64,000 nt of DNA, from the NCBI GenBank assembly GCA_029258925.1, contig JAPDJV010000014.1, positions 1 to 64,000 of the forward strand. Reading direction: 5' to 3'. This DNA comes from Thermoproteota archaeon (GTDB taxonomy: Archaea; Thermoproteota; Thermoprotei_A; EX4484-217-1; JAPDJV01). This document shows positions 1-64,000 of the stretch, in pieces; the stretch's first letter is position 1; every line of letters begins with the position of its first letter. Under the pieces are notes generated by a model that was not told the DNA's origin, ran no database searches, and saw only the letters and a list, made by a program, of their open reading frames with translations. The translations under genes were made by a program, and so were the position numbers.

Positions 1-352
1 CACATATTATGGGTTTATTAGATTCATCGTCCCAGAATACTGCTCCAATAGGGCATGCCTCGGTGCAGTGGGCACATCCAATACACTTACTGGGATTAAA
101 TATTACGCCTCCTCCAGGCCTCTTAGTTAAGGCGTCTGTGGGGCATACCTTGGCACAGGGCGGATCCTTGCACGCTCTGCACACTACAACTGTAAATCCA
201 CGCTCAAATCCTCCTACACTTCTGACAAGTATTGCTGACCTCGCTAACCCACCGTCCCCGAATCTCCTAGCACACGCAAACATGCAGGACATGCAACCAA
301 CACACTTATCTGGATCTACAACACTTAGTCTGAGAACCACGGCCTTCACCAA
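1..352 (-). CDS. 4Fe-4S ferredoxin-type electron transfer protein (C-terminus outside window)
   Basis: Read on the minus strand, this frame is open from about 352 to the window edge and carries three cysteine clusters: CxxCxxCxxxC, CxxCxxxxCxxxCP and CxxCxxCxxxCP. That is the pattern of multi-cluster iron-sulfur subunits (CooF/HycB-like) that shuttle electrons for oxidoreductases such as aldehyde:ferredoxin oxidoreductases. Which enzyme it serves cannot be told because the neighbour lies outside the window. The start is probably TTG at 352 or GTG at 349, a short distance after a TATA box on the same strand. The open frame on the opposite strand is a shadow. The iron-sulfur assignment is secure; the partner is unknown. 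Confidence 0.85.
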   Translation of the reverse strand, partial: MVKAVVLRLSVVDPDKCVGCMSCMFACARRFGDGGLARSAILVRSVGGFERGFTVVVCRACKDPPCAKVCPTDALTKRPGGGVIFNPSKCIGCAHCTEACPIGAVFWDDESNKPIIC

Positions 353-388
353 TTCACAGATTTCTGGAGAACTCTATCGTTATAGAGT

Positions 389-398
389 GTTATATAAG
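389..398 (-). promoter_or_regulatory. TATA box for the ferredoxin gene
   Basis: On the minus strand the sequence CTTATATAAC lies about 40 bases ahead of the proposed TTG/GTG start. This gives a transcript with a leader of roughly 10 to 20 bases, normal for archaea. The assignment is by motif and spacing only. Confidence 0.5.
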
Positions 399-456
399 TC
401 ATTCTAGCCATAGTGTTTAACTACGTATATGTTCCTAAAGTATAGAGGGGACTATA

Positions 457-891
457 ATGTGCCTAAATACACGGAGAGGAATCAGCGAGGTTATATCCTC
501 TCTACTACTGTTCGTAATAGCCTTAGCGGTCCTAGTTATTATTGCTACTAGCATATACGGTTACTATACTAGCGCTATCAGCTACGTTCCCCTATTCTTC
601 CACGAGAGCAAGCTCTCGATGCTGGAAAAACTGAAAGTTGTTTACGGATTTTATAAAGATGGCACCGTAGTGCTCGTAATATATAATTATGGAGATATAC
701 ACACTGAGATCTCGTACATAGTAGTCGATCAAAAAGTGTATTTGGCTACAGACTTCATAACCGATACTGAAGTTAAGGCGGGTGAAATAAAAGTTATTCA
801 ATTCGAGCTGACATTAGATCAAGGCATTCACGTTCTAGGGATTCAGGGGAGGAGGGGGTCGAAGAGCACAATATTAGTAAAGGTGCAGTGA
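457..891 (+). CDS. Type IV pilin-like protein with class III signal peptide
   Basis: The 144-residue protein opens with a short charged leader (two Arg then Gly at residues 6-8) followed by ISEVISS and a hydrophobic helix of about 20 residues. This is the class III signal peptide cut by PibD/EppA-type prepilin peptidases, here after Gly8. The rest is beta-rich, as in archaeal pilin and archaellin head domains. It is the first gene of a pilus-like locus and is followed one base later by a second pilin. A G-rich ribosome site (GGGG) precedes the ATG. The precise filament type (adhesion pilus, sugar-binding or other) cannot be deduced. Confidence 0.8.
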   Translation: MCLNTRRGISEVISSLLLFVIALAVLVIIATSIYGYYTSAISYVPLFFHESKLSMLEKLKVVYGFYKDGTVVLVIYNYGDIHTEISYIVVDQKVYLATDFITDTEVKAGEIKVIQFELTLDQGIHVLGIQGRRGSKSTILVKVQ

Positions 892-892
892 G

Positions 893-1321
893 ATGTCTAG
901 AAGAAGAGGTTCTACTATAATAGCTTTATCCATAATAACCATAATCGCCTTTCTAATAATAGTCTCGATGGCCTCAATAATAATCTCCGGCATGAGCGAC
1001 CTCCTTAGAACACAGCTGAACGTGTTTGATGAAGAAACAGAGAGAATGAGGGAGAACATTGAAGTTGAAGCATTTAGCAGCGGGGGGAAAATAGGGTTAT
1101 GTATAAACAATACTGGTACTACAACTATTTTAATCACGTACGTTGTAGTTCACGACGTCTCCTCAGATGATATATCAATTTATAATGTAATGTGGGCTCT
1201 AGATACGGGAGAAGACCTTACTGAAATCTTAGAGCATGAATACCCCTCACCCGGCTCAATGGTGAAATGTGTTTTGGTTTCAAGCAGGGGGAATACGTGG
1301 CAAATAACTATTAAGGGTTGA
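893..1321 (+). CDS. Second type IV pilin-like protein
   Basis: This 142-residue protein begins with three Arg and a Gly (residues 3-6) followed by a hydrophobic segment STIIALSIITIIAF, so it has a class III signal peptide cleavable after Gly6. The remainder is predicted to be an extracellular beta domain and shows two cysteines. Its ATG follows the TGA of the upstream pilin by one base and uses a GGTG ribosome site lying inside that gene, so the two are probably translationally coupled. It runs into the secretion ATPase with a four-base gap. It is a minor or major pilin subunit; which one is not visible. Confidence 0.75.
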   Translation: MSRRRGSTIIALSIITIIAFLIIVSMASIIISGMSDLLRTQLNVFDEETERMRENIEVEAFSSGGKIGLCINNTGTTTILITYVVVHDVSSDDISIYNVMWALDTGEDLTEILEHEYPSPGSMVKCVLVSSRGNTWQITIKG

Positions 1322-1325
1322 GACG

Positions 1326-4019
1326 ATGTTCAAATGGTTTAGGAGGGAGAGGAGGCTTAAAGAGGAAACCTTTAAGGTAATTAGGTTAAGTGCGGAGAAG
1401 TATTCAGATATTTTAACTAAAGGCGTAATGCTCGAAGAATACTTTGTAGGACCGTGCAAGGTTAGCATGGCTGAGTATGAGGGCAGGGGATATTATATTG
1501 TCGATGAGCCTCTCCTAACGGAGATAGAACAGAGCGCTTACGTCCAGGCAATGGAATCACTATATTTTGCAACTAAGCCAGAAGTTTTCGGCGAGAACTT
1601 GGAGAGCGTCGTTAACGAGGTAGTTAAGGTAATATTCAAGAGGTTGGAGGAGGAAGGATTTGAGAAAATTTCAATGGACAATGTCAGATACTATGTGATT
1701 AGAGACTCCTTAGGCTACGGCATACTTGACGTCTTAATAAGAGATCCGAGAATAGAGGACATAAGCGCTGAGGGTGTAGGTAAACCTGTTAGAGTATTCC
1801 ATAGAGATTACAGTGACTATGATTGGCTCATCACGAATATTAAGTTTGAGAAAGAAGAGGACCTAGACAACATCGTGCTTCTCATAGCACATAAATCTAA
1901 GAAACATATTTCAACAGCCTTTCCGATAGCCGAGGGAGCACTACCCGAGAAACATAGGGCATCGATGACTTTCAGCTGCGAAGTAACTCCGTTTGGATCA
2001 AGCTTTACTATAAGAAAGTTTAGAACAGAGCCTCTAACAATAGTTCACTTAATAAAGTACGGAACAATCTCCCCCTTAATGGCTGCATACTGGTGGCTAA
2101 TACTCGAAAACAAGGGATCGCTATTCATAGTTGGTGAGATGGCGAGCGGCAAGACAACGCTCATGAACGCCCTCCTACAACTTTTACCACCGAACTGGAA
2201 AATAGTGTGCGTAAGTCCTCGGATGAACCTGATCGTGAATGGTAAAGTCGTGAACATAGAGGATTCGTTTAACACTTTGCTAAAAACCAGGTCTCCCAAA
2301 AACGAAGGCAACACAATAAGTATAGGTGGAAGCGAAGAAACCGTATGTTTTAAAGACAACATTGTTGCAAGAGGCAACATATCTGCTTGGCAGAAAATAT
2401 TCGTTCCAGATGGAACAAGCATTGTGAGAATCATAACCGAGAGCGGGGTTCTAGTAGAAGTTACAGAAAACACTAGAATACCCGTATTAAGCAATGGTGA
2501 AGTAGAATACAAGTACTCCTCTCAGCTAGCAGTTGGAGACCTGGTTCCAGTTCTCTCATCAATACCGTCTCCCCAGTCTTCAAGTCTCCCGATCCCAAGC
2601 CACGTGTATGAGAGGCTTGGATGCAAACCTTGCGATGTAGATGGATGGCTAATTACTAGAGGAGGAAGTTATGTTAGGAAAAAGGAGGCAATGGATAACA
2701 ATATGTACTATTTAATGGGATTTATCTTAGGGAAGGGAGAGTTAAAGAGGAGCAATGTACAAGTAGAGGTTAAAGATAGGAATCTAGCGATAACAGTACT
2801 AGCAAAATTCTCATCACTAGTAAACCCCGTCTCGATGGAAGAGGAGGAGGGAAAAATAACGATAAAAATCAGCCATGGTGCAGGAACGTTCATAAAAACA
2901 TTACTATGTGACAAGAAAACTCTCACCGAAGCCCTGAGGACGGCGGGGGTAATTGAAGTATCAAATTTCGTAGCAGGTCTTCTGGACGCATTAATGGATG
3001 ACGGCAAACTAAAGAGACGCCTAGAAATAGAGATGCCAGTGGACGAAAGCGAGGCACTTGCAGAGGCTTTGTTGAAGATAGGTGTTAAGCCAGTAATTCG
3101 TAGGAGAGAACTCGGCTACGAGAAAGAGGGTATAATGATTGATGAAAGAGACTTTGTTAAACTTGTTAGAACTGCAAAGCATTACGTGGAAAAAAGGAGG
3201 AAGTCGCAGAGCACTAGGAATACAAGTATTAAATGGGAGACGGTTGCATTTATAGAGAAATTAAGCTCGAGTGGAGTAGTCTATGACATTACACCCTCTG
3301 AAAGCAGATATTATTTTGCTGGTAGAGGAGGATTCATAGCAGTAGAGGATACTATTGAGGATACTCCAGAACTAAGGCTTCCCCACGTTGGTTGGAAGCC
3401 TTTAGTAGCCCGTCACGCAATAACAATAGGTGAAGCTATAACTGAAATAGATTTATTCGATCTAGTAAGGCTTTCCCTGAGAGAGAGGGCACAGTTCATA
3501 GTCGTGGGAGAGATCAGAGGAGAAGAAGCATATGTTTTCATACAAAGCTTAGCCGCTGGCCATGGAGGTATGTGCACCTTCCACGGCGACTCTCTCGAGT
3601 CAATGGTTATGAGACTCACTACTCCCCCCATAAACGTGCCCCTATCCTTCCTTCCACTAATAAGTAATGTCGTGATAATGAGGTATGTGAGACTGCCGCG
3701 TAGAAAACCCATGAGAAGAGTCCAAGTGGTTGAAGAGGTAAGTGGAGTAAGAGGAAATGAGCTCGACCACAAGGCTATTTTTAAGTGGATAGTTGAGAGA
3801 GACGAGTTTACACCAAAAAGTATTGAGACTATTGTAAAGGAGAGTGTGAAGCTAAAGAAAGTACGGACACTCCTAGGATGGGACGAGGAAACTCTAATTA
3901 GAGATTTAGAGGAGAGGAAGAGGTTTCTTGAGGATTTAGCGAGGAGAGACATAGCAGTGTATACTGATGTTGTAAGAGAAGTTAGGAGATTTTATTCTAA
4001 GAGGATGAGGGGAGAGTAA
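1326..4019 (+). CDS. Type II/IV secretion system ATPase (GspE/TadA/PilB family) interrupted by an intein
   Basis: The host protein is the hexameric ATPase that drives pilus assembly. The Walker A loop GEMASGKTT is at residues 270-278. The Asp box TIEDTPEL begins at residue 676, followed by GEIRGEEA (Walker B) and a His box GHGGMCTFHGDS. Between Walker A and the Asp box a 381-residue insertion (295-675) has intein features and is entered separately. Without it the host is about 516 residues, normal for archaeal GspE-like ATPases. The paralogue at 61384-62992 has no insertion at the same site. The gene lies between the pilins and the TadC-like membrane protein, whose TTG start follows its stop codon directly. 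Confidence 0.9.
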   Translation: MFKWFRRERRLKEETFKVIRLSAEKYSDILTKGVMLEEYFVGPCKVSMAEYEGRGYYIVDEPLLTEIEQSAYVQAMESLYFATKPEVFGENLESVVNEVVKVIFKRLEEEGFEKISMDNVRYYVIRDSLGYGILDVLIRDPRIEDISAEGVGKPVRVFHRDYSDYDWLITNIKFEKEEDLDNIVLLIAHKSKKHISTAFPIAEGALPEKHRASMTFSCEVTPFGSSFTIRKFRTEPLTIVHLIKYGTISPLMAAYWWLILENKGSLFIVGEMASGKTTLMNALLQLLPPNWKIVCVSPRMNLIVNGKVVNIEDSFNTLLKTRSPKNEGNTISIGGSEETVCFKDNIVARGNISAWQKIFVPDGTSIVRIITESGVLVEVTENTRIPVLSNGEVEYKYSSQLAVGDLVPVLSSIPSPQSSSLPIPSHVYERLGCKPCDVDGWLITRGGSYVRKKEAMDNNMYYLMGFILGKGELKRSNVQVEVKDRNLAITVLAKFSSLVNPVSMEEEEGKITIKISHGAGTFIKTLLCDKKTLTEALRTAGVIEVSNFVAGLLDALMDDGKLKRRLEIEMPVDESEALAEALLKIGVKPVIRRRELGYEKEGIMIDERDFVKLVRTAKHYVEKRRKSQSTRNTSIKWETVAFIEKLSSSGVVYDITPSESRYYFAGRGGFIAVEDTIEDTPELRLPHVGWKPLVARHAITIGEAITEIDLFDLVRLSLRERAQFIVVGEIRGEEAYVFIQSLAAGHGGMCTFHGDSLESMVMRLTTPPINVPLSFLPLISNVVIMRYVRLPRRKPMRRVQVVEEVSGVRGNELDHKAIFKWIVERDEFTPKSIETIVKESVKLKKVRTLLGWDEETLIRDLEERKRFLEDLARRDIAVYTDVVREVRRFYSKRMRGE
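2208..3350 (+). other. Intein in the pilus ATPase, with degenerate splice and endonuclease motifs
   Basis: The insertion starts with Cys295, sits between KIV and TIEDTPEL of the host and is followed by Thr676 as the +1 residue. The block A-like start CVSPRMNLIVNGK and the block F-like VVYDITPSESRYYFAG identify it as an intein. Block B reads VTENTRIPVL, with Thr383 where the conserved His is expected. The C-terminus is IAVED instead of the usual HN ending, so Asp replaces Asn and Glu replaces His. Two LAGLIDADG-like helices are visible (MGFILGKGE near residues 464-472; AGLLDALMDDG near 550-560), but the first lacks the catalytic Asp. The boundaries are well supported; splicing and homing activity are doubtful. 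Confidence 0.85.
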
Positions 4020-5927
4020 TTGGCTAAAGGCGGAGATAGAAGCTTTATCCTTTTCATAATATCAATGACTGTTCTAGCTTCGATTCAAACAGCGTTCTTA
4101 ATGACAACAACTGATCCAACATACAAGCTTCTATCCACAGTAATATTTTTCGTAGTTATTACAGGACTCGCGGCGATTTCTGCGCTCTGGAGTGTAGTGT
4201 ACAAGCAAATAGTAGATAGAATTAGATTAGCCTATCCTAAGAGATTGCCTGAGAGAGTAGTTGACCCATACACAGAGATGGGCTTATGGGTGTTTGTTAG
4301 AAAGATTCCAATAATAAATGAGATTACGGTTAGATTCTCGGAGCGACTTAAAAAGCATATGATTAAATCCGGCTATTACGCTAATCCCCTATACTATTCT
4401 TCATTCTACATGCTACTCTCTATAGCACTAACACCACTAACGTTGATAGGCATCGTGGGCCTTCTACAAGGCAATGTTTTTTACACGCTCCTATTATTAG
4501 TCCCACTAATACCCTTATTCTTCCCCTTCATCGAGCTAGGTGTTAGAAGAGTAAATAGATCTAGCGATGTTGAGAGTGAACTACCGTATTTTATGATCTA
4601 CGCTAGTCTTCTACATAGAGCTGGTATAAGTCTGTTCGACGCCTTTATGAAACTCATAGGAACAAAGGAAATATTCAGTGTAATGGAGAGAGAGGCGAGA
4701 ATTATAAGAAGAGAATACGCGTTCTACAGTCATAGTCCGATACGTTCACTCGAGAAATACGCATTTAATCATCCTAATGAAGATCTTAAGGGCATAGTAC
4801 TAGGCTATACGAGCGTCCTTAGAAGCGGGGGAGACACAGGTGCCTTTCTAGAAAGGAAGGCTTCAGAGCAATTGGAAAGGCTAAAGATGAAGTGGAAGAA
4901 CTTTGTGAAGACTGTTATGATTTACGGAGATATGGCGATTCTGGTCACCATGATGGTGCCCTCGATAATCATACTCGGTTCACTAATATTCGCTCAGAGC
5001 GTTAGCTTCAATATCCTAGTACTTTACGGAGTTTTAGGTCTGCCATTCTTTACAGTGGTGTTTATAGGAATATTCAATGCCTCTCAACCTAAAATGAAGA
5101 ACATATTTTCAGTTAAAAAGCCCCTTCTATACTTCATACCGACTCTAATGCTGGCAACCCCTATAGTTATACTCTATGGAGTGAGCTGGGAGCTTATACC
5201 TGGAGTAATCTGCATAATTTCACTATTGCCCGTAGCTATAGCATTCCACATCCAATACATGGAAATAATGGCAATAGAACGCGCATTGCCCGCATTTATG
5301 AGGGATTTAACGGAGTTTGTGAAAATAGGATACGATATAGTGAAAGCCATTGTAGTACTTCCGTCGAGAAGAAAGTATAATAGGATTTTTGATGCTATCC
5401 TGGCAAAAATATCCATACTGTTGAGACTAAATACTCCACTTCGTGTGATAAGTACAAGGCTGCTGACTAGAAGCTGGCTACTAAAGTACGTGTTATTTCT
5501 ATTGGATGAAGTTACGTCTACTGGAGGTATAAGCCCAACTATTCTCGAATACTTTACGGAAATGCTAACCGAAAACATTAGAGTAAAGAGAGAGGCCAGA
5601 GGCCAGCTTAGAGTATACGTAATAATTCTGTTAATGGCTCCAGTGCTCCTAGGAGCATTGCTAGCAATGACCTCATACATGATTCAACCATTCGCGGAAA
5701 TTATTGAGGGCCCAACATTTTATCCTATACAAAAAGAAGTTCTAGAGGTCACAATGAAATTCTCTAAACTCGTGATCGTTGAAACTGGCATGATGGTAGG
5801 ATTGATAATAGCGAAAGTATATGATCAAACGATATTCAGTCTAAGGTGGGTGATTATAGGGGCTATCATAGGTTTATTATCCATCACCGTCGTACCTACC
5901 GTAATGGAAATGTTCATAACTTTCTAA
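4020..5927 (+). CDS. TadC-like membrane protein of the type IV pilus/type II secretion F family
   Basis: This 635-residue polytopic membrane protein has two similar halves, each with a cytoplasmic helical bundle (around 190-290 and 420-530) flanked by paired hydrophobic segments. That is the layout of archaeal T2SSF/TadC/FlaJ proteins, which form the membrane platform above the assembly ATPase. The start is TTG at 4020, immediately after the TAA of the ATPase, with GGGGAG just upstream, so the two genes are coupled. No other initiation codon fits as well. It completes pilus-like locus A; the gene order matches locus B at 59735-63561. Confidence 0.85.
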   Translation: MAKGGDRSFILFIISMTVLASIQTAFLMTTTDPTYKLLSTVIFFVVITGLAAISALWSVVYKQIVDRIRLAYPKRLPERVVDPYTEMGLWVFVRKIPIINEITVRFSERLKKHMIKSGYYANPLYYSSFYMLLSIALTPLTLIGIVGLLQGNVFYTLLLLVPLIPLFFPFIELGVRRVNRSSDVESELPYFMIYASLLHRAGISLFDAFMKLIGTKEIFSVMEREARIIRREYAFYSHSPIRSLEKYAFNHPNEDLKGIVLGYTSVLRSGGDTGAFLERKASEQLERLKMKWKNFVKTVMIYGDMAILVTMMVPSIIILGSLIFAQSVSFNILVLYGVLGLPFFTVVFIGIFNASQPKMKNIFSVKKPLLYFIPTLMLATPIVILYGVSWELIPGVICIISLLPVAIAFHIQYMEIMAIERALPAFMRDLTEFVKIGYDIVKAIVVLPSRRKYNRIFDAILAKISILLRLNTPLRVISTRLLTRSWLLKYVLFLLDEVTSTGGISPTILEYFTEMLTENIRVKREARGQLRVYVIILLMAPVLLGALLAMTSYMIQPFAEIIEGPTFYPIQKEVLEVTMKFSKLVIVETGMMVGLIIAKVYDQTIFSLRWVIIGAIIGLLSITVVPTVMEMFITF

Positions 5928-5951
5928 AGCGCCAAACCTCCACCACCAACT

Positions 5952-6146
5952 TCACTCTTTGACAATATAGTGGTCAATGAATTCCCTAAGCTTTATTTTC
6001 TCAGCGATCTCCCTAACTTTTCTAAGCGCGTTTTCCCGAGAATTTGCTCCTACATTAAATATTATGTTTGTCCCCACAACTCTAATCCTGAATCTCGCTT
6101 CATCGCCCACACTATATTCATCTACAACTTCAAATTTTACCTCCAA
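5952..6146 (-). CDS. Small conserved-looking protein of unknown function
   Basis: This 64-residue protein has an alternating beta pattern (VKFEVVDEYS, EARFRIRVVGTNIIFNVGA) followed by an amphipathic helix (ALRKVREIAEKIK). The composition is typical of a real soluble protein. Its ATG overlaps the end of the upstream kinase-like gene by 17 bases, which suggests co-translation. No family is recognised. The link to the kinase-like gene is inferred only from the overlap. Confidence 0.6.
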   Translation of the reverse strand: MEVKFEVVDEYSVGDEARFRIRVVGTNIIFNVGANSRENALRKVREIAEKIKLREFIDHYIVKE

Positions 6147-7701
6147 CTCTTTCCACCTCCTTTTTCAATACATATGCTAATGGGATTGGTAGTATTGGAG
6201 CAAACACCCTCATGTATTTTGGAGAGAACGCTTTAATAATATTCTCTTTTCCAGCAATACTTATATACGATTCGAAAAAGGATTTTAAGAGATCTCTTAT
6301 TTTCTTAACATCGTACCTGGCATCCAACGCTGTAAATGATATCAGCTCTGAGATATCCCATGACACTTCTCTCTCTGCAGACGCCTGTTCTAAATCTATA
6401 ATAAACGGAGTATTTGTTCCTCTTTCAATAACTATATTACTAGGCCTCAAATCCCCTATACTCATACCCATATTATGTATTAATCCTACTATTTTCCCTA
6501 ATGCAGAGTAATGTTCTGAAACATCAGCCCCGTTTGCTAGGAGAGCTGATAAAGTTGTCCCCTCAATGTATTCCCTTAAGAGAATCTTCTTCTCCCAGTT
6601 AACGTAAATCGGTTTTGGGACAGGAAGCTTCCTCGAGTTTAAGAGGAGAGAGGCAAAGTATTCTCTAGCTAAACGCTCGCTTGGACTAGCAGTAAACTCG
6701 TTTCTAATGCCAGCCCAAACGGCTAGGGGAACCCACTTTATCCCCCTCCACTCTCTATACTTCTTTAAAACAAGTCTTATATCCCGGCCAGTCGAATCTC
6801 TTACAACTAATAGTTTTGTATAATTTATTATACTTCCTAGATTCTTCTCCTCGACAATATTAGCGGGGGAAATAGTGTCCGTGTATATTGAATGTAATGT
6901 TCCGTTTACTCTAATAAAAACCTGGCTATAAGGATCTGGGACAACCACACCCTCTTTGTTTTCTAAAATTATTGCTCTAATGAGACTTTCAAGGTAGTTC
7001 GGCGGCCTTATAATGCTTGAAAGACTTTCACTTAATAGCTTGAAGCCCCCTCTCAAAACATTCAGTATACTATATGTCGGAGGAACCCCTAGTTCCTCAA
7101 CTATTTCATTCTTTAAACAGTAGAGAGAACCATTTTTACTCAAGTATTTTTTCTCTACCATTTTATCTAATAATTTCTCGAACATTAATGTAAGGTGTTC
7201 TTCGAATACTTTATGTTTTTGAGCATATAGGCTAACAAGAGGATCATTAACTCCAAGCGGCAGAGTTCTACGGGCAAGGATATCGTATAAAAAGAATTTA
7301 GGTGAAAGACATATATTTCTCGAAAAATCTCTTCCAAATTCCCATACAAGATTTTTCATAGACCTGTAGACCTGGTTTACAAGGGCCTTGGTTTTAATCC
7401 TTAAATACGATTGCATTCCCATGGACACATAGCCTGGGAGAATAATTCTTGAACGAAATATTCCTCCATATAGTCCCTTGGTTAAATCCAATAGTAGTTG
7501 CTTTAAGGGTATGTAAATAGCCATTACTCTATGTCCCGAAATGTTTAAGGGAATTATTCTTAATAGGTGTCCATCACTCTTAACAATTAATATTTCAGAG
7601 TACCCTTCCTTTACACCTAAGAATAAAGAACCCATAATCTTCATTAACAGGACGTTTTCTTCGCTAGCTAACTCATTTAATAGATCCTCGGAGATCCTCA
7701 T
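6130..7701 (-). CDS. Kinase-like protein with a large uncharacterised N-terminal region
   Basis: The C-terminal 210 residues of this 523-residue protein resemble a protein-kinase-like or aminoglycoside-phosphotransferase-like fold. Visible are a beta-3-like LVLKKY lysine, a helix-C-like SERLAREYF, a hinge REYIEGTTL, a catalytic loop GDLRPSN (Asp417, Asn421) and a metal-binding DLE (Asp436). The first 290 residues match no domain I know. Archaeal Bud32 and RIO kinases are much smaller, so this is neither. The substrate is unknown. It is divergent from the aminotransferase at 7787 and overlaps the small gene downstream. The kinase fold is well supported; activity is inferred from the intact Asp residues. 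Confidence 0.7.
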   Translation of the reverse strand: MRISEDLLNELASEENVLLMKIMGSLFLGVKEGYSEILIVKSDGHLLRIIPLNISGHRVMAIYIPLKQLLLDLTKGLYGGIFRSRIILPGYVSMGMQSYLRIKTKALVNQVYRSMKNLVWEFGRDFSRNICLSPKFFLYDILARRTLPLGVNDPLVSLYAQKHKVFEEHLTLMFEKLLDKMVEKKYLSKNGSLYCLKNEIVEELGVPPTYSILNVLRGGFKLLSESLSSIIRPPNYLESLIRAIILENKEGVVVPDPYSQVFIRVNGTLHSIYTDTISPANIVEEKNLGSIINYTKLLVVRDSTGRDIRLVLKKYREWRGIKWVPLAVWAGIRNEFTASPSERLAREYFASLLLNSRKLPVPKPIYVNWEKKILLREYIEGTTLSALLANGADVSEHYSALGKIVGLIHNMGMSIGDLRPSNIVIERGTNTPFIIDLEQASAEREVSWDISELISFTALDARYDVKKIRDLLKSFFESYISIAGKENIIKAFSPKYMRVFAPILPIPLAYVLKKEVERVGGKI

Positions 7702-7786
7702 TACAGTCTTTACCTCTCGCTATAGACTATGATATGGGAAGCTTTAAGTTATACTAGTGGCTAGTGGGTAGTTTGGTGAGCTGTTC

Positions 7787-9142
7787 TTGAATTCTAGCGG
7801 GAAAACTCCAAACATTATAGTAGAACCCCCAGGTCCAAGAGCACTAGATATTATTAGAAGGGACGAGCAGTATGTGATGCAGTCATTTAGCCGCTGGTAT
7901 CCCTTAGTAGCCTGCACTGGACATGGAGCTATCCTTGAGGATGTTGATGGGAACAAGTACATAGATTTCAACTCCGGTTTAGCAGTGTTGAATGTTGGAC
8001 ACCTACATCCAAAGGTTGTCGAGGCCATAAAGAAGCAAGCAGGTAAACTACTACACTATTCTCTGACAGACTTTTACTACGAGGAGGCAGTTATTCTAGC
8101 AGAGAGACTAGTAAAGATAGCCCCAGGTTCTTTTGGGAAGAAAGTTTTCTTCACGAACAGCGGAGCTGAAGCTATTGAAGGATCCATGAAAATTGCTCGG
8201 GGCTCCTTCGAGGGGAAAAGACCTTACATAATAGCGTTTTCAGGATCATTTCATGGCAGAACCTACGGAGCCATGAGCCTCACATCAAGTAAACCTGTGC
8301 AGAGGAAATGGTTTAGCCCACTCGTGCCAAACATAGAACACACTCCATACCCATACTGCTATAGGTGTCCATTCAAAATGGAATATCCTGAATGCGATGT
8401 TTGGTGCATACATTTTATTGAGGAGTGGATTCTGAATAAATATGTACCATCAGATGAAGTTGCCGCAATATTTCTTGAACCCATAGCAGGCGAAGGAGGG
8501 TACATTGTTCCACCTCCTAGAGTGTGGAGAGAGCTGAGAAAACTTGCTGACAAGCATGGAATACTTATAGTCTCAGACGAAGTCCAGGCGGGGTTTGGTA
8601 GAACGGGGAAGTGGTTCGCAATAGAGCACTGGGGAGTACCCCCCGACATAATAGCTGTGGCAAAAGGTATAGCTTCAGGTCTACCGCTAGGAGCAATAAT
8701 TGGGAGAGAGGATGTTATGAAGCTGCCTGCTGGAAGCCATGCAACAACCTTTGGGGGGAACCCAATATCCTGTGCAGCAGCGCTTGCCGTCATAGATGTG
8801 ATCGAGGAGGAGAAGTTGTTAGACAATGCATTGAAAATGGGCTACTACATAATGGATAGACTAAGCGATTTGATGGAAGAAGTAGAGATTATTGGAGATG
8901 TAAGAGGCATCGGGTTAATGATAGGTGTGGAACTCGTTAAGAACAGAGACACTAAGGAACCTGCGAGAGAGGAGTTGAAAAAGGTGTTGATGGAGTGTTT
9001 TAAGAGAGGATTACTTGTTATAGGGGCTGGAATCAGCACGATTAGGATAGCCCCTCCGCTTGTAATAACCAAAGAAGAAGTAGAAGTAGGCTTAGATATA
9101 CTGGAAGATGTTATTAAGAAGGTGTCTAGAGAGGTTAATTAA
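7787..9142 (+). CDS. Class III PLP-dependent aminotransferase (4-aminobutyrate/acetylornithine type) or related racemase
   Basis: This 451-residue protein has the fold type I class III signature: SGAEAIEGSMKIA, FHGRTYGAMS, the SDEVQAGFGRTG Asp motif and AKGIASGLPLGA with the PLP lysine. Close archaeal relatives of about 450 residues include both aminotransferases and broad-substrate amino acid racemases (known in Thermococcales), so the reaction cannot be fixed. The start is TTG at 7787; GGTGAG lies 13 bases upstream. The next inward ATG would remove conserved N-terminal sequence. The gene is monocistronic, between a divergent and a convergent neighbour. Confidence 0.85.
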   Translation: MNSSGKTPNIIVEPPGPRALDIIRRDEQYVMQSFSRWYPLVACTGHGAILEDVDGNKYIDFNSGLAVLNVGHLHPKVVEAIKKQAGKLLHYSLTDFYYEEAVILAERLVKIAPGSFGKKVFFTNSGAEAIEGSMKIARGSFEGKRPYIIAFSGSFHGRTYGAMSLTSSKPVQRKWFSPLVPNIEHTPYPYCYRCPFKMEYPECDVWCIHFIEEWILNKYVPSDEVAAIFLEPIAGEGGYIVPPPRVWRELRKLADKHGILIVSDEVQAGFGRTGKWFAIEHWGVPPDIIAVAKGIASGLPLGAIIGREDVMKLPAGSHATTFGGNPISCAAALAVIDVIEEEKLLDNALKMGYYIMDRLSDLMEEVEIIGDVRGIGLMIGVELVKNRDTKEPAREELKKVLMECFKRGLLVIGAGISTIRIAPPLVITKEEVEVGLDILEDVIKKVSREVN

Positions 9143-9182
9143 TTTATCCAAAGACCTCATTGTTCAATTTTATTAATGACCT

Positions 9183-9250
9183 CCGTTAAACCCCGCCCTC
9201 TTCACCCCTTAACGGTCTAGCGCGATCGAGGGCTTCTTCATCGAAGTAGG
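9183..9250. other. GC-rich, self-complementary stretch between convergent genes
   Basis: In an otherwise AT-rich intergenic gap this stretch contains CCGTTAA (9183-9189) pairing with TTAACGG (9209-9215), GCCCTC near 9195 pairing with GAGGGC near 9228, and a small CTTC/GAAG hairpin near 9233-9246. It lies between two genes that converge, so it may be a terminator region or a small structured RNA. No known RNA family is recognised. Confidence 0.3.
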
Positions 9251-9267
9251 GTACTTAGTCGTTAATA

Positions 9268-9930
9268 CTATGTTTTCACAAGCTCTTTTATAAGTTGTTT
9301 AGCCTCATCGCTGCTTACTTCCTCGTAATCCTTTGAAGCCAGCTTCTTTCCAATAATAGACTTAATATTGTCCGAAGTTTTAGTGGGATCCGGCGAGTAG
9401 GGCACTGTAAAGACTATTTTACATGGAGTTCTGTCGGGTAATACTATAACAGAGAGGCCTTTCCCCTCATCATTAGTGTAAATTATCCTTACAGCACCTA
9501 CAGTTCTCTCTTCGCCTCCAATAATAGCCTTTACAGTAAAGATATCCTCTAAACCATCCTCAGTCGCACCAAGATACTCTACAACCATCTCCGGAATTTC
9601 AGCAGGTACCCTTTCCTCCAACAATTCTTTTAGAATGATCTTTGCTTTCTCCCCTGTTTCAGGTACAACTTTGAAGTGATGTAGTTCCAATGTATCCCAC
9701 TTCCACTTTATTTTTCCCTCTTCAACATCGTATTCCACAATTATTCTAATAACGTCTCCCTTATCCACACCGAGCTTCCTCAGTACTTCGAATAGTATTG
9801 CATTTAATTCCCCTGCTGCTCTAGCTATCTCCTTTGGATCAACTAGTCCCTTAGCTCCTGCAAATAGAACTCTCCTAATTTTATTAGCATATGCTCCCGC
9901 AATTATCAACCCCGATGAAACCCGAGGCAT
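9268..9930 (-). CDS. Archaeal conserved protein, probably DUF2258 family
   Basis: This 220-residue soluble protein starts MPRVSSGLIIAGAYANK, has a helical segment around 35-55 and an alternating beta/alpha pattern with several acidic stretches. I recall a crenarchaeal family of this length and start, annotated DUF2258, whose function is unknown. There is no signal peptide or membrane segment. It shares strand and a 36-base gap with the upstream Nudix gene, so they may be co-transcribed. The family name is from memory and should be treated as tentative. Confidence 0.6.
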   Translation of the reverse strand: MPRVSSGLIIAGAYANKIRRVLFAGAKGLVDPKEIARAAGELNAILFEVLRKLGVDKGDVIRIIVEYDVEEGKIKWKWDTLELHHFKVVPETGEKAKIILKELLEERVPAEIPEMVVEYLGATEDGLEDIFTVKAIIGGEERTVGAVRIIYTNDEGKGLSVIVLPDRTPCKIVFTVPYSPDPTKTSDNIKSIIGKKLASKDYEEVSSDEAKQLIKELVKT

Positions 9931-9966
9931 ATTCTCACCAGCATAATGCTATATGATGATGCATTA

Positions 9967-10410
9967 TTAAACGTATGTGTCGATCAATCCTTGATTAGCT
10001 AGAAGGCTAAGTGTCCCCGGGGTCAACTTAAGACCTCTTAACTCCCTTGGAGTAAACCATTTAGCGTCTGCCACGTCTCCTCCAGGCTTTATCTCTCTAG
10101 TTATTGGAGAAGCCAGGTAGTCCAATATTACGTAATGGTACTTCACACCTTCTGAGTCAGTTTCTATATACTCACAGATATATATGAGCGGGCCAACTCT
10201 AATCCTAATACCTGTTTCCTCAAAAACTTCCCTTTTAAGACCATCAGTAATCCTCTCCCCCACCTTAATAACTCCTCCAGGCAGAGACCAAAAGCCCTTT
10301 CTCGGAGGATTACCCCTTTTCACGAGTAGAACTCTTAAAACATTTTTAGCATCTATTATTAGTGCAGCTACAGCAGGGATAGGATATTTAGGATATGTTC
10401 GCCTGCTCAA
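9967..10410 (-). CDS. Nudix hydrolase
   Basis: The 147-residue protein contains a complete Nudix box: GGVIKVGE, seven residues, then REVFEETGI, followed by typical strands. Such enzymes hydrolyse nucleoside diphosphates linked to another group; small archaeal ones often act on ADP-ribose or damaged nucleotides. The substrate cannot be inferred from the sequence alone. It may be the first gene of a two-gene unit with the DUF2258-like gene downstream. Confidence 0.85.
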   Translation of the reverse strand: MSRRTYPKYPIPAVAALIIDAKNVLRVLLVKRGNPPRKGFWSLPGGVIKVGERITDGLKREVFEETGIRIRVGPLIYICEYIETDSEGVKYHYVILDYLASPITREIKPGGDVADAKWFTPRELRGLKLTPGTLSLLANQGLIDTYV

Positions 10411-10468
10411 TATTGTACACCGCTAAAAAATATAATTCCGAAAGAAATTAAGATTACGGGATAGGCGG

Positions 10469-10708
10469 GTGAAAAAGTTGGGATTTGATTATGTCACGAT
10501 TTCGGCTGAGGAAGATATTATCAAACTCCTTATGGAGAGAGCTTTAAGTATGGAAGACCTTAAGAGGGCCCTGGCCGAAAAATATCCTTTCATAGCTGTT
10601 AGAGTGGCTTTATCCAACCTTATTAGGAGGGGTATTGTAATTAAGGTTCTGAAGAATGATTCCAAGCGCTTCCATTTCACGCTATCTGCGAAGTGTCTTC
10701 AACATTAA
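10469..10708 (+). CDS. Small winged-helix-like protein
   Basis: This 79-residue protein has the helix-helix-wing pattern of a winged helix domain: an N-terminal helix EEDIIKLLMERALS, a turn helix MEDLKRALAEKYPF, a recognition helix VRVALSNLIRRGIV and a beta wing. It is a probable DNA-binding regulator or a component of a larger complex. The start is GTG at 10469 after GGCGGG. Its last 27 bases overlap the convergent trpS end, which is tolerable for a real gene. Confidence 0.6.
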   Translation: MKKLGFDYVTISAEEDIIKLLMERALSMEDLKRALAEKYPFIAVRVALSNLIRRGIVIKVLKNDSKRFHFTLSAKCLQH

Positions 10709-11800
10709 ACGTTCTTCTAGGAGTTGCCTAGCATAGTCCTTAAACCTCTCCTTTCTAGCTTGGTGCTCCTCTAAATATTTTCCAATTATCTCAGCTAGTT
10801 GAAGCTTACATTCACCGCAAATCCTCTTTCCCATTACACATTCCTCAAAAACCCTTCTCACCAGGTCGTCGTCCTCAACATGGTATAGCCATGTCTGATA
10901 GACTACACATATCTCAGGCATTCCTCCGAGCTTCCTCTGAAGTTCCACGCTCTCCCTTCCGCCAGTAAAAGCCCTCAATATCTTCCTTCTAGCTAGCTCA
11001 GGTGAATCGTTCAGCGTAAGATATCCCATTGGATCTCTCTTACTCATTTTACCTTCACCGCCTAGGCTTTTCTGAAGCTTGTGGTATACTGCTGATGGAG
11101 GTATGAAATTGTACAATGAGTCATATTTTCTCGCAATATCTCTGGTCAACCTTATATGGGGATCTTGGTCAGCTCCTACTGGAACTATTGTCGGCTTAGG
11201 TCCTCCAAAGCTGGAGTGCTGAGGTAATAGTATATCGGCTACCTGAATAATAGCTGAAATGTACATTCCTAGATGTTTTTCTCCGTAGATGGCTTCGAGC
11301 AGGTTCCTCGTAAGCCCTCTAGCAAAGAAAGCTCCCCACGCCAGTACTCTGAGTTCTTCTGATTGCCTGTAAACGTAGAGTCTTTTAGTATCTACTCCCA
11401 AGGCTAGAAGATCCGCTAAATTGTCTACTGCTATCTCTCTCGTTTTCTCTAATGGCAATCCATTGTCCTCCCATGCCTCGATGTCAGCTATAGCATAAAA
11501 TGCTATGGCCTTGGAACTTATTTTCTGGAAGTATATTATTTGCTCTGCTGTCATTTTGCTCCCAAAGTGGAATTCTCCAGAAGGTTTTATACCAGACATT
11601 ACTGCATAGGTCTCACCATTCTCAATAGCCTTTATTATTCTATTCAGATCCCTGTGTCCGAAAACTATGCCTCTTCTAAAATATCTATTAGGTTGAGGAA
11701 GTCTTTCAACAATTTCCTTAGTCACCCTCTCCATTCCGAATACCTTGATTAGCCTATCATAGTCTTCAACATCTTCTATCGACCATGGATCAAATATCAT
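10682..11800 (-). CDS. trpS: Tryptophanyl-tRNA synthetase
   Basis: This class Ic aminoacyl-tRNA synthetase charges tRNA-Trp. The HIGH-like signature is HFGS (residues 78-81, in PSGEFHFGSKMT) and the KMSKS-like loop is KMSKRDP. The region PVGADQDPHIRLTRDIA binds Trp and is typical of the archaeal/eukaryal type. A CGEC motif near the C-terminus is also common in this group. At 372 residues the length is normal. The ATG overlaps the stop of the HIT gene by four bases, so trpS is the last gene of a four-gene minus-strand unit. Confidence 0.95.
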   Translation of the reverse strand: MIFDPWSIEDVEDYDRLIKVFGMERVTKEIVERLPQPNRYFRRGIVFGHRDLNRIIKAIENGETYAVMSGIKPSGEFHFGSKMTAEQIIYFQKISSKAIAFYAIADIEAWEDNGLPLEKTREIAVDNLADLLALGVDTKRLYVYRQSEELRVLAWGAFFARGLTRNLLEAIYGEKHLGMYISAIIQVADILLPQHSSFGGPKPTIVPVGADQDPHIRLTRDIARKYDSLYNFIPPSAVYHKLQKSLGGEGKMSKRDPMGYLTLNDSPELARRKILRAFTGGRESVELQRKLGGMPEICVVYQTWLYHVEDDDLVRRVFEECVMGKRICGECKLQLAEIIGKYLEEHQARKERFKDYARQLLEERLMLKTLRR

Positions 11801-12297
11801 TTTATCACCTCCTTTAATCCTTCTAGAATTTTTCTATAAGTGTCAGCTAGACTCTCTGGTATCACCTTAGTCTCCGAGATCACAGGCATAAAGTTTGTGT
11901 CGCCAATCCACCGCGGTACTACGTGGAAGTGTATGTGGTCTTCTAGTCCTGCACCGCTTGCTCTTCCCAAGTTTAATCCAATGTTGAAGCCATCAGGTTT
12001 TAAAACGTTTCTCAAAGTCTTCACCATCAATCTGGTCAGAGCCATGATTTCGAGCATTTCATCATCATGAAGATCTACGATATCCGGGACATGTCTATAA
12101 GGTGCTATGAGTAGGTGTCCATTATTGTAGGGATACTTGTTCATTACAACGAAAGCCTTCTCCCCCCGATACACAACGAGATTCTCTGCATCATTTTCTT
12201 CCTTAAATGCTTTGCAGAGAAAACAGCCTTCGTCTTTAGGCTGCAATATGTACTTTATTCTCCAAGGCGCCCACAATATTTTCAAGCTCACCACCAT
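11797..12297 (-). CDS. HIT-family nucleotide hydrolase or transferase
   Basis: The protein ends with the histidine triad HIHFHVVPRW, preceded by RHVPDIVDLHDDE and GFNIGLNLG, the hallmarks of Hint/Fhit-type enzymes that hydrolyse AMP from adenylylated substrates. CFLC near the N-terminus suggests a bound zinc. The open frame reaches back to a TTG at 12321, but AGGAGA and GGTGGTGAG lie inside it, so translation more likely starts between 12297 and 12285, which gives the usual ILWAPWR beginning. Located between the prepilin peptidase and trpS in one operon. Confidence 0.9.
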   Translation of the reverse strand: MVVSLKILWAPWRIKYILQPKDEGCFLCKAFKEENDAENLVVYRGEKAFVVMNKYPYNNGHLLIAPYRHVPDIVDLHDDEMLEIMALTRLMVKTLRNVLKPDGFNIGLNLGRASGAGLEDHIHFHVVPRWIGDTNFMPVISETKVIPESLADTYRKILEGLKEVIK

Positions 12298-12324
12298 TCT
12301 CCTATAATAATACTGCATCAACTT

Positions 12325-13110
12325 TTATTTCAATACACTTATAAAAAGAACTATGAAGAGGTCTCCTAAATAGATCGCTAGGAAGTACCCTATCAACATG
12401 AAGACCATCATTGGGAGGCCTGGAGTAACCCAAATATAATCATCTGGCGAGAGAAGGCCTCTTTCCACCATTCTCCTAATATCCTCCACCTTTTCCTCAA
12501 TAGGCTCATTTACATCAACGGTAACCCTGAACCTCCTTAAAACCCCTTTACCGGGCAGTACTTTTATCTCCTCGAGCGGATACATGAACTTAGAGTTCAT
12601 AAAGTCTTTCATCTTAATGGGCTTCCCTATCATCAATACCAGTATTTTCCTCCAAAAATTTCCTCCCTGTTTTAATAATTTCGTTCTTTTAAACAATAGA
12701 TTGCTGGATAAGAAGTATATCGCTAATAGGGATGAAGATAAACTTGAGTATATTATGAAGGAGGGAATAAACAGAGGCATTACATCAAATAGAGGCTTGA
12801 TCAGCAAAGGTTTCCACGGATGATAAATCGAGACGACTAGAAAGGCTAGAAAGTCTGCTCCCCCCAGTAGCCCAAGATATGAAAAAGTGAATCCCACAGT
12901 GAATGCTATTATTATGGAAAGCAATATTGCTAGAATTCTGAGGGGATCGGGATCAAATAAAAATTCCATTAAAGATAATAATCCACCTATTGAACCAGAT
13001 ATAATCCACAGGATAGGGGTTACTTCCCTTTCCTTAATATCAGTATATGTAGCATAAAGTAGCGTCAGGGACATGCACAATACTTTGAGGAACTCTAGCG
13101 ACAACTGCAT
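12325..13110 (-). CDS. Archaeal prepilin peptidase (PibD/EppA/FlaK type, A24 family)
   Basis: This 261-residue membrane aspartyl protease carries both catalytic motifs: YTDIKEREV after the first membrane helix (Asp24) and GLLGGAD (GxHyD) in the second half of the membrane domain. It cuts class III signal peptides of archaellins and pilins at the inner membrane face. The window contains three such substrates (457-891, 893-1321, 63067-63561). Several hydrophobic helices are followed by a soluble insertion (about 175-230) and a last membrane helix. The first 16 bases overlap the DHH gene. Assignment to the family is firm; the substrates are inferred. Confidence 0.8.
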   Translation of the reverse strand: MQLSLEFLKVLCMSLTLLYATYTDIKEREVTPILWIISGSIGGLLSLMEFLFDPDPLRILAILLSIIIAFTVGFTFSYLGLLGGADFLAFLVVSIYHPWKPLLIKPLFDVMPLFIPSFIIYSSLSSSLLAIYFLSSNLLFKRTKLLKQGGNFWRKILVLMIGKPIKMKDFMNSKFMYPLEEIKVLPGKGVLRRFRVTVDVNEPIEEKVEDIRRMVERGLLSPDDYIWVTPGLPMMVFMLIGYFLAIYLGDLFIVLFISVLK

Positions 13111-14066
13111 TGCTCCTCTAATCCCTCCTTAACTGCTTTTAAAAGCCTGCTTATTTTCCGATAATATCCTAAGCGAGCAAGCATTTTATCAAAGAAATTG
13201 TATTCGAGAGACCCTCCTGCAGCAAATGGGTGACCCCCTCCTCCAAGTCTGAGAGCTATTGGGACAAGATCTATTTTATTATTGCCTCTTCTAAGACTAA
13301 CATGTCCCTTCTTAGAGACGACTGCAATTATGTCGTAACCTCTCTCCGCTAGTATTTCTGTAATCTCTCCAGCCGATATTTCTGCCAATATTACTGCAAT
13401 TCTTAGATTGTCTACTTTGTACTCCCTCAACTTTTTAATAGCTTTCTCGAGTAACACTTTCTCTCTTTCAACTCTTCTACTATAAACTGACTCAAGCTCG
13501 CTGTCCCATAAAATTCCCTCCCTAAACTTGGATATCAGCCTCTCCCTACTATATCCTGAAGCCAGAACCTTGCACAACTTTATACTCAAATCAATTTTCC
13601 TTATCCAGAAGTCTGCGTCCGTGGCAAGCTCCGCTAGCCGCTTACTGAACTCGTCTCCTTCACCAAATCTCTCATACACTAGCATTGCCGCACACTTACT
13701 CGTATCAATGATTAACTCGTTAACCACATTTCTAGCGGAACTTATCTGATCCTCACTCCACAAATGATGATCTATCCAAATAATGGTGTTCCCTCGCTCC
13801 TTTATAGCAGCTAGTAAGCTAATCGCCTTACCGAAAATCCTATTATTTGGACCTATATCGCTTATTATTATTTCAGATCCCGAAACGCCGGATTTCAGTA
13901 TCCTAATCAGAACGCTATGAAATAGGTATGGTTCCGTTAGATACACTTTAAAACCTCTACGCGTCCTATCAGCATATCTTCCAATTATTGCTGCGGAAGC
14001 TATACCGTCCAGATCCTTCCAGTGGGAGATACTCAGGACATTGCTACGTGAGACTTTTTCGACCAT
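13095..14066 (-). CDS. DHH-family phosphoesterase
   Basis: The 323-residue protein has the DHH superfamily motifs in order: SHWKDLDGIASA (motif I), IISDIGP (motif II), IIWIDHHLW (the DHH motif), and the DHHA1 end GGGGHPFAAGGS. Members hydrolyse nanoRNA, pAp or cyclic dinucleotides, or act as RecJ-like nucleases; the archaeal role here is not known. It is the first gene of a unit followed by the prepilin peptidase, HIT protein and trpS. Metal-binding Asp and His residues all appear intact. Confidence 0.85.
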   Translation of the reverse strand: MVEKVSRSNVLSISHWKDLDGIASAAIIGRYADRTRRGFKVYLTEPYLFHSVLIRILKSGVSGSEIIISDIGPNNRIFGKAISLLAAIKERGNTIIWIDHHLWSEDQISSARNVVNELIIDTSKCAAMLVYERFGEGDEFSKRLAELATDADFWIRKIDLSIKLCKVLASGYSRERLISKFREGILWDSELESVYSRRVEREKVLLEKAIKKLREYKVDNLRIAVILAEISAGEITEILAERGYDIIAVVSKKGHVSLRRGNNKIDLVPIALRLGGGGHPFAAGGSLEYNFFDKMLARLGYYRKISRLLKAVKEGLEEQCSCR

Positions 14067-14250
14067 TTAGCAACCCCATATTGGCATTAAATACGTTGAC
14101 GTGGTGGAGTCGACTTGAAGAAGCTTTTTACTACTATTATATTAAGTCTTCGCTATTTCTACTCTAATTGTTTTAATAGGTTTTACTATTCTCTAGAGAG
14201 GCCCAAGTGAGCTCAAAATATTGTGGGGTGCTGGTTTTGATGTGGCCATG

Positions 14251-15771
14251 TTACTCCATGGAATCCCTTATGCCTTCATCCGTTATCATAAACACTGTCT
14301 CCCCCTCAGGTAGATGAGGAGCGTCGACGATCCTAGCTATCCTCTTACCTCCTCTGCTTTTCCTCAACTGAACTCTTACACCTGGAGCATGATACAATAT
14401 GTGCCCTCCTACAGCCTGTGTGGGATCTCCATAAAATACGTCGGGTCTGGCCATAACTTGATTCGTCACCACAACTGCGATGTTGAACATTTCAGCCAGC
14501 CTCAACAGTTGGTGCAAGTGCTGGTTTAGTTTCTGTTGTCTTGCAGCCAAATTTTCTCTTCCAACATATTCCGCTCTAAAGTGGCCTGTAACAGAGTCAA
14601 CTACGACTAATTTTATGTTCTCTTTCTTAGCCAAGTCGAAGAGTTCTTCCACAACAGCCATTTGATGATCGCTATTAACGGCTCTAATATAGAATATATT
14701 TGACATTACAGTGTCGGGGTCTAGACCCAAACCTCTGGCCATAGCCTCTATTCTCTCCCACCTAAATGTACCCTCTGCATCAATGTACGCTGCTTTTGCC
14801 TGGAGGCCTCCCCTATCGGGTGGTAGCTGCACGTTCACTGAAAGCTGATGACATATTTGAGTATTGTGAAGTATTAGACCGTTTGCTGATACGAAGTTTT
14901 GTGTTGAGGGAACAACTAGGTCATACACGTAATCATTGTAGTCCAGCAATTTGACAGACTTGATCGTATGAAGACTTAGCTTTCTAGGAATGTAACCGTG
15001 TTCTCCCACGGAAGACTCGTTTAAAGTGTTCTCATACAACTCTAAAACATTTGAGTCTGTCCATAAACCAACCACGATATCTCCAACAGAGAGTTCAGCA
15101 GTCTTAGTCCAGCTAAGCTTTTTTCCATCGAATATTAGAAATGGGTGTGTTGGAGTTACTCTCACAATCTTTCCGTCATCAGTTACGATTTCAACAACCT
15201 TTTCAGCCCATTCCCTGTAAATGTGTGTTGCACGTGTAACTATCAGGCCTCCATCACTATTTAGAGCTAAGACCTCTATTGGCCTCTGTAAATCAATTAT
15301 AAGTCCATTATCAAATGATCTTCCTCTATAGCGGGAATAGTATTTATCAAACATTTCCTCTATACACTCGACGTGTGGAATGTCGTCATTGAAATATAAT
15401 ATCTGCGTGTCTCCCGAGAAACACTTCCCCGTCCCAAACTCTCCGAAGAACTCTGTTATAGTTTTGGTTTCAACACCCCCTCCCAAGAGGGCGTCAAGAT
15501 TTCTACTCCCAGTAGTAATTTTCTTGATTGCAGCTCTCTCCATCTTTAATTCTAGAGCAGTCTTAAACCTTATGTCAAGAGCTTCTCTTGCAGCACTAAT
15601 TATTCTCTTTGCGGTGCTCAAAGGTATTCCAATGGTTTTACTTAAAACTGTGGGTGAAGCTACTGCCAGTGCTTCAAGTGTCCCGTAACCTGCTTCAACT
15701 AGTTTTGCGGCAGTGCTTTCACCTACACCTGGTAGATCGGTAAGGGATGTAATCTTCTTTTTCGTAATAAT
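14251..15771 (-). CDS. radA: RadA recombinase with a mini-intein and an apparent ATT start codon
   Basis: RadA forms the archaeal recombination filament. The host shows an N-terminal helix-hairpin-helix domain ([19 protein letters not shown]), Walker A GEFGTGK, Walker [10 protein letters not shown] and loop motifs ([23 protein letters not shown]). An intein interrupts it after the Walker A lysine. With the intein the gene encodes 506 residues, without it about 319, a normal RadA. The conserved N-terminal domain runs in frame back to a TAA at 15772-15774, with no ATG, GTG or TTG until 15621. Initiation is therefore most likely at ATT 15771 or 15768, just after GGGGGA. Confidence 0.9.
14863..15423 (-). 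other. RadA mini-intein (187 residues)
   Basis: The element runs from Cys ([14 protein letters not shown]) to Asn (GLILHN), followed by Thr as the +1 residue. It sits between the Walker A Gly-Lys and Thr. Block A, block B ([10 protein letters not shown] with the conserved His), block F ([18 protein letters not shown]) and block G (LHN) are all canonical, so splicing is expected. No homing endonuclease domain is present. The sequence pattern, including [11 protein letters not shown] and [14 protein letters not shown], strongly resembles the RadA mini-intein I know from Pyrococcus, inserted at the same site. Confidence 0.95.
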
Positions 15772-15811
15772 TTATCCCCCTGCAACTTATTCAGGAAATC
15801 TCTTTAGCTTA

Positions 15812-15823
15812 GATATTTATATT
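15812..15823 (-). promoter_or_regulatory. TATA box of radA
   Basis: On the minus strand AATATAAATATC lies about 45 bases upstream of the proposed ATT start. A transcript starting about 25 bases downstream, near 15790, would have a leader of about 20 bases carrying GGGGGA. This spacing supports initiation near 15771 rather than at the distant TTG 15621. Confidence 0.5.
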
Positions 15824-15986
15824 CTTTATCATTTGTTTCAGCGGGTAAACTAAAGTAAACTATGTTCATGGAGAGGTTGCCGAAAGTATTAATTGGGCAT
15901 AAGACTATTTTTATAGTTGAATTCCATAATACTCTAATACTACTGAAAACTAATTATGATATGGTTGGAGTGGGGGTGAAGTGGGG

Positions 15987-16298
15987 ATGTCTACTCAGAG
16001 AGATGCAAAGATATTTAACGAGGAGGCCCTTGAACGTCTCGTAAAAGTTGAGAAGAAAGATGAGGGTCCCAAGAGGTCTTGGATAAACAAGATGATGCAG
16101 TCAGCTAGATTACATTATAAGAAGTGTCCTTATTATGATCACAAGACTAAAATGTGTTTCATAGCCTTAGGTGAAAAATGTAATAGGGATGGAAGATTTG
16201 ATGGATGTCAAGTATTTATTGAATTTATTGAGGCAAAATATGATGACTATGTTAAGAGGAATGCGCCATTGCCCGTTGACTTCTTAGACCTAGTTTAG
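15987..16298 (+). CDS. Conserved-looking small protein with four cysteines
   Basis: The 103-residue protein has charged N-terminal helices, then a compact cysteine region (KKCPYYDHKTKMCF, EKCNRDG, DGCQVF) that could bind zinc or an iron-sulfur cluster, then a helix (VFIEFIEAKYDDYVKR). ATG at 15987 is chosen because GGGGGTGA lies about ten bases ahead of it; an in-frame GTG at 15981 is too close to that site. It is 16 bases ahead of the next gene and probably in one operon with it. No function is recognised. Confidence 0.65.
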   Translation: MSTQRDAKIFNEEALERLVKVEKKDEGPKRSWINKMMQSARLHYKKCPYYDHKTKMCFIALGEKCNRDGRFDGCQVFIEFIEAKYDDYVKRNAPLPVDFLDLV

Positions 16299-16314
16299 TA
16301 GTGGAGGAAAGTCT

Positions 16315-16731
16315 ATGCCAAGTCTAAGAGTGATGTTTACTCACATATCGGCTGAGAGGGTGTCCGAGACTACGCCTGCTGGAATACAGTTTCAGACACA
16401 GCTTTCAGTACCTAGCGGAGATCTTCTACTTAATGAGAGGGTTCTGAAAGTCCCATTTGTATTCAATATGACGAGCACCCCTCCGATAATATCCTTAACG
16501 CTGAAGGGATATGTTGTATTAGAGGGGGAGGAAAAGGAGTTAAGGAATATCTATGAGGAGATAAAAAAGAAGAGGCCTCCCCAATACATTGTCATGGCTA
16601 CACTACATAATTCCATGGTTGAAGCCATATTATTATCTAGAGAAGTAGGTGTTCCTCCGCCATTGCCACTGCCAAAAATAGACGCGTTGAAACCCAAAGT
16701 GGGAAGAGACTACACATTAAAAACCATATAG
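16315..16731 (+). CDS. Archaeal conserved protein of unknown function
   Basis: This 138-residue soluble protein has an alternating beta pattern (LRVMFTHISAERV, GIQFQTQLSVPSG, PPIISLTLKGYVVLEG), a helical segment KELRNIYEEIKKKRPPQ, then MVEAILLSREVGVPPPLPLPKI. The beta-rich start with an 'SAER' motif reminds me of the SecB-like fold seen in some archaeal proteins, but the likeness is weak and I do not assign it. The GTG or ATG start follows a GGAGG site (gtggaggaaagtct). Likely co-transcribed with the cysteine protein upstream. Confidence 0.6.
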   Translation: MPSLRVMFTHISAERVSETTPAGIQFQTQLSVPSGDLLLNERVLKVPFVFNMTSTPPIISLTLKGYVVLEGEEKELRNIYEEIKKKRPPQYIVMATLHNSMVEAILLSREVGVPPPLPLPKIDALKPKVGRDYTLKTI

Positions 16732-16741
16732 ACCGAGTTCT

Positions 16742-17725
16742 TCAAATTCTTGAGGTTTTAGCCAATTCGTCGAGGGCTCTGAGCCTCTTCACAATATTGG
16801 GGTGAGTCGAGAAGAGCTCAGCAATACTCTCCCATATGCTGAGCTCCTTTGACTTTAGCTTCTCCACTTCAACCATCAACCATTTATCACCGCTTAGACT
16901 CCTTATTTCCTCCGCGTCGCTTACTGCCCTTATCGGATCGGTAATAAACAGTGCCCTGAAATGCGAGTAGCTTGATGGATCGACTCCTCTAAACCTCATA
17001 GAGCTCGTGGCCAGAGTTATTCTAGTGAGTGCCAGCTGCAGTTTTCTGGCACCGTCTTCAACAACCATTGCACTATGTGCATCCGCATAGTACTCTCTAA
17101 GCCTGCTTAATCCGAGTATCATCAAGTTTAGAAGCCATGAAGCAACTATTAGGCCTGCTCCAATAGCGAACAGAGCTCCCTCATTCCTCTCACTCCTCCT
17201 GCTCCCATAGAGACCGGCTATCATCAACCATCTGCCAATAGTAAAGACCAGCGCTGGGAGAACCGATACCAACATCATGATTGCTACATCTCTGTGTTTC
17301 AAGTGTCCTATTTCATGACCCACAACAGCTTCCACCTCGCTTGGTGGAAGAGCTTCAAGGAGACCTCTAGTAACGGCTATTCTACTCCCAGCTATAGGGG
17401 ATCCATATGCGAAGGCGTTTGGAATAGGTATTTCCGCTATTAGAAGTCTCGGAGGCTTAATTCCGCTCCTTCTAGATATTCTCTCGACAGCCTCCTTCAA
17501 CCACTCTAATTCTCCCCGAGCGGGCTCCCTTACTTTATAAACTAGGTCTATTATGAAAGGTGCTATCAGCCACTGTATAACGTTGAAGAAGACCACCAGG
17601 CTTCCCACAACAATTATGTCAGTTATTCCTAAGTAATTCAATACTACTACTACGATTAGCGACGTAAACCCTATTATTAATGCTAGTGTGCCCAGTATCG
17701 TTAATCTTAGTCTCCAGAGCCCCAC
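16742..17725 (-). CDS. htpX: HtpX-like membrane zinc metalloprotease
   Basis: This M48 protease has two N-terminal membrane helices, a cytoplasmic catalytic site VGHEIGHLKHRD (HExxH) and a downstream glutamate region in REYYADAHSAMV. Two more hydrophobic helices lie around residues 145-210. It takes part in membrane protein quality control. Length (327) and order of elements match HtpX. It is convergent to the upstream gene and divergent from the TRAM gene, with its own promoter region at 17730-17800. Confidence 0.9.
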   Translation of the reverse strand: MGLWRLRLTILGTLALIIGFTSLIVVVVLNYLGITDIIVVGSLVVFFNVIQWLIAPFIIDLVYKVREPARGELEWLKEAVERISRRSGIKPPRLLIAEIPIPNAFAYGSPIAGSRIAVTRGLLEALPPSEVEAVVGHEIGHLKHRDVAIMMLVSVLPALVFTIGRWLMIAGLYGSRRSERNEGALFAIGAGLIVASWLLNLMILGLSRLREYYADAHSAMVVEDGARKLQLALTRITLATSSMRFRGVDPSSYSHFRALFITDPIRAVSDAEEIRSLSGDKWLMVEVEKLKSKELSIWESIAELFSTHPNIVKRLRALDELAKTSRI

Positions 17726-17864
17726 ACTTCCACCCCTTAATTATATATTATACAGCGAGTTAAAAGCATTTTTAATGACTTGAACCCTCCTATCTAAACG
17801 CTTATTAAATAGTTTGTGTAGAGAAACGAAGTGTCAAAACAGTCTATGTGAGTGTTAAGAGAAA

Positions 17865-18167
17865 ATGGCCAGGTATAAGAGGAGAAGAGAAGTATACAAG
17901 AGAGATATCCATTCGTACAGTATTTATCCGAGAATACATGTGTCAAGAGACGATTCGCCGATAAGAGTTAACGGTATATACACAGTAACAATTAGAGATG
18001 TTAACGAAAAGGGACAAGGTGTCGCCAAGCTAGGCAACTACACTATATACGTATACGATGCAACTGTTGGCGACAAGGTGAAGATAAAGATAGTAAGCAT
18101 AAATAGAAATGGGGAAAAAGCTGTTGGAAGAGTTCTAGAGTGGCTCGGTAGAATAGAGGAATACTAG
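17865..18167 (+). CDS. TRAM-domain protein
   Basis: After a basic N-terminal tail (RYKRRREVYKRD) comes a TRAM domain: INGIYTVTIRDVNEKGQGVAKLGNYTIYVYDA, then GDKVKIKIVSINR and a closing AVGRVLEW-like strand. Stand-alone TRAM proteins are common in archaea and have been described as RNA chaperones, including in cold response. The basic tail supports RNA binding. The 100-residue length is typical. It is followed two bases later by a HAD hydrolase gene. Confidence 0.8.
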   Translation: MARYKRRREVYKRDIHSYSIYPRIHVSRDDSPIRVNGIYTVTIRDVNEKGQGVAKLGNYTIYVYDATVGDKVKIKIVSINRNGEKAVGRVLEWLGRIEEY

Positions 18168-18169
18168 CT

Positions 18170-18880
18170 ATGGCAGTGTCTCTTTTATGCTTTGACTACG
18201 ACGGCACGCTTATAGACAATACTATTGCAAGCGTGGAGGCACTTAGGGCAGCAACTCACATTTTATACGAGGCATCGCTACGTGCCAGTCTAGTCGCCGA
18301 GGAAGAGAACTTCAAAAATTTCTTTAACACTATCTACAACACTTGTCTTAACTTAGAGAAGAAAAGCTTTTATGACCGCTCAATGTGGTGGAAAGAAGCT
18401 CTCAGTAAGATGGGCATTGACTTGCCGTTAGAAGTTCTTAGAGCTGCTACAATAATCTACTGGAAAACTTATAGTATTCTACAAAGACCTTATCCCGAAA
18501 CATATTATGTCCTGTCATATTTGAAGAAGAAAGGCTATAAAATCGCTATAATAACAGATACTGATGGTGCAATAGGGTTAAAAAGGCTTAGAATAAAACA
18601 CGTGAGCATTGAGCCATTTATCGACTCGATAATAGTAGCCGGAGATGATGTGCCCTACAAGAAACCGCATCCATTACCCTTCGCCGAGATCTGTAGGCTA
18701 TTAAGTACCTCACCCAGAGAAACAGTGTACGTGGGAGATGTGCCTGAAAAGGATGTCAGAGGAATTCTTGAGTTAGGAGGAAGAGCCTTCATTATTGATA
18801 GACGCGGATCCCGCTTATGGAAGAGCAACGATGATGTGGTGTATATCAGAGATCTTAAAGATCTAATTTACTTCTTTTAA
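18170..18880 (+). CDS. HAD-superfamily hydrolase (phosphoglycolate phosphatase-like)
   Basis: The 236-residue protein begins with motif I FDYDGTLIDN (nucleophile Asp), has a helical cap, motif II AIITDTDG, the lysine in VPYKKPHP and motif IV YVGDVPEKDVRG. It is a phosphatase of the Gph/PGMB branch; the substrate is unknown. It begins two bases after the TRAM stop and ends 17 bases before the coaBC ATG, so the TRAM-HAD-CoA genes could be one transcript. Confidence 0.85.
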   Translation: MAVSLLCFDYDGTLIDNTIASVEALRAATHILYEASLRASLVAEEENFKNFFNTIYNTCLNLEKKSFYDRSMWWKEALSKMGIDLPLEVLRAATIIYWKTYSILQRPYPETYYVLSYLKKKGYKIAIITDTDGAIGLKRLRIKHVSIEPFIDSIIVAGDDVPYKKPHPLPFAEICRLLSTSPRETVYVGDVPEKDVRGILELGGRAFIIDRRGSRLWKSNDDVVYIRDLKDLIYFF

Positions 18881-18897
18881 TATTGTGGGTGCATATT

Positions 18898-20133
18898 ATG
18901 GAACGATTTCATCCCTCGAAGAAGATCATAGGAGAAGTGAGCTGGGAACTTAAAAATAAAAGTGTCCTTTTAGGGGTGACGGGCAGCGCTGCAGCATATA
19001 AGAGTATCGATATAGCTAGAGGGCTTATGCGTAGAGGCGGCGAAGTATACGTTGTAATGAGTAAGGAAGCATCCAAACTAATAGGACCCGAACTACTACA
19101 TTGGGCAACTGGAAACGAGGTTTTTGTCGAAAGGTTTAGCGGGGAAGTGGGCCACATATCTTTATCGGAAATGTGTAGTTCAATGGTCATAGCACCAGCA
19201 ACAGCCTCAACAATAAATAAAATTGCACACGGAATAGCGGATACAGCCGTTACACTAGCAGCACTATCATTTATTGGAGCAGGAAAGAGCCTGCTCATAG
19301 TACCAGCGATGCATATCCAATTATACAATTCTCCACAGCTCCAAAGAAGTCTCAGATTATTAGAGGACATGGGAGTATCAATACTGCCACCCATAAGAGA
19401 AGGAGATAAGGCGAAGTTCCCTCTAGTAGAAGATGTCGTTGGAAAAACTGTTTCGCTAACATTAAGAGGAGAAGATTTGAAAAATAAGCGGATACTCGTA
19501 ACAGCAGGACCTACAAGAGAAAAACTTGATGAAATACGACATTTAACCAATCCTAGTAGCGGTAAAATGGGATTAGCTATTGCCAGAGAAGCTTGGTATA
19601 GAGGTGGAACAGTTAAGCTAATTCTAGGACCGACACCAATTAAACCGCCTAAACAAATAGAGCATATATCTGTGGAGACAACTGAGGAAATGTTCGAAGT
19701 CTTCGTGGAAGAAGCAAAGTCTTTCTCTCCGGATATCGTAGTTTTAGCCGCAGCCCCCTTAGATTACAAGTTCAGTAAGACGTTTAAGGGGAAAATACGC
19801 TCGGGAAGCACTATAAGAGTTACTCTTGAACCTACACCGAAAATTGCCGAAGCAGCTCGACAAGTAGCTACAAACTCTGTTATAATAGGATTTGCTGCGG
19901 AAATATTGCCTAAAGAAGAACTTGTTAGGTCTGCTATGGCCAAAATGCAGAGATACGATTTCAATATTATCGTAGCAAATGATGTATCAAGGAGGGATGT
20001 GGGATTTGCATCCGATTACAACGAGGTTATAATTATTCACAGAAGTGGAAAAATCCTTGAAGTACCCAAACTCACAAAAAATGAAATAGCCAGAATAATT
20101 ATAGATGAGGCATTAAAGATCGCAGGAAAATAG
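18898..20133 (+). CDS. coaBC: Bifunctional phosphopantothenoylcysteine decarboxylase / phosphopantothenate-cysteine ligase
   Basis: This enzyme carries out two steps of CoA biosynthesis: it joins 4'-phosphopantothenate to cysteine and then decarboxylates the product. The N-terminal flavin domain shows LGVTGSAAAYKSIDIARGL and APATASTINKIAHGIADTA. The C-terminal ligase domain starts VTAGPTREKLDEIRHLTNPSSGKMG and has IIVANDVSRRDVGFASD. ATG at 18898 is chosen because GGTG lies nine bases ahead; an in-frame GTG at 18883 has no such site. The gene heads a run of three CoA genes with the pantoate kinase and phosphopantothenate synthetase. Confidence 0.93.
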   Translation: MERFHPSKKIIGEVSWELKNKSVLLGVTGSAAAYKSIDIARGLMRRGGEVYVVMSKEASKLIGPELLHWATGNEVFVERFSGEVGHISLSEMCSSMVIAPATASTINKIAHGIADTAVTLAALSFIGAGKSLLIVPAMHIQLYNSPQLQRSLRLLEDMGVSILPPIREGDKAKFPLVEDVVGKTVSLTLRGEDLKNKRILVTAGPTREKLDEIRHLTNPSSGKMGLAIAREAWYRGGTVKLILGPTPIKPPKQIEHISVETTEEMFEVFVEEAKSFSPDIVVLAAAPLDYKFSKTFKGKIRSGSTIRVTLEPTPKIAEAARQVATNSVIIGFAAEILPKEELVRSAMAKMQRYDFNIIVANDVSRRDVGFASDYNEVIIIHRSGKILEVPKLTKNEIARIIIDEALKIAGK

Positions 20134-20143
20134 GGGGAAAGTA

Positions 20144-21013
20144 TTGAAGATTCTCTCTACACCATTACATATAACAGGCTTTTGGAGATGCCATATAACA
20201 GAGGATCCAATAACTAGCGGATCTACGGGAGCAGGCCTATTATTAAAGCCAAGAGCGCAAGTCCACGGCATAATTGAGTCGAGAAAGTGGGAATTATTAG
20301 TAAACAGAGTTCCAGTCAACATGCCGCCCGTCAACAAGGCGCTTAAAATAGCTGAGGAAAAATTTCAACTTGAGAGACGGGGGAAAATATTTTTGAAGAC
20401 CCCTGCTCCAATAGGAGCAGGGTACGCTATTAGTGCAGCGTCTACAATTCTAGCAGTTATCTCAGCTCTAGTCTTCAACAATGTGAAATTCACTATTGAA
20501 GGAGCAGCTAGGATAGCCCATATAGCTGAAGTGGAGGAGAGAAGCGGCCTTGGAGATGTAATATCAATGGTGTACGGGGGCCCTCTCGAGATAAGAGTGA
20601 GGCCTGGAGCCCCTGGAATAGGTTATGTTGAAAGAATTCCCGTATTTGATGACGTACTCGCATTATGCTTTGACATGGGAAAATATGACACTCGAAGAAT
20701 GCTTGAAGAACTTGAGTCTAGAATAAATATTGTAGGAAAACCTCTTCCATTCATGCTCGTGGAAAACCCTTCACTGAGAAGATTCTTAGAGCTTTCCGAA
20801 AAATTCTCCCTAGAGCTAGGGTTTCTTGAAGAGGGGCTTGCAAGACAAATAAAAAAGATTAAGGGTGTCGTAGGACTATATGTTAAGAAAGGCGTCTTAG
20901 TAGTAATAGCCGACAGAAGTTACTCGAGAAGTGTGAAAACAGAAGTTGAGGAAATAACTGGAATAAAAGGTAGGATTTTTGAACTAGACTGTGATGGAGT
21001 AAAGTGGGGATGA
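20144..21013 (+). CDS. Pantoate kinase (GHMP family)
   Basis: Pantoate kinase phosphorylates pantoate in the archaeal CoA pathway, replacing bacterial pantothenate kinase. The 289-residue protein starts with LSTPLHITGFW and shows the GHMP loop PAPIGAGYAISAAS and the region AEVEERSGLGDVISMVYGG. Start is TTG at 20144 after GGGGAAAG. It lies between coaBC and the phosphopantothenate synthetase gene, with six bases to the latter, which strengthens the assignment. Confidence 0.88.
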   Translation: MKILSTPLHITGFWRCHITEDPITSGSTGAGLLLKPRAQVHGIIESRKWELLVNRVPVNMPPVNKALKIAEEKFQLERRGKIFLKTPAPIGAGYAISAASTILAVISALVFNNVKFTIEGAARIAHIAEVEERSGLGDVISMVYGGPLEIRVRPGAPGIGYVERIPVFDDVLALCFDMGKYDTRRMLEELESRINIVGKPLPFMLVENPSLRRFLELSEKFSLELGFLEEGLARQIKKIKGVVGLYVKKGVLVVIADRSYSRSVKTEVEEITGIKGRIFELDCDGVKWG

Positions 21014-21019
21014 GACGGG

Positions 21020-21814
21020 TTGGAACACCATATAATTCCTCCAAGTCATCCTCGATACAAGTCGCTAGTAATCAGGGAAAAAATTGTACAAGGATACTTG
21101 AAGGGAATAACTGTATTATCCGGGTTAATAGCCCATGGAAGAGGAGAAGCCTTCGACTACATACTGGGAGAACAAACACATCCCCCTGCTTTAAGAGCTA
21201 TTGAAGCAGCAGTCGCAACAATGCTATTAGCTAAACACCCAGTAATATCAGTTAACGGAAACGTTGCCGCCCTAGTACCTCGGGAAATAGTGGAGTTCTC
21301 GAAGGAAGTCAATGCTGCAATCGAAGTAAACCTATTCTATAGAACTGAGGAGAGGGAGAGAAAGATAAGGGATGTACTGTTGTCTTGTGGAGCTAGAGAG
21401 GTCCTAGGTGTTGGAGAAGATGCTTCAGCAACAATACCGGAGCTCCATAGCGAGAGGCGTAGAGTCAGTCCTAGGGGAATACTGATTGCAGATGTTGTTC
21501 TCGTGCCACTGGAGGATGGAGATAGAACGGAGGCGTTGAGAAAAATGGGGAAGAAGGTGATCTCAATAGACTTAAATCCGTTCTCTAGGACAGCTCAAAT
21601 GTCTAATATAACTATAGTTGATAACATAGTTAGAGCTATTCCATTAATGATCGAAAAAGCCAGGGATTTGAAAAGGGCTAGTACCGTGGTCCTTAAGAGA
21701 ATAGTGGAGAGTTATGATAATAGGATTGTGCTGGGAGAGACGATAAACATAATAAACAATAGGTTGACTGAACTAGCTAAGAAAGGAGTGTTCTTGGAGT
21801 TGCCGAAGGCTTAA
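21020..21814 (+). CDS. 4-phosphopantoate-beta-alanine ligase (phosphopantothenate synthetase)
   Basis: This archaeal enzyme joins phosphopantoate with beta-alanine, the step after pantoate kinase. The 264-residue protein has the family's features: HPRYKSLVIREKIVQGY, GLIAHGRGEAFDYILGE, ISVNGNVAALVP, and DLNPFSRTAQMSNITIVDN. The start is TTG at 21020, seven bases after the TGA of the pantoate kinase gene, with GAGACGGG ahead. With coaBC and pantoate kinase it gives the route from pantoate to 4'-phosphopantetheine. Confidence 0.9.
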   Translation: MEHHIIPPSHPRYKSLVIREKIVQGYLKGITVLSGLIAHGRGEAFDYILGEQTHPPALRAIEAAVATMLLAKHPVISVNGNVAALVPREIVEFSKEVNAAIEVNLFYRTEERERKIRDVLLSCGAREVLGVGEDASATIPELHSERRRVSPRGILIADVVLVPLEDGDRTEALRKMGKKVISIDLNPFSRTAQMSNITIVDNIVRAIPLMIEKARDLKRASTVVLKRIVESYDNRIVLGETINIINNRLTELAKKGVFLELPKA

Positions 21815-21838
21815 TGTTGAAATAAAAATAAATAAGAG

Positions 21839-22084
21839 TTACACTTTCTCCGCTTCCTTTACAACAACCATCGTAACAGTAGATCTAACTGATGAAAGTC
21901 TTCTTATCTTATTTACTACGATGGATCTTATGTCGTCGAGAGTTTCTCCTTCAACTATAGCCACTATATCGTAGACACCATAAACGAAGTAAGCTTGCTT
22001 TACCTCTCTCATTCTACCTAGCTCATTGAGGGTTTCATCCTCCTTGCCGACCTCCGTGCTTATTAAAATTATCGCCTTCACCAT
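21839..22084 (-). CDS. Stand-alone Lrp/AsnC effector-binding (RAM) domain
   Basis: The 81-residue protein consists only of the alpha-beta RAM domain of Lrp/AsnC regulators (KAIILISTEVGKEDETLNEL, VYDIVAIVEGETLDDIRSIV, STVTMVVVKE). It has no DNA-binding helix-turn-helix. Such stand-alone domains are common in archaea and may form mixed oligomers with full regulators and bind amino acids. It lies on the opposite strand between the CoA genes and thrS. Confidence 0.85.
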   Translation of the reverse strand: MVKAIILISTEVGKEDETLNELGRMREVKQAYFVYGVYDIVAIVEGETLDDIRSIVVNKIRRLSSVRSTVTMVVVKEAEKV

Positions 22085-22196
22085 TTTAAATTACACCGTA
22101 TTAGACTATACAACTTAAAGATTATTAAACCTTATTCGCTAGAAAAAGATTTTAAAGAGTAAACAGTTATGATGAGCCAGTGCAACATGACCGAGG

Positions 22197-24050
22197 ATGG
22201 AAGAGTTGAGATTACTTTTAATACATGCGGAGGAATTTTATTACAAGGCTCGTAAGAAAGCTGTCGCTGAACCGGAAGAGTTAACTGAGGAAAATTCTGA
22301 GAGAAAAACTTCCAATACCCTCGTTGTATTCACAACTGTTGAAGAAGATGACTCGAAGAATCCTAATGTGGTTGTGATAAAAGCGGCTAATGAGATTTTA
22401 GATGTATACAATAAGCTTGGAGCAGGTTCGATAACAATCTATCCTTACTCACACTTATCGTCGAATCTAGCTCCACCAAGCGTGGCATTAAGTATTTTAA
22501 AGCAGCTTGAAGAAGAATTAAAGAGTAGAATTAGCAACGTCTACAGGGCTCCTTTTGGATGGTATAAAGAGTTCACTTTAAGTTGTTATGGCCATCCTCT
22601 TTCAGAACTCTCAAAGAAAATTGAAGCAAAGGAGAGAGTAGAAAGAAGAGAGAAGGAAAGAAGAGAGTACTACATACTTACACTTGAAGGAGACCTCGTT
22701 AAACCGGAGGAGTACACGTTTAAAGATGGCGAAAGAGGTTTCATGAACCTAGTGTACAAGGAGGCTTTTAAAAAAGAGCTTGAGGGAGGAGAATCTAAAG
22801 TACACTCGTACTGTAAGAAATTTGGGTTTGAGTGGGAGAGTTCTTCGGACCAGGGACACATGAGGTATGGGCCTGAGGCTTCGCTAATGATGGACTTAGT
22901 CTCGGAGTATTCGTGGAACATAGCTAGAAGTCTAGGTGTACCAGTATTCCAAGTAAAGGGAACCAATATGTTCGATCTTTCAGTAAAAGCTGTCAGAGAG
23001 CATGCTGAACTATTTGGGGATAGACTTTACGTAATTCCCGTTGGAAGTAAGAAATACGTTATGAGGTATGCTGCATGCCATCAGCAATTCTCAATGCTTA
23101 AAGATTGGATAATAAGCTACAAGGATCTTCCATTTGGAGTATTCGAAGTGGCTGACAGCTATAGATTGGAGCAGCCGGGAGAGATAGTGCTATGTTTTAG
23201 GATGAGAAAGTTCTACATGCCTGACCTTCACATATTAACTAGGGACGTGGAGGAAGCTAAGAAGATAACATTGAAAATACATGAGAAAATATATGAGGAA
23301 ATAAGGAAGATGGGTAGAGACTACGTTTCCATATACAACACTACGAGAAGTTTCTTCGAGGAAAACAAGGAGTACTTCATGGAACTTTTAAAGATGGAAG
23401 GCAAACCTGTTCTCGTGGTCTTCTATCCTGAAGGCAAATATTACTGGGTTATCAATGTGGAGTTCAATATAATCGATGAACTAGGTAGGCCTAGGGAAAT
23501 AGGAACATTTCAAATAGACCTCGGAAACGCTAAAAGGTTTGGAATATATTATGTTGATGAAAGAGGAGCGAAACATAATCCTGTAATCATACACACAGCT
23601 ATAATAGGATCGATTGAAAGATATATTTATGCACTACTTGACACTGCAGCTCTAATGGAGAGGAGGGGAGAAAAACCCTATTTGCCAGTGTGGATTTCTC
23701 CAATCCAAGTAAGACTATTACCTGTGAGCAAAGAGTACGTTGAGTACTGCATGGGTATTGCTGAGAAAATTGAATCATATGGAATAAGAGTGGATATAGA
23801 TGATAGAGACATTTCTTTGGCGAAGAAAATTAGAGATGCCGAGACAAGCTGGATCCCTTACATTTGTATAATTGGAAGAAAAGAGGTTGAGGCTGGGAGG
23901 CTAAGTGTGAATATAAGACATCTAGGTGTTAAGACCACTATGGGCTTAAATGAGCTAATGGAGAGGATTTTAGAGGAGATAAAGGGTTATCCGAGGAAAA
24001 CATCTTATCTTCCAGTACTCTTGAGCAAACGGCCAGTATATAAACCCTAA
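22197..24050 (+). CDS. thrS: Threonyl-tRNA synthetase, archaeal full-length type
   Basis: The 617-residue protein begins with the archaeal DTD-like editing domain (LRLLLIHAEEFYYKARK, NVVVIKAANEI, IYPYSHLSS) that removes mischarged serine. The class II catalytic core follows, with motif 2 FEVADSYRLEQ, the zinc ligands in YAACHQQF and DLHILTRD, and motif 3 HTAIIGSIERYI. The C-terminal anticodon-binding domain is LPVWISPIQVRLLPV onward. Some Thermoproteota split editing and catalysis into two genes; here both are in one protein. ATG at 22197 gives the conserved start. Confidence 0.93.
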   Translation: MEELRLLLIHAEEFYYKARKKAVAEPEELTEENSERKTSNTLVVFTTVEEDDSKNPNVVVIKAANEILDVYNKLGAGSITIYPYSHLSSNLAPPSVALSILKQLEEELKSRISNVYRAPFGWYKEFTLSCYGHPLSELSKKIEAKERVERREKERREYYILTLEGDLVKPEEYTFKDGERGFMNLVYKEAFKKELEGGESKVHSYCKKFGFEWESSSDQGHMRYGPEASLMMDLVSEYSWNIARSLGVPVFQVKGTNMFDLSVKAVREHAELFGDRLYVIPVGSKKYVMRYAACHQQFSMLKDWIISYKDLPFGVFEVADSYRLEQPGEIVLCFRMRKFYMPDLHILTRDVEEAKKITLKIHEKIYEEIRKMGRDYVSIYNTTRSFFEENKEYFMELLKMEGKPVLVVFYPEGKYYWVINVEFNIIDELGRPREIGTFQIDLGNAKRFGIYYVDERGAKHNPVIIHTAIIGSIERYIYALLDTAALMERRGEKPYLPVWISPIQVRLLPVSKEYVEYCMGIAEKIESYGIRVDIDDRDISLAKKIRDAETSWIPYICIIGRKEVEAGRLSVNIRHLGVKTTMGLNELMERILEEIKGYPRKTSYLPVLLSKRPVYKP

Positions 24051-24129
24051 ATTACTAATACTATCATAGACCATATATGCATTGAATGCTATTCTAAAAA
24101 CAATATATTAAAATTTTAAGGGTAGGCCG

Positions 24130-25149
24130 ATGGATAAATGTGATCCAAAAACCCTTCTAGAATTATTGGAGGAAATAGTGAAAGAGTATAAGTGGGAAAC
24201 TTATGGGAAACCAAGTATTCTAAACGTTATTGAGAGCGAGGATAAAGTTTACGTGATTGTTGAGAACAGGCGAGACAGAGCCTCTATCATCGGATACGGG
24301 GGAATTATTGTAAAGGAGGTTTGTAAGAGGCTAGGAGGTAGAAAAGTAATAGTTCTATCATATACAGATCTCTTATCGAAGAGAAGAAGAATATTAGAAG
24401 CGGTCAGAAGCCTAGAGAATATCGCCAAAAGTCTTCCAGCCGATACCAAGATTATAGTTGAAAGAATCTTAAAATTAGGAGCAGAGGAGCTTTTTTATCC
24501 TCCCAGGAGTATACCGAATCTCCCCCCTATAGATTCAAGAGTGGCAGTTGCTTTCTCAGGTGGTGTAGATAGCACGGCAACACTGTTCATAGCTTTAAAG
24601 CTTGGACTAAACCCCATTGCAGTAACAGTTGATCCTGGACCTTTCATAATACCAGCACATACGAAGAAGAGTATTGGAAAAATACTGTCTAAACTAAAAG
24701 TTGAGCATCACTACATACCTCCACAAGGAGATTTTAACGAGATTCTAAGGTTGGCTGGCCTCGGATATAGAGTACCCTGTGGAGCATGCTCGAAGATAAT
24801 TGAACAAACTGTAGTAGAGTACGCGAGGAGGAACAACATAAGAGTAATATTATTTGGTGACAGCCTTTCAACAGGTAGGTTTTCGTGTAGAGTTTTCTTT
24901 GATAACATTATCAGATTGAATCTACCAGGGTTCTTATCACTTAGTAAAGCAGATCTTACAGAGATAGCTATGCGTGCAGGACATGGAGAATTGAAGCATA
25001 TATATGGATGCCCACTTCTCCAATCGTCTATGAAGAAACATAGATGGATGAAGTATATTGCAATAGAAAGAATTCTCCGTGAAACCAGAGCGGGCATACT
25101 GGAACCCATGGATGCCCTAAGATACATAAAGAACATATTAAAATTGTAA
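24130..25149 (+). CDS. KH-like domain fused to a PP-loop ATPase, probable tRNA-modification enzyme
   Basis: The PP-loop AFSGGVDSTAT near residue 140 marks an adenylating N-type ATPase, as in tRNA thiolation and lysidine enzymes. VPCGACSKI about 75 residues later gives a CxxC typical of sulfur-handling members. The first 120 residues resemble a KH RNA-binding domain, with RASIIGYGGIIVKEVCKRLGG as the GxxG region. The reaction is likely nucleotide activation of an RNA base. The substrate base is unknown. The gene follows thrS after 79 bases. Confidence 0.75.
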   Translation: MDKCDPKTLLELLEEIVKEYKWETYGKPSILNVIESEDKVYVIVENRRDRASIIGYGGIIVKEVCKRLGGRKVIVLSYTDLLSKRRRILEAVRSLENIAKSLPADTKIIVERILKLGAEELFYPPRSIPNLPPIDSRVAVAFSGGVDSTATLFIALKLGLNPIAVTVDPGPFIIPAHTKKSIGKILSKLKVEHHYIPPQGDFNEILRLAGLGYRVPCGACSKIIEQTVVEYARRNNIRVILFGDSLSTGRFSCRVFFDNIIRLNLPGFLSLSKADLTEIAMRAGHGELKHIYGCPLLQSSMKKHRWMKYIAIERILRETRAGILEPMDALRYIKNILKL

Positions 25150-25177
25150 GATGGGGTTTATTAGTCGGACTTAAGAA

Positions 25178-25975
25178 TCAATGCTCCTGCTCTCGAATAC
25201 CGTAACCTATCATCTTCAATCTCATAATTAAAGGTATACCAACTATCATTCCTATTAACACTTGCATCACGTTAAATGGTATCTCATATGAGGCCAGCAA
25301 TATCGCCTCATTAAGTGAGCAACTCGACTGAATTATCCCAGCATAAAGAATGTACACTTCATAAATAAAGTATCCTGATACCATAATGACCCCTCCCCCA
25401 AAAATCGATATTATTAGAGGTATTATATGTGATGGAGCTCTCTGCGAGGCTAGCATTATTATTATGAAAACTATAGCGCCGAAGGCAAACCATAACTCGC
25501 TTCCTATAACTACATTCACTGGAGATACAGAGAGAGTTGTGCCGCTTCCCCAAACAGTAATATTTATGTCCGGTCCTAGACTCACCTCACCTGAATAGTA
25601 TGAGATACCTAGGTATGTTATTAGAATACTCAATAGGACTCCTAGCGTTAGAATAATGGTCCTTAGCGCTTTTAGGCTCATTTTAGATAACTTCTCGTAT
25701 AGTAGTCCCACTATGAGCGCTTCAAGGCCTTTAATTATAGTGGTTGCAGGAGCATAATGTGGTGCTAGAATCATATCAGCTAGCATAGAGCCTAAGCCGC
25801 TGACTAGTGCACCTTCAAATGGGCCGAGAACTATAGCCGACGTGTAGACCATAGTTTCTCCTAGATTGAAGTATCCTTGTGTAGATGGTATGTAGACTGT
25901 AAGCACTATGGTGGCTATGAAAACTAGCGATGTAAACAACCCTATCCTAGCAATTCTCCTGCTTGAGCGATCCAT
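25178..25975 (-). CDS. ECF transporter substrate-binding (S) component-like membrane protein
   Basis: The 265-residue protein has about six membrane helices and the ECF S-component start: RIARIGLFTSLVFIATIVLTVYIPS followed by GYFNLGETMVYTSAIVLGPFEGALVSGLGSMLADMILAPHYAPAT. This resembles the riboflavin/thiamin-type vitamin S components (COG4720-like). The vitamin cannot be identified. No ATPase or T component is nearby, so it would share a general ECF module elsewhere. It is 50 bases downstream of the threonine-synthase-like gene on the same strand. Confidence 0.8.
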   Translation of the reverse strand: MDRSSRRIARIGLFTSLVFIATIVLTVYIPSTQGYFNLGETMVYTSAIVLGPFEGALVSGLGSMLADMILAPHYAPATTIIKGLEALIVGLLYEKLSKMSLKALRTIILTLGVLLSILITYLGISYYSGEVSLGPDINITVWGSGTTLSVSPVNVVIGSELWFAFGAIVFIIIMLASQRAPSHIIPLIISIFGGGVIMVSGYFIYEVYILYAGIIQSSCSLNEAILLASYEIPFNVMQVLIGMIVGIPLIMRLKMIGYGIREQEH

Positions 25976-26025
25976 GGCTCATCGGGAATATTATTAAACT
26001 TTTTTCTTGTATTAAAGTTTTTTCT

Positions 26026-27384
26026 TTAATACAGATCCGAAATTATCTCAAGCAGACGCTTACCTTTCTCTGTCACATAGAACATTCTCCTCCTTCCAAC
26101 GATCTTCGATGCAACTAAACCTTTCCTCTCCAAGTCTTCTAAATGCTGGTATACTGCTTGAACAGTTATTTTCCTACTCAGATTCTTCCATACCTCGTAG
26201 CCGTGTATGGATCCCTTTACATCAATTATTTTAAGTATCATAGTCTTGGTGTCTAAGCTTGGAACAGTTTTCCTTCTCATCTTTTCATAAATGTAGTCAA
26301 CCGCCTTCAGCCCCGATCCAGTCAATACTATGACGTATGATTCATCTCCTTTGACAATTCCATCCCTAATAATCTTCTTCATTGCTACAATTCCTGTTGC
26401 AGCAGCAGGCTCAACAAACACTCCTTCCTTCCTAGCCAGCTCATATAATGCATTTATAGTTTCATCGTATTCTGCAATTAGTGCTCTACCACCAGTATTC
26501 TTTACGATCTTGGACACAACCTCCCCGTAGAGAGGTTCCCTCACGTCTAAACCTTTAATCACTTTCTCGTTACTTGACCCCCCTCCCTTCTGTTCATTGA
26601 CCGTGTCAACGATTGGATGATGAGATTCCGATTGCACTATGTGTATTGAGGGAATTCTGTCTATCATACCTGTGTCGTAGAGTTCTCTGAAGCCCACATA
26701 TATGCTGTAAGCCGAGAGGCCAGAGCCTGCTGGTATGATAATATTGTCTGGACAACCTTCTTCTTCAAATATCTCAAATGCCATAGTCTTCAACCCCTCT
26801 ATTGAAAGCGCATTGAGTTCTGCAGTGGCCTGATAATAGCCGAATCTTCCCGCAATGACTATTGATCTATCAATAGCATCGTCTATCACATCCCCATACT
26901 CCTCTATGTCAGCTCCGAAAACTATCATTTGAGACAATCTCCCAACGTCCACTTTTGACGGAACTATTATTTTGACTCTTATCCCGGCTCTCGAAGAATA
27001 TGCTGAAAGAGATGCCCCCATATTTCCATCAGTAGCACAAATGATCTTCCCTGCCCCCACTAGCGCAGCGTGAGACACTATGGGAGAGGCTGCTCTATCA
27101 CGGAAGCTACCTGTGGGATTACGTGTTTCATCCTTAAAAAACACCTTGTACTCTTTGAACATAACCTGAGATCTTATTAGGGGAGTCAACCCTTCCTCAA
27201 GGCTTATCTTCCTCTTAAATAGGGGCTTGGGGAGCATTCCAATGTACTTCCACAAGCTTCTCTCGCATTCTAAGAGGTCCCAGGACAAATCTTCATAATA
27301 ATATCTAACAATGCCTCCACATCTACCACATATTACTAGAGGAGAGGAATAATCAGCACCGCAACTGGAGCACTTAAATAGCAA
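26026..27384 (-). CDS. Threonine synthase-like protein fused to a winged helix-turn-helix domain; PLP lysine replaced
   Basis: An N-terminal zinc ribbon (FKCSSCGADYSS, CGRCGG) and a fold type II PLP domain (residues about 60-355) match threonine synthase (COG0498). The Schiff-base motif normally reads NPTGSFKDR; here it is NPTGSFRDRAA with a CGT Arg codon. The following ATDGNMGASLSAY and the glycine-rich loop PAGSGLSAY are present. Residues about 370-452 form a winged helix of PadR/ArsR kind (GYEVWKNLSRKITVQAVYQHLEDLERKGLV then a wing). This could be a degenerate enzyme acting as a regulator; an enzyme with another catalytic lysine is not excluded. Confidence 0.75.
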   Translation of the reverse strand: MLFKCSSCGADYSSPLVICGRCGGIVRYYYEDLSWDLLECERSLWKYIGMLPKPLFKRKISLEEGLTPLIRSQVMFKEYKVFFKDETRNPTGSFRDRAASPIVSHAALVGAGKIICATDGNMGASLSAYSSRAGIRVKIIVPSKVDVGRLSQMIVFGADIEEYGDVIDDAIDRSIVIAGRFGYYQATAELNALSIEGLKTMAFEIFEEEGCPDNIIIPAGSGLSAYSIYVGFRELYDTGMIDRIPSIHIVQSESHHPIVDTVNEQKGGGSSNEKVIKGLDVREPLYGEVVSKIVKNTGGRALIAEYDETINALYELARKEGVFVEPAAATGIVAMKKIIRDGIVKGDESYVIVLTGSGLKAVDYIYEKMRRKTVPSLDTKTMILKIIDVKGSIHGYEVWKNLSRKITVQAVYQHLEDLERKGLVASKIVGRRRMFYVTEKGKRLLEIISDLY

Positions 27385-27551
27385 TTTATGAGGTCACCAA
27401 TATAGTTCTTAGATGTGATGCTTATTTAATTAGCTTACTGGATTAAAGGTTCCATATTGATGGAATAGTTCCTCGATGAAACATCCAAATTTGGAGAGCC
27501 TAGCTGGAATGAGTTAATGGAGTAATATTACTGTTAAGTTAACACATTAGT

Positions 27552-27926
27552 TTAATCCTCTAGTACTTCCTTTAAAGAAAGTTTTCTCCCTTTCTTCACA
27601 AACGTTATTCTTGTGGGAACTCTCACTGGTATACCTAAGTAGCTGAATATGCTGTACAACGTGTATGCATCTAGACGATCTATTTTCCCCTTCTCAACTA
27701 ATTGCGCTATTCTATGAATGACTATCTTGGTTTCAACAGGATATTGTGCTTCAGCCAATTCTAGTATTTCACGAGCCCTGTCGTCCTCGAGTATGGATAA
27801 TACTATTTCGCGTGGATCTCTTTTCTCCCTCTTCACTTCTCTAGATGCAGACTTCAATAACATCTTCTTTTGAAGTTCTATCATCTTCTTCCTGAAGGAT
27901 AGAGGCAAGTCCTCTAAGTTATCCAT
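27552..27926 (-). CDS. Small basic helical protein, possibly PDCD5/TFAR19-like DNA-binding
   Basis: The 124-residue protein has a charged N-terminal helix (RKKMIELQKKMLLKSASREVKREKRD) followed by a helical core (EILELAEAQYPVETKIVIHRIAQLVEKGKIDRLDAYTLYSIFSYLGI) and a basic beta-like tail (VPTRITFVKKGRKLSL). The charged helix plus a three-helix core with a 'queue of helices, G-K-I-D' region resembles archaeal PDCD5-like proteins, but lengths and motifs differ. I give this as a possibility only. It is upstream of a 140-base gap before mevalonate kinase, on the opposite strand. Confidence 0.55.
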   Translation of the reverse strand: MDNLEDLPLSFRKKMIELQKKMLLKSASREVKREKRDPREIVLSILEDDRAREILELAEAQYPVETKIVIHRIAQLVEKGKIDRLDAYTLYSIFSYLGIPVRVPTRITFVKKGRKLSLKEVLED

Positions 27927-28074
27927 AGTATATCACCCTCCATCATGTACTTGCTCCCCTTATAGAAGAGTGAACATGATTGTATAAACTTTTAGTTCAC
28001 TCTCCTAAGTAAACTACTTAAGAGAACTCCTTAAAATACTTGAAGTTGAATATAGTGCTAGAGAGTGATAGTGC

Positions 28075-29088
28075 ATGATTAGAGGAGTTGTTGCAACTGC
28101 TCCTGGAAAAGTTACATTGTTCGGTGAACATGCAGTAGTATACGGGGAGCCTGCAATAGTTACTGCTATTAATAAAAGGCTTGAAGTAGAGGTGACTGAA
28201 AGAAAGGACGACTTGTTGAAGATAAGAATCGTAAACTTACCTCTCACAGATATAACCATAATCTTTAGAGATAAGAGAAGAATAGGTGCCGAACTAAGTT
28301 CTGAAAAAGCTGAGAAAGCCGTTGCTTATATAAAAAAGGCCATTGAGTTAACTTCGAGGCATATTGGAGAGTACAGAGGGGTTAACATAACAGTGCGCTC
28401 CGATATGCCTGTAAGTGCAGGGCTTGGAACAAGTGCTGCAGTATCTGTTGCCACAATAACTGCCTACAGTACTCTTCTAGGAAAGAAGCTTTCCCTAGAG
28501 GAGATTGCTAGACTGGGATATCTAACAGAGCTAGGAGTTCAGGGAGCAGCCAGTCCCATGGATACTTCAATAACAACATACGGGGGATCTCTTTACATAA
28601 AGCCCACTGAAGGGGGAGCTCCGATTATAAGGAAGGTTGAGCTTCCTCCAAATATGAAAGTGGTCATAGGATATGTTCCAAGAACTTCAACCACGAAGGA
28701 ATTGGTGGCTGAAGTCAAAGAATTGAAGTCAACGTTTCCTGTTCTAATAGAAAACATTATGAAAACTATTGGAGAATTAACTGAAAGAGCATTAGATGCT
28801 TTGAAGAGAGAAGACTTGAAATCTCTCGGGAAACTAATGGACATCAACCATGGTCTCTTATCGTCCCTTGGGGTATCTACTCGGGAGCTGGACATAATGG
28901 TTTACGCGGCTCGAGAAGCTGGAGCTCTCGGAGCTAAGTTAACTGGTGCGGGGGGAGGAGGATGCATTATAGCTATTGTCCCGAGAGATAAACTGGAGAA
29001 CGTTATTTCAGCAATAGAGGTTGTTGGTGGAAGAGGTTTTGCGGCAGAAGTTAATTGTCCCGGAGTTAAAGCGTCTCCAACTATATGA
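28075..29088 (+). CDS. mvk: Mevalonate kinase
   Basis: This GHMP kinase phosphorylates mevalonate in the isoprenoid pathway for archaeal lipids. The 337-residue protein has APGKVTLFGEHAVVYGEPAI, the ATP loop DMPVSAGLGTSAAVSVA, the catalytic Asp region GAASPMDTSITTYGG and GAKLTGAGGGGCIIAI. GTGATAG lies just ahead of the ATG. All key residues are intact. No other mevalonate pathway gene is adjacent. Confidence 0.95.
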   Translation: MIRGVVATAPGKVTLFGEHAVVYGEPAIVTAINKRLEVEVTERKDDLLKIRIVNLPLTDITIIFRDKRRIGAELSSEKAEKAVAYIKKAIELTSRHIGEYRGVNITVRSDMPVSAGLGTSAAVSVATITAYSTLLGKKLSLEEIARLGYLTELGVQGAASPMDTSITTYGGSLYIKPTEGGAPIIRKVELPPNMKVVIGYVPRTSTTKELVAEVKELKSTFPVLIENIMKTIGELTERALDALKREDLKSLGKLMDINHGLLSSLGVSTRELDIMVYAAREAGALGAKLTGAGGGGCIIAIVPRDKLENVISAIEVVGGRGFAAEVNCPGVKASPTI

Positions 29089-29143
29089 TGCCCCGCTAGC
29101 ATACTTTCAATAGATAGACTAAGATGTTGCTTAGACCTATAGG

Positions 29144-29551
29144 TTACTCAGAAGTTGTTAAGGGAAGTCTAACTAAGCCCTCTATGGAATCATACGATGT
29201 GTCATCTGATACCAGTGGCTCTCCTAATATTAATGCAGATGCCGCTATTAAGCTTCTGAAAAAGCTTAAACCATACTTACCCATTATTGAAGAATGTAAT
29301 ATCAATAGTTCAGAGCCCATGGTTCCAACCTCCTTAACACCGTAATCTTCTAATATTTGTCTAAGCGTGATCATAGCTAGCCTGGTTTCTGAAGGAGTTT
29401 TTCCAGCTGCCAAGAGAATAGCGTGAAGCCATAGAAGGCAAGTATCCGTGACAATCACGCCCTCCTCTCCCTCTAAAATCCTTCTCACACTGCTATGTTT
29501 AGGATGATTAGGGGATAACGCTAGAAGAAATTCTACATCAACCACTGGCAT
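29144..29551 (-). CDS. PIN-domain protein (VapC-like), some acidic residues missing
   Basis: The 135-residue protein has the PIN order: PVVDVEFLLAL with Asp5, a central helical part and an end IAASALILGEPLVSDDTSYDSI. In active PIN RNases a Glu normally sits in the helix near residue 40 and an Asp just before IAASA. Here those places read LLWLHAILL and FFRSLIAASA, so these acids seem absent. It is paired with an AbrB-type protein whose gene overlaps its start by 14 bases, which is the VapBC layout. It may be a weak or inactive toxin. Confidence 0.75.
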   Translation of the reverse strand: MPVVDVEFLLALSPNHPKHSSVRRILEGEEGVIVTDTCLLWLHAILLAAGKTPSETRLAMITLRQILEDYGVKEVGTMGSELLILHSSIMGKYGLSFFRSLIAASALILGEPLVSDDTSYDSIEGLVRLPLTTSE

Positions 29552-29783
29552 TGCTCATCACCCATTCGCCCGCTTTTTCAATAGCCTCCTTCACATCTAT
29601 TATCTTGTTGATTATTAGCGAATAAGTGCTTAGAGGATTAACCGGGAGAGGTTCTATAACGATTTTGCCATCTTCAACGTGAATCCTAAGCCTCTGACCC
29701 TCCCTTAAACCTAGCATCTCCCTTACGTGTTTAGGAATAATTATTGTAAATCTCTTTCCAATCCTAGTTTCCACCTCCAACAT
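29538..29783 (-). CDS. AbrB/SpoVT-type antitoxin-like DNA-binding protein (VapB)
   Basis: An 81-residue protein with a swapped-hairpin AbrB fold: LEVETRIGKRFTIIIPKHVREMLGLREGQRLRIHVEDGKIVIEPL, followed by a helical toxin-binding tail. The frame is open further back to 29855, but ATG 29783 gives the standard start and the region ahead looks non-coding. It overlaps the PIN gene by 14 bases. Such antitoxins usually repress their own operon; a candidate operator is at 29851-29872. Confidence 0.8.
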   Translation of the reverse strand: MLEVETRIGKRFTIIIPKHVREMLGLREGQRLRIHVEDGKIVIEPLPVNPLSTYSLIINKIIDVKEAIEKAGEWVMSNASG

Positions 29784-29835
29784 CACACTACACCACTCCA
29801 CTAAATCCAATACATTAAGACTGTTTATCGTAGTG

Positions 29836-29872
29836 AGCTTTTTATAGATAACCACTTATCACGCTAAGTGGT
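29836..29872. promoter_or_regulatory. Shared TATA box and palindrome between vapB-like and HAD genes
   Basis: A TATA-like TTTTTATAGATA lies at about 29839-29850. Just right of it ACCACTTA (29851-29858) and TAAGTGGT (29865-29872) form a perfect inverted repeat with a six-base spacer. The palindrome covers the expected transcription start of the HAD gene (TTG at 29879). The same TATA could serve the antitoxin gene on the other strand. An operator role is inferred from symmetry and position. Confidence 0.5.
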
Positions 29873-29878
29873 GGAAAG

Positions 29879-30709
29879 TTGAGACTGAATAATGTTTTCG
29901 ATAGATACGAGCTTTTCATAGTTGATTTAGACGGTGTTTTGTGGAGAGGTAACGAATTAATCGATGGATCCATTGAGACCATTAACATGTTAATTAGCCT
30001 GGGGAAGAGCGTTGTGTTCATGACCAATAATTCGACTAAAAGTAGAGCTACCTACGTGGATACTCTTAAGGAAGCAGGAGTGAACGAGGTTTACGTAGAG
30101 CAAGTGTATAATAGTGCATATGCTTTAGCTAAATACATTTCTGAGACGAAAAAACGTGTAAGAGCTTTCATAGTAGGAGAGGAAGGCCTTAGAAGAGAAC
30201 TTGAACTTGTTGGAGTAAAAACGGTGTGTAAACCATATCTCAATATTAAAGCAAATATTGTAGTAGTCGGGTTAGATAGAAAGTTAACGTATAGGAAAAT
30301 CGCAGTCGCTGTGAAGCTTATTATGGAGGGATCTAAATACTATGCCTGTAATACTGATGCAACAATTCCCCTAGAGTACGGGCTGGCTCCTGGAGCGGGA
30401 TCTATAGTGTCTGCTATCTCGACGGCTTCAGGTAGAGAACCGGAGTTCATTGCAGGCAAGCCAAATACGTATATGATAGACCTTTGCCTAAGGGACTACA
30501 ATGTTGAGAGAGAAAAAGTACTCCTTATTGGAGATAGATTGGATACTGACATTAAGGCTGCAAGGAGGGCTGGAATAGATTCGGCTTTAGTTTTGACAGG
30601 AGTGACCAGAATCGAAGACTTGAAGAATCTGGAGAATCCCCCTACATATATAATAAAAAGTTTATCTTCTATTTGTAGTACTGCGAAACCACTCCGCTAT
30701 TACTCATAA
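29879..30709 (+). CDS. HAD-superfamily hydrolase, NagD-like (class IIA)
   Basis: The 276-residue protein shows motif I FIVDLDGVLWRGN, motif II FMTNNSTKSR and motif III/IV with AGKPNTYMIDL and LLIGDRLDTDIKAARRAG. The large alpha-beta cap between motifs II and III is typical of class IIA (p-nitrophenyl-phosphatase or phosphoglycolate phosphatase-like). The natural substrate is unknown. Start TTG 29879 lies after GGTGGAAAG. It is a single gene with its own promoter. Confidence 0.85.
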   Translation: MRLNNVFDRYELFIVDLDGVLWRGNELIDGSIETINMLISLGKSVVFMTNNSTKSRATYVDTLKEAGVNEVYVEQVYNSAYALAKYISETKKRVRAFIVGEEGLRRELELVGVKTVCKPYLNIKANIVVVGLDRKLTYRKIAVAVKLIMEGSKYYACNTDATIPLEYGLAPGAGSIVSAISTASGREPEFIAGKPNTYMIDLCLRDYNVEREKVLLIGDRLDTDIKAARRAGIDSALVLTGVTRIEDLKNLENPPTYIIKSLSSICSTAKPLRYYS

Positions 30710-31136
30710 CCCTATTGTTACCCCTCAACATCATTAAATTATTGTTTTTCTAAATTACGCTGGGAAACACGAGTATAGCAGTCAAGTTATTATAATACTA
30801 AGGCGTTAAACGCTAAACGTACTAAAGATTCCATCTCTTTAACACCTGCTTAGCCTTTTAAATAAGTCTACCATCAATGTAACGTGTTTAAACAAAATAT
30901 TTAAGTGCTTAATAGTTGTAACAATTTCCATCTTGGAATTCCATGGAATTGATGGCCTTGATAATAATGCTTTGTATACCGTGGTCCCGCCAGACACGAA
31001 CAACCCACCATATCATTTTAAAGTAGAGAATTCAAAATAATTATTAGTAAAAGATATTAAAAAGATGCAAAACAATCACTATAATGTTAGGGAACACGAG
31101 TACACTATCTCATTTATGATCTAGGTGGCTTAAAAG
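30710..31136. other. 427-base intergenic region with a short orphan reading frame
   Basis: This is AT-rich and holds no recognised gene. A plus-strand frame open from upstream of 30933 (TTG) to a TAA at 31038-31040 reads ILEFHGIDGLDNN, then VVPPDTNNPPYHFKV, which looks more protein-like than random sequence. It may be a fragment or a very small gene without a good start. Two similar stretches, GGGAAACACGAGTATA at 30762 and GGGAACACGAGTACA at 31090, flank it. No tRNA or repeat array is seen. Confidence 0.3.
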
Positions 31137-32525
31137 TTGCTTACTATAAGCAGGGACCTATTATTGAAGATGTTATTGCCTCTACTCGTACTGTTTGGAA
31201 CATGTTGGTTAGCATGGAACTATTATGATGTGAGATATTTCATCGAGTGGGCTACAATAGCCGAGAAATATGGAGTAATAGGCATATATTCTCAAGCAGA
31301 TAAATGCGGATACATGCCCTTATCACCAATATTATTCGTTGCATCGTACGAGCTAGCTAAAACAGCCTCCCAGATGTTCACAAATATCCTACCAGCTCTA
31401 TCAGAGGTAAACTATTACAGACTGATCATAAAGATGCCTCTACTAATATCAATAGTATTAGTTGGGTACATAATGTATAGAAACGATGGATGGAACGTTG
31501 CCAAATGGTGGTTTTATGGGGTTCCAGTATGGGTGGTTTTGTGGACCTATCAGTTCGATCCAATAATGCTCCTCTTCATGCTCATTGGAACATATAGTTT
31601 AATCAAAAGAGAATACTTTAAGGCCGGGTTATGGCTAGGTATCGGAGCAGCATTTAAGTATATACCAGCCCTCATAATTCCCTTCGGGGTAAAAATAGCT
31701 GGTAATAGAAGGGAAAAAATACTTCTACTATTAGGCTTCCTCATTCCAGTGCTTATTGTCACGCTTCCATTTTTAGTATTCGATATTTCAGGTTTCTTCA
31801 ACCAAGCGTTTGGATTTCATATGAACAGATATCCACAGATGCTCTCGATATTTAATATACCTCAACTATTAGGGGGATTCGAGATGTCTCCCTTGGAATT
31901 AAAAATAATAACATTAATTTGGTTACCGTTATTCATAACCTTCTATATAATTGGACTATTAATGATGCCTTCGAAAAGTGGGGATAAGGACTCCATAATG
32001 TTGAGTATATGTGTTCTTATACTCTCCTTTATGATATTTAATAAAGTTCACAATGGGAATTATTTGATATGGGTATATCCTTATCTCTCTTACTGGATTG
32101 CTAAGAAAAACTCCCGGATAAAAGCATTATTCATTATTGCTGGAATCGTAGGAGCCGTAGGATACCCAACTATAGTTTACCTTCCCGCTGCAACCCTAGA
32201 TAAGCCGGTATTCATAGAGGAGGATAAAGTATGGTACAATGCTAGAGACATCTTCTTAAGATCTTGGGAGGGTGCTGGGGAAAGCATTGGGGTGAGAGTT
32301 ATTTCGTGGCTAAAGGGAAGTATGAGGGATGGCATGGTCTGGGTTTACATAAACCTGAATATACTGGGAGCGGTACTGGTCGCAGCATATAATGTCATTT
32401 TAATTTACTTCATGCTCAGCATGCTCAAGATAGGTTCACTGGGAGAACTTGCTGAGAAGATTAAAGAAGCTTACATTAAGTTATTGACATATTTCAGGAA
32501 AGTGATGTTAACAAAAATATTTTAG
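31137..32525 (+). CDS. Polytopic membrane protein, probable GT-C type glycosyltransferase
   Basis: This 462-residue protein has about 10-12 membrane helices. After the first helix is a loop with NYYDVRYFIEWATIAEKYG and YSQADKCGYMPLSPILF, the acidic loop expected of GT-C enzymes that use polyprenyl-phosphate sugars (DUF2029/PMT-like). Further features are WLGIGAAFKYIPALIIPFG and a hydrophobic C-terminal half. It lies upstream of glmS and the glmU-like gene, so a role in surface glycan or N-glycan assembly is plausible. The start TTG 31137 is tentative. Confidence 0.65.
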   Translation: MLTISRDLLLKMLLPLLVLFGTCWLAWNYYDVRYFIEWATIAEKYGVIGIYSQADKCGYMPLSPILFVASYELAKTASQMFTNILPALSEVNYYRLIIKMPLLISIVLVGYIMYRNDGWNVAKWWFYGVPVWVVLWTYQFDPIMLLFMLIGTYSLIKREYFKAGLWLGIGAAFKYIPALIIPFGVKIAGNRREKILLLLGFLIPVLIVTLPFLVFDISGFFNQAFGFHMNRYPQMLSIFNIPQLLGGFEMSPLELKIITLIWLPLFITFYIIGLLMMPSKSGDKDSIMLSICVLILSFMIFNKVHNGNYLIWVYPYLSYWIAKKNSRIKALFIIAGIVGAVGYPTIVYLPAATLDKPVFIEEDKVWYNARDIFLRSWEGAGESIGVRVISWLKGSMRDGMVWVYINLNILGAVLVAAYNVILIYFMLSMLKIGSLGELAEKIKEAYIKLLTYFRKVMLTKIF

Positions 32526-32580
32526 GGAGAAATCAGAGATAATGATGTACACTTAATTATGCTACGGGGTTTAACAGGAG

Positions 32581-34413
32581 TTGTGCGGCATAATTGGCAT
32601 ATGTTCACTTAAAGATGCTGTAAGCACGCCTCCTGCACTCATAATCAGAAGAGGCCTTGAAAAACTGGAGTACAGAGGCTACGATAGTGTAGGTATTGCA
32701 AGTATACATGACAATAAGATCATCATCAGAAAAGGTAAGGGGAAAATAAGAGAAGTAAATGCCCATAAGAGATTGGACGGGGTTCCCGGCTTAGTTGTAA
32801 TAGGACATACAAGATGGGCTACTCACGGGAGGCCAAGTGATGAAAACGCCCATCCCCACATAGATTGTAAGGGGGAAATAGCTGTAGTTCATAATGGGAT
32901 AATACAGAACTATTATCAGCTAAAACAATATCTGGAGGAAAGAGGACACAGGTTTAGAAGTGAAACAGACACTGAAGTGATACCTCACTTAATAGAGGAG
33001 GGGCTGAAGAGGTCGAGGTGTTTTTTCGAGGCATTTAGGGAAGCTGTGAGAAAATTGAAGGGTAGCTATGCCCTTGGAGTAATAACAGTGTTTGAACCGG
33101 ACAAAATATTCTTTGCGAGAAAAGATTCTCCTCTAATTGTGGGGCTAGGCAATGGATACAATTTCATTGCAAGCGATATACCCGCTTTCCTAGACTACAC
33201 CCGCAAGATAGTAGTTGTTCACGACCATGAAATAGGATATATCTCACCTCATGAAGTGTACTTCGAGGACATTAATGGAAGATCTATATCAATCAGCAAT
33301 AGAATAAGACTCATTGATTGGACCCCGGAGATGGCGGCTAAGGCTGGCTATCCACATTTCATGTTGAAGGAGATTCATGAACAACCCATCGCACTCGCAA
33401 ATACTTTAAGAGGCCTAGGAGTCGAAGTGGAGAAAGCCGCTGAAATCCTCTTAAACGCCGAACGAGTGTTTCTTGCTGCAGCTGGAACAAGTTACCATGC
33501 ATGTCTAGTCGCAGACTACCTAATGAGTACTGTTGCTTCAAAACCCACAATACCCTTCATTTCTAGCGAATATAAAAAGTATAGAAATTGTGTTACTGAG
33601 CGAGACGTTCTATTAGCGGTTTCTCAGAGCGGGGAAACTATTGATACGCTCATGGCTGTAAGGAACTTTAAGAATAGGGGAGCCACAATAATATCTCTAT
33701 CAAATGTAATAGAAAGTGCCATACCCAGGGAATCTGATCTCACAATATACACTAGAGCGGGACCTGAAATAGGCGTAGCAGCAACTAAGACGTTTACAAC
33801 GCAAGTTCTATCACTTGCCGCGATCACAGTCAACCTAGCATTCCTAAATGGATCAATTGATAGAATGGAGAGAAAGGAACTTCTAGACCAGCTCTCCTAT
33901 GCACCTAAAATTGCAGAGAAGTCGATAATGGTCACAGAGGGAATAATAAGGGAGTTCAGTAGGGAACTATCTAACAAGAACAATGCATATTACTTGGGGC
34001 GGGGAATAGGGGTTCCAGTAGCTATGGAGGGCGCATTAAAGCTAAAGGAAATCGCCTATATACATGCCGAAGCATATCCAGCTGGCGAGAGCAAGCATGG
34101 ACCAATAGCATTAGTAGAGCAAGGTTTCCCCGTTCTCTTTATCATAATGGACGACAATAACTATACTCATATCCTAGGAAACATAGAAGAAATGAGCGCC
34201 AGAGACGCGCTGACTATAGGAATAGTCCCGGAGGGTGATAAGGAGGCTTCCGAGAAGTTGACTATGGTCATCAAAGTGCCTAGGTCTCCTTGGATAACTT
34301 CTCCAATAACTTACACCCCGCCGCTCCAACTCCTAGCATACTATGTGTGTATTGAACGAGGTTATGATCCGGATAAGCCGAGGAACCTTGCTAAAACGGT
34401 TACGGTGGAGTGA
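32581..34413 (+). CDS. glmS: Glutamine-fructose-6-phosphate aminotransferase
   Basis: GlmS makes glucosamine-6-phosphate from fructose-6-phosphate and glutamine. The N-terminal class II amidotransferase starts CGIIGICSLKDAV with the catalytic Cys as residue 2, followed by LEYRGYDSVGIA and HTRWATHGRPS. Two SIS sugar-isomerase domains follow (AAGTSYHACL; LAVSQSGETIDTL; YYLGRGIGVPVAMEGALKLKE), and the C-terminus ends KPRNLAKTVTVE as usual. Start TTG at 32581 gives the mature Cys. The 610-residue length is normal. It is followed four bases later by the glmU-like gene. Confidence 0.95.
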   Translation: MCGIIGICSLKDAVSTPPALIIRRGLEKLEYRGYDSVGIASIHDNKIIIRKGKGKIREVNAHKRLDGVPGLVVIGHTRWATHGRPSDENAHPHIDCKGEIAVVHNGIIQNYYQLKQYLEERGHRFRSETDTEVIPHLIEEGLKRSRCFFEAFREAVRKLKGSYALGVITVFEPDKIFFARKDSPLIVGLGNGYNFIASDIPAFLDYTRKIVVVHDHEIGYISPHEVYFEDINGRSISISNRIRLIDWTPEMAAKAGYPHFMLKEIHEQPIALANTLRGLGVEVEKAAEILLNAERVFLAAAGTSYHACLVADYLMSTVASKPTIPFISSEYKKYRNCVTERDVLLAVSQSGETIDTLMAVRNFKNRGATIISLSNVIESAIPRESDLTIYTRAGPEIGVAATKTFTTQVLSLAAITVNLAFLNGSIDRMERKELLDQLSYAPKIAEKSIMVTEGIIREFSRELSNKNNAYYLGRGIGVPVAMEGALKLKEIAYIHAEAYPAGESKHGPIALVEQGFPVLFIIMDDNNYTHILGNIEEMSARDALTIGIVPEGDKEASEKLTMVIKVPRSPWITSPITYTPPLQLLAYYVCIERGYDPDKPRNLAKTVTVE

Positions 34414-34417
34414 TAAT

Positions 34418-35632
34418 ATGATTGGAAGAAGATTGAAAACTATTGTGTTAGCAGGCGGGCCAGGCATAAACATGAGGCCCTTATCTGATGGGATCCCTAA
34501 GGTACTGCTTAAGGTTGCAGGAAAATCAATAATAGACTATCCTCTTTCCTCTTTAAAAGAAACTGGAATAACTGATATAACAGTTGTTATATCAGATAAA
34601 ATGGTCGAGGAATATATTGAGAGTAAGTGGGGTAGGAGCTTAGATATTTCCATAGTGTACCAGGAGAAGAAGGGAATTGAGGAAGCAATTAAAGTGGGAA
34701 TAGAGGCTTCCAACGTACGAGAAAATGTTATGATAGTTTACGGAGATGTTATCACCTCCACTAATGCATACAGTGTAGTATTAGATGCGTATCTATCTAC
34801 AAACGTGGACGGAGTAGTGCTAACAGTTCCGCTAGGACAATACGAGACTTATGGAATAATTCTCTGGGAAAACGGTCTTTTAAAGAAAATAGTAGAGAAG
34901 CCTGTTACTCCCCAAGAATCGTCGATGGCTGTTGGAGGAGTGTTCATTCTACCAGTTGACATAAGGGATCATTTTGAAAGAGGACATACCATAACAGAGG
35001 CTTTAAACATTATGGCTCGGGAGAGAAAGATAATCTCAGCTTTCTGGAGTGGTATATGGATAGATGTGGGCTTTCCATGGGACATATTGGAAGCAAACCG
35101 CTTAATTCTTAGGCAAATAAGGGAGTCACGGATTAGTAGTAGGGCTACTATCGAGAACACTGCCGTAATAAAGGGGCCTATAGTAGTGGAGGATAACGCT
35201 TATATCGATCACTATGCTGTCATAAAGGGACCTGCCTACATAGGACCTAATACTTTCATAGGGATGGGCTCTTTCATAAGAGAGTTCACAAGTGTGGAGG
35301 AAGGGGCAGTCATTGGTGCACATGCTGAAGCTAGAAGGTGTAGTCTTCAACCGGAGTCCAGTATAGGATCATCTGCATTTATAGGTGATACTGTTGTAGG
35401 CTATAAAGCTTCTATTGGACCGAATGTGGTAACATTGAATGTTCTTCCCTCAGGAGTGAAAATATCTAGAGTCACACCAATAAGAGTGAGAGGTAAAAGT
35501 ATCGCTAAATTAGGTGGGATAATAGGTACGGAGGCCAAGGTCGGAGCTGGAAGTATCCTATACCCTGGTGCAGTAATAAGAGCTTACTCGTGGATCCCTC
35601 CCTTATCTATTATTGAAAGAGAAGAGCTGTAA
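34418..35632 (+). CDS. Sugar-1-phosphate nucleotidyltransferase with left-handed beta helix (GlmU-like)
   Basis: The 404-residue protein joins an N-terminal nucleotidyltransferase domain (TIVLAGGPGINMRPLSDGIPKVLLKVAGKSI) to a C-terminal hexapeptide repeat helix (AYIDHYAVIKGPAYIGPNTFIG, IGSSAFIGDTVVGYKASIGPN). This is the archaeal GlmU/ST0452 kind, making UDP-GlcNAc or dTDP-sugars. The usual GxGTRMRP loop has Asn in place of the conserved Arg. ATG 34418 follows GGTGGAGTGAT, a near-perfect ribosome site, and lies four bases after glmS; the upstream open frame is a shadow of glmS. The pair suggests UDP-amino-sugar synthesis. Confidence 0.85.
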   Translation: MIGRRLKTIVLAGGPGINMRPLSDGIPKVLLKVAGKSIIDYPLSSLKETGITDITVVISDKMVEEYIESKWGRSLDISIVYQEKKGIEEAIKVGIEASNVRENVMIVYGDVITSTNAYSVVLDAYLSTNVDGVVLTVPLGQYETYGIILWENGLLKKIVEKPVTPQESSMAVGGVFILPVDIRDHFERGHTITEALNIMARERKIISAFWSGIWIDVGFPWDILEANRLILRQIRESRISSRATIENTAVIKGPIVVEDNAYIDHYAVIKGPAYIGPNTFIGMGSFIREFTSVEEGAVIGAHAEARRCSLQPESSIGSSAFIGDTVVGYKASIGPNVVTLNVLPSGVKISRVTPIRVRGKSIAKLGGIIGTEAKVGAGSILYPGAVIRAYSWIPPLSIIEREEL

Positions 35633-35641
35633 GGACAACCA

Positions 35642-36757
35642 CTATTTGTTTCTCTTCCCCTCTACGAACTCAATAAACCACTTTCTGGCAATATCATCAT
35701 CTGGTGCTTGAACGGGCGGATGTTTGAAGAAGTAAGCAGAGATACTTGGAACAACGCCTCCGATTCCCCTATCTAATGCAATCTTAGTCCCCCTTATCAC
35801 ATCTATCATTGCCCCGGCAAACATCGACTTATCGTCTACTCTTAGTTTAGCCTCAACTATTACTGGAAAACCAGCAAAGCTTGTCCCCCTAATGTATATG
35901 TAGGCAATTTTAGTGTTTCCCAGAAAGGGAACATAATCGCTAGGTCCTATTCTAATCCGCCCTCCGTCAATTAAGTTATCGCCATATGGAAGAACGCTGG
36001 TGACAGCCTTAGTTTTACTAATTCTCTTACTCTCCAGCCTCTCCTCAACAGTCATATTTAGAAAATCCGTGTTCCCCCCAATATTCAGCTGGTAAGTTTC
36101 TTCTACCACAACACCTCTCTTATGCATCAGGGCCACAAGTGTTCTATGTAGAATAGTAGCGCCCAATTGACCCTTCACGTCATCCCCTACAAGAGGTAAA
36201 CCAGCCTCTTCGTACTTCTTCGGCCATGTACCAGTAGGGTCACTAGCAACAAATATAGGTATGCTATTTATGAAAGCTGCTCCAGCAATCTTTGCGGCTT
36301 CAGCATAGAAGAAAGTGGCTCTCTTGCTTCCAACAGGTAAAAAGTTTATCACTATGTGGGCACCTGACTCCCTAATCTTTTCTGCAACATCCTCAACCGT
36401 AGGCTCTTTGCCAGAATATGGCTTAAAGACAGGCCTCATATGATTTGCTACTCCATCTAAAATAGGGCCTTTCTCGACAACTACTCCAAGTTTCGGCAGG
36501 TCAAAAAACTTTCTTGTTATATTGGGGGGCTGAAATATTGCATCGCTTAGATCTTTCCCGATTTTATTTTCGGAGACGTCGAACGCTGCAACCCACTCTA
36601 TATCCCTTACATCGTATCCACATAAATTAACGCTCATCAGCCCAGGTACTATGGGGCTTTCCTCAAAGTCTATATTTGAGTAATAATAGACTCCTTGAAC
36701 TAGCGCTGAAGCACAATTTCCCACTCCTATAATAGCACACCTTATCTTTCTACCCAT
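35642..36757 (-). CDS. ino1: Inositol-1-phosphate synthase
   Basis: The 371-residue enzyme converts glucose-6-phosphate to inositol-1-phosphate, the precursor of archaeal inositol lipids and of the compatible solute di-myo-inositol phosphate. The NAD-binding start is [20 protein letters not shown]. Further conserved parts are [47 protein letters not shown] and [16 protein letters not shown]. It faces the PadR-like gene at 36859 across a 100-base region with two identical palindromes that probably control it. Confidence 0.95.
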
Positions 36758-36768
36758 ACTGACACCCT

Positions 36769-36820
36769 ATATTTATAGACATAAATATAGCTTTAAAAAT
36801 ATATTTACAAACATAAATAT
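36769..36820. promoter_or_regulatory. Two matched operators between ino1 and padR
   Basis: ATATTTA-N6-TAAATAT occurs twice: at 36769-36788 (spacer TAGACA) and at 36801-36820 (spacer CAAACA). The first extends to a perfect ten-base arm palindrome at 36767-36790. Centres are 32 bases apart, three turns of the helix. The sites overlap the likely TATA region and start site of ino1 and lie upstream of padR. PadR proteins bind such palindromes as dimers, so autoregulation plus control of ino1 is the simplest reading. Confidence 0.7.
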
Positions 36821-36858
36821 AGTAAAATATAGAGGCCTCAACATGTAGGGAGTCTAGA

Positions 36859-37179
36859 ATGTTTAACGAGAGTAAGGCTCTGAAAAGGCTGTTCAGAAAA
36901 CTTACAATAGAGAACTTGTGGTTATATATAATATTCCTCTTAAAGAGGGGGCCTATGTATGGATATCAAATAAAATTATCTTTAAGTGAAGTCTTTAATA
37001 TAAGACCAGCAACAGTAACTGTTTACGCTGTTCTCTATAAAATGGTTAGAGAGGGCTTAATTGAAAAGTCTAATATCAATGGCAGAACAATGTATAAAGT
37101 AACTAATAGAGGTCTAGAGAATTTTCAGCGAGGACTAAGATTCATTGAAGATGTTCTCGAGAAATTAAAAGGTCCATAA
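36859..37179 (+). CDS. PadR-family transcriptional regulator
   Basis: The 106-residue protein has the PadR winged helix: LWLYIIFLLKRGPMYGYQIKLSLSEVF, then PATVTVYAVLYKMVREGLIEKS and the wing GRTMYKVTNRGLENF, ending with a helix for dimer contact. This is the single-domain form. It is divergent from ino1, and two palindromes of the right kind lie between the two genes. Control of ino1 is inferred from this arrangement. Confidence 0.85.
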   Translation: MFNESKALKRLFRKLTIENLWLYIIFLLKRGPMYGYQIKLSLSEVFNIRPATVTVYAVLYKMVREGLIEKSNINGRTMYKVTNRGLENFQRGLRFIEDVLEKLKGP

Positions 37180-37238
37180 TTTTGTAATGTTGCTTTAAGT
37201 TCTTTATGGGAGAGTTCCTCTCCTACAACGTTACTCTG

Positions 37239-37269
37239 TTTAACCCTCCCTACTAGGTATAGGGTTAAA
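37239..37269. repeat. Inverted repeat between convergent genes
   Basis: TTTAACCCT (37239-37247) and AGGGTTAAA (37261-37269) form nine-base arms. The spacer contains a second small palindrome CCTACTAGG. A separate GGAGAG/CTCTCC hairpin lies near 37210-37225. Both are between padR (plus) and a membrane protein gene (minus) that converge, so a bidirectional terminator or RNA structure is plausible. Confidence 0.4.
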
Positions 37270-37348
37270 TATCCATACTACACTATTGATGGCATGCCTG
37301 TTTCAAAGAGCATTAATGTTGTAAAGAGCTTAACATAGTTCAATAAGA

Positions 37349-37660
37349 TTACTCCTTCTTCTCTTCCTCAGTCTTTTCTTCAACCTCTTCTCCCTCAAGT
37401 TTCTTTAGCTCTTCCTCTAATTCTTTTTCGAGTTCTTCTATGGGTTTGGGAGGCGGAGTTGTCGCTAAAGTGTATCCTATCCAAGCTAAAATGCCGAACA
37501 CTGCTGCTACTGCTAGGAATAGTGTTATCTTAATTAAGTGTATATCCCACCCTTCAGTTCCAGGAATCATTCCTGGGAAGAATAACAGTACTAGATATGC
37601 TGCAACAACTATTATACTTATTATGACGAGAAGTGCGCCTATTATCTGATCTTTACTCAC
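37349..37660 (-). CDS. Small membrane protein with acidic coiled tail
   Basis: The 103-residue protein has two hydrophobic helices (QIIGALLVIISIIVVAAYLVLLFF and LIKITLFLAVAAVFGILAWIGY) separated by a short loop, then a Pro-rich turn and a highly charged Glu/Lys tail predicted as coiled coil. GTG at 37660 is preferred because GGGTGATGA lies just ahead; an upstream ATG at 37693 has no such site. The function is not recognised. The orientation of the tail, probably cytoplasmic, is inferred from its charge. Confidence 0.65.
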   Translation of the reverse strand: MSKDQIIGALLVIISIIVVAAYLVLLFFPGMIPGTEGWDIHLIKITLFLAVAAVFGILAWIGYTLATTPPPKPIEELEKELEEELKKLEGEEVEEKTEEEKKE

Positions 37661-37752
37661 TTCATCATCACCCTTTTCAATTATCAATAACAATTGGTAT
37701 CACATATTTAAATATTCTTCACAATGGGTATGTTGGAAGGAAATAATACTCG

Positions 37753-38502
37753 TTAAACGATTCTATATTCCTTATTTGATGATAAGTATGCCATGCCTTC
37801 CTCAACCATTAGTGTTAGAAGCTTTTTTTCTTCTTCTCCAAGAGCCTCCACATCCTTTGCTTTTAAAGGAAACTTTTTTGAGAACTCGTTGTAGAAGTCT
37901 GCATCTACAACGTAAGACGAAATTATCTTCGCTAAGCCTCTCTTGATGTAATTCTCCAACGCTCCTCCAACAATGTTTTTCGCTTCCAGGACTGTCATTA
38001 ACTTCCTCCGCTTCAACTCCTTTAGAAAGGGATCAGCATGGTTTTTTATGAATATTTTTTTAAGAGAATACGAGAATATCTGCAGCTCTTTTTCAATTTT
38101 ACTTAGTCTATCCCTTACTTTACCTATGTCATCAGAGAGGCTGTTCACGGCACTCTCTAGCTTTATAATTCTCCTCGATAATTTATCCACTTTATTTTCT
38201 AGTTCTCTCAGTTTCGTGGAGAGGCTGTAGGCTCCGGATACCCCGACCTCAGGCCTGATAGTTCTCCTAGACTCTAAGTACCTGTCCTCATAGTCCTCAT
38301 TAATTGCGCTCTCCAATTTGGATTCTCTAGAGGTCGTTGCTATGTAGCCGTGAACCCCTCTTGCAACAAGGCCTCTGTCTCTAAGTCTATAGAGTATTGC
38401 TCTAACAAGAGAGTAGCTTATTCCAAGGTAATCAGCTATCTCCCTGGGCTTAGACTCTGGATTCTCCCTCAGAAACTTCAGTACTTTATCTTCAATACTC
38501 AC
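37753..38502 (-). CDS. Winged-helix regulator with a central coiled coil
   Basis: Residues 1-60 form a winged helix (DKVLKFLRENPESKPREIADYLGISYSLVRAILYRLRDRGLV and a wing). Residues about 95-150 are a long coiled coil with heptads of Leu/Ile (LRELENKVDKLSRRIIKLESAV, LSDDIGKVRDRLSKIEKEL). A C-terminal helical domain (about 150-249) is unlike any I know. It is likely a DNA-binding dimer with an effector or partner domain. Target genes are unknown. It is separated from the GTPase-like gene on the same strand by 50 bases. Confidence 0.7.
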   Translation of the reverse strand: MSIEDKVLKFLRENPESKPREIADYLGISYSLVRAILYRLRDRGLVARGVHGYIATTSRESKLESAINEDYEDRYLESRRTIRPEVGVSGAYSLSTKLRELENKVDKLSRRIIKLESAVNSLSDDIGKVRDRLSKIEKELQIFSYSLKKIFIKNHADPFLKELKRRKLMTVLEAKNIVGGALENYIKRGLAKIISSYVVDADFYNEFSKKFPLKAKDVEALGEEEKKLLTLMVEEGMAYLSSNKEYRIV

Positions 38503-38551
38503 TTTCCATCAAGTTACATATAGTAAATTTTGGAGGATTAAAAATTAGCGT

Positions 38552-39880
38552 TTAGATTCTCGTTAAGAATTCTTCAACTATCTCCCCAAGGCTTGGACCG
38601 GAAATTTCCACAAGCTCATAGAATACTTTAACTACTGGTTTATTTAGCTTAAGATATCTTGAGATGTCAGATGGGGTTCCAAGAATTATTACATCTGCCT
38701 CTGCATTATTGAGTGTTTCCTCGAGATCTCTGATTTGTCTTTCACCGTATCCAAGAGATGGAACCACTGGCCCCATGTGTCTATATTCCTCGTATGCTCT
38801 CTTTAAATCGCCAACAGCATAGGGTCTTGGATCAACTATTTTAGAAGCTCCATAAATTTTGGCTGCAATATAGCCAGCACCATAGGATAAGCCGCCGTGC
38901 GTTACACTTGGTCCGTCCTCCACTACGATAACCCTTTTATTCTTAATCAACTCGGGTTTGTCAACGTGAATTCTGCTGTCAGCTAGTATCATTTTTGCTC
39001 TGGGATTCGCTTTTTTACAATTCTCGACTACTCTCTCAACATTCTCCTTTCTAGCAGACCCCACCTTATTCACTACTATTACGTCTGCCATTCTCAGATT
39101 AGCTTCGCCTGGATACGAGCACATTTCATGCCCCGGCCTCATAGGATCTACAACGACTATGTGGAGGTCGGGTTTGAAGAAGGGGAGGTCGTTGTTTCCT
39201 CCATCCCATAATATTATATCTGCCTCCTTTTCTGCTCTTCTCAAGATTTTTTCATAATCTACGCCAGCATAAACTGTTAAACCCATTTCAATGTACTTCT
39301 CATACTCCTCTCTTTCCTCAATAGTGCACTCGTATTTATCTAAGTCCTTAAGAGAGGAGAATCTTTGGACAATTTGCTTTCTCAAATCTCCATATGGCAT
39401 AGGGTGTCTTACAACCACTGTTCTCAATCCCTTTGAAGACAATATTTTTACTATTTTTCTTGATACAGTGCTTTTTCCAGCCCCTGTTCTAACAGCGCAT
39501 ACTGCAATAACTGGTTTATTCGATTTCAACATTGTGGATTTGGAACCCATCAACTTGAAGTCTGCTCCCGCCGCTAAGACTGTTGAATATTTGTGTCCAA
39601 CATCCTCGTGAAGTAAATCACTATATGCAAGCACTACTTCGTCAACATCAAATTCCTTGATAAGCTTTACCAGGTCTGTCTCAGGGTAAATTGGAATGCC
39701 TTTGGGATAAAGTTTACCAGCAAGCTCTGGAGGATAAAGTCTGTTCTCAATATTTGGGATTTGTGATGCAGTAAACGCTACGACTCTGTAGTCCTCGTTG
39801 TTCCTGAAGAAAACGTTGAAATTGTGGAAATCGCGGCCAGCCGCCCCCATTATTATGACTCTTACGGGTTTCCTATGCAT
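38552..39880 (-). CDS. COG2403-type P-loop protein, cyclic 2,3-diphosphoglycerate synthetase-like
   Basis: After an N-terminal Rossmann-like domain (VRVIIMGAAGRDFHNFN) comes a P-loop AVRTGAGKSTVSRKI, then ILWDGGNNDLPFFKPDLHIVVVDPMRPGHE and VIVVNKVGSA. This is the COG2403 family, which includes the cDPG synthetase of thermophilic methanogens. In archaea without cDPG the role is unproven, so the name is by family only. The open frame extends upstream to 39997, but the first 39 residues do not look like the family; GAGATGAC just ahead of ATG 39880 marks the probable start (37 codons later than the extreme; 39889 is the alternative). Confidence 0.75.
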   Translation of the reverse strand: MHRKPVRVIIMGAAGRDFHNFNVFFRNNEDYRVVAFTASQIPNIENRLYPPELAGKLYPKGIPIYPETDLVKLIKEFDVDEVVLAYSDLLHEDVGHKYSTVLAAGADFKLMGSKSTMLKSNKPVIAVCAVRTGAGKSTVSRKIVKILSSKGLRTVVVRHPMPYGDLRKQIVQRFSSLKDLDKYECTIEEREEYEKYIEMGLTVYAGVDYEKILRRAEKEADIILWDGGNNDLPFFKPDLHIVVVDPMRPGHEMCSYPGEANLRMADVIVVNKVGSARKENVERVVENCKKANPRAKMILADSRIHVDKPELIKNKRVIVVEDGPSVTHGGLSYGAGYIAAKIYGASKIVDPRPYAVGDLKRAYEEYRHMGPVVPSLGYGERQIRDLEETLNNAEADVIILGTPSDISRYLKLNKPVVKVFYELVEISGPSLGEIVEEFLTRI

Positions 39881-40108
39881 CTTAGTCATCTCACACACAG
39901 TCACTGATATTCGACATACAACTTTTGGTTTCTTGGTAAAATGATGCAAAAATATATGTTTTACTGAAAGGATGAAAATACTACAAGAATACTTCATAAA
40001 AGCTCGCTAGAATGTTATGGAGTGTAAGGATCTATTAGAGTCCCTTACTAACTCCGGTAGCTACGTAGGTTGTTGAGGCAATGTTTATGATAATATGAAT
40101 TAAAGCTT

Positions 40109-40804
40109 TTAGTACTTAATCTTTCTCAAAATCTTACTTGCTTCCTCAACGTCTTTATGAGTATCTATGCTTTTCCAGAAGACATCCTTATATGGAACTG
40201 CCTTTAATTTACCCTTATTCGCCAACAAGGGGAAGCTAGTTTTTTCTATATCTCCCTTTTCCGGCAAATAATCAAATATTTCGGGCGTAAAACAGTAGAC
40301 ACCAGCATTTATCCAATAATCGGATATTATAGGTTTCTCGACGAACCTTTTAATTGATAGAGTGCTTGGATCGTATTCCACTATACCGTATGGAGATGGC
40401 AGAGGAACAATAGCTATAGTTCCCACAATATTTTCCTCCAAGCTTTCGCCTAAGAGAGATAGATCTATATCAGATATTATGTCGCCATTTAACACGTAGA
40501 AAAAGTCTTCGTTCTTCAAGAAAGGCTCCGCATTCTTAACTCCTCCGCCAGTCCCCAAAGGTACATCTTCGACAACATAGCTAACTCTTACACCAAAATT
40601 CCTCCCGCTGCCAATAACCTCCATCATTTTCTCCCTTAAGTAGCCGACTGCCAGAATTACCTCCCTAATCCCATACTTCTTAAGCCACTCAAACTGCCAT
40701 CCTATAATGGGTTTACCCGCCACTTCAACAAGAGGTTTAGGAATGTCTCGTGTTATAGGTCTTAGTCTCTTTCCAAAGCCTCCTGCAAGTATTAAAGCCT
40801 TCAT
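40109..40804 (-). CDS. Sugar-1-phosphate nucleotidyltransferase (mannose-1-phosphate guanylyltransferase-like)
   Basis: The 231-residue protein begins KALILAGGFGKRLRPITRDIPKPLVEVAGKPI, with the intact nucleotide loop, then GTGGGVKNAEPFL, VLNGDIISDIDL and VEKPIISDYWINAGVY. It is the short form without a beta helix. NDP-mannose or glucose-1-phosphate nucleotidyl transfer is likely; base specificity cannot be read. Divergent from the Gfo/Idh oxidoreductase at 40934, with which it may share a sugar pathway. Confidence 0.88.
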   Translation of the reverse strand: MKALILAGGFGKRLRPITRDIPKPLVEVAGKPIIGWQFEWLKKYGIREVILAVGYLREKMMEVIGSGRNFGVRVSYVVEDVPLGTGGGVKNAEPFLKNEDFFYVLNGDIISDIDLSLLGESLEENIVGTIAIVPLPSPYGIVEYDPSTLSIKRFVEKPIISDYWINAGVYCFTPEIFDYLPEKGDIEKTSFPLLANKGKLKAVPYKDVFWKSIDTHKDVEEASKILRKIKY

Positions 40805-40933
40805 ACTATACCCTCTTTGAGAAAGCGTTGTCCAACGTTATATAGTCCTAGCTCTAGTAGTTTAATAATTTTATCGTTTTCGATGCTGACAACATTTAAC
40901 TATTTCCTCTCAACTAAGCGGTTAGGGGTATGT

Positions 40934-41890
40934 ATGATTAACGTGGCCGTAGTAGGAGTCGGAGGATGGGGAATAAATCACGTGAGAGTGCTCAGAGACC
41001 TCATGGGGGAGGGGCTTGTTAAAGAAATAGTTGCAGTCGACATAAATGAGGCGAGGTTGAAAGCAGTCTCAAGAAGATTTTCATGCAGTTATACGACTAA
41101 TTATGATGATGTATTGAAGATGGATAGTATTGAAGGGGTAATAATTAGCTCTCCAACACCATTACATTTCGAGCACGCGTTAAAAGCAATAGAACATGGA
41201 AAACACGTCTTAGTTGAAAAACCTATGACCTCAACAGTGAGTGAGGCGATTAGACTCATCAGAGCAGCCGAAAGAGAGAACGTGATACTAATGGTAGGAT
41301 TCATAATGAGGTATGGTACTGGCATAGAGTATGTGAAAAGAGAGATAATAGAGAAAAACGTCCTTGGGAGAATAATTACAATATCTGCTAAAAGAACATC
41401 TTTTTGGCCAAATAGGCCAATGGACGTCGGCGTAATTAGAGATTTAGCTATCCACGATATAGATGTAATATACTATTTGACGAAACAGAATGCTCAGTAC
41501 GTGTATGGTGTGGCTGGAATGCTTAAACACGAATATGAGGACTACGCTGTAATTATGATAAAATACGATGACATGACGGGCATAATCGAGGCAAACTGGG
41601 TTACACCCTACAAGACTAGAACTCTGTACATAACAGGCGAGAGGGCATCGCTAACATTAGACTATATGACCCAAGAAGTCACGCTCTTAAAGGAGGACTG
41701 CGTGTACAAGCCAAGAATAAGATATGAAGAGCCGCTCCTAAGAGAGGATAGAGACTTTATAACCTCGATAATTGAAGGTAAAAAACCCCTAGTTACAGGA
41801 GAAGATGGATTGAGAGCACTAGCCATATGTGAAGCAGCATTAAAGTCTGCTGTAGAAAATAAAATAGTAAAGGTATCTTACTATTTCTAA
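40934..41890 (+). CDS. Gfo/Idh/MocA family NAD(P)-dependent oxidoreductase
   Basis: The 318-residue protein opens INVAVVGVGGWGINHVRVLRDL (Rossmann loop), has ISSPTPLHFEHALKAIEHGKHVLVEKPMT with the conserved EKP, and HDIDVIYYLTKQ in the substrate half. Such enzymes oxidise or reduce sugars and cyclitols. ATG 40934 is chosen: it begins the conserved domain and follows AGGGGTATGT; the open frame upstream from 40817 looks like non-coding leader. The substrate is unknown. Confidence 0.85.
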   Translation: MINVAVVGVGGWGINHVRVLRDLMGEGLVKEIVAVDINEARLKAVSRRFSCSYTTNYDDVLKMDSIEGVIISSPTPLHFEHALKAIEHGKHVLVEKPMTSTVSEAIRLIRAAERENVILMVGFIMRYGTGIEYVKREIIEKNVLGRIITISAKRTSFWPNRPMDVGVIRDLAIHDIDVIYYLTKQNAQYVYGVAGMLKHEYEDYAVIMIKYDDMTGIIEANWVTPYKTRTLYITGERASLTLDYMTQEVTLLKEDCVYKPRIRYEEPLLREDRDFITSIIEGKKPLVTGEDGLRALAICEAALKSAVENKIVKVSYYF

Positions 41891-41935
41891 ATCTCAGCGC
41901 TTTGGCCCCATATCACCGGGAACAACCCTCATTTA

Positions 41936-41958
41936 GGGCTTGCATTTAATGCAAGCCC
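41936..41958. terminator. Perfect GC-rich hairpin after the oxidoreductase gene
   Basis: GGGCTTGCATT and AATGCAAGCCC form eleven-base arms around a single T (41936-41958), about 45 bases past the oxidoreductase stop and 55 bases before the next gene. A terminator is likely by position; archaeal terminators usually rely on T tracts, and only TCTCATC follows, so it could also be an operator or RNA element. Confidence 0.45.
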
Positions 41959-42014
41959 GTCTCATCATCTATCAATTTAAATTTGAGTATAGTAATTAAT
42001 AAAGGTTGATGAAG

Positions 42015-42590
42015 ATGCGAAGAGAACGCGTGAAGTTTCTTGGTAGACATCTCATGGTTAAGGGAAAGTATGTGAAAATGATTTTAGAGGGAAGAAAGAA
42101 GACTACCATAAGACTGGGAATAGTAAAACCGAAATATAGAGACGTTATACTGCATGGAGGCGGAAGCCCAGTAGCTTTAATCAGAATAACAGGAGTACAA
42201 GTAAAGAAGGTTAAGGATCTTACAGATGAGGATGCTTTGAGAGACGGATTTAGGGCGAGAAAGGAACTTATAAAAGCCCTAGAGAAAGCCTACGGGAAAC
42301 TAGACGAAAACCAGCTTGTTACAATCATCGAATTCCACGTACTAAAGCCTATTACCAGAGAGGAAGATGAGTTAATGGGACTTACACCTATCGAGGCAGC
42401 AAGAATAGCCCTAAGATACGATGATCAGCTTGGAGACGAGGAGAGGAGAACGTTATTAGAACTTACGAGAACAAATAGTTTGAGGAAAACCGCTGAAAGA
42501 GTCTACGGAAGTATTGGAGCAAAGTGGAGAATCAAGAGAATACTGAGAGATAGCTTTAAACGATTAAAGGAGAGGGGAGTGTTGAGATAG
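42015..42590 (+). CDS. ASCH-domain protein with C-terminal helical region
   Basis: Residues about 10-110 form an ASCH domain (FLGRHLMVKGKYVKMILEGRKKTTIRLG, then PVALIRITGVQVKKVKDLTDEDALRDGF), a PUA-related fold that binds RNA or nucleotides. The C-terminal 80 residues are helical with a helix-turn-helix look (RTNSLRKTAERVYGSIGAKWRIKRIL). GGTTGATGA lies just ahead of ATG 42015; TTG 42006 and ATG 42009 are alternatives. It is followed three bases later by a cupin gene, so the two are probably co-translated. The function is unknown. Confidence 0.75.
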   Translation: MRRERVKFLGRHLMVKGKYVKMILEGRKKTTIRLGIVKPKYRDVILHGGGSPVALIRITGVQVKKVKDLTDEDALRDGFRARKELIKALEKAYGKLDENQLVTIIEFHVLKPITREEDELMGLTPIEAARIALRYDDQLGDEERRTLLELTRTNSLRKTAERVYGSIGAKWRIKRILRDSFKRLKERGVLR

Positions 42591-42593
42591 ACT

Positions 42594-42977
42594 ATGATGC
42601 CCATACTGAAAAAAGGATCCCTAGTTAGGGGAGACAAGAAAACGGTCGTAACGTGCATCAAACTCTTAGACTCGAATGATACCATATACAAGATGGTAGA
42701 TGTTGAGAAGATAATCATCAAGGGCTATGGAAAAATCTCGAGGGATCTGGAGAGAGAAAGAGAAACTTTTTACTTAGTTCTAGAAGGATACGCTAAAGTG
42801 AGCTTTCCAGGCGATGAGAGGACTCAGGCAATCTTCATGTCTCCAGGAGATCTACTATATATTCCCCCAGGCATTACGCATTCCATTATGAATACGAGCG
42901 ACGAACAACTAGTAATATACGTATTCTACTGCCCTACAAGACATTCTAACAACCACATTAACTCGATGAGCCAATAA
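42594..42977 (+). CDS. Cupin-domain protein
   Basis: The 127-residue protein is a single cupin: FYLVLEGYAKVSFPGDE (motif 1) and MSPGDLLYIPPGITHSIMNTSDEQLVIYVFY (motif 2 with the His). Motif 1 lacks the usual two His, so metal binding is uncertain. It starts three bases after the ASCH gene. Cupins of this kind are isomerases, binding proteins or sensors; the role here is not known. Confidence 0.75.
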   Translation: MMPILKKGSLVRGDKKTVVTCIKLLDSNDTIYKMVDVEKIIIKGYGKISRDLERERETFYLVLEGYAKVSFPGDERTQAIFMSPGDLLYIPPGITHSIMNTSDEQLVIYVFYCPTRHSNNHINSMSQ

Positions 42978-43027
42978 TACTTTAAGTGGATGTCCACGGC
43001 TATTATTACTATAATGGGGTGACATCA

Positions 43028-43501
43028 ATGGATATCATTGACTTCATATTAAGATTCCTTGGACTAAAAAATAGTGAAACAAGTCCAATAACCTCGTGTA
43101 GTTTTATAAACATGGAGTCTCCTGGCGAGTTTAAAAATATCAATGTTGAGACTGAAATCCCACTAGATTTAATAAGGTATGAGAAAGACGACGTAATTCT
43201 CGAAGCAACGTGTCCCAAATGTGGGAAAACAAACGTATTGAGGGAGTTCAGTAAAGTGGATGGTCCAGTATATAGTAAAGTTGACGTAGGTAAAGGAGTC
43301 TTTAGGCCAATGATTAGAATACACACTATACAAACTTGCACGAAGTGTGGACACGTTAAGAGTAAAAAAATTATAATGATACCTCTGGATACAAGTGATG
43401 CTCTTTCAGTATTCATGAATAGAGAACTAAAGGAAACGATAGAATTAATAAGAGCGAGGAGCCAGAGGATAGAAAACGTTCTTAAAAAGTTCATAGTATA
43501 A
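43028..43501 (+). CDS. Zinc-ribbon protein of unknown function
   Basis: The 157-residue protein has two CxxC knuckles (EATCPKCGKTN and QTCTKCGHVKS) about 50 residues apart, forming a zinc ribbon, in a beta context with a helical tail (VFMNRELKETIELIRARSQRIENVL). ATG at 43028 follows GGGGTGACATCA, so the open frame upstream from 42986 is not used. It lies 50 bases after the cupin gene and 28 bases ahead of another zinc-ribbon gene. No enzyme function is visible. Confidence 0.65.
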   Translation: MDIIDFILRFLGLKNSETSPITSCSFINMESPGEFKNINVETEIPLDLIRYEKDDVILEATCPKCGKTNVLREFSKVDGPVYSKVDVGKGVFRPMIRIHTIQTCTKCGHVKSKKIIMIPLDTSDALSVFMNRELKETIELIRARSQRIENVLKKFIV

Positions 43502-43529
43502 GTATCTGGAGAGAGTAGAGGGAAGAATA

Positions 43530-43682
43530 TTGGCAAGATGGGTTCTAAAGTGTCTAGAGTGTGGAGAAGAGTGGCTACTCGAGGTCAGCTATGATATTTC
43601 TGAAATGGATAGAATATACCACTACTGTAGTAAGTGTGGGAAAAACACTTTTCACAAAATATTGAGGATGGAGCCTTTGTAA
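43530..43682 (+). CDS. 50-residue zinc-ribbon protein
   Basis: A short frame starting with TTG 43530 reads ARWVLKCLECGEEWLLEV, then HYCSKCGKNTFHKILRMEPL and a TAA at 43680-43682. The two CxxC pairs 25 residues apart make a compact zinc ribbon like those in small archaeal RNA polymerase and ribosome proteins. AGAGGGAAG lies just ahead. It is probably the last gene of the ASCH-cupin-ribbon cluster. The coding call rests on the paired CxxC motifs. Confidence 0.65.
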   Translation: MARWVLKCLECGEEWLLEVSYDISEMDRIYHYCSKCGKNTFHKILRMEPL

Positions 43683-43899
43683 GTGCGAGTTTAGTCAAGT
43701 TTGATTTATGTGATACTAACTATTTATCCATAATATTCCTTGGGCATTTATTGTAAACGACTTTGCTTATGAAATACATTTTGACACGTTGGGCTGAAAA
43801 ATTACGTATTAAAGTTCAGCACCATAGAATTTTGGTAATCGCTCACCTGAGAACAATAGATTAGGTAACTTAGAGCATAGTCCTCATGCTACCCTAAAA

Positions 43900-44373
43900 T
43901 CATTCATTTTTATATAACTTCTCAGATGACTCAGCTAAGCCTGCAGAAGCTTCTGCAACTATGTAAATTAGACTTAGTAAAACGAAGAATATTCCATAGA
44001 CCCATAATATTATGCTTAGATCTATTCTTGCGGTGACTATGTAGTCTCCTATTTCCATAGAAATTATAAATATCCCTCCATTAAGAAAAATGTACATTAT
44101 TGAGAAACCTACTGCAACAAGTACCCCTCTAACTACGTATTCTAGTGGAGTATTTTCTACAATAAACTCTACTATAGAGATCGCTATAAATAATGTGAGA
44201 GCAGCATAAGATGCTCCATAAACGTCTCCAAAAGGGATTTTTAGGGCTTGCATTGGAAGAATTCTACCTATCACCATTACTGGTATTATTACGAAAACTA
44301 GAGCTTCAATAATGCCGTAAATAGTTCCCTTAATTATGCCCATAACTATTCTCTTAATTAATTTGTTAACCAC
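43900..44373 (-). CDS. Membrane protein of unknown function (four helices)
   Basis: The 157-residue protein has four hydrophobic segments (IKGTIYGIIEALVFVIIPVMVIG; ASYAALTLFIAISIVEFIV; VVRGVLVAVGFSIMYIFL; SIILWVYGIFFVLLSLIYIV) and a short charged tail. No family is recognised. Its start overlaps the upstream secreted-protein gene by eight bases, so they are made together. It is the last of a three-gene unit (45465 to 43900) of membrane and surface proteins. Confidence 0.65.
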   Translation of the reverse strand: MVNKLIKRIVMGIIKGTIYGIIEALVFVIIPVMVIGRILPMQALKIPFGDVYGASYAALTLFIAISIVEFIVENTPLEYVVRGVLVAVGFSIMYIFLNGGIFIISMEIGDYIVTARIDLSIILWVYGIFFVLLSLIYIVAEASAGLAESSEKLYKNE

Positions 44374-45151
44374 TAGAGGACCCCTCCCAAGCCAATATGT
44401 CTCTACCTCCCACTACGATGTAAACCCTATAATCAAAGCCTCCCTGCATTCTTCGAAGTTCCTCCAGGGAGAATACGTCGCAAAAGTCCTTTTGAAACAC
44501 TGAGGCGGAGGGGATTGTTATGTTTAGTTCCTCTACTCTTGGATGTACCCCCTCAGATAGCAACTCCACTTTAAGGACTACGTTTTCTAAAGATATGAAA
44601 CTAGGGTTAACACCTTGCACCCTAAATCGTACTTGAAAGTGCGTCGTATTCCCAGGTCCAACAGGTTCGAACGATACTAAGTAAACACCTACTTGTTCCA
44701 TTAATGTGAAGTTTAGAGGTTTTTTGCTTGTAATGTTAAAAGAGAAGGCGTACAGACCCTTATATGTGAAGGAGTAGAGTAGAGAGACGTTGATTTTTCC
44801 TTCTTCTATAATCTTGACGATCTTCTCAAGAGGAATACTAGTTTCTAAAGCTAGGGTTTTGTTGGTCTTAGGGGGAAGCCTATCTAGTTGTCCTTCAGAA
44901 GTAAAGTATTGTGTCGATAATAGTAGTTTAACATCCTGTATCTCTGATGAGCCATTATTGCTCACCAATATTTCAGTACTGAAAAAAGCTGTATCGTTTA
45001 CGATGTTTATGCTCATGCTCTGTATTGAGGCCTGGAATCTTCCTGAAACAAGATCCTGAAATAGGTTGATTAAGGGGAAAGTGAAGGCAACTATTGCAAC
45101 TACTCCTATAAGCATCGTTGTAAAACGTAAGAGGCTTATAGAAACCCTCAT
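44366..45151 (-). CDS. Membrane-anchored extracellular protein of unknown function
   Basis: The protein of about 261 residues begins with an N-terminal hydrophobic helix (FTTMLIGVVAIVAFTFPLINLF) that would anchor it. The rest is beta-rich and outside the cell, with many N-x-S/T sites (NNGS, NKT, NITS, NTT, NITI) that fit archaeal N-glycosylation. ATG 45151 is chosen because GGTGTACG precedes it; an ATG at 45160 is the alternative. It is the middle gene of the three-gene unit, between a two-helix and a four-helix membrane protein. Confidence 0.65.
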   Translation of the reverse strand: MRVSISLLRFTTMLIGVVAIVAFTFPLINLFQDLVSGRFQASIQSMSINIVNDTAFFSTEILVSNNGSSEIQDVKLLLSTQYFTSEGQLDRLPPKTNKTLALETSIPLEKIVKIIEEGKINVSLLYSFTYKGLYAFSFNITSKKPLNFTLMEQVGVYLVSFEPVGPGNTTHFQVRFRVQGVNPSFISLENVVLKVELLSEGVHPRVEELNITIPSASVFQKDFCDVFSLEELRRMQGGFDYRVYIVVGGRDILAWEGSSSG

Positions 45152-45177
45152 CACGTACACCGTTGCTCAGCATGAAG

Positions 45178-45465
45178 CTATTCTGGAGTCTTCGAGACAA
45201 GTATTTGAACCCCTCTTATGGACACTAGCGAGCCAACCCAGGCCATTATTCCCAAATACGTAACCCTTAGAGCAACATAGACTAGTAAACTAACTGCTAC
45301 CTCAACTACACTCTCTAAGCTTTTAGAACTAGCCTGCGAAAAGATTTGTCTAAATTCTTGAGGAGACATCTCTCCTAATAGTAAGAATGCCTGCCAGAAG
45401 GTGAACAATAGTAGTGCTATACCAACTATTAAGATAGCTAAACCCAGGTAAAATTTCTCCTCCAT
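45178..45465 (-). CDS. Small two-helix membrane protein
   Basis: The 95-residue protein has a first helix (FYLGLAILIVGIALLLFTFWQAFLLL) and a second hydrophobic part (LESVVEVAVSLLVYVALRVTYLGIMAWVGSL), with a polar segment between. ATG 45465 is preferred: GGAGGACG lies seven bases ahead, and the upstream frame from 45507 has no such site. It is the first gene of the unit running to 43900. No homologue is recognised. Confidence 0.65.
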   Translation of the reverse strand: MEEKFYLGLAILIVGIALLLFTFWQAFLLLGEMSPQEFRQIFSQASSKSLESVVEVAVSLLVYVALRVTYLGIMAWVGSLVSIRGVQILVSKTPE

Positions 45466-45565
45466 AAAAACGTCCTCCGCCGCCCGGGTTGATAAAAGAT
45501 TCTCCAACCCTTAGATATAAAAGTATCTACTTTACCAGTATATCAGTAAGAAGGTGATGATAATA

Positions 45566-46651
45566 ATGTCCGAGGAGGAGAAAGCTGAATTTTACGAGAT
45601 TCTTAAAAAGTTTGCTGATAGTGTGGGCGTATCAGGATACGAGATGGAGATCAGGAACAGGGTTATTGAAGAATTAGAGAAGCTTGTCGATAAGGTTGAA
45701 GTTGACAAGTTCGGTAATGTCATAGGTATAAGAAAGGGGAGAAGCGACCTAAAGGTAATGATAGCGGCCCACATGGATGAGATAGGTTTAATGGTATCGC
45801 ACATAGACAAGCGAGGATTCCTGCATTTTACTAGTGTTGGAGGATGGAGCAATAGGCTTCTACCGGGTCAAAGAGTAATAGTTTACGGAGATAGCGGTCC
45901 AGTATTCGGAGTAATAGGTTTAAAGCCCCCACACTTAGAGACTCAGGAGGAGGCTAAGGAAGTCATACCAATGCGTAAATTGTTCATAGATATTGGAGCT
46001 TCAAGCAGGGAGGAGGCTGAAAGGCTTGGGATTAGAGAAGGTAGTATAGCAGTATTAGATAGACAAGTAGTGAGATTATCGGGGAGTAGAGTAACGGGTA
46101 AAGCATTTGACGACAGAGTGGGGGTAGCCTGCATGGTTTATGCTCTAAGGCTTCTGGAGAAGAAGGAAATAGAGCCTACGGTGTATGCTGTTGCTACAGT
46201 TCAAGAAGAGGTAGGATTAATTGGAGCTAGAGTTTCATCTTTTAAGATTACACCTGATGCTGCCATTGCGTTAGACGTTACTATAGCGTGTGACGTGCCA
46301 GGGGTTGAAGAGAAAAACTGGGTAACTCAACTTGGTAAGGGTCCAGCAATTAAAATCATGGATGGAATGATGGTAAACAGATTCATCGCCCACCCGTCTA
46401 TAGTAAGATTCTTGAGGAAGATTGCTGAGGAGGAGAAAATACCGTATCAGCTCGAAGTCTTGGTGGGAGGAACTACGGATGCCAGCATGATAGCATTAAC
46501 TAAAGAAGGCGTACCTACTGGAGCAATATCAATTCCAACAAGGTACATTCATTCGCCAATAGAGGTCCTCGACCTAACCGATGCTGTAAACGCCTCTAAA
46601 CTGCTTTCAACAGCCTTGGCAAAGTTTACCCCAGACGTGATAAAAATCTAA
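45566..46651 (+). CDS. M42-family glutamyl/deblocking aminopeptidase
   Basis: This dinuclear zinc peptidase forms large tetrahedral complexes that degrade peptides in archaea. The 361-residue protein shows the metal ligands in IAAHMDEIGLMV, KAFDDRVGVACM, TVQEEVGLIGA and the His in RYIHSPIEVLDLTDAV. GGTGATGA lies ahead of ATG 45566; the in-frame GTG at 45554 is part of this site. It is a single gene. Peptidase activity is secure by motifs; N-terminal preference cannot be read. Confidence 0.93.
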   Translation: MSEEEKAEFYEILKKFADSVGVSGYEMEIRNRVIEELEKLVDKVEVDKFGNVIGIRKGRSDLKVMIAAHMDEIGLMVSHIDKRGFLHFTSVGGWSNRLLPGQRVIVYGDSGPVFGVIGLKPPHLETQEEAKEVIPMRKLFIDIGASSREEAERLGIREGSIAVLDRQVVRLSGSRVTGKAFDDRVGVACMVYALRLLEKKEIEPTVYAVATVQEEVGLIGARVSSFKITPDAAIALDVTIACDVPGVEEKNWVTQLGKGPAIKIMDGMMVNRFIAHPSIVRFLRKIAEEEKIPYQLEVLVGGTTDASMIALTKEGVPTGAISIPTRYIHSPIEVLDLTDAVNASKLLSTALAKFTPDVIKI

Positions 46652-46680
46652 GGACACTATCTTTTTTCATTTAACATTAT

Positions 46681-47925
46681 TTAGGGCTTAATGTATTTGG
46701 TTAACTTTTCCTGACAAAGCCACATCCTAAATATTCTAGATCTACTAACTATTTCCCCCACGTCCACCTTCAGCCTCCTTGAAATGATCCTCAATAGTTC
46801 CCCGAAAGAACTTGGCTTCTCAGGCTTTACGTTAAATGCTCTCCTTATACTCTCACGAATATGCCAATTTCCCACCGGGGTGAAGTATTCCGGTCTCACC
46901 TCTCTTACTACAACCACAGTTGCCTGCCTCCTCATACCCATCAATCCTTCTAAAATTCCCGTTCTAATAGCGTAGTAGCCTCCATCCATGGGTCCCCTAC
47001 ATCTACCATCCCATAGCTCGTAGTTTTCCACGATCACGGGAGCCTTGGATCTCCCCGTCCAAACACTCCCCGGAAGCCATACTTCGATCATTTCAAAAGA
47101 GTAGGATTGAGGCAACAATATTATTTCAAAATGGTTACCTAAGTACTCAGCGTGAAATAGTAGAACTTCATCTACTCGATCGAAAGTCTTTACCTTCGAC
47201 AGTAAGTAGTCACCTACAATATTGTCGACGGCAGTTATAGACCATCGTGTTGGAACAATTCTTCTATTAGCATGCATGCCTAGAGCGCCGGCGCTGAAAA
47301 GCCTGATTATGTCATATATTGATACACCATGCTTGTACAATTCTATTACAGCATCTCTTGCTCTAATATCTAGGCTACTTACAACTCTCTCTACAGGTTT
47401 AGGAACGCTCGGATTACCCACTACCCTCAATTTAGTTAGGGGAGCCGATGGTCCTATGGGCTTGATAATTTCATCAAACCTTAATGTCGGCACAGGATTT
47501 CTTGAAAGCGTTATCTCGCTCTCAACAGGTTTTGTCGATACTATCATCCACTGTATTTCGTCAATTACATTACTTCTTCTAATATCCCTCTTCACGTGAA
47601 CCTTGATAGATGGATATATCATGGATGCTCTCAGCCTTATTATATCTTCGAGACTTAGATTTCCCCACCATTCCTCCGGATTATCGTAAAGTTTAGCTTC
47701 TTCCCCCAATAATGTAGGCAACGCCGGAAACAATGAGATTCTCGGATACCCTCTTTCACCAACGACTAATGAAGGCGGGGTAGCCCCGTAGACTACTCTA
47801 TTCTTAATCTCCATGGTCACTCTTACAGATTCCCTAAATCTAAGTAGAATTGGACAAACAGGTCTCCCGCAAAGTCTTCTCGAACCCTTACATATGACGC
47901 AAATATTTCTCGAACTCTCTATCAT
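46681..47925 (-). CDS. Nre-family DNA repair protein
   Basis: This 414-residue protein has the Nre N-terminal zinc region (CVICKGSRRLCGRPVCP), the Nre N and C domains with GATPPSLVVGERGYPRISLFP, DPxxW-like NPEEWWGN, RWSITAVDNIVGDYL and GPMDGGYYAIRTGILEGL. Nre proteins (COG1602) are archaeal and take part in DNA damage response, binding PCNA by a C-terminal PIP box. The C-terminus here is QEKLTKYIKP, which looks like a degenerate PIP (Q-x-x-L-x-x-Y-I). It is convergent with the M42 gene. Confidence 0.85.
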   Translation of the reverse strand: MIESSRNICVICKGSRRLCGRPVCPILLRFRESVRVTMEIKNRVVYGATPPSLVVGERGYPRISLFPALPTLLGEEAKLYDNPEEWWGNLSLEDIIRLRASMIYPSIKVHVKRDIRRSNVIDEIQWMIVSTKPVESEITLSRNPVPTLRFDEIIKPIGPSAPLTKLRVVGNPSVPKPVERVVSSLDIRARDAVIELYKHGVSIYDIIRLFSAGALGMHANRRIVPTRWSITAVDNIVGDYLLSKVKTFDRVDEVLLFHAEYLGNHFEIILLPQSYSFEMIEVWLPGSVWTGRSKAPVIVENYELWDGRCRGPMDGGYYAIRTGILEGLMGMRRQATVVVVREVRPEYFTPVGNWHIRESIRRAFNVKPEKPSSFGELLRIISRRLKVDVGEIVSRSRIFRMWLCQEKLTKYIKP

Positions 47926-48034
47926 TCTAGATCTTCCTTTATAGCTCCTAGTTATATCTGTTTTTAAAATAATATTTTTATCTGAATACGAAAATGCTTT
48001 TACTCCTAAATCGTATAATAATGGGCGGTGGTAT

Positions 48035-48532
48035 TTGGTGTTGATATGTATTGTTTCAGATACCCATGACCATCAGGAGGTCATTGATCGTATTGTTGAT
48101 TATGCTACGAGGATTAAAGCGGGAATGATAATACATGCTGGAGACTGGATAGCTCCCTTTTCGTTGGTGCGTATGGCTGGGTTTGAAGGAGAGGTCTTTG
48201 GAGTATATGGGAATAATGATGGAGAGAGGGATTTTCTAAGGGAGAAGGCTAATGAAGTAGGTGTGAAGCTCCTAGGGGATTTCGGTGAAATAAATGTTGA
48301 TGGCTTGAAAATTGCTGTAGTGCATGGAACTCTGCAGAAAATAGTACACGCATTGATTAAAAGTAATCTATATGACATAGTCATATCAGGCCATACACAT
48401 AAGCCCTTAATTGAAAGAGGGGGACGAGTAATCCACGTGAACCCTGGAGAGGCATGTGGGTACTTAACTGGAAGAAGGACAATAGCTGTTCTGAACACTG
48501 AGAAGTTGGATGTGAAGATAGTTGACATCTAG
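48035..48532 (+). CDS. YfcE/MJ0936-type metallophosphoesterase
   Basis: The 165-residue protein has all calcineurin-like motifs: VSDTHDHQEV, IHAGDWIAPFSL, VYGNNDGERDFL, VVHGTLQKI and SGHTHKPLIERGGRVIHVNPGEA. Family members hydrolyse phosphodiesters such as bis-pNPP in vitro; the natural substrate is unsettled. The start is one of TTG 48035, GTG 48038 or TTG 48041, after GGCGGTGG. Its end overlaps the convergent tatD gene by four bases. Confidence 0.88.
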   Translation: MVLICIVSDTHDHQEVIDRIVDYATRIKAGMIIHAGDWIAPFSLVRMAGFEGEVFGVYGNNDGERDFLREKANEVGVKLLGDFGEINVDGLKIAVVHGTLQKIVHALIKSNLYDIVISGHTHKPLIERGGRVIHVNPGEACGYLTGRRTIAVLNTEKLDVKIVDI

Positions 48533-49287
48533 AGTTTGATGCCGAAGAATTCCATAGCATTCGTAGAGGTAACTTCTATAACTTTCTCAAAAGATACCCT
48601 TTTTATTTCAGATATCTTCCTCGCGGAGTACAATATGTTTGCAGGCTCATTTCTAGTATTCCTTATAGGTGAGAGAACAGGGGAATCGGATTCGAGCATT
48701 AGGGATTCCAGAGGTAGGACTTTTACAATATTCTGTTTCTGTCTAGAAAACCATACGCTAGGAGGTATCGAAAAATACATTCCATAGCTAGCTCCCTTTA
48801 GAGCCCAGCCTGACGATCCATCGAAAGCATGCAGTAGAACTCTATCGTATCCTTCCTCTACTACTATCTCTATAGCATATTTTCCGGCGCTTCTGGAGTG
48901 AACTACTAGGGGAAGCCTTAAGCTCCTTGCGAGCGAAATCCACTTTCTAAAATAGTCCTCTTGAACACGCCTGGCATCCCTATTTCTCACATAATAATAG
49001 TCTAATCCGACCTCTCCTATACCTACAATCTCATTTCTCAACTCCATGATCCTTTTCCGTTGCTTATCAAAAACCTCTTCGTCGAGAATTGTGGGATCTA
49101 AACCTATGGTTACGTAAATGTAGTTCGAGAACAGCTTTTTCAACATAAATGCTCTATCAACGTCATCGGGATGTATCGGGGAAATTATTATTGCCTTAAC
49201 CCCAGCTCTCTTAGCTCTCTCCACAACTTCGTCTACATCCCCCTCAAATGCCTCGTCTTCTAGATGGCAGTGGACATCGATCATCAA
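48529..49287 (-). CDS. tatD: TatD-family metal-dependent hydrolase/DNase
   Basis: The 252-residue TIM-barrel enzyme has the TatD metal ligands: MIDVHCHLEDEAF, GIGEVGLDYYYV, LVVHSRSAG, LLHAFDGSS and MLESDSPVLS. The family acts as a 3'-5' DNase and possibly on RNA. Every ligand is present. It starts 68 bases from the divergent phosphohexomutase gene. Confidence 0.88.
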   Translation of the reverse strand: MMIDVHCHLEDEAFEGDVDEVVERAKRAGVKAIIISPIHPDDVDRAFMLKKLFSNYIYVTIGLDPTILDEEVFDKQRKRIMELRNEIVGIGEVGLDYYYVRNRDARRVQEDYFRKWISLARSLRLPLVVHSRSAGKYAIEIVVEEGYDRVLLHAFDGSSGWALKGASYGMYFSIPPSVWFSRQKQNIVKVLPLESLMLESDSPVLSPIRNTRNEPANILYSARKISEIKRVSFEKVIEVTSTNAMEFFGIKL

Positions 49288-49355
49288 GTATCCACCAACT
49301 ATTGTTGAGTATCACTTAATATTTAAAGAGTGGAGGTGCAATAATTTGTTAAAGG

Positions 49356-50744
49356 GTGAAAGATATTTCAAGAAAACTCTTCGGCACGGCGGGTATTCGA
49401 GGACCCTACTTGAAGCAAGTTACACCTGAACTTGCCTACAAGATTGGATTAAGTATTGCAACCATGGTTGGCGCAAAAGGACACGTAAACGTGGGTTATG
49501 ATACCAGGGTCACTTCTCCATTACTAGCTAACAGCATTTCGTCGGGGCTTATGGCTGGAGGAGTAGACGTGTTCATGCTAGGCATTGTTCCAACGCCCGT
49601 TCTAGCATATTCAAATCCTAAAACCGGGGCTAAAAACGGGGTAGTTGTGACTGCTAGCCACAACCCTCCTTCGGATAATGGTATAAAATGCTTTGGACCT
49701 GATGGCATGGAATACACCGTGGACTTAGAGAGAGAACTTGAGGAAATATTGTTTAACAAAAGATATGTCTATGCAGATTGGATGAACGTGGGTAGGATAA
49801 TTTACGTACCTGAATTATTAAATAATTACATAGACGACGTAGTAGGTAGATTCCAGCCGAAGGCCCCTAAATGTCGGCCTAAAGTAGTGATTGATTGCGC
49901 CAATGGGTCTGCATCAAATGTTACACCGCTAGTTCTGAGAAAACTAGGGTTAAAGGTTTTATCATTAAATAGCCATCAAGATGGCTTCTTCCCAGGAAGA
50001 TGCCCTGAGCCTAGGCCAGATGCGCTAGTGGACCTGGCGAAACTTGTAGTCGCAAGCGGTGCAGTAGCTGGTTTTGCTCACGACGGAGACGCAGATAGGC
50101 TCTCGGTAATTGCAGAAGATGGAAACTGCATTTACAATGATAGAATCATAGCTTTCTTTGCTAAACTTAAATTAGAGGAGAAGAAGGGGACAATAGTGAC
50201 AACAATAGACACCTCCTTCGCAATAGACGAGGTAGTAGAAAGGCTTGGTGGAAAAGTTGTTAGAACAAAGTTAGGGAAGACGCATGAGGCATTGAAAAAA
50301 ATAGATAATGTTATTCTAGCAGGGGAACCTTGGAAAATAATAGATCCGGATTGGGGATTGTGGGTTGATGGAATATATCAGGCTGCAGTGATATCAAAAA
50401 TTCTAGTGGAAACAGGGTTGAAGGTAAGTGAGCTATTTAAGGACATACCTTCTTATCCTCAAGACAGGTTCTCATTTAGGGTTCCCGAAGAATTGAAAAA
50501 TGAAATTACTGCCAGAATCCACAATAAAATGAGGACAGTTTTTCCAAATTATGAAAGCGAATGGGATTTTGATGGACTAAGGTTAAACATGCCCGACAAG
50601 AGCTGGGTTCTGGTTAGAGCATCCGGAACAGAGGCTAAAATTCGAGGCTACTGCGAGGCCAGCAATAAGAAGAGGCTGAAGGAAATAAGCGAGAAGCTTA
50701 GGAAAATAATGGTTGAGGAAATATCCAAATACCGGGTTAAGTAA
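49356..50744 (+). CDS. Phosphohexomutase (phosphomannomutase/phosphoglucomutase/GlmM family)
   Basis: The 462-residue protein has the family's four features: the start RKLFGTAGIRGPYLKQVTPELAYKIG, catalytic serine loop VVTASHNPPSDNG, metal loop AHDGDADRLSVI and the sugar-phosphate loop LVRASGTEAKIRGY. Archaeal members often act on glucose, mannose and glucosamine phosphates. Start GTG 49356 follows AAAGG. It may provide glucose-1-phosphate for the adjacent glycan genes (50817-53583) or GlcN-1-P for the UDP-GlcNAc genes. The family is sure, the sugar is not. Confidence 0.9.
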   Translation: MKDISRKLFGTAGIRGPYLKQVTPELAYKIGLSIATMVGAKGHVNVGYDTRVTSPLLANSISSGLMAGGVDVFMLGIVPTPVLAYSNPKTGAKNGVVVTASHNPPSDNGIKCFGPDGMEYTVDLERELEEILFNKRYVYADWMNVGRIIYVPELLNNYIDDVVGRFQPKAPKCRPKVVIDCANGSASNVTPLVLRKLGLKVLSLNSHQDGFFPGRCPEPRPDALVDLAKLVVASGAVAGFAHDGDADRLSVIAEDGNCIYNDRIIAFFAKLKLEEKKGTIVTTIDTSFAIDEVVERLGGKVVRTKLGKTHEALKKIDNVILAGEPWKIIDPDWGLWVDGIYQAAVISKILVETGLKVSELFKDIPSYPQDRFSFRVPEELKNEITARIHNKMRTVFPNYESEWDFDGLRLNMPDKSWVLVRASGTEAKIRGYCEASNKKRLKEISEKLRKIMVEEISKYRVK

Positions 50745-50816
50745 TCCCAACCTTGGGCTGCATGAAACTGGCAATCTCACGCTGTTGAGAACAGAGATGT
50801 TGTAAGCTATTATAAG

Positions 50817-52289
50817 CTACTCTCTCATCAAGTACTCTCTTATTATCATAGCAATGCCTGTAGCTGGAACTATTGTAAACTCTGGCCTATACTTTAACTC
50901 GTATTCCACTTCATACAATGCTTTCTCAAGACTCCAATAGGTAACACTTCTCTGCACAATATTCTCAACGTCATTGCCGTCTAGACAGATAATCGGTTGG
51001 GCAAATTTCTTTAAGAAACCTACATATCTATCAACAAGCATCTTTGAGGCCATTCTTAACCATTCATTAAATCCCCTAACATTCCCCTCTAAGAATCTCA
51101 TGCACACTTCTGCCATGGATTTCCCGGATAACTCTTTAGCAGTAAATATTGTAAGATATGAAAAGCTCCTAAGAACGCATGCAACATCTCTAACAGCAGG
51201 CTCCTTTAAGCTTCTCTCATAATCGCTTCTACCCGGCTCTCCCTCAAAGTCAATTATGTAAAATTTCTTCTTTAAGGGAGAATATAGTGTTTGAGAGAGG
51301 TGTAGATCTTGGTGGATTCTCATTTTAAGCTCTCCCGTGGTTGGTTGATAATAGTTTATTATATCCTCTATGACCTCTTCCCTCAAGTACCTTTCTAGTA
51401 AATGGTTAAAGACCGTCTTATATTCCCTGCTAATACTAGGCTCCATTTCACTTAGAGCAGAGAGAATTCTCTTAGTTCTCCGTAAAATCCTCTCATTCCA
51501 ATATGTAATGTCTCTTCTACTAACTGGTTCAGGTTTAAAGAATGATCCTCCAAGAGACAAGTTAAAATGTAGCTCTGCTATTGTCTCGGAGAGAGTTGAT
51601 ACGAGGTTCTCGTCTGGACTATTTCTCGAAGAAATATAATTCTTCAAGTTAATGTAGAAGGGGTATCCCCCTTCTACAGTGTTACCTATATATTCTTCTA
51701 GAATCCACGTTGTTGTCGGAAAGGGTTTACCGAGGTACCTTAATAGTCCGTAGAGCCTTGGAGCGTGGTTGAACCCCCTTTTCGTTAAATGTAGTAAAAT
51801 CATTGGTTCGATGTCGTTTGCAGACATTTTCCTATACGATTTAGCTATAAACTTCACATCTCCTTCACTGCTCAGAACGTAGAGCACGTTAGTCGACGAG
51901 GTAGCCACATAGTTTTCAACAAAGAGTTCCACAGGAATTTTTGCAAGAATCTTTGCTTCGAATGGACCGTATTTCTCTATAATTCCACTTAACACTACGT
52001 TATGGTATTTTCCCAAGGAGTCTCCATCAAATAAGTATATTTGCTCCTTATTGAGGTCCACAGTCTTGATGAAGGTGTAGTATTGGGGAGGATGATCGGA
52101 GATTCCAATTGGAATATAGTAGAACTCTCTTTGATCGTCTGCTTGAAACATAGTGGTACACAGCACTATATCGCTATCGACAATAGAGTACCACATTACC
52201 TTCATTTCATAGTTCCTGTACCCCTTTAACCCAAACCATCTGGTTTTTTCGAACTCCTCCTTTAGGTCTACTATTATTTTATGGAACAT
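50817..52289 (-). CDS. Maltokinase-like protein
   Basis: The 490-residue protein has the aminoglycoside-phosphotransferase-type kinase fold with a long N-terminal cap, as in maltokinase (Mak/Pep2). Visible are the hinge ILEEYIGNTVEGGYPF, catalytic RIHQDLHLSQTLYS (Asp of the HxDLHLxQ loop) and IIDFEGEPGR with the metal Asp, plus AVRDVACVLRSFSYL. Maltokinase makes maltose-1-phosphate from maltose and ATP. The gene lies 80 bases downstream of a GlgA/GlgM-type glycosyltransferase on the same strand, which fits an alpha-glucan pathway. GlgE is not in the window. Confidence 0.8.
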   Translation of the reverse strand: MFHKIIVDLKEEFEKTRWFGLKGYRNYEMKVMWYSIVDSDIVLCTTMFQADDQREFYYIPIGISDHPPQYYTFIKTVDLNKEQIYLFDGDSLGKYHNVVLSGIIEKYGPFEAKILAKIPVELFVENYVATSSTNVLYVLSSEGDVKFIAKSYRKMSANDIEPMILLHLTKRGFNHAPRLYGLLRYLGKPFPTTTWILEEYIGNTVEGGYPFYINLKNYISSRNSPDENLVSTLSETIAELHFNLSLGGSFFKPEPVSRRDITYWNERILRRTKRILSALSEMEPSISREYKTVFNHLLERYLREEVIEDIINYYQPTTGELKMRIHQDLHLSQTLYSPLKKKFYIIDFEGEPGRSDYERSLKEPAVRDVACVLRSFSYLTIFTAKELSGKSMAEVCMRFLEGNVRGFNEWLRMASKMLVDRYVGFLKKFAQPIICLDGNDVENIVQRSVTYWSLEKALYEVEYELKYRPEFTIVPATGIAMIIREYLMRE

Positions 52290-52371
52290 GAATCCACCAC
52301 GTCTAATACTTGAGGACCGTTGCTATTCAAATACTTAGGTCTTTACAACGTAGTCTCGAAACTTCATTAAA

Positions 52372-53583
52372 CTATGTAGTTCTGCTGTTGACCCCTAAGA
52401 CCTCCATGTAGAGTTCGTACGTTTTCTGAGCCACTTTACTCCATGTAAACTTTTCTAAGATCCTTTCTCTGGCTCTTACTCCCATTTCCTTAGCCATACT
52501 CCGATTATTGTATAACCTAGTTACGGTTTCAGCAAGCTCAACGGGATTCCCTGGAGCCACTAAGATTCCCGTTTCACCATCTACTACGACCTCCGGTATG
52601 CCTCCAACATTTGACGCTATTACCGGAGTTCCACATGCCATAGCCTCCAGATTCACTATTCCGAAGGGTTCGTAAATGCTGGGGCAAATAAATGCCAATG
52701 CCATAGTGTACAATGGTATCAACTCTTCTCTCTCAAGCACCTTATTTATCCACACCACGTTTTTAAGATTCTTAACTGCACGAGATACTTCTACTATTAG
52801 ATTTGGATCGTCGGGTTTACCTGTAACTATCGCGACAGTTAGATCGGAAGGTAGATCTTTTGCAGCCTCTATAAGCGTTAATATCCCTTTTTGTCTTGAA
52901 AGTCTGCCTACAAACAGTATGTAAGGTTCTCTTATCCCATATTTTTCAAGAACTCTCGGATTCCTAATAGGTCTCCAGATCTCTTCATCTATTCCATTGT
53001 GGATAACATGGACTTTATTCTCCTCTATACCATATAGGCTAATTATGTCCCTTTTAGTCTCCATACTCACTGCTATAATGACATCGCAATTCTCTAGACA
53101 TGTTTTCTCAGCCCACAACGACACATTATATGCTTCTCCGAGAACCTTTCTCTTCCAAGGTCTCTTAGGCTCTAAGCTGTGCACTGTAGCTACTAGTTTA
53201 ACATTATACAGTTTCTTTGATAAAAAGCCGGCGAAACCCATGTACCACGTGTGCACGTGTACTATTTTAGAGTCCACTCTATCTGAGACTATATTTAGTC
53301 CTAAGCTTAACGCCTTAAATACTGGTGCGTAGCTAGATGGACAATTATCTAATAATTGACTCCATGCATCATAACGTTTTACGATTATCCCATTTCTCAG
53401 CTCGTAACTTGGAGCCCCCTCTAAACGTATAGTTCTTACTTCCAATTTAACATACTTGCTCAAATATCTTGTCAAGTTGTCTACGTGGACTCCAACACCT
53501 CCATAAACGTAAGGAGGATATTCAAGTGTTAACATGCATACATCAATATCAAACAACGCATACCGCCTGCAGTCGCTCAACAT
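52372..53583 (-). CDS. GT4-family glycosyltransferase (GlgA/GlgM-like glycogen or maltose-phosphate synthase)
   Basis: This retaining GT-B enzyme opens MLTLEYPPYVYGGVGVHVDNLTRYL, the sugar-nucleotide loop of archaeal glycogen synthases and actinobacterial GlgM. It has VHVHTWYMGFAG, VIAVSMETKRDI, HNGIDEEIWRP, FVGRLSRQKGI and the E-x7-E motif SIYEPFGIVNLEAMACGTPVI. Length is 403. Whether it makes glycogen or maltose-1-phosphate (with the neighbouring maltokinase, GlgE-type pathway) cannot be settled here. The start at 53583 is taken as the first ATG in frame. Confidence 0.85.
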   Translation of the reverse strand: MLSDCRRYALFDIDVCMLTLEYPPYVYGGVGVHVDNLTRYLSKYVKLEVRTIRLEGAPSYELRNGIIVKRYDAWSQLLDNCPSSYAPVFKALSLGLNIVSDRVDSKIVHVHTWYMGFAGFLSKKLYNVKLVATVHSLEPKRPWKRKVLGEAYNVSLWAEKTCLENCDVIIAVSMETKRDIISLYGIEENKVHVIHNGIDEEIWRPIRNPRVLEKYGIREPYILFVGRLSRQKGILTLIEAAKDLPSDLTVAIVTGKPDDPNLIVEVSRAVKNLKNVVWINKVLEREELIPLYTMALAFICPSIYEPFGIVNLEAMACGTPVIASNVGGIPEVVVDGETGILVAPGNPVELAETVTRLYNNRSMAKEMGVRARERILEKFTWSKVAQKTYELYMEVLGVNSRTT

Positions 53584-53992
53584 TCGTTATCTAACTCTTA
53601 GTCAGTTAGGAGAGTATTCTTCATAGCTTCCGCTCCTTAGACCGTCGTTTCATCATCGGGAATGAGTAATTGTTAGGCTAACAATAAATGTTTTGGTTTA
53701 AGGTCCGATTCCGATTATGGAGACTGCATGGTGATAAATTAGGTCTTACTGTTCAGAGAAAAGGATTTAATACCTTGAAGAAGAATTGTTTTCTATAGAT
53801 GATGAGTATACAAATGGGATTAGGTGACCTAACCTGTCTCAGCTGATATTTATTATTGATTAACTTTAAAGATCATTCTGCAAGAACACTTCTGCCACAG
53901 AGTAAAGTTTGATTCATAACGTAAGTGATTTAAGAAAAATATTTGTGGTTTCCGTTCCCGGAAATCTCTCTTAGTAGCATTACTCCAGACAT
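53584..53992. other. 409-base intergenic region with palindromes upstream of the glycosyltransferase
   Basis: No coding frame is supported. Two palindromes share a TTAGG core: ATTGTTAG-G-CTAACAAT at 53669-53685 and TTAGGT-G-ACCTAA at 53820-53832. Both lie upstream of the minus-strand glycosyltransferase gene and may be operators. The left-hand part (53949-53964) holds a hairpin at the end of the encapsulin remnant. Confidence 0.35.
53949..53964 (-). terminator. Hairpin and T-run after the encapsulin remnant
   Basis: On the minus strand TTTCCG-GGAA-CGGAAA forms a six-base stem about 30 bases past the stop codon of the encapsulin remnant and is followed by ATATTTTTCTT. This resembles an intrinsic terminator. 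It suggests the original gene ended here. Confidence 0.45.
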
Positions 53993-54394
53993 CTACTCCT
54001 GTTTTAGGATCATTATAGCTTTAGGATACTTGATGCGTAATGCTATGGTTTCCCATACTCTAAATATATGTACACCGTCCTCCGATCCTAAGTAATCCAT
54101 TACCGTGTCGGCACCTACTACTACATCCAACATGTAAGAGTTGGCGGAGACTAGGAGAGCTACGTTGTCGGATAGTTGTTGAAGCTGTACGACATCTCTT
54201 ACCATGGATTTGATTCTGTTTAGCTCCATAACGCCTGTTCTCTCATGAACAGCTACAAGCTTACTATATCTTCTTGGACTTAAGAATAATATGAATGGTT
54301 GCATAGCGCCGGCTTTTATCAACGTTGATATGGCCTTAGATACTTCCTCTACCGCAGAGCCTAACGTAGCAGTTAAATATTTGATAGGTAAATG
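53993..54394 (-). pseudogene. Encapsulin shell protein remnant (C-terminal half only)
   Basis: The frame reads GSAVEEVSKAISTLIKAG, PFILFLSPRRYSKLVAVHERTG, then LDVVVGADTVMDYLG and FRVWETIALRIKYPKAIMIL. This matches the C-terminal half of encapsulin (HK97-fold nanocompartment shell; compare the Pyrococcus protein ending in a similar VVVGQD and RIKNPEAIVVL). Only about 130 residues remain of an expected 260 or more. On the N-terminal side the frame ends at a TGA (54395-54397) at the edge of the IS607-type element. No N-terminal encapsulin sequence is found beyond the element. It is not likely to make a shell. Confidence 0.85.
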
Positions 54395-54410
54395 TCATAT
54401 TTGGTAAGCG

Positions 54411-55022
54411 ATGATGGAACAACTTTACACAATGAAGGAGGCATCGAAGCTGTTAGGTGTCCATATTAGGACGATCCAGAAGTGGGATAGAGAGGGTAAG
54501 ATTAGGTGTGTCAGAACTATTGGTGGGAAGCGTAGAGTTCCCGAATCAGAAATAAAGAGGATTTTAGGGATTCACGAGGAAAGGAAGATAGTGGGTTATG
54601 CAAGAGTATCATCACGCACTCAAAAGGACGATTTAGATAGACAAGTTGAACTCATCAAGAAATATGCTAAAGAGAGAGGCTGGGAGATAGAAATTCTCAT
54701 AGACATAGGTTCAGGACTAAAGGAGGATAGAAGAAACTTCCAGAAGCTACTAAGGATGGTTATGAACAGGGAAGTTTCTAAGGTCATTATAGCGTATCCA
54801 GACAGACTAACGAGGTTTGGATTCAAGATTTTAAATGAATTCTTCAGGAGCTACGGAGCGGAGATAGTAGTTATAAATAAAGAAGAAAAGACACCACAAG
54901 AAGAGTTAATCGAAGATTTAATCACAATAATTTCCCATTTCGCTGGAAAACTCTACGGGATGAGGAGTCATAAGTATAAGAAGGTGGTGGAAGGTGCAAA
55001 GAAGCTCATACAGGATTGTTAG
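54411..55022 (+). CDS. tnpA: IS607 transposase, serine recombinase with MerR-like N-terminal domain
   Basis: The 203-residue protein has an N-terminal MerR-like helix-turn-helix ([25 protein letters not shown]) and a serine recombinase catalytic domain beginning [18 protein letters not shown] with Ser67/68, then [16 protein letters not shown] and [23 protein letters not shown]. This domain order, with the DNA-binding domain first, is specific to IS607-type transposases. The start is ATG 54411 or 54414. The end overlaps tnpB by 29 bases. All catalytic features seem intact. Confidence 0.92.
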
Positions 55023-56337
55023 CTATAAAATAAGACACGACTACAATGTTGGAGAGTTCTTAAACAGCTACAAGCACCTTCTCCAGAAGGCAATAGACGA
55101 CATCTGGGATAATATGGAGTGGGTTGAAAAGAAGCAGAGAAACTATTACGTGATTAAACGTGGAAAGAGGAAAATAAGGAAACACTATTATGTCAAGAGA
55201 TTGATTCCAATAATTCCGAAATCCAGGGAATTCAAGAGAGCTTTAAGAAGTCAACTACTCGAAGACTGGAACTACGCATCTCACTACGTTGATTCAGCGA
55301 TAAAAACTGCTTATTCGATATTAAACTCGTGGAGGAGAAATTACATCAAGGGGAAGAGAGGAAGAAACAAACCTGTAGTAAAGAGGAAGTTCGTCAGAGT
55401 AAAAGAAACGCTTTACAGATTTAGAGATGGGAAAATAACTATTACAATAAAACCTCGTCAGTTCTATCTTGAGTTTGACCTCTCAAAAGCTTGGTTTAAG
55501 AATAGGATCAAAGGTTGTGATTTAGGAGAGTTAATCCTTAAGGAGAGTGAGTTGATTATAACGTTCAGGAAACCGCTAGGAGAGGAAAAGGTATCTGAGT
55601 GTATAGGTTGGGACTTGAACCTATTTAGTATGGATGGATTCTCTCCGAGGTATGGCTGGATTAGAGTAGACCTCAGATATCTTTACCACATACATAGGGT
55701 ACATGAGGTCAAGAGAAGGAGAGTGCAAAGCAAAGCTTCGAAGAAGAGCTCATTGAAAACCATAGTCTCAAAACATGGAGAGAGGGAGAAGAACAGGGCA
55801 AGAGATTACATCCATAAATTAACAACTCAATTGTCTAAGATGTTCCCGAATGCTGTACATGGCTTTGAGGATTTGGACAAACAAGGGATGCGTAACAGGA
55901 GTAAGAAGCATAACAGGGATGTTGCCAAGCAAAACTGGAAACAAATAATTCAATATATGAGTTATAAATCTAGAGTAAAGCTTGTCGATCCAAAGAACAC
56001 GAGTTCTACCTGCCCTGCATGTGGAGGAAGGATGATGAAGCTCCGAGGGGGGCAGGTAGTTAGATGTGAGAAGTGCGGTTTAACTTTAGACAGACAATTA
56101 TGCGGAGCGATAAACATCTACCTTAAGATGTGTGGTTTCCCTCCCTCTCCAAGCACCTTCTACCGTGTGGTGATTAGAAAGATGATCCCTCAGTGGAAGG
56201 TGCGGATGAGGGGAGGGAGAGGGGTTACCACGAATGGGGGCAAGGACGATGACATGCCCCCAATGAACCCAAGAGGAGGACCAAACCTGATGAACCCCCA
56301 AGGCTTACATAGGCTTACCAAAGCCTATGTAAGCTGA
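54994..56337 (+). CDS. tnpB: TnpB, RNA-guided RuvC-like nuclease
   Basis: TnpB proteins are RNA-guided DNA nucleases encoded in IS200/IS605 and IS607 elements. The 447-residue protein keeps the RuvC residues: Asp207 ([10 protein letters not shown]), Glu292 ([11 protein letters not shown]) and Asp366 ([13 protein letters not shown]). A zinc ribbon uses Cys340, Cys343, Cys358 and Cys361 (TCPACGG and CEKCG). The C-terminal tail is rich in Gly, Pro and Asn and overlaps a structured RNA region. Start is GTG 54994, inside tnpA. The usual catalytic triad is complete, so it is probably active. Confidence 0.92.
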
Positions 56338-56345
56338 ACCCCTTT
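56190..56345 (+). ncRNA. Probable omega-RNA (reRNA) region of the IS607 element
   Basis: TnpB guide RNAs are made from the 3' end of tnpB and the element's right end. Here the last 150 bases are G-rich on the plus strand with several self-complementary runs. They end in a perfect hairpin of 14-base arms (56303-56316 and 56321-56334, loop ACCA) that covers the tnpB stop codon. The guide would be the flanking host sequence just past the right end, starting near 56346. The RNA is inferred from position and structure. Confidence 0.5.
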
Positions 56346-56617
56346 AATTCCATATAGACGGGAAACACATAAACAAAATACCTCCACTATAGGTAGGTGA
56401 TTTATTAAGCGACATATCCTAGTGAGTTAATTAAACATTTCACGAGCACTTCAGATGGATAAATCTTCCATTTATTATCATGTTAAGAGTTTCACGATGA
56501 TACTTAGTAAATTCCTTTAAGTAGTAATATTTATGATGGCGAGCGTTGAAAAGAGAGAAGTGTGAAATCGTAAAATATCATGGAGGATTATAAGGGCAAG
56601 AATATAGGGAGTAAAAT

Positions 56618-57898
56618 ATGAGCGGGAGAAACTATCATTGTAGAATATGCTTCTTATGTTTACTTCTTGTAATAACACTATTAACAGTGTGCTCATCTAC
56701 CATTGCTGGAAATAGAGGTCTCTCTCAACATCAAAAAATAATTGTTGTGGAGTTGGATGGAGTTGTAGATAAGGGCATGGTTGAATTATTGAGGAGAGGA
56801 TTAAATGAAGCAGCTGGCGTTAACTCGAGTATAGTTGTATTGAAGTTGAATACTTATGGAGGTTATCTTTCAAGCATGGACGAAATAATATATTTTATAG
56901 CATCCTCCAAGAAAACTATTGTTGCATGGATTCCCCCCGGGGGAAAAGCGGTTTCAGCAGGAGCATTCATAGCCCTGTCATGCGATAAAATATATGTTGG
57001 ATATCTTTCAACAATGGGTGCGTGCAGACCATCCCCGGAGGACAATAAAACCCTTTCATACGCCATATCTCGTATTAAGAGCATAGCTGAAGCAAAGTGG
57101 AGTAAAAACGACGCTAGAATTAATCTAGTTGTAAAAATGGTAACGGAGAATAAGGCGTATTCTTGGAGAGAACTGATAGATCTCAAAATTGCTGACGGAA
57201 TAGCTAATAATACTGAGCAGCTTCTAGGAGAGATAGGCTGCGGGAATGCCAGTATAATTAGTATTAGCCCAGGTATCTACGAGCAGTTCTCAAGCTTAAT
57301 ATCTGATCCCTCTATAGCCATACTCCTCATTGTACTAGGCGGAGTTATGATAGGTTTAGAGCTGGTTGCAGCTGGATTTCAAGGATTAGGTGTTTTAGGC
57401 TTAGTTCTAGCACTAGTTGGTTTATACGGACTCGGATCGATTGGCGCGAGCGCATTGGTGATCGCCCTCATATTAGCGGGACTAATATTTATTATAGTGG
57501 AGTTAAGCCAGCCCGGCATACAGGTTTTCGGAATTACAGGCCTAGTGCTTCTAGCAATAGCATACTTCCTAGCATACTATGAGCAACCATATGCCGCCGC
57601 GAGCATTGTTTCATGGATTAGCATTTTCATTATTGCAGGTGTGATCATAGCAATGTTTTTCCTATCGATAAAAATCCATGAGGCTATGAAAAAGGAAGTG
57701 AAGGGTCCTATAGAGAGAGTCATTGGATGCAGGGGAATTGCGAAGACACTTATAGAACCAGGTAAGGTGGGCGTGGTCTATGTTGAGGGAGAGGACTGGT
57801 CTGCAACATCTGATGAACACATTGAGGCAGGAGAGGAAGTGGAGGTTATAGCTGTAAGAGACTTAACATTGATTGTTAGAAAAGCCAGAAAAACATAA
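56618..57898 (+). CDS. NfeD-type membrane serine protease
   Basis: The 426-residue protein has an N-terminal signal-like helix, a ClpP-class protease domain with the Ser in KAVSAGAFIALSCDK (Ser113) and substrate loop LNTYGGYLSS, a membrane region with about four helices (around 230-355) and a C-terminal OB-like domain (GVVYVEGEDWSATSDEHIEAGEEVEVI). Its partner is the stomatin-like gene 68 bases downstream. In Pyrococcus the NfeD homologue cleaves the C-terminal part of its stomatin partner. The substrate is inferred from that pair. Confidence 0.88.
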   Translation: MSGRNYHCRICFLCLLLVITLLTVCSSTIAGNRGLSQHQKIIVVELDGVVDKGMVELLRRGLNEAAGVNSSIVVLKLNTYGGYLSSMDEIIYFIASSKKTIVAWIPPGGKAVSAGAFIALSCDKIYVGYLSTMGACRPSPEDNKTLSYAISRIKSIAEAKWSKNDARINLVVKMVTENKAYSWRELIDLKIADGIANNTEQLLGEIGCGNASIISISPGIYEQFSSLISDPSIAILLIVLGGVMIGLELVAAGFQGLGVLGLVLALVGLYGLGSIGASALVIALILAGLIFIIVELSQPGIQVFGITGLVLLAIAYFLAYYEQPYAAASIVSWISIFIIAGVIIAMFFLSIKIHEAMKKEVKGPIERVIGCRGIAKTLIEPGKVGVVYVEGEDWSATSDEHIEAGEEVEVIAVRDLTLIVRKARKT

Positions 57899-57965
57899 AG
57901 TAGGCCTTCTTCTTCCATATCTCTTAAGGGCAAAAGCAACAACATTGATCTGGGGGTCATGTAAC

Positions 57966-58829
57966 ATGGATCTGGCAAGCATTATACTACTGTTAATAGT
58001 TCTGATAATAATTGTTACAGCAATAAGGGCAAGCATAAAGGTGGTTCCCCAATACGAGAGACTTGTCGTCTTCAGGCTTGGAAAGGTTATAGGTATAAAG
58101 GGTCCAGGCCTAGTATTCCTAATACCCTTCATAGATAGAGCAGAACGCATAGATTTAAGAGAGAGATATATTGAAGTTGAAAGACAAACGTGCATTACAC
58201 AGGATAATGCCCCAGTCGACATAGACCTGCTAATCTACTTCAAGGTAGTTGACCCGGAGAAGAGCGTGGTAGAGGTTCAAAACTTTGAGGGAGCAGCTAC
58301 AGGAATAGCTACGACAACTCTAAGAGCTGTTGTAGGAGATATAACTTTGGATCATGTCCTAGCTAGGAGAGAATACATCAATGAAGTTCTTAGAAGCAAA
58401 CTGGACGAAGTGACCTCTAGGTGGGGAGTAAAGGTTACAGCAGTTGAAATAAGGGAGATATTGCCACCAAGAGAGGTGCAGGAGGCTATGATTAGACAGA
58501 TGAGTGCTGAGAGAACTAGGAGGGCTATGATAACTGAAGCTGATGGTAAGAAGGAGGCCACTATAAGGGTTGCTGAGGGAGAGAAGATGGCTGCTATTTT
58601 AAAGGCGGAAGGGGAGAGGCAAGCCTTATTGTTAAAGGCAGAGGGCTACGCTTCTGCTTTAAGGAAGATTAGTGAGGCAGCAGCTGACATAGATAAGAAT
58701 ACTATGATACTCCAGTATCTTGAGGCGTTCAAGGAGATAGCCTCAGCTCCATCATCTAAAATACTTATACCAATAGAGATCACAGAGATCGTAAAACCCA
58801 TCAAGAGACTTCTAGAATCTACGTCTTAA
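57966..58829 (+). CDS. Stomatin/prohibitin-like SPFH protein
   Basis: The 287-residue protein has an N-terminal membrane helix, the SPFH domain (VVPQYERLVVFRLGKVIG, GPGLVFLIPFIDRAERIDLRE, TLDHVLARREYINEVL), a coiled coil (EKMAAILKAEGERQALLLKAEGYASAL) and the closing IPIEITEIVKP. ATG 57966 follows GGGGGTCATG; the upstream frame is not used. It pairs with the NfeD protease upstream. The two probably act at the membrane as a quality-control or scaffold unit. Confidence 0.9.
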   Translation: MDLASIILLLIVLIIIVTAIRASIKVVPQYERLVVFRLGKVIGIKGPGLVFLIPFIDRAERIDLRERYIEVERQTCITQDNAPVDIDLLIYFKVVDPEKSVVEVQNFEGAATGIATTTLRAVVGDITLDHVLARREYINEVLRSKLDEVTSRWGVKVTAVEIREILPPREVQEAMIRQMSAERTRRAMITEADGKKEATIRVAEGEKMAAILKAEGERQALLLKAEGYASALRKISEAAADIDKNTMILQYLEAFKEIASAPSSKILIPIEITEIVKPIKRLLESTS

Positions 58830-59466
58830 AGAAGTTAATCACTAGTTTAGCTAAGTCCAATAAGTCACCCTTTTTTACCCAAATAACGGCTTTTTCGCCT
58901 ACTTGTCTATTACAAGTAAATGCCACACTTAAACCCACTATTCTAAACACTGGCACATCGAATATGCTATCGCCCACATAAACTGCTTCATTAATCTCAT
59001 AGCCCAAAACCTTGAGCCACGATCTTAGTACTTTATCCTTATCGAGCAGTGGAACTCTCATTATCCCCCTCCCAGTTAACAAGCCTCTCCTCTCTTCGAG
59101 ACCATTAGCTAAATAATGCTTAACTCCTAGCATCATTGAAACTCTTCTAGCTAAAATATCTAGACCGCATGAAAGTATTAATGGATCGAACCCCTCCTCC
59201 ACTAGTCTTCTAATAGCGCTCCCAGCTTCCTCTCTCACCCCTACATCCAATAATGCCTCCTCCACTTCATTTATTGTAAGAGGCTTTCTCCTCAGCCATA
59301 GCGATATATCTAATTCCATGAATTTCTTATAGTCTATTTTACCTTCTAAGTAGAGCCTCATATGTTCTTCATAGCCTTTTACTCCGAATAATCTATGTAG
59401 ATAGGTCCAGCTACTAGCTGTTTTAACAATAACACCGTCTAAATCAAATACTACAGCTCTTCTCAA
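58819..59466 (-). CDS. HAD-superfamily phosphatase, phosphoserine phosphatase-like
   Basis: The 215-residue protein starts RRAVVFDLDGVIVKTASSWTYLHRLFG with motif I, has a small helical cap (LEGKIDYKKFMELDISLWLRRKPL), motif II LILSCGLDILARRV and motif IV VYVGDSIFDVPVF. This is class IB, close to SerB. The catalytic Asp residues are intact. The start is TTG 59466; no ATG is available without losing motif I. The end overlaps the stomatin gene by 11 bases. The substrate is not certain. Confidence 0.82.
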   Translation of the reverse strand: MRRAVVFDLDGVIVKTASSWTYLHRLFGVKGYEEHMRLYLEGKIDYKKFMELDISLWLRRKPLTINEVEEALLDVGVREEAGSAIRRLVEEGFDPLILSCGLDILARRVSMMLGVKHYLANGLEERRGLLTGRGIMRVPLLDKDKVLRSWLKVLGYEINEAVYVGDSIFDVPVFRIVGLSVAFTCNRQVGEKAVIWVKKGDLLDLAKLVINFFKT

Positions 59467-59734
59467 CTTAGGCCCCCTTAATCAAGCCATCTTCTAATAA
59501 GGCATTGAGAATGTTGTAGAGGTTAAAAGATTATCGTCGTTCTTCGGCCTTGTAATTACTTAAAATAAGATTTGCATAATGTTTTCCAGCCCACCCTAAT
59601 GAGCTACACGTGCTTCTAACCATCAGATTATAAAGCTATCTTTAGAGAAGGCTAGGTCTCCATAAATATGTGACGAAATCTGCTTGAATTGTTCCTTCAG
59701 CATCCTTCATTTTTGAGTCCTGAATTCAATCGAA

Positions 59735-61387
59735 TTACATGAATGTTTTTATCATGCTTAAACACATGGAGTCGGATATCCAAATCAATAACATGCTCAA
59801 GATAGCGAAGAACACGGCATCAATAAGTCCATTCACTATTGATCCTCCTCTAGCTTTCCCCTCAAGTAAACCTAGAAGAATGGAGTTTATTGATGCCGAG
59901 AGGTAGGATGCGTCCTTTATAATTTTAGCCTGGCTCATCGTTGGGAATATTAGCGGTGCAAGACTGAATGTGTAAAAGTTAGCTAAATCGTGCATCCTAG
60001 AGAGCAGCATGATAACGGTGTTAACAGTATATGACACTGAAATTATCATTATAATGGCACATATTATACTAGTCAACCTATAACTACTAGCATACCTTAG
60101 CATAGATCTTATAGAGAAGGATATTCTCTCGAAAAACGATGCAAGGCAGTCTAAGGTTTTTGGATCAGCTCCCATATCTTCAGCTTCGTCGAGTAACTCG
60201 AAGAATACTTTCACTATCCAGGGCATTTTTTCGACTACAACTACCTGCTTCAACGAGAAGCCTAGAGCAGGGTAAACAGAAACCCTCTTAATTAGTTCTT
60301 GTAAGGGTTGGGGATAAACGTTGTTCAATGCAACATACCTCAGAGCTTGTGTAGGGGATTTACCCTTCTTAGTTTCTTCTGCTATGTCTCTAGCAAGGGA
60401 CGCAAGCCCTATTATCATAGAGTTTCTTCTCACTTCCTTAGAGTAATATATTATTGATGATGGAAGGAATCCTGCTAAAACCCCTACAGTGAGAGAGACG
60501 TAAGCTGGCATATTCATCATGAGGAGGAGGAGACTAGTGGGAAAAACTATTATAAACGATATCATTAAGAAACTGTAGTTCTCCTTGTCTTCAAGTTCTT
60601 TAGGTAGAGAGGCCTCTATTAAGAATACTATGCCTGCTGTCATTAATATTGGAATGGTTATGCATGAGGCTATTAATAGCTCTACACCTTGAGAGCTGAA
60701 CGTTGCCCCTATGCCAATTAAGCTTATTGGGACTAAGATAAAAGCTATTATTTCTATACTTGTAATGAAGCTAAATTGATCCGGAAGCCTTGAGATACGG
60801 GATTCCAGTGATGATAATAAGCTTGATGCCTTTTCATAAAGTACATTATAAACTTCACCTCCACTTCTCTCTATTGCCGCAACTGATGTTATGTAGTTTC
60901 TAACACTTTTAGATGGATGGTTTTTACCATAAAATATTAGTGCATCTATGGGACTCAAAGCATATAATGCTCTAATCTTCTCGACAATTCTGGCTTCTCT
61001 CGCAAATCTTTTTAGAGAATTGAAATATTTCAGTCTGCTGAAAGCGTAGGTTGGCGATATACCTACTGCTGAGGCCATGGCTAGAAATTCTGCAACAAAT
61101 GGGAGCTCCTTCTCGCACTCAGACACTCTCTTTCTTACAAGAAGTAATGGTATCATGAAGGCAACAATGAGAGGTGCGAATATTAAAGCTAGGGACAATG
61201 ATAGTAATATTGGGTTTTCGTTAAACATAAACAACGTAACTACTGTTCCCATAATGGATAAAAATATTAATATCTCTACTAGGGTGGTATAAGAGCGTAT
61301 GTTAATACTTGCATCCGCTTGGAAACAGTGCTTTCTTAATGTCCTTTCTATTTTCCTGTGAAAACTATTAGATCTCTTTTTAATCAT
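59735..61387 (-). CDS. TadC-like membrane protein of pilus locus B
   Basis: The 550-residue polytopic protein has two T2SSF-like halves, each with a helical cytoplasmic part (about 120-215; 330-440) and paired membrane helices. It resembles the protein at 4020-5927 in length and layout. The start overlaps the end of the ATPase gene by four bases. It is the membrane platform of locus B. The assignment rests on the fold pattern and the neighbours. Confidence 0.82.
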   Translation of the reverse strand: MIKKRSNSFHRKIERTLRKHCFQADASINIRSYTTLVEILIFLSIMGTVVTLFMFNENPILLSLSLALIFAPLIVAFMIPLLLVRKRVSECEKELPFVAEFLAMASAVGISPTYAFSRLKYFNSLKRFAREARIVEKIRALYALSPIDALIFYGKNHPSKSVRNYITSVAAIERSGGEVYNVLYEKASSLLSSLESRISRLPDQFSFITSIEIIAFILVPISLIGIGATFSSQGVELLIASCITIPILMTAGIVFLIEASLPKELEDKENYSFLMISFIIVFPTSLLLLMMNMPAYVSLTVGVLAGFLPSSIIYYSKEVRRNSMIIGLASLARDIAEETKKGKSPTQALRYVALNNVYPQPLQELIKRVSVYPALGFSLKQVVVVEKMPWIVKVFFELLDEAEDMGADPKTLDCLASFFERISFSIRSMLRYASSYRLTSIICAIIMIISVSYTVNTVIMLLSRMHDLANFYTFSLAPLIFPTMSQAKIIKDASYLSASINSILLGLLEGKARGGSIVNGLIDAVFFAILSMLLIWISDSMCLSMIKTFM

Positions 61388-62322
61388 AACTCCTCCTCAC
61401 CTATCAGAATGCTTTTAACCTCAACTTCGATCGGGCCGTTGACATCTACTTCGACTCTATCTAGACTAAATGACTTTGGATTCTCATAGAATTTCCAGAA
61501 AAGTCTCGTAACTTCTCTGTAATCTAGGAGGTCCTCGTGAAACTCTGCTTCCCTTTTCAGATACTTGAGGAACTTGGCTCTAAGTAGGATTTGCTGGACA
61601 AATTCTTCTTTTGTAATACCTGTTTCATCTATTATTCTCCTAGCTGTAGGAACATTAGCTAACTCGTTAAGCCTGCAATGAGCTATAATATCTTCTGAGG
61701 GATCATGTTTGAACAATCTGTAGAAGTACACGATGTTACTATCTACATCAACGTCGTAGACACCTGATATTCTTCTGAGGAAAACCTTTCTGGGAACACC
61801 TCTTTCGTCCTCCTTTATTAAAGGCATCCTCCTTAACATTACTATGCATTTAAGTCCTCTTAATGCTCCCTTCTCTACGTTAAGCGGCTCCGACAATAAT
61901 CTTTGAATACATGCTTCAGGAGATTCTGCATGAAAACTTGTAATACCCCCATGGCCACTTAGAAGCGCATTAGCCCATATCTTCGCCTCTTCTCCTCTAA
62001 CCTCCCCAATTACAATATAATCAGCAGACAGCCTAAGAGCATGCTTAACTAACTTGAATATTCCAATACTACCTCTCTCGTCGAGGGTTACAGGGTCTCT
62101 TGTAACAAGTGGTATCCAGTAGGGGTGAGCCAATTTTAGTTCTGCCGTGTCTTCAATAGTCACGATTGTTGCTCTCTCCGGTATCATATTTGCTAAAGCA
62201 TTTATCATTGAAGTTTTCCCGGTGCCCATAGTCCCTGCTACTAGTATTGCTTTCCTGTGTTCAATCAAAGTCATAAGCCATGCTGCAACTATGGGATCTA
62301 TAGTCTCTTTAAGCAGCATCAT
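61384..62322 (-). CDS. Pilus-type secretion ATPase, catalytic half of a frame-split gene
   Basis: This frame holds the Walker A VAGTMGTGKTSM, Asp box TIVTIEDTAEL, Walker B YIVIGEVRGEEA and His box GHGGITSFHAES of a GspE/TadA ATPase. The protein fragment starts at ATG 62322, but homologous sequence (IGHRGSSLTIRKFPERPWSIT) continues in frame upstream to about 62390, where the N-terminal part is in another frame. There is no intein at the TIVTIED site, unlike the paralogue of locus A. Either the gene is broken, or a frameshift is programmed, or the sequence has a two-base error. Confidence 0.8.
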   Translation of the reverse strand: MMLLKETIDPIVAAWLMTLIEHRKAILVAGTMGTGKTSMINALANMIPERATIVTIEDTAELKLAHPYWIPLVTRDPVTLDERGSIGIFKLVKHALRLSADYIVIGEVRGEEAKIWANALLSGHGGITSFHAESPEACIQRLLSEPLNVEKGALRGLKCIVMLRRMPLIKEDERGVPRKVFLRRISGVYDVDVDSNIVYFYRLFKHDPSEDIIAHCRLNELANVPTARRIIDETGITKEEFVQQILLRAKFLKYLKREAEFHEDLLDYREVTRLFWKFYENPKSFSLDRVEVDVNGPIEVEVKSILIGEEEL

Positions 62323-62374
62323 GGTGATACTCCATGGTCTTTCAGGGAACTTCCTAATAGTAAGGCTCGAACCC

Positions 62375-62992
62375 CTATGTCCGATCTCTCTTATAAGTTA
62401 CAGTTAGTCTGTGTCCTTCAGGAAGCCTTATTGACAGCATGGGTTGATACACACTTATACTCTTCCCACTTAAATGTACAAGTTTTTCAACAAGTTTATC
62501 TAATTCCTCATCCGTGAAAACTATGTTGGATACTAGGGGGCCATATATTGAATGCATTATCCTGGCAGGCGTGTCTGGTCCGGGGATTTGAATGTCTTCA
62601 ACATAAGGGTCTTTAATAGCTGGTTGAAGAGCGCTGTATCCGGAGATCTCCCTAGATAGAAGGTACACTATTCTATCGTCGCTTATCCCAGCACTTATCA
62701 GAATTCTCTGTAGACCGTTCTCTTTAGACGAGATCACATCAGGTATGGTGAATATAAGGTTTTCAGCTTCTCTTTCAGCTGCTTCCAGCTCATACTCTGT
62801 TATAGGCGGATCATGTACTAGATATCTTCCATCACTTGTTATGAAGATTGTCGCTAAATCTATTTTATACTCGTCTATAACTGTGCTTCTTGTTGTTCCA
62901 TTGAAACTCTTTAGATCAGCGTGAACTACTTTAACCTTTAATCTCCTACTCTTCTCCACCTTCTTTGATAAGCTTATTCTTCTAAATACCAT
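62375..62992 (-). CDS. Pilus-type secretion ATPase, N-terminal half of a frame-split gene
   Basis: The frame encodes the N-terminal domain of a GspE/TadA ATPase (ITEYELEAAEREAENLIF, DRIVYLLSREISGYSALQPAIKDPYVEDI, LSIRLPEGHRLTVTYK). It ends at a TAG after KRDRT, just past a GA repeat (62385-62390). The normal continuation REIGHRGSSLTIRKF is in another frame. The start may be ATG 62992, preceded by GTGAT, or the upstream ATG 63010. Together with 61384-62322 it makes one complete ATPase of about 540 residues. Confidence 0.8.
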   Translation of the reverse strand: MVFRRISLSKKVEKSRRLKVKVVHADLKSFNGTTRSTVIDEYKIDLATIFITSDGRYLVHDPPITEYELEAAEREAENLIFTIPDVISSKENGLQRILISAGISDDRIVYLLSREISGYSALQPAIKDPYVEDIQIPGPDTPARIMHSIYGPLVSNIVFTDEELDKLVEKLVHLSGKSISVYQPMLSIRLPEGHRLTVTYKRDRT

Positions 62993-63066
62993 GACTATCA
63001 CTTCAAACATTAATTTAAATAAAAAAGCATTTGTTTAACTAAATTAAAGTCAGCTTTCTAGCGCTC

Positions 63067-63561
63067 CTACTCACCCAGATAGTACGATGAAAAGCTTATT
63101 GAGCCCTGATTCGTATGTAGCGATATGCCTGTTGTAGCGTTGCTTCTAATATTTCTCAGCTCCTCTGCATTGAAGTTTCCTATGGGTATGGAGATGACGA
63201 CTACGTGTGCCTCATCTCCTCTCGGCACTACAGGATACCCCGTCGCGTTAATTCCATCAACTTCTACAACGACGTGGCTTGGATCAAGCTGTATAGGTTT
63301 ACTCCCTCCCAATTGTATGGAGTACAGTGTTGCATTCCTGTTCCCCAAGTTCTTAACAGTAAACGTTATGTAAAGGTAATTGTCATCTTCGCTTATCGTG
63401 GATGTTCCAATAACTGTTAATATCCCCTGCTGGCTAGCGGAGAAGCCTATTTTAGTCATCCAGGCTACAGCTACTCCGGTTACTGCTAGAGCTGCTACTG
63501 TTACTAGTATTGCCACTATAGGTGTCGAAATTTCCCCCTTCCTAAAACTTATTATACGCAT
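63067..63561 (-). CDS. Type IV pilin-like protein of locus B
   Basis: The 164-residue protein has a class III signal peptide: MRIISFRKG, cut after Gly9, then EISTPIVAILVTVAALAVTGVAVAWM. The remainder is a beta-rich extracellular domain with N-x-S/T sites. ATG 63561 is preferred because GGGAGG lies just ahead; an ATG at 63573 is part of that site. It is followed on the same strand by the split ATPase and the TadC-like gene. Confidence 0.82.
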   Translation of the reverse strand: MRIISFRKGEISTPIVAILVTVAALAVTGVAVAWMTKIGFSASQQGILTVIGTSTISEDDNYLYITFTVKNLGNRNATLYSIQLGGSKPIQLDPSHVVVEVDGINATGYPVVPRGDEAHVVVISIPIGNFNAEELRNIRSNATTGISLHTNQGSISFSSYYLGE

Positions 63562-63586
63562 TTTTCCTCCCATTCCACAATAGGGG

Positions 63587-63596
63587 TTTATAAAAA
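63587..63596. promoter_or_regulatory. TATA box between deoxyhypusine synthase and pilin
   Basis: TTTATAAAAA at 63587-63596 is the best TATA sequence in the gap. It fits the plus-strand deoxyhypusine synthase (start near 63655-63667). Read from the minus strand, TTTTTATAAA would also suit the pilin at 63561, with a very short leader. Use by one or both genes is inferred. Confidence 0.4.
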
Positions 63597-63666
63597 CAGA
63601 CTGCTCCGAAAGTATTCAGAAAACATTATAGATGCAAGTGCTTTTCCATATAGGGTGGTGAGAGTA

Positions 63667-64000
63667 TTGAGAGCAGAATTGCTTGAGGAGGAAGTGCTAG
63701 ATGCTATAGTTAACAAAGATATGACACTTAGAAATTTAGTGGAATTTTATCGAAGAATACATGGATTCACAGCTTCGAGCATAGTTGAAGCCGTGGAAAT
63801 ATTGAGGAGGATGATTGCTGACAAAGAATCTATAAACTTCCTCTCATTTACGGGAAATATTGTTGCCACAGGGCTACGTGGACTATTAGCCCAAATGCTC
63901 AGAAACAAAATGTTCGACGTGGTTATCACGACGTGTGGGACGATAGACCACGATATTGCTAGAAGCTTCGGAGGGAAGTATTATAAAGGCAGGTTTGACG
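63667..64000 (+). CDS. dys: Deoxyhypusine synthase (C-terminus outside window)
   Basis: This enzyme begins hypusine formation on aIF5A using spermidine and NAD. The 111 visible residues include TLRNLVEFYRRIHGFTASSI, INFLSFTGNIVATGLRGLL and FDVVITTCGTIDHDIARSFGG, the NAD-binding start of the family. The gene runs off the end of the window. The start may be TTG 63667, which follows GGTGGTGA, or GTG 63655 or 63658. Assignment is firm. Confidence 0.92.
   Translation, partial: MRAELLEEEVLDAIVNKDMTLRNLVEFYRRIHGFTASSIVEAVEILRRMIADKESINFLSFTGNIVATGLRGLLAQMLRNKMFDVVITTCGTIDHDIARSFGGKYYKGRFD

Follow-up and report, generated by a model that had tools for sequence, protein, structure and literature searches.

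The histidine of block B has been called the most conserved residue of inteins. Inteins without it form a very small subset, e.g., CDC21-1 of Thermococcus kodakarensis, where lysine stands instead and a bulky leucine occupies position −1 (PMC4031507, PMC6333167); two such inteins were known in 2014, one of them a pseudogene (PMC4031507, PMC3196547). The function of this histidine is replaceable by bulky residues at −1 (PMC6333167), and the only omnipresent residues of class 1 inteins are Cys or Ser at position 1 and a terminal Asn, Gln, or Asp (PMC7664689). Asp-ended inteins, in the account given in PMC4031507 with reference to Amitai et al. 2004, are held to splice via cyclization of the Asp.

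An intein interrupting a pilus ATPase gene in a 64,000-nt stretch (hereinafter, the window) of contig JAPDJV010000014.1 from a Thermoproteota archaeon departs from the canon in several of these positions at once. It resembles the inteins of the MCM site [TS]AAGL/C (the slash marks the insertion point) in the absence of the block B His, in Cys1, in a bulky residue at −1 (Val vs. Leu), and in Thr+1, and its Lys63 falls into a column where many of them possess Lys or Arg. Unlike them, it resides in a T2SSE ATPase at KIV/T and ends with Asp, not Asn. The terminal Asp is shared with the Asp/Gln-ended inteins of Amitai et al. 2004, as far as cited in PMC4031507, the likeness resting on this end residue. 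The intein pseudogene Arth_1007 of Arthrobacter FB24 also lacks the block B His (replaced by Asn) but differs in being of the class 3 type, without the F:4 Cys and with 66 extein residues only, and was shown not to splice (PMC3196547). Inteins found elsewhere in pilus and archaellum ATPases belong to the same host family and occupy the sites ISC/, GK/T, MA/TGHGG, and GHGGM/; those read in this analysis all end with His-Asn or Ser-Asn, whereas the intein described here ends with Glu-Asp and shows low similarity to them. Judging from its sequence, its predicted fold, and the conservation of its host gene, it is probably an old and degenerate class 1 intein, still competent for splicing, with an inactive endonuclease.

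The interrupted pilus ATPase gene

The host gene (1326-4019, plus strand) is a single unbroken frame encoding a precursor of 897 aa, an archaellum/pilus-type ATPase of the FlaI/BasE/TadA type (T2SSE, type II/IV secretion) split by 381 residues. It is preceded by two small ORFs, probably pilin genes (457-891 and 893-1321, together 457-1321, plus strand), the second of which weakly matches an archaellin, and an intact gene for a TadC/FlaJ-like partner membrane protein (T2SSF; 4020-5927, plus strand) comes after it. Elsewhere in the window, adjoining serine recombinase-like and TnpB-like ORFs (54411-56337, plus strand) have, by eye, the look of an IS607-type element. The source genome comprises 1.75 Mb (98% complete); its kin include three genomes of the same order, the other relatives being related at the class level only. 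Reverse gyrase matches on its contigs C44, C40, and C23 (genome G000) represent at least two copies, some frames covering only a part of the model; these genes indicate a hyperthermophile from a hot habitat.

The intein (2208-3350, plus strand) spans 381 aa, Cys295 to Asp675 of the precursor, and sits in frame within a conserved motif, at KIV/TIEDT between Val294 and Thr676. The N-extein (1326-2207, plus strand; residues 1-294) harbors the intact Walker A motif GEMASGKT (2133-2156, plus strand) and ends with NWKIV, i.e., with a bulky Val at −1; the C-extein (3351-4016, plus strand) contains the intact Asp box TIEDTPEL, Walker B, and His box. The insertion breaks the strand KIV/TIED and places Walker A and the Asp box on opposite sides of the intein. 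Both exteins are continuous and co-linear with five orthologues (G152, G143, G121, G154, and G157) from other genera of the class, which are 57-65% identical over the exteins and uninterrupted at this site in all five cases. The joined exteins read NWKIV-TIEDTPELRLPH, the same sequence being present in G152 and G154, and the junction peptide of the spliced ATPase spans NWKIVTIEDTPELR.

These orthologues confirmed the ends given in the initial annotation, Cys295 to Asp675 followed by Thr676. The annotation had fixed them by means of an intein-free paralogue at locus B, on which they do not depend. Locus B (61384-63010, minus strand), also a pilus ATPase gene, carries a one-base frameshift at about 62375-62395 in AAGAGAGATC, either a sequencing error, a pseudogene, or a case of recoding.

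The Pfam Intein_splicing match to the insert is weak (E 2e-4, below the cut-off). The AlphaFold2 model, built from an input alignment of 31 other inteins, has a mean pLDDT of 81, and about 87-97 in most blocks of the splicing (HINT) domain, for which an intact fold is thus predicted. A Foldseek search with this model retrieved the intein structures 7qsu (E 1e-21), 7qss, and 2cw7, and the TliVMA, PhoVMA, and PI-PfuI inteins were among the matches. Judged by the Pfam match, the predicted model, and the Foldseek matches, the insert is an intein and not a chance resemblance.

Splicing residues and relatives of the intein

The set of residues is mixed (all features on the plus strand). The N-terminal nucleophile Cys1 (Cys295; 2208-2210) opens block A, CVSPRMN, in which Arg-Met replaces the usual D5-T6, and Thr676 is present at +1, as in class 1. 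Block B, V-T-E-N-T (2460-2474), keeps the B:7 Thr, and B:10 is Thr383 (2472-2474) instead of His, so Thr-Glu-Asn-Thr stands for the class 1 Thr-x-x-His, where the His is frequent but not universal. Block F, VVYDITPSESRYYFA (also read VYDITPSESRYYFAG; 3276-3320), retains Asp at F:4 (3285-3287, in VYDIT), one of the two residues, Asp or Cys, typical of class 1 there, and possesses Arg for His at F:13 (3306-3308). Block G with Thr+1 (FIAVED, 3333-3353) ends A-V-E-D/T: the penultimate His, again frequent but not universal at its place, is replaced by Glu674, and the terminal Asn by Asp675, which belongs to class 1 under the broad Asn/Gln/Asp definition, the canonical Asn being absent (PMC7664689). 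The E, D, and T of this end align to columns of H, N, and T that are at least 90% identical (32-row alignment A2). Two departures pointed out initially, the missing block B His in VTENT and the C-terminal VED in place of HN, were therefore borne out by the alignments. Assignment to class 3 was rejected by the F:4 Asp (no Cys of the W-C-T set) and the presence of Cys1, and assignment to class 2 (KlbA-type) by Cys1, not Ala1, at the first position.

The LAGLIDADG nuclease domain is visible in the model but is probably inactive. An active homing endonuclease has an acidic residue in both motifs; by alignment, motif 1 (2712-2738) reads GKG for GDG, and motif 2 (FVAGLLDALMDDG, 2967-3005) is a helix in the AlphaFold2 model.

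Immediately at the C-terminal junction, the sequence displays a 9-nt direct repeat, GAGGATACT, at 3345-3353 and 3357-3365 (span 3345-3365). The junction codons GAG GAT ACT (Glu-Asp and Thr+1) are the same as the Asp-box codons for E-D-T located 12 nt downstream. A single templated event could have given both His-to-Glu and Asn-to-Asp, a post hoc proposal carrying no statistical test.

Eleven inteins were found in the source genome: that of the ATPase, one each in RadA, RtcB, RFC, IF2, and V-ATPase A, two in MCM, and three in a paralogue of the pilus ATPase. All ten others end with Asn (eight HN, two SN), and nine of these ten possess the block B His, the exception being the first MCM intein (Asn). 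The RadA mini-intein lies in the window (14251-15621, minus strand) and is canonical, with 187 residues, Cys1, the block B His, and LHN/T. The paralogue (L034, contig C11:15000-26000 of G000) is 1635 aa long and carries its three inteins at three conserved sites.

Close relatives of the ATPase intein were found neither in the genome contigs and viral contigs nor in 60 relatives and 398 genomes of the phylum, and no relative keeping the same residues was encountered in the relatives and phylum genomes searched. No other intein compared has Thr at B:10 together with the Glu-Asp end, nor, consequently, these residues combined with Arg at F:13. Among 75 inteins, its splicing domain forms the longest end branch (3.6-3.8). 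In about 25 long-frame loci of other pilus ATPases among the matches listed, there were no inteins at the same site; all occupied other sites. In the ATPase orthologues of G143 (L033) and G121 (L037), an intein is located at Walker A, and G143 has one before TGHGG as well. Inteins have thus entered this one gene at sites that differ from lineage to lineage.

Block B at the MCM insertion site

A comparison for the missing histidine is offered by the MCM site [TS]AAGL/C, where B:10 is Thr in 31 and Asn in 5 of 36 distinct inteins, and His in none. This set was gathered by whole-genome searches and by scanning the DNA of about 85,000 species for a pattern, near-copies being removed to leave 36 (MCM-gene loci L036, L091, L092, L094, L096, L113, L120-L124, L131, and L150-L198), and it spans Thermoproteota, Asgard-type archaea, Halobacteria, Methanomassiliicoccales, and small-genome archaea. 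Asn is terminal in all 28 inteins with a readable end, Gln and Asp having been permitted in the end search of the pattern scan. The set probably corresponds to the group of CDC21-1 of T. kodakarensis, for which a Leu at −1 and the lack of the His are likewise described.

MCM, the replicative helicase, is essential. One MCM gene was found in the source genome; its first intein is inserted at TAAGL/C, 27 residues past the Walker A lysine, and has Asn at B:10. Since the host helicase is essential, and single-copy in the source genome, we infer that inteins at this site must splice. Absence of the block B His therefore does not mark an intein as dead, and the doubt about splicing that had been raised for want of this residue is not supported.

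Lys63 of the ATPase intein (2394-2396, plus strand) belongs to a column with Lys or Arg in 29 of the 36 MCM-site inteins and is a candidate compensating residue. A closer connection was considered: the best BLAST match of the ATPase intein is the MCM intein of the same genome (26%), and the profile of the MCM-site group scores it at 46.9 bits vs. 29.9 for the next family. In a control, however, several unrelated intein families also reached 40-96 bits with the MCM-site profile, and six-sequence versions of it yielded 31-38 bits only. Intein trees, with a very long branch for the ATPase intein, allow several placements (AU test p 0.36). The claim of descent from the MCM-site group was dropped, as unrelated inteins score as high and the trees do not group the two. 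The Thr at B:10 may have been inherited or may have arisen by convergence.

Splicing or loss of splicing

The state of the host gene bears directly on whether the intein can still be excised. All ATPase motifs are intact in the exteins as aligned to the orthologues. Where the other four full-length orthologues share a single residue, the ATPase has 31 private changes per 254 columns and G121 has 29 per 252. With the invariant columns of the other five orthologues as reference, the ATPase shows 15 private changes per 207 with a branch of 0.44, and G121, G152, G154, and G157 show 6 to 9 with branches of 0.14-0.28, a similar proportion to branch length. In the extein tree, the end branch of 0.44 compares with 0.36 plus 0.21-0.39, i.e., about 0.57-0.75, in the sister clade. 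The exteins evolve no faster than the orthologues and show no sign of relaxed selection. By a rough estimate (a Poisson limit, with neutral change assumed to be 3-10 times faster), a non-functional period longer than a few percent of the 0.44 branch would show. Since the exteins are conserved, any loss of splicing would have to be recent; if so, the divergence of the splicing domain would have accumulated mostly while it was splicing, or in a donor lineage before its arrival.

Continued splicing is favored because the host is conserved, the HINT fold is predicted, the essential class 1 residues are kept, and each main deviation has a natural precedent. The reaction would employ Cys1, the B:7 Thr, the F:4 Asp, the terminal Asp, and Thr+1. 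Without the block B His, the N-S acyl shift would proceed as at the MCM site, and its loss may be made up for by the bulky −1 residue Val and possibly by Lys63; in the C-terminal step, cyclization of Asp would replace that of Asn. The initial annotation had described Asp-ended inteins as known, in agreement with the accepted class 1 ends (PMC7664689, PMC4031507). Of its two proposals, an unusual splicing route is better supported than inactivity of the ATPase, given the His-less set at the MCM site, the conserved host, and the accepted Asp end; inactivity does not fit with a host showing no sign of relaxed selection, except in the form of a recent event. Against splicing stand the longest branch, a combination of residues without precedent in the set, and the lack of a relative showing selection on this combination.

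Such a recent event is unlikely, although it is the main rival of continued splicing. In this scenario, a templated copy of GAGGATACT from the Asp box swapped His-Asn for Glu-Asp and stopped or crippled splicing, leaving the ATPase inactive with no time yet to decay. The direct repeat exactly at the junction, the long intein branch, as decay would give, and the several changed positions conserved in other inteins are consistent with it, and the Arthrobacter pseudogene provides a precedent (PMC3196547). At the same time, the exteins and the partner gene are intact and without excess changes, which would leave only a very recent death of the intein; Asp is among the few residues still permitting splicing; and the Arthrobacter pseudogene, with its short extein remnants and no host protein, is unlike the ATPase.

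Even less probable is a conditional splicing or cleavage switch, in which class 1 splicing with Thr at B:10, Arg at F:13, penultimate Glu, and terminal Asp would be slow and triggered by heat, pH, or redox state, setting the level of active pilus motor. The loss of assisting residues along with retention of the nucleophiles would suit this function, as would the separation of Walker A from the Asp box, and conditional splicing is known for a hyperthermophile RadA (PMC5790916). Against this putative switch, the relatives and phylum genomes searched include no conserved relative that would show selection for it. A permanently retained insert, with the HINT domain domesticated and the precursor active as an ATPase in its unspliced form, is very improbable: the ends of HINT domains lie near each other, making a domain insertion conceivable, but the insertion breaks the strand KIV/TIED, and at the junction the residues match the intein-free orthologues exactly.

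The main deviations of the ATPase intein, each known singly, are combined in a host gene still under selection. This combination represents a natural test of the minimal conserved active site an intein needs. As a broader by-product, the MCM-site inteins make up a natural set for the study of how the block B His can be replaced.
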